Part shown: positions 1 through 20,575 of the stretch, piece after piece
How the letters are laid out: each line of letters opens with the position of its first letter
Position numbering within the stretch: the first letter of the stretch is position 1
DNA from: a virus
Reading direction: 5' to 3' (one strand)
Length of the DNA: 20,575 bases
IMG/VR virus record: IMGVR_UViG_3300042305_001538
Span: 1 to 20,575 of that record
Made by a program: the position numbers and the translations under genes
Notes under the pieces: generated by a model
The model's database searches: none
Told to the model about the DNA's origin: nothing
What the model saw: only the letters and a program-made list of their open reading frames with translations

Positions 1-204
1 CATTGAGGTAGTGTTATACAATAAAGTAAGAACATTTCCTGCAAGAGTACCACCTGCTGTAGGATCAGCAAAATTATAAATTATAATGTTATCGGTAACG
101 TTGGTTATAAGAAGAATCTGATCAAGCTTTAAAGACGGGTAGTTTGTAAGTGTAATTTGCTTTGCACTAGCTGAAAATGTATAATTTGTAACAAGAGTCT
201 TCAC
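1..204 (-). CDS. Virion protein, N-terminal part (runs off left edge)
   Basis: The first 68 codons of a minus-strand gene are present; the rest lies beyond base 1. The start is a GTG at 202-204, placed 7 nt after a TATAAATA box and 10 nt after the stop of the preceding gene. The peptide begins MKTLVTNYTFSASAKQITLT and continues with a hydrophobic, beta-rich stretch containing LLITNVTDNIIIYNFADP. From memory, this type of sequence recurs in tail-fibre or virion-associated proteins of uncultured aquatic phages, usually followed by a short beta domain. The gene is the last of five consecutive minus-strand genes following the portal. A structural role is inferred from that position and from its late-type promoter box; no enzymatic motif is visible. 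Confidence 0.65.
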   Translation of the reverse strand, partial: MKTLVTNYTFSASAKQITLTNYPSLKLDQILLITNVTDNIIIYNFADPTAGGTLAGNVLTLLYNTTSM

Positions 205-211
205 TGTTTAA

Positions 212-219
212 TATTTATA
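212..219 (-). promoter_or_regulatory. TATAAATA late-promoter-like box
   Basis: The minus strand reads TATAAATA, 7 nt before the GTG at 204. It matches the T4 late-promoter -10 element exactly. The TAA inside the box is the stop codon (215-217) of the upstream gene. There is no Shine-Dalgarno sequence between box and start codon. Confidence 0.55.
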
Positions 220-796
220 GAGCAATTGAGTAGGCAAGGGCCTGGGTTTTAGTTATTAAGTTATCTAAAGTAATTGTATTGCCATTAGATATAGAAATTT
301 GGATAGAAGAAGGAGTATAAAAGAGAGTTTGGAAATCGCTGTCTGTAGAAAGATAAGCCCAAAGATCGGTTTGGGCAGATATCGTGCCTACAATAGAGCC
401 CCATTGAGCTAAAAAGTCTATAACATTTACATTTACATTATCCCCGACGCTACTAACACTGACAGTTACGTTCTGAGCTGGCTGTTCATCTATGTTAATA
501 ACAACCCGATCTGTAAATGGTTCGACTCTAATTGCAGAAGCAGCTGCAAATATAGTAACGTCATAAGCAGTTAAAGTAGGAACAAAATTAAACGAAACAC
601 TAACCGAGCTTAAAGTAATGACTTCAATAGCCGGGTAAGCTAAAAGATTGGTCTGTGTATCTCTAACTGTAACCGAAACATCTTTAGTACCTAGATTGTG
701 TGGTACTGTAAAAACACTATTAATCCCGTCGCCTATATTTGTAGAATAGGTGACAAGATCAGTTGCAGTGGTGTAGTTAAAAAAACAATCAGACAT
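215..796 (-). CDS. Fibre-type virion protein, 193 aa
   Basis: This 193-residue protein has no enzyme motif. Residues about 20-50 contain IGDGINSVFTVPHNLGTKDV, a GDG-x-NxxFTVxHNLGT pattern that I know from phage tail-fibre and receptor-binding regions, where it forms a small beta domain. The remainder is rich in Val, Thr, Ser and Ile, as expected for beta-structured virion proteins. It starts at ATG 796, only 4 nt after the stop of the 112-aa gene, so the two are probably translated from one message. Its own stop codon lies inside the TATAAATA box that serves the next gene. The most likely role is a tail-fibre or baseplate accessory component; the exact position in the virion cannot be told. 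Confidence 0.65.
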   Translation of the reverse strand: MSDCFFNYTTATDLVTYSTNIGDGINSVFTVPHNLGTKDVSVTVRDTQTNLLAYPAIEVITLSSVSVSFNFVPTLTAYDVTIFAAASAIRVEPFTDRVVINIDEQPAQNVTVSVSSVGDNVNVNVIDFLAQWGSIVGTISAQTDLWAYLSTDSDFQTLFYTPSSIQISISNGNTITLDNLITKTQALAYSIAL

Positions 797-800
797 TCAA

Positions 801-1139
801 TTATTCAGTAATATCAGGTGTTATAGTCCAGGTACCAGAAAAATATGTTTTAACAACTCCATTAGGATATGTAACTTGAAGATCGTATATATAAGTGCCG
901 AACGGTATTTCGATCTTCTTAGGTGGAAATTGTATTAAACCGCCTGTAGGGTTAGTAATAACAATACCTCCATTATTTGTTGAAAGAGTTAATACTGTTG
1001 GTGTATCTACTTTTTGCCGAAAATCAGCTTTAATTGAAGCACCTGTTAAATTTGCTGGTATTCCGTTGACACTTATACAAATAGAATTAATACCATCCCA
1101 AGTATCACCTCTTTTGGCTGTAGGTATATCGTAAGTCAT
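801..1139 (-). CDS. BppU-like beta-sandwich virion protein, 112 aa
   Basis: The protein shows the pattern RGDTWDGI (residues 10-17), then NLTGASIKADFR, a Thr-Leu-Ser-Thr-Asn-Asn-Gly-Gly-Ile segment, FGTYIYDLQVTYPNGVVKT and a final GTWTITPDIT. This order resembles the N-terminal domain of BppU-type baseplate upper proteins and related small beta-sandwich proteins encoded near phage tail fibres. The similarity is from memory of the pattern, not a search. The gene lies between two other virion-type genes and is preceded by a CATAAATA box. An AGG 3 nt before the ATG is too close to act as a good ribosome binding site. A role in fibre attachment or baseplate decoration is inferred. Confidence 0.65.
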   Translation of the reverse strand: MTYDIPTAKRGDTWDGINSICISVNGIPANLTGASIKADFRQKVDTPTVLTLSTNNGGIVITNPTGGLIQFPPKKIEIPFGTYIYDLQVTYPNGVVKTYFSGTWTITPDITE

Positions 1140-1146
1140 ATACCTA

Positions 1147-1154
1147 TATTTATG
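1147..1154 (-). promoter_or_regulatory. CATAAATA late-promoter-like box
   Basis: The minus strand reads CATAAATA, 7 nt before the ATG at 1139. It differs from the T4 late consensus only in the first base. Unlike most boxes in this window it does not contain the stop codon of the upstream gene, which ends at 1166. Confidence 0.5.
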
Positions 1155-1165
1155 GAATTATTCTA

Positions 1166-1543
1166 TTACTTGTAAGCAAGAACCCGGCCGTAAGTTAAAC
1201 TAATACCTTGAATAACGGCTGAGAAGGTAAAATTAACTGGCAACTCAATAGCAGTTAATGTCTGAACAGTAGCTGTTGAAACATTTGTTGCTGTTAAACC
1301 CGAGATTCTACAAGCTGAAAGTACTTGAATAGAAGAATAAGGACCTGTTGAAATGGCTGTTGGAGATACTAAATCAAACCCGTTACCACCACCAGCACCA
1401 CTACCACCACCGACAATATATGCTGCTTTAGCAAATAGAGGTCTTCCGGCGCCTTCCATTGGAATCCAAGAAAAGGTCTCGGCCATTCCTGGGTTGTAGG
1501 TGGCTGTTAAAGCTGGTGTTGTAGTAAAAATCGGTGTTGCCAT
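1166..1543 (-). CDS. Small virion protein of unknown function, 125 aa
   Basis: I do not recognise this family. The protein is rich in Thr, Ala, Ser and Gly, with a glycine cluster (GGGSGAGGGNG) near residues 45-55 separating an N-terminal part containing ETFSWIPMEG from a beta-rich C-terminal part ending GRVLAYK. There is no signal peptide, membrane segment or catalytic motif. It is directly downstream of the portal gene and begins 6 nt after a CATAAATA box whose TAA is the portal stop codon. Position and composition suggest a minor head, neck or fibre component; this is inference only. Confidence 0.6.
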   Translation of the reverse strand: MATPIFTTTPALTATYNPGMAETFSWIPMEGAGRPLFAKAAYIVGGGSGAGGGNGFDLVSPTAISTGPYSSIQVLSACRISGLTATNVSTATVQTLTAIELPVNFTFSAVIQGISLTYGRVLAYK

Positions 1544-1549
1544 ATATTA

Positions 1550-1557
1550 TATTTATG
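1550..1557 (-). promoter_or_regulatory. CATAAATA late-promoter-like box
   Basis: The minus strand reads CATAAATA with a 6-nt A/T-only gap to the ATG at 1543. The TAA within the box (1553-1555) is the stop codon of the portal gene. Confidence 0.5.
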
Positions 1558-3457
1558 CTGGAGGGGGTGTTGGGGTACCAGCTCCAGTTGCCTGTGTTGG
1601 AGGTCCTGCTTCTGGAGGAGCTCCGGCTCCACCTTCTGCGCCAGGAGCACCACCGGTTTCAGCGCCTGCTTCAGGTGCCGGTGCAGTTCCGCCAAATTCA
1701 GGAATTTCAGAACCACCTGCAGCACTTCCGCCACCTCCACCGCCAAGTTCACTAGGAGCTGCTCCACCCTCCGGTGCAACACCGGCCTGAGCTGCTAGCT
1801 GCTCTCTCCAGTTAGGTCCTGAACCTTCAATCTGTGCTAGTTCCCAGCGAAGAGCAGCATCCTTCTTAATCCACTCTCTATTCTCTTTCATCTGTTCATC
1901 AGACCATTGCATGTAATACTTCTGGGCATAAGAAGGTGCGATAGAAGCGTTCTGAGTAGCAGTGTTAAAGTTATCAAACTTGATCTGTAAGAGCTGCTGG
2001 TCCCGCATCGCCATGAAGGATGTAGGGACATTAAATTCTAATTGTATAGAACGCTCACGAAGCTTATACTGCTTCCAGAAACCTTTCATCTTGAGGTGTG
2101 CAATAAAGGTCTCGCGAATACCCATTGCAAACTGTCTCTGAATACGGATAATAAAACGAGCAAATCTTAACTCCTCTCTGGTAATCTCAGCACCATCCTT
2201 AAAAGGTACATCATTCTGCATGAAGCGTGAGGTAGGCACTTTGAGAGAGTTATAAAGCTTCTTAAGGAAGTAGTTGAGGTCATCAAGTTGTCCTAAGTTC
2301 TGACCAGCTGGAAGAGTATCAACTGTAGAGCCATTACCCTGTGCGTCTTTGGTGAACCAATAAGCATCAAGCATGGATTGCGGGTCATAGATGTTAGTAA
2401 CTCGACCACCTGAGCCTTGAGAGGAGTCAAAATTCTTTTTAGTCCAATACGACTGCATGAGGCGCTTGAGATAAGCTTCAGCCTTTGGTGGAGGCATGGA
2501 ACCAGTATAAATAGTAAATTTCAGACGTTCAGGTGCTCTTACCAGACGGTAGATAACAATTGAGTCTTCAATTAAGGATAGCTGACGATAAGCTCTCTTG
2601 GCATTCTCAATAAAGGGCAGACGGATTGATTTAAATTCATTCCAAATACCGGATTGAATATAAGTGACCTGAGCTTTATTCATGAAGAATAGCTCTTCTT
2701 GATCTTTACGATTCATCGAGGTAGCCGGTCCGACAACAGGCTTACGAATTAAAAACCCTTTAATAAGCTCGTTCTGAACATTCTGATAAACTGGATTAAT
2801 AAGCTCAGTAGGAATGGAAACGAGACCGATAATACCTAAATCCTTCTTATCTTCTACAATAATATTTTCAAAATATAACTCACCATCAATAAGGAACTGT
2901 CTGAAGTACTCCCAGCCCTTATCCTCCAGGTCAAATATCTCTACAAACTTCTTATATTCCCTTTCAATGTTATCTTTGACCTCTTTGGTGTAATTGCCTC
3001 TTAAATTAAAATTAACAATAACATCGTTCTCATCTTTAACAATACACTCATCACAAATCTCATCAACACAGTCAGCCAATTCAGCAAAGGCTGCCATACG
3101 GCGATAATCCTGTAAACGTCTTGTCTTATCCTTATCGACATTAGCATAGATAAAGGCTTGGTAATCTTTATTAATTTGTAAAGCACCAGGGGTACCCGGA
3201 CCAGAACCAAAAGATAATTCTGGGTCATTTAAAAAAACGGACTGATCCTGGATGAGCTCTTCTCTTTTAGGTGCAACTTTACGGAAATCTTGGAATCTTG
3301 GATTCCGTTCCATCATTGAGTCTAAGATCTGATAAGCGTAAGGAAGTCTTGAAACAAACGCACCAAGAAGAGATGTAGAGGGAAACGCTTGGTCTTGAAC
3401 AGGTCCTGTAGTAGAACCCGGAATAGCATTATTATAGGTATAAGCCTGATGAATCAT
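1553..3457 (-). CDS. gp20: Portal protein, T4 gp20-like, with a Gly/Pro/Ala-rich C-terminal tail
   Basis: The portal forms the dodecameric ring at the head vertex through which DNA is packaged and to which the neck attaches. The core matches T4-like gp20: a helical segment with RRMAAFAELADCVDEICDE near residue 120, WEYFRQFLIDGELYFENIIV near 180, then VRAPERLKFTIYTGSMPPPK, MLDAYWFTKDAQGNGSTVDT and LPAGQNLGQLDDLNYFLKKL with SLKVPTSRFM. At 634 aa it is about 110 residues longer than T4 gp20. The excess is a disordered tail (about residues 558-634) of Gly, Ala, Pro and Glu, including a run of six glycines, encoded by visibly GC-richer DNA. The ATG at 3457 follows a CTTAAATA box by 6 nt. Usual T4 neighbours (protease, scaffold, major capsid) are not beside it; small virion genes follow instead. 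Confidence 0.93.
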   Translation of the reverse strand: MIHQAYTYNNAIPGSTTGPVQDQAFPSTSLLGAFVSRLPYAYQILDSMMERNPRFQDFRKVAPKREELIQDQSVFLNDPELSFGSGPGTPGALQINKDYQAFIYANVDKDKTRRLQDYRRMAAFAELADCVDEICDECIVKDENDVIVNFNLRGNYTKEVKDNIEREYKKFVEIFDLEDKGWEYFRQFLIDGELYFENIIVEDKKDLGIIGLVSIPTELINPVYQNVQNELIKGFLIRKPVVGPATSMNRKDQEELFFMNKAQVTYIQSGIWNEFKSIRLPFIENAKRAYRQLSLIEDSIVIYRLVRAPERLKFTIYTGSMPPPKAEAYLKRLMQSYWTKKNFDSSQGSGGRVTNIYDPQSMLDAYWFTKDAQGNGSTVDTLPAGQNLGQLDDLNYFLKKLYNSLKVPTSRFMQNDVPFKDGAEITREELRFARFIIRIQRQFAMGIRETFIAHLKMKGFWKQYKLRERSIQLEFNVPTSFMAMRDQQLLQIKFDNFNTATQNASIAPSYAQKYYMQWSDEQMKENREWIKKDAALRWELAQIEGSGPNWREQLAAQAGVAPEGGAAPSELGGGGGGSAAGGSEIPEFGGTAPAPEAGAETGGAPGAEGGAGAPPEAGPPTQATGAGTPTPPPA

Positions 3458-3463
3458 GTATAT

Positions 3464-3471
3464 TATTTAAG
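3464..3471 (-). promoter_or_regulatory. CTTAAATA late-promoter-like box
   Basis: The minus strand reads CTTAAATA, then ATATAC, then the portal ATG at 3457. The same 14-nt arrangement (CTTAAATA-ATATAA) precedes the gp15-like gene at 6099. This box lies in the 55-bp divergent region between the portal and the plus-strand gene at 3513. Confidence 0.5.
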
Positions 3472-3512
3472 GTTTTAGTTGTATTCTTCAAATAAGATTA
3501 TACTATATTTGC

Positions 3513-3731
3513 ATGGAATCCAATATGCATTTAGAAACAATACTATGGCTTAATAAACAGATTGATGATATTCATGCACAGTCCGTTCTTGTTGGAGAGT
3601 TATTAATGGATGAAGACGATCCTAAAATTATCGAGAAGTATGACAACAAACTAGCCGGGCTGGAAAAAGAGCTTAACAGTATTAATAATAAGATTGAATT
3701 AGAGAGAAAACTTTTAGCAGGCATCCTATGA
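3513..3731 (+). CDS. Small coiled-coil protein of unknown function, 72 aa
   Basis: I do not recognise a family. The sequence is charged and almost entirely helical by composition, with heptad-like leucine and isoleucine spacing through residues 35-72 (LAGLEKELNSINNKIELERK), so a short coiled coil is likely. It is the first gene of the plus-strand group and overlaps thyX by ATGA (stop TGA 3729-3731, thyX ATG 3728-3730), which suggests translational coupling. An in-frame ATG at codon 5 is an alternative start. Upstream, TATACT lies 8 nt before the ATG and could be a -10 element; there is no Shine-Dalgarno sequence. Confidence 0.65.
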   Translation: MESNMHLETILWLNKQIDDIHAQSVLVGELLMDEDDPKIIEKYDNKLAGLEKELNSINNKIELERKLLAGIL

Positions 3732-4387
3732 GAGTAGAATTAAAATCCGTAACTCAACCCGTTCAAGAGCTGCAAGATAAAGGCATTAAGACCACTGAAG
3801 ACTTTATAGTCTACTGTGCTCGAGTATCTAATCCTTCTAATCAGCTTAATACTGAAACAAGTGAGAAGTTAATTAACTACTGCATTAAGCATCAGCATTG
3901 GTCTATCTTTGAACAAGCCTACTGCACCTTTGAGATTGTAACAAGTAGAGCTATTGCAGCACAGATACTCCGTCATCGTTCATTCACCTTTCAAGAATTT
4001 AGTCAGCGCTATTCAACAGCTACAGAGCTTGAGGAGCTACAATTCCGTCAACAAGGTAAAACTAATAGACAGGTCGGTGATGAAGACTTCCCTTTAACCC
4101 AGCACTGGGATACAGCTGTACATATTAAAGAAGCACAACAAAAATGTCTCGATGTCTATGAAGAGCTTCTTAAAGTGGGAGTGGCTAGAGAGTGTGCCCG
4201 GATGGTCCTACCTCTTAATACTCAGACCACTCTCTATATGTCTGGATCAGTTCGTTCTTTTATTCATTACATTCAATTGAGAGCAAAAGAAGATACTCAA
4301 AAAGAGCATAGAGATGTAGCTCTTGAGATGAAAAAAATATTTGTAAAATCCTTTCCTACTATTGCAAAAGCTCTAGAATGGAATTAA
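3728..4387 (+). CDS. thyX: ThyX, flavin-dependent thymidylate synthase
   Basis: ThyX makes dTMP from dUMP using methylene-tetrahydrofolate, FAD and NADPH, and supplies thymidine for phage DNA replication. The ThyX signature RHRxxSxQExSxRY is nearly intact as RHRSFTFQEFSQRY at residues 82-95. The downstream MVLPLNTQTTLYMSGSVRSF segment and the following HYIQLR fit the dUMP- and FAD-binding C-terminal half. At 219 aa the length is normal for the family. The ATG overlaps the stop of the preceding coiled-coil gene. Together with the dCMP deaminase at 12259-12696, which yields dUMP, it completes a short route to dTMP. Confidence 0.95.
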   Translation: MRVELKSVTQPVQELQDKGIKTTEDFIVYCARVSNPSNQLNTETSEKLINYCIKHQHWSIFEQAYCTFEIVTSRAIAAQILRHRSFTFQEFSQRYSTATELEELQFRQQGKTNRQVGDEDFPLTQHWDTAVHIKEAQQKCLDVYEELLKVGVARECARMVLPLNTQTTLYMSGSVRSFIHYIQLRAKEDTQKEHRDVALEMKKIFVKSFPTIAKALEWN

Positions 4388-4399
4388 TATATTAACATT

Positions 4400-4591
4400 A
4401 TGCACGGACGATTCCCAACACATAACAAGTACTACCTTGCTACTGAACTCTTCCCTTTCCTTTCAAAAGAAGAGAAGCGCCTTGTGTACTTCCCCACTAA
4501 GGAAGAACGTAAAGGTATTAAGTTCACTAAAAAGGATCTTCGTCTCTCAAGAGAGGATGAAGAAATTCTAGATAAACATAGAGCAAAGTAA
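4400..4591 (+). CDS. Small basic protein of unknown function, 63 aa
   Basis: This is a lysine- and glutamate-rich 63-residue protein with no recognised family. It contains an aromatic N-terminal half (NKYYLATELFPFLSKEEKRL) and a charged helical C-terminus. It starts 13 nt after thyX and is followed after 1 nt by the 48-aa gene, so all belong to the same plus-strand transcript. The upstream stretch is A/T-only without a Shine-Dalgarno sequence. Its consistent direction and spacing, rather than any homology, support it as a real gene. Confidence 0.6.
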   Translation: MHGRFPTHNKYYLATELFPFLSKEEKRLVYFPTKEERKGIKFTKKDLRLSREDEEILDKHRAK

Positions 4592-4592
4592 T

Positions 4593-4739
4593 ATGACTCC
4601 ATCAGCAGCAGGGAAAGGAGACGATTACAGAAAAGTAAAAGTCTCAAAATACGTTAAAAACTTTGACAAAATTAAGTGGTCAAAGGATAAAAAACAGCCT
4701 ACAAAAGTTCATAAAGGTAAACAGATTTACGTGTATTAA
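4593..4739 (+). CDS. Small conserved phage protein of the SGKGD-R type, 48 aa
   Basis: This short gene encodes 48 residues beginning MTPSAAGKGDDYRKVKVSKY and ending KQIYVY. The pattern GKGDxxRxV...Y..NFDKI resembles a widespread family of tiny phage proteins (GKGDxPRPV...NWDRIF) whose function is unknown; I rely on memory for that likeness. It is strongly basic, with 14 lysines, so nucleic-acid contact is possible. It follows the 63-aa gene by one base and is the last plus-strand gene before a hairpin at 4786-4828. Confidence 0.6.
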   Translation: MTPSAAGKGDDYRKVKVSKYVKNFDKIKWSKDKKQPTKVHKGKQIYVY

Positions 4740-4785
4740 TTCAGTAAATTTGAATAAATATTAATAGCTCAGAAAATTAAAAGAT

Positions 4786-4828
4786 AAAGCTTATTTGTTG
4801 TTGTCGTAACTTCGAATAAGCTCTTTTA
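4786..4828. terminator. Hairpin between convergent transcripts, possible bidirectional terminator
   Basis: AGCTTATTTG (4788-4797) pairs with CGAATAAGCT (4813-4822), giving a 10-bp stem with one G-U pair and a 15-nt loop. On the plus strand it is followed by CTTTTAG. On the minus strand it is followed by TTTATCTTTTAATTTT. It sits after the plus-strand genes (ending 4739) and beyond the end of the minus-strand genes (ending 4931), as expected for a two-way terminator. The stem is AT-rich, so strength is uncertain. Confidence 0.4.
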
Positions 4829-4847
4829 GTCTTTCAAAGGCTAATAA

Positions 4848-4934
4848 ATGTTTGAACAATCAATAGGTTTAATACTATTCTGTTTATTAATAGTATTAGT
4901 TGCCGTTAAAGAAGGGGTTAATAGAAACCTTTAA
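4848..4934 (+). CDS. Putative 28-aa single-pass membrane peptide
   Basis: This small open reading frame gives MFEQSIGLILFCLLIVLVAV followed by KEGVNRNL. Residues 6-20 form one continuous hydrophobic segment flanked by a short polar N-terminus and a basic C-terminus, which is a typical small membrane peptide. An AAAGG lies about 8 nt upstream of the ATG, one of very few Shine-Dalgarno-like sites here. It overlaps the end of the convergent minus-strand gene by 4 nt. Being this short, it could be chance, but the composition and the otherwise unexplained gap argue for a real gene. Confidence 0.45.
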   Translation: MFEQSIGLILFCLLIVLVAVKEGVNRNL

Positions 4935-5347
4935 TTTGTGACCTGGATACCATCGGACCAAGGTCTGAGTTCTGGAAGTGTTAAAGGACTGGTATAAAGT
5001 TCTTTAATGACGTATTGTGTCAATTTGCCATAACCTGCTAGATTCTCAACAATAATATCTACACTGCCAGGTATAGCAGCTGATAGCATTGTGAAGGAGA
5101 GATAATTACCTTCACTGTCAGTTGTATAATCAGTAGATAAAAGCTTTACAGCATTAAAAGATGGGTAGGTAGCTGATAGTTTAGGTGATGCTGAAAAAGG
5201 ATTCTGTAAAGTTGATTGCGGGTAAGGTGACCCGGATAAATAAACATTAGCTATTCTAAATAACCCCTTACCATAAACTTCAATAGTTCGGGTTGTACTA
5301 ACCGGAACTATTACTGTTGTAACTCTTCTACTAAGATATGTTGTCAT
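4931..5347 (-). CDS. Beta-rich virion protein of unknown function, 138 aa
   Basis: I do not recognise this family. The protein is rich in Ser, Thr, Tyr, Leu and Pro and looks beta-structured, with LSFTMLSAAIPGSVDIIVEN in the middle suggesting an Ig-like or IPT-like strand arrangement (EVYGKGLFRIANVYLSG at residues 24-40 would fit the start of such a domain). It overlaps the end of the gp15-like gene by ATGA, so the two are probably coupled and expressed late. A neck, tail-terminator or decoration role is plausible. It is not similar to any T4 protein that I can name. Confidence 0.6.
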   Translation of the reverse strand: MTTYLSRRVTTVIVPVSTTRTIEVYGKGLFRIANVYLSGSPYPQSTLQNPFSASPKLSATYPSFNAVKLLSTDYTTDSEGNYLSFTMLSAAIPGSVDIIVENLAGYGKLTQYVIKELYTSPLTLPELRPWSDGIQVTN

Positions 5348-6099
5348 CTTCCAACAATTAATTGAGGTTGAGGTTGACCGGATAGTACAGAACGCTCTGT
5401 TGTATAGTTAATATCATTCTTAGTATTAAGCTCTGACATTGTATACTTGGTTGTAAGTTCAGACAGAGTTGAGAAGTCTGCTGTAATGTTAAAGATAGTA
5501 GCATCGTTCTTAACAGGTGCTGCCTTGAAGAGCCATCCTTTAAAAGTAAATGAAGTTGTACCCTCTACTCTTGCAACTGTTGTAGCGTTAATATCATAAG
5601 GGTAATTAGCAGTAACATTACCAGACCAAAGAACCTGGGAACGAATCTCTTGGTCAGGCATTGAAGGTGTACGCCATGATATAACAATATAAGGATCAAA
5701 GTAAGGAATAAAATTTGTAACAATCTGATCAAAGTCTTCTTGAAATCTTGTTAGGATTGTCATGTTAATAGTTAAGTCAATAGGTACAGGTTGTAGTAAT
5801 TTTTTAGCTACTGTAGGATCAGGGTTAGCCATATACGAACCTTGAATCTTATTAAAGACTCTATTAGGATCTCTAGTAATACCTCCATTAGTCAAAGCTA
5901 CAACAGGTAGTTGAATGTTCTGAGCCTTATCTAATAAATCTGCTAATACACGCTGCTTAGGGGCATAAACAAATCGACAGCGAATAGAATCTTGAGGTTC
6001 TCTAAATTTATTATATCTTTTAACAACAATATCGTCCATAGCACTTGCGAACATAGTGATCATGGTTGAAATTTCGAAATCGTAAGTATACTTTCTCAC
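5344..6099 (-). CDS. gp15: Tail sheath stabiliser / completion protein, T4 gp15-like
   Basis: In T4, gp15 caps the finished tail and joins it to the neck. This 251-aa protein shares the pattern of T4-like gp15 proteins: an N-terminal helix-forming segment (RKYTYDFEISTMITMFASAM), then IVVKRYN, VYAPKQRVLADLLDKAQNIQ with LPVVAL, a middle segment PIDLTINMTILTRFQEDFDQ followed by IVTNFIPYFDPYIVISW, and a late FTFKGWLF. The order (virus-type IRY, VxYAPK, LP, DLxxxMxIxxxFxEDxxQIxxxxxPYF) is how I recognise it. The start is GTG at 6097-6099, 6 nt after a CTTAAATA box. The C-terminal 50 residues are more variable. The assignment is by remembered pattern and not by search. Confidence 0.75.
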   Translation of the reverse strand: MRKYTYDFEISTMITMFASAMDDIVVKRYNKFREPQDSIRCRFVYAPKQRVLADLLDKAQNIQLPVVALTNGGITRDPNRVFNKIQGSYMANPDPTVAKKLLQPVPIDLTINMTILTRFQEDFDQIVTNFIPYFDPYIVISWRTPSMPDQEIRSQVLWSGNVTANYPYDINATTVARVEGTTSFTFKGWLFKAAPVKNDATIFNITADFSTLSELTTKYTMSELNTKNDINYTTERSVLSGQPQPQLIVGR

Positions 6100-6104
6100 T
6101 TATA

Positions 6105-6464
6105 TTATTTAAGTGAATCTTCTTCTCCAGCTTCTAGGATATACTTTAAGACCTCGAGCTGTACTTTAGCCTTCCCTTTAGGACACTTCTTATCACTAAC
6201 AGCGTCTAAGATCTCACTAGACCTCTGATCAACATACTCTTTAATAAACTCTAATACCTTAGAACCTCTAGTAGACATATAAATTTTAGCCTCAGCTTTA
6301 CAGATCTCTTTATAATCAGGACTATCAGGATCTACTTCTCCTGATTCTATCTTTTCGCGAAACTGCTCGAAGTACACATCCTCCCTCCCTTTATAAAACT
6401 TCTTTATAGCTTTACGAAAGAGTATAAACTCGTCTTCTCGAATCTGTTCTATATCTACGACCAT
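6105..6464 (-). CDS. Small helical charged protein of unknown function, 119 aa
   Basis: This acidic and basic, mostly helical protein of 119 residues has no recognisable family. It contains FRKAIKKFYKGREDVYFEQF near the N-terminus, KIYMSTRGSKVLEFIKEYVD in the middle and a C-terminal helix ending EAGEEDSLK. There is no membrane segment. It sits between the zinc-peptidase-like gene (31-nt gap) and the gp15-like gene. Its stop codon is embedded in the promoter-like box for gp15. It may belong to either the early block upstream or the late block downstream. Confidence 0.6.
   Translation of the reverse strand: MVVDIEQIREDEFILFRKAIKKFYKGREDVYFEQFREKIESGEVDPDSPDYKEICKAEAKIYMSTRGSKVLEFIKEYVDQRSSEILDAVSDKKCPKGKAKVQLEVLKYILEAGEEDSLK
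6106..6113 (-). promoter_or_regulatory. CTTAAATA late-promoter-like box
   Basis: The minus strand reads CTTAAATA-ATATAA-GTG, almost identical to the arrangement before the portal gene. The TAA in the box region (6105-6107) is the stop codon of the upstream 119-aa gene. Confidence 0.5.
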
Positions 6465-6495
6465 AAGAACAATTATGGCCTAGAAAAGATTAATG

Positions 6496-7068
6496 CTACT
6501 TATAATATCTCAAGTAAACAGACTCCGGGTCATGGTAAAAGTTGAGAGGTAAAATCTTATCAGGCATCCTTCGAACAATCTTTGGATTGTTGTAAGGGAA
6601 AGGATACCATTTGCGATCTCTCATGGTGATCCAATAAGAGAAGAGATATGAATTAACCTGCCGGCGATATCGAGTCATATCGATATCTAGTCTATACTTC
6701 TTAATCTTCTTCTCTGTTCTCTTCTCGCAATCCCATTCCAGTTCAATCGTATCTTTAAAAGCCTGAATAACTCGTTCTTGAGAATAATTCGTCCCTGCAC
6801 ACCACTTCTCAATCATAGTAATCCCGGCATCAGCCTTTGACCACAGAGGATGCTTCTCTAAGAACTGATCCATATGACAGGACTCGTGGACTAGAATATC
6901 TACCCAATCCTCTTTTTGTGCTGCTACTTTGAGATCAGTGTCGTCAAAATAACCTGAGCATTTAATGCCATCAGTCTCAACAAGCTTGTCAGGTACAAGA
7001 TGAAAACCGATGCCATGCTTTTGGCAGTCTACGGCAATCTTTGCTACAAGCTTTTGAACATTTGTCAT
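6496..7068 (-). CDS. Putative zinc metallopeptidase (HExxH), 190 aa
   Basis: Residues 61-65 read HESCH within ILVHESCHMDQFLEKH, a clean HExxH zinc-binding and catalytic motif. A later acidic helix (TIELEWDCEKRTEKK, about residues 107-121) could supply the third zinc ligand, as in gluzincins. The N-terminal part includes a short beta segment (FDDTDLKVAA) of the type that precedes the active-site helix. The substrate is unknown. There is no signal peptide, so it would act in the host cytoplasm or in the virion. It overlaps the upstream SDR gene by ATGA. Peptidases of this compact kind are found as hypothetical proteins in large phages, but I cannot name a family. Confidence 0.65.
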   Translation of the reverse strand: MTNVQKLVAKIAVDCQKHGIGFHLVPDKLVETDGIKCSGYFDDTDLKVAAQKEDWVDILVHESCHMDQFLEKHPLWSKADAGITMIEKWCAGTNYSQERVIQAFKDTIELEWDCEKRTEKKIKKYRLDIDMTRYRRQVNSYLFSYWITMRDRKWYPFPYNNPKIVRRMPDKILPLNFYHDPESVYLRYYK

Positions 7069-7931
7069 ACATCTTGTCCTTGTGAACGAGCTAAAGCTAC
7101 AATATCTCTTACAAGTGAATCTCTAGTGTTAGGGAGCTCAAGGCCAAACCTTTTAAGCTTCTCTGTTGACAGTACACAATTAGATCTGTTAGCTTTGGTA
7201 TTAAGATCTTTAAGTTCAATAAACTTCCAGTTTGGATTCTTTAATCCGTGCTTCTCCAGTAACCAAACAACTTCTTCAGCTTTAACCGGCTCGGGATTAA
7301 CGACGTTGTAAATTCCATAATCAGGGCGAGCTGCGATAAACTTTACAATAAACTTATCAAAGTCATTAAGCGAGGTAACAGAGTTAAGCTCGTTAATGAG
7401 AGTATCGTAACCAAGTAACTTTGAAAAATAATTTTTACGAGTTAAGACTCCGGTAAAAGGAATTCTGATTCTCAATCCATAGCACTTATAACCCTTAGCA
7501 AAGGTCTCAAATACATGCTTACATTTTGAGTAATAAGAAGAGTCATTAGAGAACATTCCAAAGTTAGGAACATCTTCTTCAGTATACTCCTTATCGTAGC
7601 CAGAGTAAATGCACCCTGAACCTATATGAATAACAGGGATCGAAAAAGCATTACATATCTTAACCACATTTAACGGATACAAGACATTATAGTTGTAGCA
7701 AAGCTCTTTGTTATCTTCGCAGGCATCGACGTTAGGAACACCTGTATAGCCAGAACAATTAATAACTGTTCTAATATATCTATCGTTCTCGTTTATGAAC
7801 TCCCGAAACTTATCCGGGTCAGTATAATCAAGATCAGCCTGAGAGAAGATTCTATGCTCTATATTATTAGCTCTGAAGTACTGAGCAAGATGATTACCGA
7901 CAAAGCCCTTACCGAGAATAAGATGAAACAT
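7065..7931 (-). CDS. Extended SDR, NAD(P)-dependent nucleotide-sugar epimerase/reductase (RmlD-like)
   Basis: The N-terminus LILGKGFVGNHLAQYFR has the Rossmann GxGxxG motif (G7, G9, G12). VINCSGYTGV follows near residue 55, HIGSGCIYSG at 101-110 provides the catalytic serine region, and Y133-SKC-K137 is the YxxxK active-site pair. The overall layout at 288 aa resembles dTDP-4-dehydrorhamnose reductase (RmlD) and related epimerases. The likely role is making or altering a nucleotide sugar, either for glycosylating phage DNA or virions or for altering the host surface. A phage-encoded glycosyltransferase lies at 16796-17521, but there is no direct evidence that they act together. The exact substrate cannot be read from the sequence. 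Confidence 0.8.
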   Translation of the reverse strand: MFHLILGKGFVGNHLAQYFRANNIEHRIFSQADLDYTDPDKFREFINENDRYIRTVINCSGYTGVPNVDACEDNKELCYNYNVLYPLNVVKICNAFSIPVIHIGSGCIYSGYDKEYTEEDVPNFGMFSNDSSYYSKCKHVFETFAKGYKCYGLRIRIPFTGVLTRKNYFSKLLGYDTLINELNSVTSLNDFDKFIVKFIAARPDYGIYNVVNPEPVKAEEVVWLLEKHGLKNPNWKFIELKDLNTKANRSNCVLSTEKLKRFGLELPNTRDSLVRDIVALARSQGQDV

Positions 7932-7932
7932 A

Positions 7933-7964
7933 GAATATAGTTTATACTAAATTAAACTATATTC
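7933..7964. repeat. Perfect 11-bp inverted repeat between two enzyme genes
   Basis: GAATATAGTTT (7933-7943) and AAACTATATTC (7954-7964) are exact inverted copies separated by 10 nt. The repeat covers the stop codon of the GMP reductase-like gene and ends 2 nt before the SDR start codon. It could be an operator, a weak terminator or an RNA hairpin controlling SDR translation. Confidence 0.6.
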
Positions 7965-8936
7965 AACTTCTTTGAATGCTTCTAAATCCTTACCTCCAGC
8001 ATAAGAAATAGCAGAGGTAAGATCTTGGTGAACCTCTTTAAGCTTTTGCTCGTACGTCATACCATTCATAGGCATTGACAAGGTCCGGCCTTCAATGTTC
8101 TTCTTGTTACCATTCATCGAAGAAGCAGAACCAAAATAAAGCTTCTTAGTAGGATCGGTAGGATCGACCATAGCCGGAGAATCAATACAACGGGCGAACA
8201 TAGAACCAGCCATAACCATATCAGCTCCTGCTACTAAAGCTTTAGCAATGTCTCCGTTACAGGAAATACCTCCGTCAGCGATAATAGCCGGGGTAACCTG
8301 ATCCATAAGCTCTTCTCTTGTCTGAGCAATATCCCTCACTGTCGAAAACATCGGAGAAGCAAAACCTGTCTTATTGTAAGTAATGCATGATGCGCCGCAA
8401 GCAATACCTACTTTAGCAGCTTGGATATAAGGAGCCATTCTGATGTAAGCAGAAGTAGTAGCTATATTACCACCAATAATAAACAAGTCCGGGTTGAAGG
8501 TCTTCTTATAAAGATTTAAATACCGAAGCATTCCCATAGTCTCAGAATGATCTCCATGGGCAACGTCAACAGTGACGAAGTCAAGTCTTAGCTTCTCTTC
8601 GGCAATAGTTGCAATCATGTCTACATCCCTCTTCTTAATACCAACAGAGATAGAGATGAAGGGAAGAAGATCTTTACATTTATTCATCCTACGCATCCAA
8701 TTAAGAGTTTCATCATACTCATAGAACCTATGCATGATATAAAAATAACCATTCTGGGCCAACCACGTAGCCTTGGTCATGTCAATACATGAGGCCATAT
8801 TAGCAGGTACCAAAGGAAGTTTAAATGTAAACTTACCAAAGTCTACAAACGTGTCAGCTTGTGACCGAGATTCAAGTTCAGAATAGTTGGGTACTAAATG
8901 TACGTCTTTATAGTTTAACGATTTCTTCATTTTCAT
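7947..8936 (-). CDS. guaC: GMP reductase / IMP dehydrogenase family enzyme
   Basis: The 329-aa protein is a TIM barrel of the IMPDH/GMPR family without a CBS insert, as in GMP reductase (GMP + NADPH to IMP + ammonia). Supporting motifs are NYKDVHLVP (8-16), TVDVAHGDH (122-130), IIGGNIAT (153-160), the catalytic loop around C184 with T186 two residues later, DGGISCNGDIAKALVAGAD (221-239) and a C-terminal NIEGRT with E282. C184, T186 and E282 fit the Cys/Thr/Glu catalytic set of GMPR. The usual phosphate loop GIGPGSxC is changed to GIACGASC (177-184), which is unusual. The gene overlaps its upstream neighbour by 29 nt. Purine pool adjustment during infection is the likely role. Confidence 0.8.
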   Translation of the reverse strand: MKMKKSLNYKDVHLVPNYSELESRSQADTFVDFGKFTFKLPLVPANMASCIDMTKATWLAQNGYFYIMHRFYEYDETLNWMRRMNKCKDLLPFISISVGIKKRDVDMIATIAEEKLRLDFVTVDVAHGDHSETMGMLRYLNLYKKTFNPDLFIIGGNIATTSAYIRMAPYIQAAKVGIACGASCITYNKTGFASPMFSTVRDIAQTREELMDQVTPAIIADGGISCNGDIAKALVAGADMVMAGSMFARCIDSPAMVDPTDPTKKLYFGSASSMNGNKKNIEGRTLSMPMNGMTYEQKLKEVHQDLTSAISYAGGKDLEAFKEVEYSLI

Positions 8937-9483
8937 TATCTTCTAAATCTTCGTCAGGATCAAATCCGTAATGCTCTATGGCATGCTTCTTACACCGGGA
9001 TACATACCAACCGTTAGTATAAACCTTGCCTGGCTCTCCACACTCTTCACAAACTTTACTGGACAAAAACTCTACATAGTCAATAGCGTTCTCAACTCTA
9101 TCATAATATTTGTTAAAGAGATTATCGGTCTTAACACTATCATCGAGCTTACTCTCAATCTCATCCCAGTTATCAATACCGTTACCAATCCAATACACCC
9201 TCATGGTGCCGTACTTCTCTTTAACCTGGGTAAAAGAAATATCTGGATTCTTTATGTACATGTAGCCGTAGTTCTCTTTGGTCTTAAGCTCTGGTTTAAG
9301 TAATACAAGCTGCTCCCCTGTAGAAAGAAGAGTTAGATAATCACAAAGGTCGTCAAAGATCTTATACCACCCGTCCTGAAACTCACAGCCAAAGCACATG
9401 AGAGACTCTTTAGGTGACTTAAACCTATCTTTAAACAAGACAGGGTACTTCTCAATTAATTTATTTTGTAGCTCTGGTGACAT
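8908..9483 (-). CDS. Conserved phage protein with C-terminal zinc-binding motif, 191 aa
   Basis: The N-terminus (LQNKLIEKYPVLFKDRF, then CFGCEFQDGWYKIFDDLCDY) and a middle ITFTQVKEKYGTMRVY-like segment (ISFTQVKEKYGTMRVYW) match a hypothetical protein type I recall as common in tailed phages. The C-terminal part has VCEECGEPGKVYTNGWYVSR followed by CKKHAIEHYG: Cys-x2-Cys plus Cys-x2-His, a treble-clef-like zinc site. The acidic end (DEDLEDNENEEI) overlaps the GMP reductase-like gene. No function is established that I know of. Starts at ATG 9483, one base after the stop of the 71-aa gene. Confidence 0.7.
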   Translation of the reverse strand: MSPELQNKLIEKYPVLFKDRFKSPKESLMCFGCEFQDGWYKIFDDLCDYLTLLSTGEQLVLLKPELKTKENYGYMYIKNPDISFTQVKEKYGTMRVYWIGNGIDNWDEIESKLDDSVKTDNLFNKYYDRVENAIDYVEFLSSKVCEECGEPGKVYTNGWYVSRCKKHAIEHYGFDPDEDLEDNENEEIVKL

Positions 9484-9484
9484 T

Positions 9485-9700
9485 TTATGATGCTAAGTAG
9501 ATTACCTTCTTTTGAGGTTTAGTATCTTTATCATAGACCTGTTCGTAAGCTCCATAATACCAAGCCGGTTCTGGATGGTCTATAACATCTAAACACTCAA
9601 CACTCTTTACAAGGTCAAAGCCACCTTCGTAACCTGCTACAACTACCTCTTTGTACTGATCTTCTTTTAGAAGTTGTGATACTAATTGTCTAACTGTCAT
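9485..9700 (-). CDS. Small conserved phage protein, 71 aa
   Basis: The sequence starts MTVRQLVSQLLKEDQYKEVV with a following VAGYEGGFDLV. The TVRxLxxxLxxxD..xxVVV.GYEGG pattern is shared by many small phage proteins of unknown function, as far as I recall. There are no catalytic residues or membrane segments. It overlaps the end of the metallophosphoesterase gene by 11 nt and is followed after one base by the 191-aa gene, so it belongs to the same operon. Confidence 0.65.
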   Translation of the reverse strand: MTVRQLVSQLLKEDQYKEVVVAGYEGGFDLVKSVECLDVIDHPEPAWYYGAYEQVYDKDTKPQKKVIYLAS

Positions 9701-10544
9701 GTCTTAATGTTTTGTTATTTGTTAAATTTGTAACCCGAGAAGAAAGTTTATACTTAGATTTCTCTTCAGGGATAGGCTTCGTTGTAAACCTGCCATCTAT
9801 GATTATACCATAATCCTTCTCAGTATCCAGGTTCCAACTTTCATAAGGCTTATTCATGCCCAGACATTCTGGTTCCTTACATCTTGTATGCCCGACGATC
9901 TGTTTACCAATAGCTTCTGAACACTGAAACTCATTGTTCCAATCAAGCCATGTTACACCACCAACGTTACAGTCCCCACCTCGGCAAAACCCAGCACCGG
10001 AGATAAGATAATTGTGAGGTCGAGTGAAGTCTCTAAAGTTCTTCCAAACAACGGGAATAATCTTATCAATGAGATCATCAGCAGTCAGACCATAAGGAAT
10101 ATGCTTCTCAGACAAACCTGCATGAGAGAGAGTAAAGCCCTGGGTGCGATGAACAATCTTGAAATGCTCCGTAAAGAACTCATCCTTCAACCCCCGGTCA
10201 TAGAACTGATGCCGGAACTTCTTAGCCTTTGAAGCTGTAAACCCGGAACAATAATACTTGATAGTCTTAGATATTCTATTAGAAGAGTAATCCTTGTTCT
10301 CGTGAATATAGGACAGGTCATGATTACCAATTAAGAATACAAACTTATCCTTATACGGATGATCCAAAACCATGTAGCGAAGGAACTCGCAGGTCTCTTC
10401 AAATGCCGTAACCTTTGGAGGCTCAAAGAAAGAGTCAAACCAATCACCAAGAAAGACAACTTCATCGTAAATCTTCTCTGTATTGAGAATGTTCCTTACT
10501 GACTGAACGCGCTGATGAACGTCCGGGATAACAATAGTCTTCAT
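9690..10544 (-). CDS. Calcineurin-like metallophosphoesterase / protein phosphatase
   Basis: The protein carries the complete set of metallophosphoesterase motifs in order: IPDVHQ (D8, H10), FLGDWFDS (G33, D34), LIGNHD (G73-D76), a mid-protein LSHAGLS (second histidine) and VGHTR near residue 218. It is similar in layout to lambda NinI-type serine/threonine phosphatases but longer (284 aa), with a variable middle region containing several histidines and a CRGGDCNVGG segment. Substrates may be phosphoproteins, nucleotides or nucleic acid ends; this cannot be told from the sequence. It overlaps its upstream neighbour by ATGA and its downstream neighbour by 11 nt. Confidence 0.85.
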   Translation of the reverse strand: MKTIVIPDVHQRVQSVRNILNTEKIYDEVVFLGDWFDSFFEPPKVTAFEETCEFLRYMVLDHPYKDKFVFLIGNHDLSYIHENKDYSSNRISKTIKYYCSGFTASKAKKFRHQFYDRGLKDEFFTEHFKIVHRTQGFTLSHAGLSEKHIPYGLTADDLIDKIIPVVWKNFRDFTRPHNYLISGAGFCRGGDCNVGGVTWLDWNNEFQCSEAIGKQIVGHTRCKEPECLGMNKPYESWNLDTEKDYGIIIDGRFTTKPIPEEKSKYKLSSRVTNLTNNKTLRHDS

Positions 10545-10759
10545 TTTAATTCGTTTAAAATCTTATCTAACTCTTCTGAAGTTACTCTTTTGTATGTAGT
10601 ATTATCGCGCTTTGGTCCGGAAAATTCAAGCAAATATTTGAACCAATAGATAGAAAACTTCCAGTACTTGCCTCCGTTAAAGAAAGAAAACTGCGGAATT
10701 GGCTTTGAATCAAATAAAGGCACCCAATCAAACCAAATATTAAGAGGTCCTATCTTCAT
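10541..10759 (-). CDS. Small protein of unknown function, 72 aa
   Basis: I choose the ATG at 10757-10759, giving MKIGPLNIWFDWVPLFDSKP at the N-terminus. It forms an ATGA overlap with the preceding gene, as at many junctions here. A GTG two codons upstream (10765) is the alternative. The protein is rich in Trp, Phe and Tyr in its first half (FFNGGKYWKFSIYWFKYLLE) and has a charged helical end. The function is unknown. It overlaps the metallophosphoesterase start by ATGA. Confidence 0.6.
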   Translation of the reverse strand: MKIGPLNIWFDWVPLFDSKPIPQFSFFNGGKYWKFSIYWFKYLLEFSGPKRDNTTYKRVTSEELDKILNELK

Positions 10760-11265
10760 GTCCACATATGCCTACGCCACTTAACAAGTTCAATTAATAC
10801 TTCAGTGTCCTTGTCTTCCATTTCTTGTTCCAGCTTTTCGACCTTCTTATAGTTAGGGTAAGCATTGTCAATTTGCTTCTCAAGAACTTTGCGGTAAGAG
10901 GTAATATATGTATAAGCCCACTCTAGCCATTTAGTAAATTTTAAAGAATCTCCTCCTGTACCTTCCCAGTCTACGATCCCGTCTTTATATTCATCTTCGT
11001 AAAAAGATTTGATAATCTCAAAATTAACTTCCTGAAGAACATGATCAAGGTCCATCCAATGACGAGGAACTGCCTTACGGATTCGAGAATGCTTAGGTGC
11101 CCAGATAGTCTTAATTTTGTTATAATAAAATTCTCTAATTGGGTAAGGAATCCGGCTAATAATATTATAACGGATAAACCAGCCAACTCGGTCTTGCCAA
11201 GTAGATTTATAGCCAAGCCAATCTGGTGGTCTAACAGTGTTAATATCTATGTTAAGCTTTTTCAT
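10756..11265 (-). CDS. Conserved phage protein of unknown function, 169 aa
   Basis: The protein contains an N-terminal aromatic region (WLGYKSTWQDRVGWFIRYNI), a central IRKAVPRHWMDLDHVLQEVN segment with FEIIKSFYEDEY, a WEG segment and a C-terminal helical region likely to form a coiled coil (KQIDNAYPNYKKVEKLEQEM). The combination of 'RxxPRxWxDxxxx...xxxFxxxxxFxxxE' is one I have seen repeatedly in hypothetical proteins of tailed phages, but no role is known to me. It is joined by ATGA overlaps to the genes on both sides. Confidence 0.65.
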   Translation of the reverse strand: MKKLNIDINTVRPPDWLGYKSTWQDRVGWFIRYNIISRIPYPIREFYYNKIKTIWAPKHSRIRKAVPRHWMDLDHVLQEVNFEIIKSFYEDEYKDGIVDWEGTGGDSLKFTKWLEWAYTYITSYRKVLEKQIDNAYPNYKKVEKLEQEMEDKDTEVLIELVKWRRHMWT

Positions 11266-11495
11266 TTGTTTGTTTCTTGTTCTATTTTAGATTTTTCATA
11301 CCCTTCTAACCACTCTGTTACAGCGTCAAAACTCCAATTGATAGACTTAGGAACAGCATCATTAAATTCTTTGTATAGTTCTTTGAAGTCGCCCCACATC
11401 CTTGGATCAATACTACAGCATGGTGCATTACTTCCAAACATAATGAGTGCTTCGTCGACTTGATTGTTATATTCTTTTTGAGATATTCCTGCCAT
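11262..11495 (-). CDS. Small protein of unknown function, 77 aa
   Basis: This is the first gene of the long minus-strand block 6496-11495. It encodes MAGISQKEYNNQVDEALIMF at the start and a C-terminal helix ending EQETNK; a central NAPCCSID has two adjacent cysteines. No family is recognised. The start codon is 51 bp from the divergent gene at 11547. TAATAT lies 9 nt before the ATG and may be a -10 element. It is coupled to the 169-aa gene by ATGA. Confidence 0.6.
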   Translation of the reverse strand: MAGISQKEYNNQVDEALIMFGSNAPCCSIDPRMWGDFKELYKEFNDAVPKSINWSFDAVTEWLEGYEKSKIEQETNK

Positions 11496-11546
11496 ACTCT
11501 AACAATATTAGTAGCTATTTCTAGGAACGGCAACTAAAATATTAAT
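11496..11546. promoter_or_regulatory. Divergent promoter region
   Basis: This 51-bp spacer separates the divergent genes starting at 11495 (minus) and 11547 (plus). Leftward, TAATAT (11505-11510 on the minus strand) is 9 nt from the ATG. Rightward, an A/T-only stretch (AAAATATTAAT) runs into the ATG. Both directions need a promoter here, but no strong -35/-10 pair is visible. Confidence 0.4.
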
Positions 11547-11849
11547 ATGAAAAAGGTACTCAAACCTGCCAAACCCGAAGAGGTAGTCTATTATTCAGAC
11601 TTCTCGGGGAAACTCCTTGAACATAACATGGTTCCAGTGACTGTCAAGATTGAATGCGGTTACGGTTCTGAATATGATGGCTCATCTGTAGAGCTTCATT
11701 TAACTGATAAGGGATTGAATAATCTTCTGGTTTACCTTAAAGACAGGCTCTGCCAAGAGACTAAAGAAGAATTAAAAAGACATATAGATTTTAATTGCCA
11801 ATCTTCAAAAGATGGTTATAATAATGACCTGTTACAAAAACTAATATGA
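11547..11849 (+). CDS. Protein of unknown function, 100 aa
   Basis: I do not recognise this family. The sequence starts MKKVLKPAKPEEVVYYSDFS and contains VTVKIECGYGSEYDGSSVEL, which looks like two beta strands, followed by a helical C-terminal half. No catalytic motif is apparent. It begins the plus-strand group that ends with dCMP deaminase, and overlaps the next gene by ATGA. Early expression is inferred from its company. Confidence 0.6.
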   Translation: MKKVLKPAKPEEVVYYSDFSGKLLEHNMVPVTVKIECGYGSEYDGSSVELHLTDKGLNNLLVYLKDRLCQETKEELKRHIDFNCQSSKDGYNNDLLQKLI

Positions 11850-12133
11850 AACAACCTATTGCTAAAACTGTTCTTAAAAAAGAAGACTACTATATCCAGT
11901 TTACGGATGAAGAGATGGCCGAGCTTAACATTGAACCTGGTCAAAAATTTAGCTGTGAACTTAAAGATGGAGGATTGCAACTTACACCTTTTGCTAAAGT
12001 AGAACTCGAGATGGGCGACTGGCCTAGAGAAGTCTTAGAACTTCTTATTCAAGAATCTTGCGAACGAGATGTATCAGTTAACGAAGTCATTTGTGACTTG
12101 TTGAAAGAGGTGATTAAAGATGGAAACATTTAA
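11846..12133 (+). CDS. AbrB-like protein with C-terminal ribbon-helix-helix-like segment, 95 aa
   Basis: Residues 18-50 (QFTDEEMAELNIEPGQKFSC followed by ELKDGGLQLTPF) have the swapped-hairpin pattern of AbrB/SpoVT or MazE-type N-terminal domains: a short helix, the LxIxPGxxF turn and a closing beta strand. The C-terminal part (LIQESCERDVSVNEVICDLL followed by KEVIK) resembles a ribbon-helix-helix, where a 'VNEVI..LL' helix follows a short strand. A small DNA-binding regulator is a reasonable guess. No toxin partner is visible next to it. It overlaps its upstream neighbour by ATGA and the membrane peptide gene by 14 nt. Confidence 0.6.
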   Translation: MKQPIAKTVLKKEDYYIQFTDEEMAELNIEPGQKFSCELKDGGLQLTPFAKVELEMGDWPREVLELLIQESCERDVSVNEVICDLLKEVIKDGNI

Positions 12134-12272
12134 TATTGTTTGGAAATTTGCTGTTATTGGCTTCTTACTGGCCATCACGGTATCATTAGGTATGATTAAG
12201 TTTAAGATCGATGATATTGAGAAGCTTTTAATAGTTCCAGATATCGAGCTTCCTCAAGATGGCCGGGAATAG
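12120..12272 (+). CDS. Small single-pass membrane protein, 50 aa
   Basis: The gene encodes METFNIVWKFAVIGFLLAIT, continuing VSLGMIKFKI, with a hydrophobic segment at residues 6-25 long enough to span a membrane. An acidic C-terminal part (DDIEKLL...DIELPQDGRE) follows. A good Shine-Dalgarno-like GAGGTGAT lies 5 nt before the ATG, one of the few in the window, although it falls inside the upstream coding sequence. The gene overlaps both neighbours by 14 nt. The role is unknown; small phage membrane proteins of this kind may alter host envelope processes. Confidence 0.6.
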   Translation: METFNIVWKFAVIGFLLAITVSLGMIKFKIDDIEKLLIVPDIELPQDGRE

Positions 12273-12696
12273 AATATCATTTGAAGAATACGGTCTAAGA
12301 CTAGCTGAGGTAGCAGCACAAAGATCTGAAGACCCTAGAACTAAAGTGGGCTGTGTGCTCTTTAGACACGATGGCACAATAGCTAGTCTGGGGTATAATG
12401 GCGCCCCTTCTGGAGTAGAGATGACGTGCTGGGATAATCGAAAAGAAAAAATACTTCGTGTAATTCACGCAGAGATAAATTCACTTCGACATGTTAAGCC
12501 AGGGGAATGTTATATGGCCGCTGTAACCTATTCGCCCTGTAATGACTGCTTAAAATCATTAGCAGCTTATGGCATTAAAAAGATAGTCTATAGAAATGAG
12601 TACAGGTCGAATATACCTTACCCGATGGATACTATTGCTAAAGAATTCGGAATTGAACTAGAGCAAATTACTTGCTCTTGTGATACTTCTTCTTAA
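12259..12696 (+). CDS. Deoxycytidylate (dCMP) deaminase
   Basis: The enzyme converts dCMP to dUMP, the substrate of ThyX. Zinc-site motifs are complete: H70-A71-E72 (in VIHAEINSL), where Glu is the proton shuttle, and P93-C94-N-D-C97 (in YSPCNDCLKS). The N-terminal SEDPRTKVGCVLFRHDGTIA and YNGAPSG segments are typical of the dCMP deaminase/ComEB group. At 145 aa it is at the short end for the family; the T4 enzyme is longer, with an additional zinc-binding insert. The ATG at 12259 overlaps the preceding gene. Its end overlaps the convergent 42-aa minus-strand gene by 29 nt. Confidence 0.92.
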   Translation: MAGNRISFEEYGLRLAEVAAQRSEDPRTKVGCVLFRHDGTIASLGYNGAPSGVEMTCWDNRKEKILRVIHAEINSLRHVKPGECYMAAVTYSPCNDCLKSLAAYGIKKIVYRNEYRSNIPYPMDTIAKEFGIELEQITCSCDTSS

Positions 12697-12796
12697 CAGC
12701 TTTAACCGGCTTCTTTACTTCTTTCTTCTTTGTCTTTTTAGCTTCGGTTAAAAATTGGCCAACAATGGCGTTGAAGTGTGGTGTATTTAGTTCCAT
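12668..12796 (-). CDS. Putative 42-aa lysine-rich internal head protein with capsid-targeting peptide
   Basis: This small gene starts 4 nt after the stop of the 297-aa gene. It encodes MELNTPHFNAIVGQFLTEAK, then 24 residues of which about half are lysine. Residues 8-18 (F-x4-GQFLTE) align with residues 6-16 of the 297-aa protein (F-x4-GQLLTE): 6 of 11 identical, the rest mostly conservative. In T4, internal head proteins carry a short N-terminal targeting peptide that the gp21 protease removes after an (L/I)xE site, and LTE fits that rule. The basic mature peptide (about 24 aa) could bind packaged DNA. It converges with dCMP deaminase and overlaps its 3' end. Confidence 0.6.
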   Translation of the reverse strand: MELNTPHFNAIVGQFLTEAKKTKKKEVKKPVKAVKKKYHKSK

Positions 12797-12800
12797 AAAA

Positions 12801-13694
12801 TTAGTCTTCGAAACCGAGGTTCATTGATCCGGGTTGGGAAGCCATATAATCTTTATAAACTTTACCAAATGACTTCTCAAACTCCTTACGACCAATCTCT
12901 TCGATGTCTCCATCTTCACGCTCTAAGGCTTCAACGTCTTGATCTGAATTAGCTGCTGAAGCATATTTGATAGCCCCGGCACGAATAAGAGCTGAAGCAG
13001 CCTTTGTAGCAGAACCTACATCAGTACCACCTCTTTGAATTGCCTTTACAAGGTCTTTACCTTTTTGAACTTGGTCGGCAATGTTCTCAATTCTACTGTA
13101 ATATGTCTTGAGGTCGTCTGAGAGCTCAACACCAGCAGCTGACATCTCATCAGGAGTTAAAATTTCGTATTCAGCTTCATCGAGGTAACGAGCAGCCTTA
13201 GGTGCTTTAGGAGCAGCTGGCTTGCCGTTCTCAACTGACTCTTCTTCAGCATCAGCTACGGCTGCTTTAACTTCTTGTTTAGAAACTCTAGCACCGTACT
13301 CCTTCTTAGCATCACCGAGCTGTGAGATGACTCTGGCTGTATAACCTGCAACAGCTTTACCAGCACCAGGGATCTTAACACCAGCTGATGATTCAATACC
13401 CTTAACAATCTCAACAACGGCATTAGAGATAGCTGCGCGATAAGCGTCTTCGTTGTTAGCTGGATTCTCACCACCAGGGAACACCTTGTCGTACAAGTCT
13501 TTAGAAATCATGTCAACAACTTCTTCTTTAGACTTACCTAAAGCATCAGCTAGCTTACCAATGAGGTAACCGCCACCAGGTGCTGTACCAATGCCGGATT
13601 TCAATGAACCTGCAAATGTTTCGTATTCAGCACCAACAGGTGTAAGTTCGGTTAGGAGTTGTCCAAAAAGTGAATCAAAATTCTTTGTTGCCAT
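12801..13694 (-). CDS. Candidate internal head protein or prohead core protein, 297 aa
   Basis: The protein begins MATKNFDSLFGQLLTELTPV. The F...GQLLTE element ending at residue 16 resembles a T4-type capsid-targeting sequence with an LxE cleavage site. The rest is Ala/Glu/Lys/Gly-rich and mostly helical: a glycine-containing segment (SGIGTAPGGGYLIGK), a middle region likely to be charged and flexible (EVKAAVADAEEESVENGKPA, then PKAPKAARYL), and an acidic end finishing GSMNLGFED. There is no catalytic motif. The start is 8 nt after a perfect TATAAATA, so late expression is likely. The most reasonable roles are a DNA-associated internal protein or a prohead core component. A true scaffold is less likely away from a capsid gene, but cannot be excluded. 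Confidence 0.6.
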   Translation of the reverse strand: MATKNFDSLFGQLLTELTPVGAEYETFAGSLKSGIGTAPGGGYLIGKLADALGKSKEEVVDMISKDLYDKVFPGGENPANNEDAYRAAISNAVVEIVKGIESSAGVKIPGAGKAVAGYTARVISQLGDAKKEYGARVSKQEVKAAVADAEEESVENGKPAAPKAPKAARYLDEAEYEILTPDEMSAAGVELSDDLKTYYSRIENIADQVQKGKDLVKAIQRGGTDVGSATKAASALIRAGAIKYASAANSDQDVEALEREDGDIEEIGRKEFEKSFGKVYKDYMASQPGSMNLGFED

Positions 13695-13702
13695 ATGTAT
13701 AT

Positions 13703-13710
13703 TATTTATA
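13703..13710 (-). promoter_or_regulatory. TATAAATA late-promoter-like box
   Basis: The minus strand reads TATAAATA, exact to the T4 late consensus, then ATATACAT and the ATG at 13694. The TAA (13706-13708) inside the box is the stop codon of the 126-aa gene. Confidence 0.6.
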
Positions 13711-14086
13711 CGATCTGGGCCTGAATCTCTAGAATCTTATTGTAATACTGAGAAGGATTAATGTTCTTAATCTTCACTTTAGCTAGTCTACTATTAATCT
13801 CTTCATCCAAGCCACACAAGCCCTGAATGCGATAATCAAAATAGGCCAACCCTTCATGAGGGTACTCTTCAACTTTATAAGGAATAGGAATCTCAAATGA
13901 CTCTTTATTGTTCTTTGAAGTAAGAAGTGTAATGTGCAGGTAGTAATGGGCTCGTTTAAAAAGAACGAGACGTCCTTGCTTTACTGTTTTCTGCCCTAAA
14001 ATAAATTTAATTGGCGCTTGAAGATGTCTTTGCAAATATGACTCCCCGGGAATCTCTTCTAGAAATGTTGATGCTACGGATATCAT
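13706..14086 (-). CDS. Late protein of unknown function, 126 aa
   Basis: I do not recognise a family with certainty. The protein contains FILGQKTVKQGRLVLFKRAH and YYLHITLLTSKNNKESFEIP, which look like a set of beta strands, followed by a helical end (INPSQYYNKILEIQAQ). It begins 3 nt after the previous gene and its stop codon lies within the promoter-like box of the 297-aa gene, so it belongs to the same late run of genes. A small virion or assembly protein is possible. Confidence 0.6.
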   Translation of the reverse strand: MISVASTFLEEIPGESYLQRHLQAPIKFILGQKTVKQGRLVLFKRAHYYLHITLLTSKNNKESFEIPIPYKVEEYPHEGLAYFDYRIQGLCGLDEEINSRLAKVKIKNINPSQYYNKILEIQAQIV

Positions 14087-14089
14087 AAA

Positions 14090-14476
14090 TTATTTGTTCA
14101 TAAAGGCGGCCTTCTGCTGTCCGGGCATTGGTGCAATAGACTCATTAAAATACTGCCACCACTCTTTAGGATCGGGAGATGTCTTAATAACAGCAATCAC
14201 CTCGACGTCGTTACAGTTAATGGTTCTATAGGCCTGCATAAAGATATCCCAAGTAATGATTAAATTCTTCTGGGCTGGGTTATACTTAGGTGATTGAGTA
14301 GCAGGTTCAAAGTTAAGAATATTACGACCAAGAGTTGACATAAGAAGGCCTCTATCATTGGTGCAAAGCATCCGGCGATAATCCCCAAACCCAGCCTTCT
14401 CAATTCTTCTTCTAAATCTCAGCTCAACAACATTAGTCATCAAAAGCTGAGCTAATGCTGCACGGCCTAATCTCAT
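14090..14476 (-). CDS. Conserved phage protein, DUF2693-like SH3-type fold, 128 aa
   Basis: The pattern VELRFRRRIEKAGFGDYRRM followed by LCTNDRGLL, and later YNPAQKNLIITWDIFMQAYR then TINCNDVEVI, matches a group of T4-like phage proteins that I associate with the DUF2693 type (conserved 'xVxFxKxDGxxRxMxCTxxxxxL...xVWDxxxxxYRxIxxxxV'). The function is unknown. The C-terminus (WWQYFNESIAPMPGQQKAAF) is helical and probably flexible. It overlaps the GroES-like gene by ATGA, and the 126-aa gene follows after 3 nt. The family assignment is from memory and is moderate. Confidence 0.65.
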   Translation of the reverse strand: MRLGRAALAQLLMTNVVELRFRRRIEKAGFGDYRRMLCTNDRGLLMSTLGRNILNFEPATQSPKYNPAQKNLIITWDIFMQAYRTINCNDVEVIAVIKTSPDPKEWWQYFNESIAPMPGQQKAAFMNK

Positions 14477-14898
14477 TTTTTCTTTTTCTTTTTACTATCA
14501 ACAACCTCAGCTTTACCTTCACTGATAGGTTTGCAGATGCCAAAAATACGCTCTTCAGATAAGAAGACAAGCATCTTGCCATTCTTCTGAATTGATTGAA
14601 GACCTCTATCACCAGGGAAGATAACTACATCTCCAACCTTGACCTGCTTGCAAGCCGGGCCTGCGAGAGTAATCTTAGCAACTCGCCAAGCTCTATGATC
14701 GACAACCTGATTAGGTAAGATAATGCCATTACGCATTAACGACTTACCGTCAGGTGCCACATCTGCATACTCAACTGCTATGACGTTTGATAACAGTTCT
14801 ACGATTTCATAATCCTCTGGGAGAGGAACGTCTTTATAATCTTCGGGTGCGATTCCATTTACATTAGCCCCTAAGGAGGCCATTGAGTTAGCTATCAT
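14473..14898 (-). CDS. GroES-like co-chaperonin (functional counterpart of T4 gp31)
   Basis: T4-like phages encode a GroES substitute (gp31) that works with host GroEL to fold the capsid protein. Here the GroES pattern is visible: a beta-barrel start (VELLSNVIAVEYADV), a mobile-loop-like region (DGKSLMRNGIILPNQV), the central RVAKITLAGPACKQVKVGDV with VIFPGD (compare GxVxAVGxG..xxxxVKxGDxVxF), and a terminal LVFLSEERIFGICKPI (compare YLxLxExDILAIV). It has an N-terminal extension of about 25 residues and ends in six lysines after a short acidic tail. The 141-aa length is longer than GroES and close to phage co-chaperonins. The ATG is preceded by CTTAAATT, a weaker form of the late box. Confidence 0.75.
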   Translation of the reverse strand: MIANSMASLGANVNGIAPEDYKDVPLPEDYEIVELLSNVIAVEYADVAPDGKSLMRNGIILPNQVVDHRAWRVAKITLAGPACKQVKVGDVVIFPGDRGLQSIQKNGKMLVFLSEERIFGICKPISEGKAEVVDSKKKKKK

Positions 14899-14910
14899 AT
14901 ATGTTTAAAT

Positions 14911-15261
14911 TTAAGTAATTTGTTCTCTAAGTTCAAGTAATACTTTGATCTCTCTCTCAGACATCTCCATATTGGAAGCTAAGAGAGATATTTTATCATC
15001 CTCTTCAGTCTTCTCTTCTTTGACCTTCTTTATGTATTTGATAAAAGGTACTTTAGATTTAGGATAAAGCTTAAGGAGTAATTTATAATGTAACTCCCTA
15101 TCAATATTGCCTAAACTATTTACACTTTCATTAATAGCTCCACAAATTTGTGGACTAATAAAAGATAGCCACCTGTTAATAAGATATGATATATAACCTT
15201 CAAGTGGTAAGTTACCTTTCTTGTAGGTAGTTATATCCTTTATGTAATCGAATATTGTCAT
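14911..15261 (-). CDS. gp62: Clamp-loader small subunit, T4 gp62-like
   Basis: gp62 with gp44 loads the gp45 sliding clamp on DNA for replication and, in T4, for late transcription. This 116-aa protein resembles the short gp62 of cyanophage-type T4-like phages: MTIFDYIKDITTYKKGNLPL, then YISYLINRWLSFISPQICGA followed by INESVN, the 'LxxxLHYKLLLKLYPKSKVPF' helix with IKYIKK, and a C-terminal SLLASNMEMSEREIKVLLEL. The order 'FDYxKxI...xxLxNRxLSxxxxxxxxxNxxN...xxxxYxxLxxxxxPxxxxxxxxxK' is diagnostic in my memory. T4 gp62 is 187 aa, so this is a compact version. Its ATG overlaps the stop of the damaged homing endonuclease (ATGA). There is no gp44 or gp45 beside it. Confidence 0.8.
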   Translation of the reverse strand: MTIFDYIKDITTYKKGNLPLEGYISYLINRWLSFISPQICGAINESVNSLGNIDRELHYKLLLKLYPKSKVPFIKYIKKVKEEKTEEDDKISLLASNMEMSEREIKVLLELREQIT

Positions 15262-16180
15262 ATATTAAAAGTATAGTGTTGTGTTTTGTATCCTTGTTCT
15301 TTTATAATTTGCTTTTTTGTTACCATGCCCTTAAGAGTTAATCTAACTCTACTTGTTGTAACATTACACATTGATGCAACATATGCTTTAATATCTTTAG
15401 CTTGACACCTGGGATGATCTTTAATGTAAGCAATTATGCTATTTTTTACAATATCTTCAAGCGAAAATTGTGGTAAAACATACCTTATATCATTTTTACT
15501 ATAATATAATTTTTTAAGTTTATTTTGTTTAATAAGTTTATTGAGTCTATCTGATACAATTGTAGTTTTACCTTTACTGTTTATAATATCTTTTACATGT
15601 TCTCTTTTAACGTAGCCGTTTATTTTAACAAACTCTATTATTAGATTATAATCTCTCTCTCTTTTATTATTATAAAAAATACTTTTTGATTGTTGTATTT
15701 TTTGTTTTGTTCTTGATGAAAGTTTATAACAACCTTTAAGGCCCTTGTTCCAAACTTTACGGCCTTTTAGGGATGCTTTAAGTTTTTGACGGGCTGTTTC
15801 TGTCATGGGTATACCTTTATTCCAAGGCGTCTTACCCTTTTTTGCAATACTCATTTTCCGGCAAGATTCGGGATGCATTTTACCGCCACTGCCTCCTTCC
15901 CGGAGATTGCAGTATTGGTCATCATTGAGTGCATCATGTAGTTGTATATGTCGAGCTCTGCTTGATTTAATTCTTCTTGGGTGTTACAAAATTCAAGTAT
16001 AGAACGCTTCCAATGACCGTGATATTTGTTTGAAAAGAAGCTGTCGCTAAAAATTTTACCAGAACCTATGTACCCATCATCAATAGTTCCAACATGTTGA
16101 CCTATATACTTCTTGTATTTTTTAGCTTCTGGATGTGTATTTTCCCAAAGATAAACAAATCCGTGATATAAATCGTTCAC
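15258..16180 (-). pseudogene. GIY-YIG homing endonuclease split by a frameshift
   Basis: Two overlapping reading frames together make one free-standing homing endonuclease. The first (GTG 16180 to 15851, 109 aa) is the GIY-YIG nuclease domain: GFVYLWENTH, then YKKYIGQHVG with DGYIGSG, and a helix ILEFCNTQEELNQAELDIYN. The second (15878 to 15258) has two NUMOD3 DNA-binding motifs (MSIAKKGKTPWNKG and LKASLKGRKVWNKGLKG) and two winged-helix-like segments. Reading the second frame backwards past its first ATG gives YCNLREGGSGGKMHPESC, the classic motif joining the two domains, so the original frame is interrupted near 15912-15920. One missing base (or two extra) would restore it. The element is visibly more AT-rich than its neighbours. 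Sequencing error or functional frameshifting are alternatives. Confidence 0.85.
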
Positions 16181-16185
16181 ATATA

Positions 16186-16193
16186 TATTTATA
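16186..16193 (-). promoter_or_regulatory. TATAAATA late-promoter-like box
   Basis: The minus strand reads TATAAATA, then TATAT and the GTG at 16180 that starts the nuclease domain. The TAA (16189-16191) is the stop codon of the DUF366 gene. The endonuclease thus has the same start arrangement as the virion genes. Confidence 0.5.
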
Positions 16194-16776
16194 CCAAAAT
16201 TTTGGTAGTTGCAACGAAGACATCCTTTAAGATACTATAGAAAATGCCTTCAACGTCTGTCATGAAGTGACGAGCTTGGTCATCATCAAGTTCGGTTGAG
16301 TAGGCAAAGTCGGGTGCTCTTTCACCAGCATTGATATTAATACCGAGGTGGATCAAGACGGCTCCATTCTTCTCAGCTGCAATACTAACTGAAGCCTTCT
16401 TAGGGCCATTATCAGTCTCGATCATGATATCATCACCATCTACATAACCTTCCTTGTTGAGATACTTTCCGCAGAGCAAAGAGCCAACCTGAGCATTAAG
16501 TAAACGTTGGAACAAGACACCACCCCAGATATCCTTATTAGGAATCTCCATAATAAAGTTCATAGCCATATCTGAATAGATGTAGTCCTTATTGAGAGAA
16601 TCTTCCAAGTCAATAAGGTTAGCTGTTACTTCCATTGGAGCAATAAACGAAACAATATTACCTAATGGGTTAACTTCTTTCTTAAAAAACTTGTAAGCAA
16701 AGCGGTCGTGGATCTGAACTCCGCCGTATAAATCTTCACCGAATACTTCTTTTAGTAGTTGTCTATTAATAATCAT
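16189..16776 (-). CDS. DUF366-family protein, 195 aa
   Basis: The pattern matches DUF366 (COG2029) proteins known from archaea and some bacteria: IHDRFAYKFF (residues 22-31), GNIVSFIAPMEV (38-50) then LIDLEDSL, a YSDMAMNFIMEIP segment, FQRLLNAQVGSLL, YVDGDDIMIE, KKASVSIAAEKNGAVLIHLG followed by ININ, and a terminal VFVATTKILV. The HxxxAYxxF..G.xIVxFxGPxxV..xxxVDLED order is characteristic in my memory. I know of no firmly established function for this family. Here it is the fourth gene of the queC operon, 19 nt after the glycosyltransferase, so a role in 7-deazaguanine metabolism is a reasonable inference. The residues repeated across the family (His, Asp, Glu, Arg) could be catalytic. Confidence 0.8.
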   Translation of the reverse strand: MIINRQLLKEVFGEDLYGGVQIHDRFAYKFFKKEVNPLGNIVSFIAPMEVTANLIDLEDSLNKDYIYSDMAMNFIMEIPNKDIWGGVLFQRLLNAQVGSLLCGKYLNKEGYVDGDDIMIETDNGPKKASVSIAAEKNGAVLIHLGININAGERAPDFAYSTELDDDQARHFMTDVEGIFYSILKDVFVATTKILV

Positions 16777-16795
16777 AGTGTATAAAATATAAAGG

Positions 16796-17521
16796 CTATT
16801 CAGACTTCTTCAAGGCATTTTGCCAACTATCTTTAAAAATCTTATTAGACTCTTCCCATTCTGGAGTCATAAACGAGTTGCCCAGACCGTGATGCAGAAC
16901 TGAAATAGGCATTGTACCCATCTTAAGCTTCTTTTCATTAGCCAATAAACAGGAAGCAATATCATAGTGATGAAACTTATGCCGTTCATCAAACTTCCAA
17001 TCAGCTTCTAAAGCTTTTTCAACATCTACGGCCAGAAACAGTCCATCGAGTACCAGACAGCGCTGAGGAGTCGGGCCAAAAAGGGTGGTAATTTGTCGGG
17101 AACTATCTACTTTGATCTGATTGCCTTCTTGCCAACATAAAGGGTGACTTACCGAACCCGAAAACGATTCACGAGGCGCACATGTATGCCACAAATTCTT
17201 ATCTTGAATAGAGAACTGAGCACTACCAGCAAGCCCGGTAATATCCCAAGGTGATTCGTTTAACTTCTCAACTAAGAATAAATCATGAATCTCTAAATCA
17301 TCATGAACAAATAATACAATCTTATCTCTGTTCTTCTCAATCAAGTAACGATTGTAAACTTCAGGTAAACCTGTTGAGTTATCTTTTACAATTTCAAAGT
17401 CAAATAAAGCTCCATTATAACGAATATCGTTAAGAAGTTCTAAAGATAGGGCAAGAGGTCTCTGTTTAAACTCTTCTAGAGTCTTAGTCTTTGTTGCTGT
17501 TACGAGTAATACTTGTTTCAT
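16796..17521 (-). CDS. Glycosyltransferase, GT-A fold (family 2-like)
   Basis: The motif STGLPEVYNRYLIE (49-62) followed by KIVLFVHDDLEI (67-78, with the HDD metal-site triad at 73-75) and DITGLAGS is typical of the 'Glyco_tranf_2_5' type of GT-A glycosyltransferases. A later HHYDIASC resembles the second acceptor-side acidic motif. At 241 aa it is one catalytic domain with no membrane segment, so it would act in the cytoplasm. Acceptor candidates are modified DNA bases, virion proteins or host glycans. Its operon position (ATGA overlap with the glutamine amidotransferase) favours a link to nucleotide or DNA modification, but that is inference. The SDR at 7065-7931 could supply an altered sugar nucleotide. 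Confidence 0.82.
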   Translation of the reverse strand: MKQVLLVTATKTKTLEEFKQRPLALSLELLNDIRYNGALFDFEIVKDNSTGLPEVYNRYLIEKNRDKIVLFVHDDLEIHDLFLVEKLNESPWDITGLAGSAQFSIQDKNLWHTCAPRESFSGSVSHPLCWQEGNQIKVDSSRQITTLFGPTPQRCLVLDGLFLAVDVEKALEADWKFDERHKFHHYDIASCLLANEKKLKMGTMPISVLHHGLGNSFMTPEWEESNKIFKDSWQNALKKSE

Positions 17522-18162
17522 AAAAGGAAGTACGGGTTGTCGTATTTGAAGGTCTGATATTCTTGAAAACCCATTCCATTAAATTTAAATACAATTCCAT
17601 CTTTATCAACTGGAGAAGAGCCTTCAAAGGCAACAGAACAAAACGAATCTTCGTTCATATGAAGAGAGGAACCAGCTTTGACTAAAAAGATATCTCCGGT
17701 AATAGAATTATAGATCCAAGAGGTTAACAAACCCTTATACTTTTCGTATGTCTGTTTAAAGTTACCATCTGACCAACATAAATGGTAAGGTATCATAGCA
17801 GAGTCGGTATTAAAAGCCATACAAGTAGCAATTGTCTTTAGTTCTTGAAAGTTCTGAATGATACCGTTATGCCCTACAAACCAATGCTTATAAGAGAAAG
17901 GATGTGTAGTATTAGGAGAGAAGTCTTGACTTGTTGTATTGGTAGGAGCCCGAGAATGAAACAAACAATAGATGGGAAACTCTTCAGTCTCTTTTAATTC
18001 CTTTTTAAGATAGTCAAGCTCAAATACTTCCTTCTGTTTAAGTAGAACAAAATTGTTCTTAGTGACACCTAAGAACCCTGATGATTGATAACCTCTATCG
18101 AGTCCTAGCTTATAGAGTTCATGAGCCTTCTCAAGAGAAGACGAGCCACTTATCGCACACAT
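17518..18162 (-). CDS. Class II glutamine amidotransferase (GATase_6 type)
   Basis: The domain releases ammonia from glutamine using an N-terminal cysteine. I take the ATG at 18160-18162 (not an ATG 7 codons upstream), since it places Cys at position 2 (MCAISG), overlaps the queC stop as TAATG, and gives 214 aa. Motifs: RGYQSSGFLG (23-32), HSRAPTN (69-75), NTTHPF (84-89), VGHNGIIQNFQEL (96-108) and TDSAM (119-123). These match the GlmS/PurF-type glutaminase domain; no synthase domain follows. In Crenarchaeota a similar domain is fused to QueC and makes archaeosine (G+) from preQ0. Here the same two parts are separate but coupled genes. A G+-type DNA modification is therefore likely, though a different ammonia acceptor is possible. 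Confidence 0.85.
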   Translation of the reverse strand: MCAISGSSSLEKAHELYKLGLDRGYQSSGFLGVTKNNFVLLKQKEVFELDYLKKELKETEEFPIYCLFHSRAPTNTTSQDFSPNTTHPFSYKHWFVGHNGIIQNFQELKTIATCMAFNTDSAMIPYHLCWSDGNFKQTYEKYKGLLTSWIYNSITGDIFLVKAGSSLHMNEDSFCSVAFEGSSPVDKDGIVFKFNGMGFQEYQTFKYDNPYFLL

Positions 18163-18890
18163 TAAGACATTATAGGCTGACAACCATACTTGTTCCAGTC
18201 AATGTCTACGGCATACTTAACCGGGTCAATTAACTTTGCCTTTACCCAACCCTGAATACGACTTGAACAGGCCGGACAAGTACCACAAGCTATCTCTTCT
18301 CCATTGTAGCAAGTTAAGGTCTTAGAAAAATCAGCTCCTAATTCAATTCCGTATTTAAAAATCTCTTCTTTAGAGAGCTTGATAAGAGGAGCCTCAACTT
18401 GAATCTTATAAAGTCTATTGAGGGCTAAACAGTCATTGATCCTTTTTAAGAATTCCCTCGTACCGTCCCAGTGCCCGGAGGTGTCATCTACCAAAGCTGC
18501 TCCATATAGAACAGTTTCACAGCCTCGAGATTCAGCATAAGCAGCTGCAATTGAAAGCATTGTCATATTGCGATTAGGTACGTGGGACTTATTCTGAGCC
18601 TCCCCAATAACGTCTCGCATCTTAGGTACATCGATGTCTGGGTTAGTAAGAGCAGAAGAGTCTGCAAGCTTGGCATAAAAAGTCAGATCAACAATTGTAT
18701 GCTGCTGAATCTTCTGACCTTCCCCGACTCCTAAGTCAGCTGTATAGTTAATAGCCTTTTCAATCTCAAGCTTATGGCGTTGATTGTAGTTATAGGTTAA
18801 ACAATAAACCTCTTCAAAGTTCTTAATAGCATGATGAATAATAACTGTACTATCAGCACCACCAGAAAAAATAACTACACATTTAGACAT
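18162..18890 (-). CDS. queC: QueC, 7-cyano-7-deazaguanine (preQ0) synthase
   Basis: QueC converts 7-carboxy-7-deazaguanine (CDG) to preQ0 with ATP and ammonia. The PP-loop ATP site SGGADST lies at residues 9-15, VPNRNMTMLSIAAAYAE at 104-120, and DDTSGHWDGTREFL at 135-148 (compare the DxSGYPDCRPEF pattern of QueC). The four zinc cysteines C194, C202, C205 and C208 are all present (C-x7-C-x2-C-x2-C). The 242-aa length is slightly above the usual 220-230. In phages QueC serves 7-deazaguanine DNA modification (with DpdA) or tRNA queuosine. It begins the operon queC - amidotransferase - glycosyltransferase - DUF366. Its ATG lies 8 nt from a TATAAT box. Confidence 0.93.
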   Translation of the reverse strand: MSKCVVIFSGGADSTVIIHHAIKNFEEVYCLTYNYNQRHKLEIEKAINYTADLGVGEGQKIQQHTIVDLTFYAKLADSSALTNPDIDVPKMRDVIGEAQNKSHVPNRNMTMLSIAAAYAESRGCETVLYGAALVDDTSGHWDGTREFLKRINDCLALNRLYKIQVEAPLIKLSKEEIFKYGIELGADFSKTLTCYNGEEIACGTCPACSSRIQGWVKAKLIDPVKYAVDIDWNKYGCQPIMS

Positions 18891-18892
18891 AT

Positions 18893-18926
18893 GTAATCAT
18901 TATAGATTACTTTAGAAGGAAATCAA
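18893..18926 (-). promoter_or_regulatory. Sigma70-like promoter of the queC operon with symmetric arms round the -10
   Basis: The minus strand has TTGATT (18921-18926), a 16-nt spacer and TATAAT (18899-18904). TATAAT is flanked by GTAATC and GATTAC, an exact 6-bp inverted repeat (18893-18910). The ATG is 8 nt from TATAAT, leaving a leader of only one or two bases. TTGATT overlaps the last codons of the fibre gene. The queC group would thus be early or middle, unlike the TATAAATA genes. Confidence 0.5.
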
Positions 18927-20389
18927 ACTGTTTGAATTATACTTGCAGAATAATTACTAGACGACTTAGCTCGAGTAATTTGATTAGCAACACAAGAAAC
19001 AAGTATTTGTGTTGTACTTGCTGCAGATATTATTGGGTTCATTATAAACCCGTGAGGTCCTACCGATGTATATGTTTTAGCTGGTAGAAGAGTGTGTACT
19101 GCTGCGGCTCCGGTATTTAGCTCGCGTAAATCTCTAGCTAAATAAGGGTTACCAGGATCTGTATTAGGGGCCCCAGCGTGTGCTATTCCTTCCAAAATAG
19201 AAAATGGAGCATTACCGGAAAGACCAATTGTGTACTGAGCTGCTGCGACACTTGATAGTATAACATATACACTAGTAGTGTATAATAAATTAGGCTGTAT
19301 TGTAAGAGGTCTTTCAGAGAGAGTGACACTAACTGTATTTGCAGCAAATTGAGGGCCATCTGCTGATAGAATAAAATACTGTCTATTTGGCCAAGTATTG
19401 ATAGCTCGAATGCTACCCGAGGCTGAAATATTACCTGATACAGTTAAAGCTTGACCTGGTGCTGGAAGACCTGAAATACCTACTTGTCCTGTATTAGTGG
19501 TGATTATGAATGAAGTAAGAACTGTCGTACCTGTTCTACCACTACCAATTAATCTATTAGTAGGTTCTTCATATCTAATTCTAAAACCTGAAAAAGAGCC
19601 CGTTAAAGTTTCACCGATATCAAAAATAGGATCTACCCCGTCGTTAGCAGGATCGTGAACAAGATTGAATGTACGGGCACTTAAAGAACCAATACCAATT
19701 GATGTGCTAGATGTGGCGCCAATTAAAGTGCCACCGTCTGTTATTAAAATACTTGTTCCGGTTAAGCTTGTTACTTGCTGGGAGTCTATAATAGCTGTGG
19801 TAGCATTAATATCAGTAACGGTTGCATTAGTAATAGTGGCATTCGTTGCAACGAAATCTGTGGTAGTTGTAGTTCCTAAGACTCCTAAGTTTCCAGTAAC
19901 ACTAAACCCCGAGACTTCCGAAATTCTAACGTCAATAATATTAACAACTGTTGAAAGACCAGTTAAGTTAGTTACTAAAAGTGTATCAAAGGTGCCTGTT
20001 CCAGCTGATAGGCTTGTAAAAGACCCTGAAACGGATTGTATGTAGTTAAAAGACTGGGAAGAAGGAGCTGCTGTAGCTAGTTGTCTACCTACTATTTCAA
20101 TACCAGCTGAGACAGGGGATGTAAAAGTTAGTAGTCTTAAATTTCTATTAACGGTATATTGATCTATATCCTGTACAACACCACCAACTGTAATAATAAA
20201 AGAACCAGCTTCATCGAGCATAGTCCAGGTACCAGGAATAGGCCAAACAGATGCTGGTACCGATGCTGTAGAAGTCCAAGTTTGATAAGTTGTTAAAAGA
20301 GGATAAGCCTCATTGATGCCTTGAATACCATTAACTGCAGTAATTGGAGCTAAAAAGATTTGAGGTTGTGTGATATATTCTAGACCCAT
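18923..20389 (-). CDS. Tail-fibre-like virion protein, 488 aa
   Basis: This protein is rich in Ser, Thr, Ile, Val and Gly and contains short irregular repeats typical of fibrous beta structures, such as VATNATITNATVTDINATTA (about residues 186-205) followed by IIDSQQVTSLTGTSI. An N-terminal part (SFIITVGGVVQDIDQYTVNR near residue 65) resembles a fibre-linking domain, where GGVxQxxxxYTV is common at this point. A GQALTVSGNISASGSIRAIN segment near residue 315 leads to a compact C-terminal domain ending IIQTV. No chaperone or peptidase motif is seen. The start follows an AATAAATA box by 7 nt. A tail fibre or baseplate appendage that contacts the host surface is likely. The specific role is unproven. 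Confidence 0.75.
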   Translation of the reverse strand: MGLEYITQPQIFLAPITAVNGIQGINEAYPLLTTYQTWTSTASVPASVWPIPGTWTMLDEAGSFIITVGGVVQDIDQYTVNRNLRLLTFTSPVSAGIEIVGRQLATAAPSSQSFNYIQSVSGSFTSLSAGTGTFDTLLVTNLTGLSTVVNIIDVRISEVSGFSVTGNLGVLGTTTTTDFVATNATITNATVTDINATTAIIDSQQVTSLTGTSILITDGGTLIGATSSTSIGIGSLSARTFNLVHDPANDGVDPIFDIGETLTGSFSGFRIRYEEPTNRLIGSGRTGTTVLTSFIITTNTGQVGISGLPAPGQALTVSGNISASGSIRAINTWPNRQYFILSADGPQFAANTVSVTLSERPLTIQPNLLYTTSVYVILSSVAAAQYTIGLSGNAPFSILEGIAHAGAPNTDPGNPYLARDLRELNTGAAAVHTLLPAKTYTSVGPHGFIMNPIISAASTTQILVSCVANQITRAKSSSNYSASIIQTV

Positions 20390-20396
20390 TGTATAT

Positions 20397-20404
20397 TATT
20401 TATT
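20397..20404 (-). promoter_or_regulatory. AATAAATA late-promoter-like box
   Basis: The minus strand reads AATAAATA, then ATATACA and the ATG at 20389. It differs from TATAAATA in one position. The stop codon TAA (20403-20405) of the upstream gene overlaps the box. Confidence 0.5.
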
Positions 20405-20575
20405 AGAAGGTTATTGAGGTTAAAAGCCCTTTTGTAAATTGCATTGTAAAGGGTGTAGCACCATTACCAGACATAGCGCAAACAGATGTTGTAAGGGTAT
20501 TAGCAGGGGTTAAAAATAAACTAAACAAATCATTATTTGCGGATAATAGTTGCTCGGTAACATTTAACGAACTAA
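20403..20575 (-). CDS. Virion protein, C-terminal end only (runs off right edge)
   Basis: Only the last 57 codons or so are in the window. The open frame on the minus strand contains TEQLLSANNDLFSLFLTPAN and a final FTKGLLTSITF before TAA. It is beta-type in composition and resembles neighbouring virion proteins more than any enzyme. Its stop codon overlaps the AATAAATA box of the fibre gene. The start and the full length lie to the right of base 20575. Confidence 0.55.
   Translation of the reverse strand, partial: SSLNVTEQLLSANNDLFSLFLTPANTLTTSVCAMSGNGATPFTMQFTKGLLTSITF

Follow-up and report, generated by a model that had tools for sequence, protein, structure and literature searches.

A candidate cassette for making and decorating a 7-deazaguanine base in a T4-like phage

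Introduction

Several phages have pathways that lead to 7-deazaguanine bases, and later work has added further derivatives to the list. The known pathways end at preQ0, preQ1, ADG, G+ or small substituents: Enterobacteria phage 9g has a Gat-QueC/DpdA pathway to dG+, and the Schizotequatrovirus nt-1 carries dPreQ0 with some dG+ (PMC6884629). Phage 6E351A carries dPreQ1 (PMC12028318). In the preQ0 cluster of KVP40 and nt-1, an unfused class II glutamine amidotransferase gene (GAT) directly follows QueC (KVP40.0124-0125). The KVP40 pair has folE and QueF nearby, and in both KVP40 and pf16 it adjoins folE and a putative DpdA2 gene. Flavobacterium phage immuto (MW353176) and Campylobacter CP220-type phages have clusters in which a transglycosylase is found with QueD, QueE, FolE and QueF; in immuto a formyltransferase gene adjoins the transglycosylase. 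Sugars are known on other phage bases, including the glucosyl-hmC of phage T4, where a phage glycosyltransferase (GT) places the sugar on a DNA base. No glycosylated 7-deazaguanine in DNA was described in the literature searched.

The cassette described here shares with 9g a QueC and a class II GAT and, in its relatives, genes of the preQ0 pathway together with a homologue of DNA transglycosylases, and the expected product is likewise preQ0 or G+ in DNA. It differs in that GAT has its own gene, located downstream of QueC, and is not an N-terminal fusion, in the additional GT and DUF366 genes, and in a transglycosylase of another sequence family. The KVP40/nt-1 cluster is likewise from T4-like phages, but no GT or DUF366 was recognised in it and its transglycosylase is putatively DpdA2. 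The GAT-GT-DUF366 cassette was not seen in the region of immuto that was read.

Results

Four overlapping or closely spaced genes

The window is an entire IMG/VR fragment of 20.6 kb from a T4-like phage. Its minus strand encodes, from 18890 to 16189 and after a tail-fibre-like gene, QueC, an unfused class II GAT, a GT-A-fold GT and a DUF366 protein, in that order:

18899..18926, minus strand: promoter-like TTGATT-N16-TATAAT preceding queC, at chance level
18162..18890, minus strand: queC, 7-cyano-7-deazaguanine (preQ0) synthase family (PF06508 and TIGR00364)
17518..18162, minus strand: gat, unfused class II glutamine amidotransferase (PF13522 and class II residues)
16796..17521, minus strand: gt, GT-A fold glycosyltransferase, Glyco_tranf_2_5-like (AF2 model and PDB fold matches)
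16189..16776, minus strand: DUF366 protein, biotin/lipoate protein ligase fold (PF04017 and AF2 model)

All four genes of the first-pass annotation were recovered at the positions it gave, with their overlaps. The queC/gat junction is a TAATG overlap, by which gat is translationally coupled to queC, the gat/gt junction is an ATGA overlap, and 19 nt separate gt from the DUF366 gene. The promoter-like site that the annotation placed ahead of them does not exceed chance: it has 10 of 12 matches, and 21 such sites were found against 18.4 expected. As the annotation had said, DpdA, QueD, QueE and FolE were not seen among the genes listed for the 20.6-kb fragment. An Rfam search of the fragment returned no RNA family.

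QueC and its amidotransferase

The phage QueC exceeds the cut-offs of both Pfam PF06508 (196 vs 22 bits) and the NCBIfam equivalog TIGR00364 (176.8 vs 150.3 bits), and its SGGADS, YNQRHKLE and VPNRN segments are the canonical SGGxDS, YxQxHxxE and VPxRN motifs. The four cysteines of the zinc motif C(x)8CxxCxxC are present (CYNGEEIACGTCPAC), with a first spacing of 7. The canonical YPDC substrate motif reads HWDG in this protein, and Y/F/H-W-D-C/G/A/T across 64 distinct relatives; the position of Y131, a residue essential to the E. coli enzyme (PMC13329287), is occupied by His. This change from YPDC to HWDG leaves some doubt about what exactly QueC makes. The final base may be preQ0, G+ or preQ1, or a sugar-bearing derivative. 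When the four cassette proteins were scanned with PADLOC models, the sole match was that of QueC to the QueC model.

GAT (214 aa, 18162-17518) begins MCAISG. A mechanically called start at TTG 18183 was rejected in favour of the ATG within the TAATG overlap. The protein is over the PF13522 cut-off and has the class II residues C2, R23 (RG23), H69 (HSR69), N99-G100 (HNG98) and D120 (TDS119), and its family profile matches the GlmS and PurF glutaminase domains. A Gat-QueC fusion is a single polypeptide, whereas here the two are encoded by separate overlapping genes. It is likely that GAT serves QueC.

The glycosyltransferase

Against PF13712 the phage GT scores 19.2 bits, under the cut-off of 27, which its relatives in L343 (32 bits) and L340 (43.4 bits) exceed. 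The best PDB matches of its AF2 model (pLDDT 92.5) are majastridin 2qgi/2nxv (E 8e-9), then B4GALNT1, TarP and RmlT; T4 DNA glucosyltransferase is absent from the best 50 fold matches. The acidic DxD-like motif is HDD, kept in 97 of 97 distinct relatives. We give about even chances to GT acting on the deazaguanine base.

DUF366 and the preQ0 pathway

The DUF366 protein is well over the PF04017 cut-off (82 vs 29.9 bits), and its AF2 model (pLDDT 93.6) matches 2ddz, LplA 1x2g and biotin protein ligases in the PDB (Foldseek E 2e-6 for LplA and about 1e-5 for the biotin protein ligases), which gives it the BPL/LPL fold. No BPL/LPL match was found at the sequence level, and a PDB profile search was significant for 2ddz only. 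The bacterial DUF366 proteins of Pelotomaculum and Gastranaerophilales and PH1223 (PDB 2ddz) have the same family and fold, and the bacterial genes adjoin QueC, QueD, QueE or FolE. In the Bacillota genomes that carry it, which also encode QueA, the gene lies inside FolE-QueD-QueC-QueE operons, with QueE adjoining in 35 of 37 loci and FolE in 34 of 37; queC adjoins it in all 33 Gastranaerophilales loci read. The partner QueC of the bacterial proteins is archaeal-like, with FPDN in place of YPDC. Thermococcales DUF366 genes are mostly apart from que genes (near them in 1 of 14), and a DUF366 match in Microcystis phage MaAM05, among cellular-type genes, was uninformative.

Among the phage proteins, the GDD...KxSVS signature occurs in 59 of 60 DUF366 proteins found with QueC/GAT and in 0 of 9 found without them (p about 2e-10, uncorrected for relatedness). 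Because of its placement in bacterial preQ0 operons, and because the motif is retained only with QueC/GAT, DUF366 is, as judged from gene context, a member of the preQ0 pathway, which had been a guess in the first-pass annotation. The same two results led us to drop the reading of DUF366 as a passenger of a gp62/GroES block, taken from the first relatives. QueF is rarer in DUF366-positive genomes (4/44 vs 107/354, p 0.002), a count that leaves out weak QueF matches beside DUF366 in Bacillota, located where FolE sits. DUF366 as a plain replacement of QueF is nevertheless not favoured, since the phage genome G022 encodes both.

Conservation of the cassette in viruses

Of the 93 non-redundant viral loci compared, 50 have the order QueC-GAT-GT-DUF366, among them loci whose GAT is as little as about 32% identical; we conclude that the cassette is under selection. 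Coupled starts are retained among these loci, and divergent ones keep the GAT/GT start-stop overlap. Within the clade, contigs 3300027770_000027 (227 kb) and 3300032285_004054 (218 kb) also have all four genes. In a variant (L253-L255), a nucleotide-sugar epimerase gene is located between GAT and GT. The distant relative G022 (222 kb) keeps QueC-GAT-GT as an unbroken block next to its genes for DNA polymerase, UvsX and helicase, far from DUF366 and structural genes.

Synthesis genes and a transglycosylase homologue in relatives

In addition to QueC-GAT-GT and DUF366, G022 encodes FolE, QueD, QueE, QueF and a homologue of DpdA-type DNA-guanine transglycosylases; the first-pass annotation had proposed a search for a DpdA homologue, and this search, run on relatives, thus found one. 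FolE, QueD and QueE are also present in three further genomes (G018, G024 and G027), and QueE and DUF366 lie within 4 kb of each other in L378-L380. No DpdA, FolE, QueD or QueE was seen in same-clade contigs of up to 55 kb. The FolE contigs most like the clade share samples with its cassette contigs: this held for 7 of 17 samples but for none of the 52 controls (p about 2e-5).

The transglycosylase homologue, of family phrog_19058 and detected via the FolE neighbourhood only, occurs in G022, L529 and L537, and in L326 and L336 its gene overlaps the GT gene. It shares 44.5% identity with the immuto protein annotated as "DNA guanine transglycosylase", and the immuto and CP220-type proteins are 40-45% identical to that of L529. 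Its similarity to the 9g DpdA profile is weak (hhalign E 0.0095, probability 4%), and the comparison with the solved DNA-guanine transglycosylase 7ui4 gave E 0.37. Profiles phrog_887 and phrog_10773 and the 9g/KVP40 DpdA profile sets had no match in the clade, and a DSG-motif search recovered no transglycosylase. PF01702 (TGT) matched nothing in 35 contigs; it was dropped as a DpdA detector, as the known 9g DpdA is also unmatched by it.

Discussion

We consider it reasonably probable that the products of this conserved cassette synthesise a 7-deazaguanine and decorate it for use in the DNA of the phage itself. The first-pass annotation had proposed a preQ0- or G+-type base in the phage DNA; the genes of relatives give this strong comparative support, while the pathway was not completed in the phage's own, fragmentary genome. 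DNA is likely to be the target of the modification, and the product is probably a glycosylated base. In the pathway that we envisage, FolE, QueD and QueE of host or phage would supply 7-carboxy-7-deazaguanine (CDG), and QueC, with ammonia from the separate GAT subunit, would convert it to preQ0 and might take it further, to the G+ amidine, like the fused Gat-QueC of 9g. Guanine in DNA would be exchanged for the deazaguanine by a DNA-guanine transglycosylase of the DpdA type, whose gene would lie in another part of the phage genome. GT would then put a sugar on the base, and DNA carrying it would be protected from restriction by the host. The biotin/lipoate-ligase fold suggests that DUF366 would most likely adenylate a carboxylate, for which CDG is the obvious candidate, although we hold this particular reaction to be doubtful. 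The complete scheme, in which unfused QueC-GAT, a dedicated GT and a DUF366 that activates the deazaguanine carboxylate yield a glycosylated 7-deazaguanine in phage DNA, is offered tentatively.

QueC and GAT might instead supply phage DNA with preQ0 or G+ while GT, and perhaps DUF366, act elsewhere; GT could then modify a virion protein, the host surface or another base, and adjacency would reflect conserved gene order only. GT relatives without QueC/GAT do occur, in 23 of the 93 loci (14 of the 23 also without recognisable DUF366), the fold relatives of GT glycosylate glycans and teichoic acids, these phages also carry other glycosyltransferases (several further such genes were read from the G022 sequence), and the cassette here follows a tail-fibre-like gene. 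However, the separation of QueC-GAT-GT from DUF366 and structural genes in G022, the transglycosylase gene overlapping GT in two loci and the GAT/GT overlap of divergent loci all argue for a shared role, and we regard a separate one as rather unlikely.

Glycosylated deazaguanines are familiar from tRNA, as animal tRNA has mannosyl- and galactosyl-queuosine. This and the position of DUF366 within preQ0 operons of QueA-encoding bacteria fit a cassette that acts on host or phage tRNA during infection, by raising the level of queuosine or archaeosine there or by changing these bases, with DUF366 derived from bacterial queuosine operons. Such a role appears improbable given that the relatives' transglycosylase has a homologue whose annotated substrate is DNA, that G022 has QueC-GAT-GT among DNA replication genes, and that PF01702, which also misses the 9g DpdA, detected no TGT in the 35 contigs. 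Least probable is that QueC, possibly aided by DUF366, couples a deazaguanine to protein as a counter-defence, like Cap9/QatC in CBASS/Qat. Protein deazaguanylation by the QueC family has been reported (PMC13329287 and PMC13279940), DUF366 has a protein-ligase fold and the phage QueC matches the PADLOC model; against this, QueC is of the canonical type by its TIGR00364 score and three motifs, and the FolE, QueD, QueE, QueF and transglycosylase of relatives indicate a base-in-DNA pathway.

Should the complete scheme hold, DUF366 would gain its first function, one that applies to phages as well as to the preQ0 operons of bacteria; the structure 2ddz was solved in 2007, and no role was described in the literature searched. 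The link may bear on how queuosine is completed in Bacillota that have preQ0 operons and QueA and no detected QueF, which was not detected in 40 of 44 DUF366-positive genomes. DNA glycosylation is known on hmC and hmU; here the sugar would sit on a purine analogue. The widespread, GT-bearing cassette would extend DNA glycosylation to this class, giving a purine hypermodification that carries a sugar and a new form of protection from restriction.

The four-gene cassette and its distribution

The window, an entire IMG/VR virus record (20,575 bases), carries T4-like genes: those for a gp20-type portal (best matches to cyanophages and T4 relatives), a GroES-like protein and a gp62-like clamp loader, plus ThyX and dCMP deaminase genes identified by reading the sequence. 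The four minus-strand genes described in the first-pass annotation are present at 18890-16189, with the overlaps TAATG and ATGA and a 19-nt gap; the promoter-like site it had placed ahead of queC (TTGATT-N16-TATAAT, 18926-18899) scores no better than chance.

Genes of the cassette in the window
18162..18890, minus strand: queC, first of the four; QueC above curated cut-off
17518..18162, minus strand: GAT (class II glutamine amidotransferase) gene, 214 aa, starting at the ATG of TAATG; above cut-off for GATase_6
16796..17521, minus strand: GT (glycosyltransferase) gene, ATGA overlap with the GAT gene; below cut-off in the window, above it in relatives
16189..16776, minus strand: DUF366 gene, 19 nt beyond the GT gene; above curated cut-off

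We scanned viral contigs with GAT and GT alignments and removed near-duplicates, leaving 93 loci. The order QueC-GAT-GT-DUF366 on one strand occurs in 50 of these non-redundant loci, usually with coupled starts, and gene order holds down to ~32% GAT identity. Partial forms, some of them cut by contig ends, are GT alone (14), GT-DUF366 (9), GAT-GT-DUF366 (8), QueC-GAT-GT (6), GAT-GT (3) and QueC-GAT (3). One lineage (L257-L295) has two small conserved genes inserted between GAT and GT; one encodes ~125 aa, including a hydrophobic C-terminal segment and the motif AIDYINRDIVNVK, and the other ~87 aa. Homing endonuclease genes have also invaded the cassette locus. In the window, GIY-YIG and NUMOD3 parts of such a gene are split over two overlapping frames (15258-16180, minus strand); this copy may be frameshifted, as the viral loci L056 and L057 carry a single, longer GIY-YIG frame of 270 aa.

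QueC and GAT

The window QueC retains SGGADS, YNQRHKLE, VPNRN and four Cys. Its YPDC motif reads HWDG, and Y/F/H-W-D-C/G/A/T across 64 distinct relatives. Since the E. coli enzyme cannot do without Y131, although Phe there leaves partial activity (PMC13329287), the QueC of this clade may differ in product or rate, judging from the motif. GAT is similar to the glutaminase domains of GlmS and PurF. The isolated T4-like phages KVP40 (KVP40.0125, L069:15714-16322) and pf16 (pf16_77, L071:10720-11358) likewise have an unfused class II GAT directly after QueC, there adjoining folE and a putative DpdA2 (DpdA, DNA-guanine transglycosylase), so the split pair is not unique to the window clade. For the related phage nt-1, ArcS is listed as the amidotransferase, and the Gat-QueC fusion of Enterobacteria phage 9g, with DpdA, gives dG+ (PMC6884629). 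By analogy with 9g, the product of the window pair would most likely be preQ0 and/or G+.

Pathway genes and a candidate transglycosylase

No FolE, QueD, QueE or known DpdA was found in the window-clade contigs, which are fragments of at most 55 kb. A more distant relative of 222 kb (G022) has FolE, QueD, QueE and QueF; helicase and UvsX-like genes flank its contiguous QueC-GAT-GT genes, and its DUF366 gene lies at another site. A 77-kb contig (G018) combines FolE, QueD, QueE, QueC, GAT-GT and DUF366, two others (G024, G027) have FolE, QueD, QueE and DUF366, and in L378-L380 QueE and DUF366 lie <4 kb apart. FolE contigs L528-L545 (71-76% identity) come from 17 samples, of which 7 contain cassette-clade contigs, versus 0 of 52 with other FolE relatives (Fisher p ~2e-5). 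This sharing of samples suggests, without proving, that window-clade phages carry FolE plus, as in L529 and L537, a transglycosylase and QueF.

In L529 and L537 the putative transglycosylase is a neighbour of FolE, QueF and DNA polymerase; the G022 copy occupies 8.8-9.7 kb. The protein shares 44.5% identity with one of Flavobacterium phage immuto that bears the annotation DNA guanine transglycosylase (DpdA), and ~40% with Campylobacter CP220-type phage proteins. Profiles phrog_887 and phrog_10773 and those derived from 9g and KVP40 all miss it; Pfam TGT fails to match even the known 9g DpdA. The family alignment matches 9g DpdA weakly (E 0.0095, probability 4%), in a DSGAF-like stretch and the C-terminal region, and the solved enzyme 7ui4 only at E 0.37. 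Because profile matches are weak, the assignment rests mainly on annotation, on the position of its gene beside QueC in numerous phage clusters of the QueD-QueC-QueE-FolE type, and on overlap with the GT gene in two viral loci, L326 and L336 (a DUF366-like gene follows in L326).

In G022 (L092:8933-12535) and L529 (2261-5132), as in immuto, the transglycosylase clusters with a formyltransferase-like protein (PF00551 in L529), a kinase-like protein and QueF, which suggests that a formylated preQ1-type base occurs in such phages.

Glycosyltransferase

The modelled GT is GT-A, with fold matches to majastridin, B4GALNT1, TarP and RmlT, and its HDD motif is invariant (97 of 97). In L253-L255 the gene inserted between GAT and GT is a nucleotide-sugar epimerase, as expected if GT uses a phage-tailored sugar donor. 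The coupled frames of GAT and GT, and the linkage of GT to the transglycosylase (L326, L336) and to this epimerase (L253-L255), favour the deazaguanine base in DNA as acceptor, although 23 of the 93 loci have GT without QueC or GAT. We consider the chances about even that the cassette glycosylates the 7-deazaguanine base. RmlD-like nucleotide-sugar reductase genes in the window (7065-7931, minus strand) and G022 (179482-180456) are a possible sugar-donor supply. A partial search of the open-access literature returned no report of glycosylated 7-deazaguanine in DNA, nor of a function for DUF366. Cui and colleagues reportedly described further 7-deazaguanine derivatives in 2023.

DUF366

The DUF366 model (pLDDT 93.6) matches PH1223 (2ddz), then lipoate and biotin protein ligases, to which no sequence-level match was found. 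In 37 Bacillota loci, mostly covering only ~1.5 kb on each side, its neighbours include QueE (35), FolE (34), QueD (31) and QueC (29). QueC adjoins it in 33 of 33 Gastranaerophilales loci and is within reach in only 1 of 14 Thermococcales loci. A GDD...KxSVS signature occurs in 59 of 60 distinct phage DUF366 proteins beside QueC or GAT (L244, which is truncated, is the one exception), against 0 of 9 with GT only. Kinship was not corrected for, so these nine stand for <9 independent events, though at least two different sequence types are among them. Given the bacterial que-gene neighbours and the signature retained beside QueC or GAT, DUF366 very probably belongs to the 7-deazaguanine pathway. 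Since the predicted fold is that of adenylate-forming ligases and CDG (7-carboxy-7-deazaguanine) is a carboxylate, our leading but weak guess is that it would activate CDG or transfer a deazaguanine acyl group.

In a Bacillota sample, QueF exceeded the cut-off in 4 of 44 DUF366-positive versus 107 of 354 other genomes (p 0.002), yet QueA occurs in 385 of 398, DUF366-positive ones included, which leaves the conversion of preQ0 to preQ1 unaccounted for in the DUF366-positive genomes. Simple gap-filling by DUF366 is not favoured, as phage G022 has both QueF and DUF366. The preQ0 operons of Bacillota loci L121-L127 and L137-L166 pair DUF366 with an archaeal-like QueC (FPDN for YPDC), and their genomes encode QueA and mostly lack QueF.

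Place of the cassette in phage biology

A GMP reductase-like gene of the window (7947-8936, minus strand; NF003966, E 3.6e-88), retained in close relatives L003-L006 and L011-L013, may be connected with the supply of guanine nucleotides in a guanine-altering phage. We consider it likely that the cassette belongs to the DNA 7-deazaguanine pathway. It is real, widespread in phages and of the 7-deazaguanine DNA-modification kind, in a form, new as far as the partial literature search goes, that combines an unfused GAT with a dedicated GT and DUF366.
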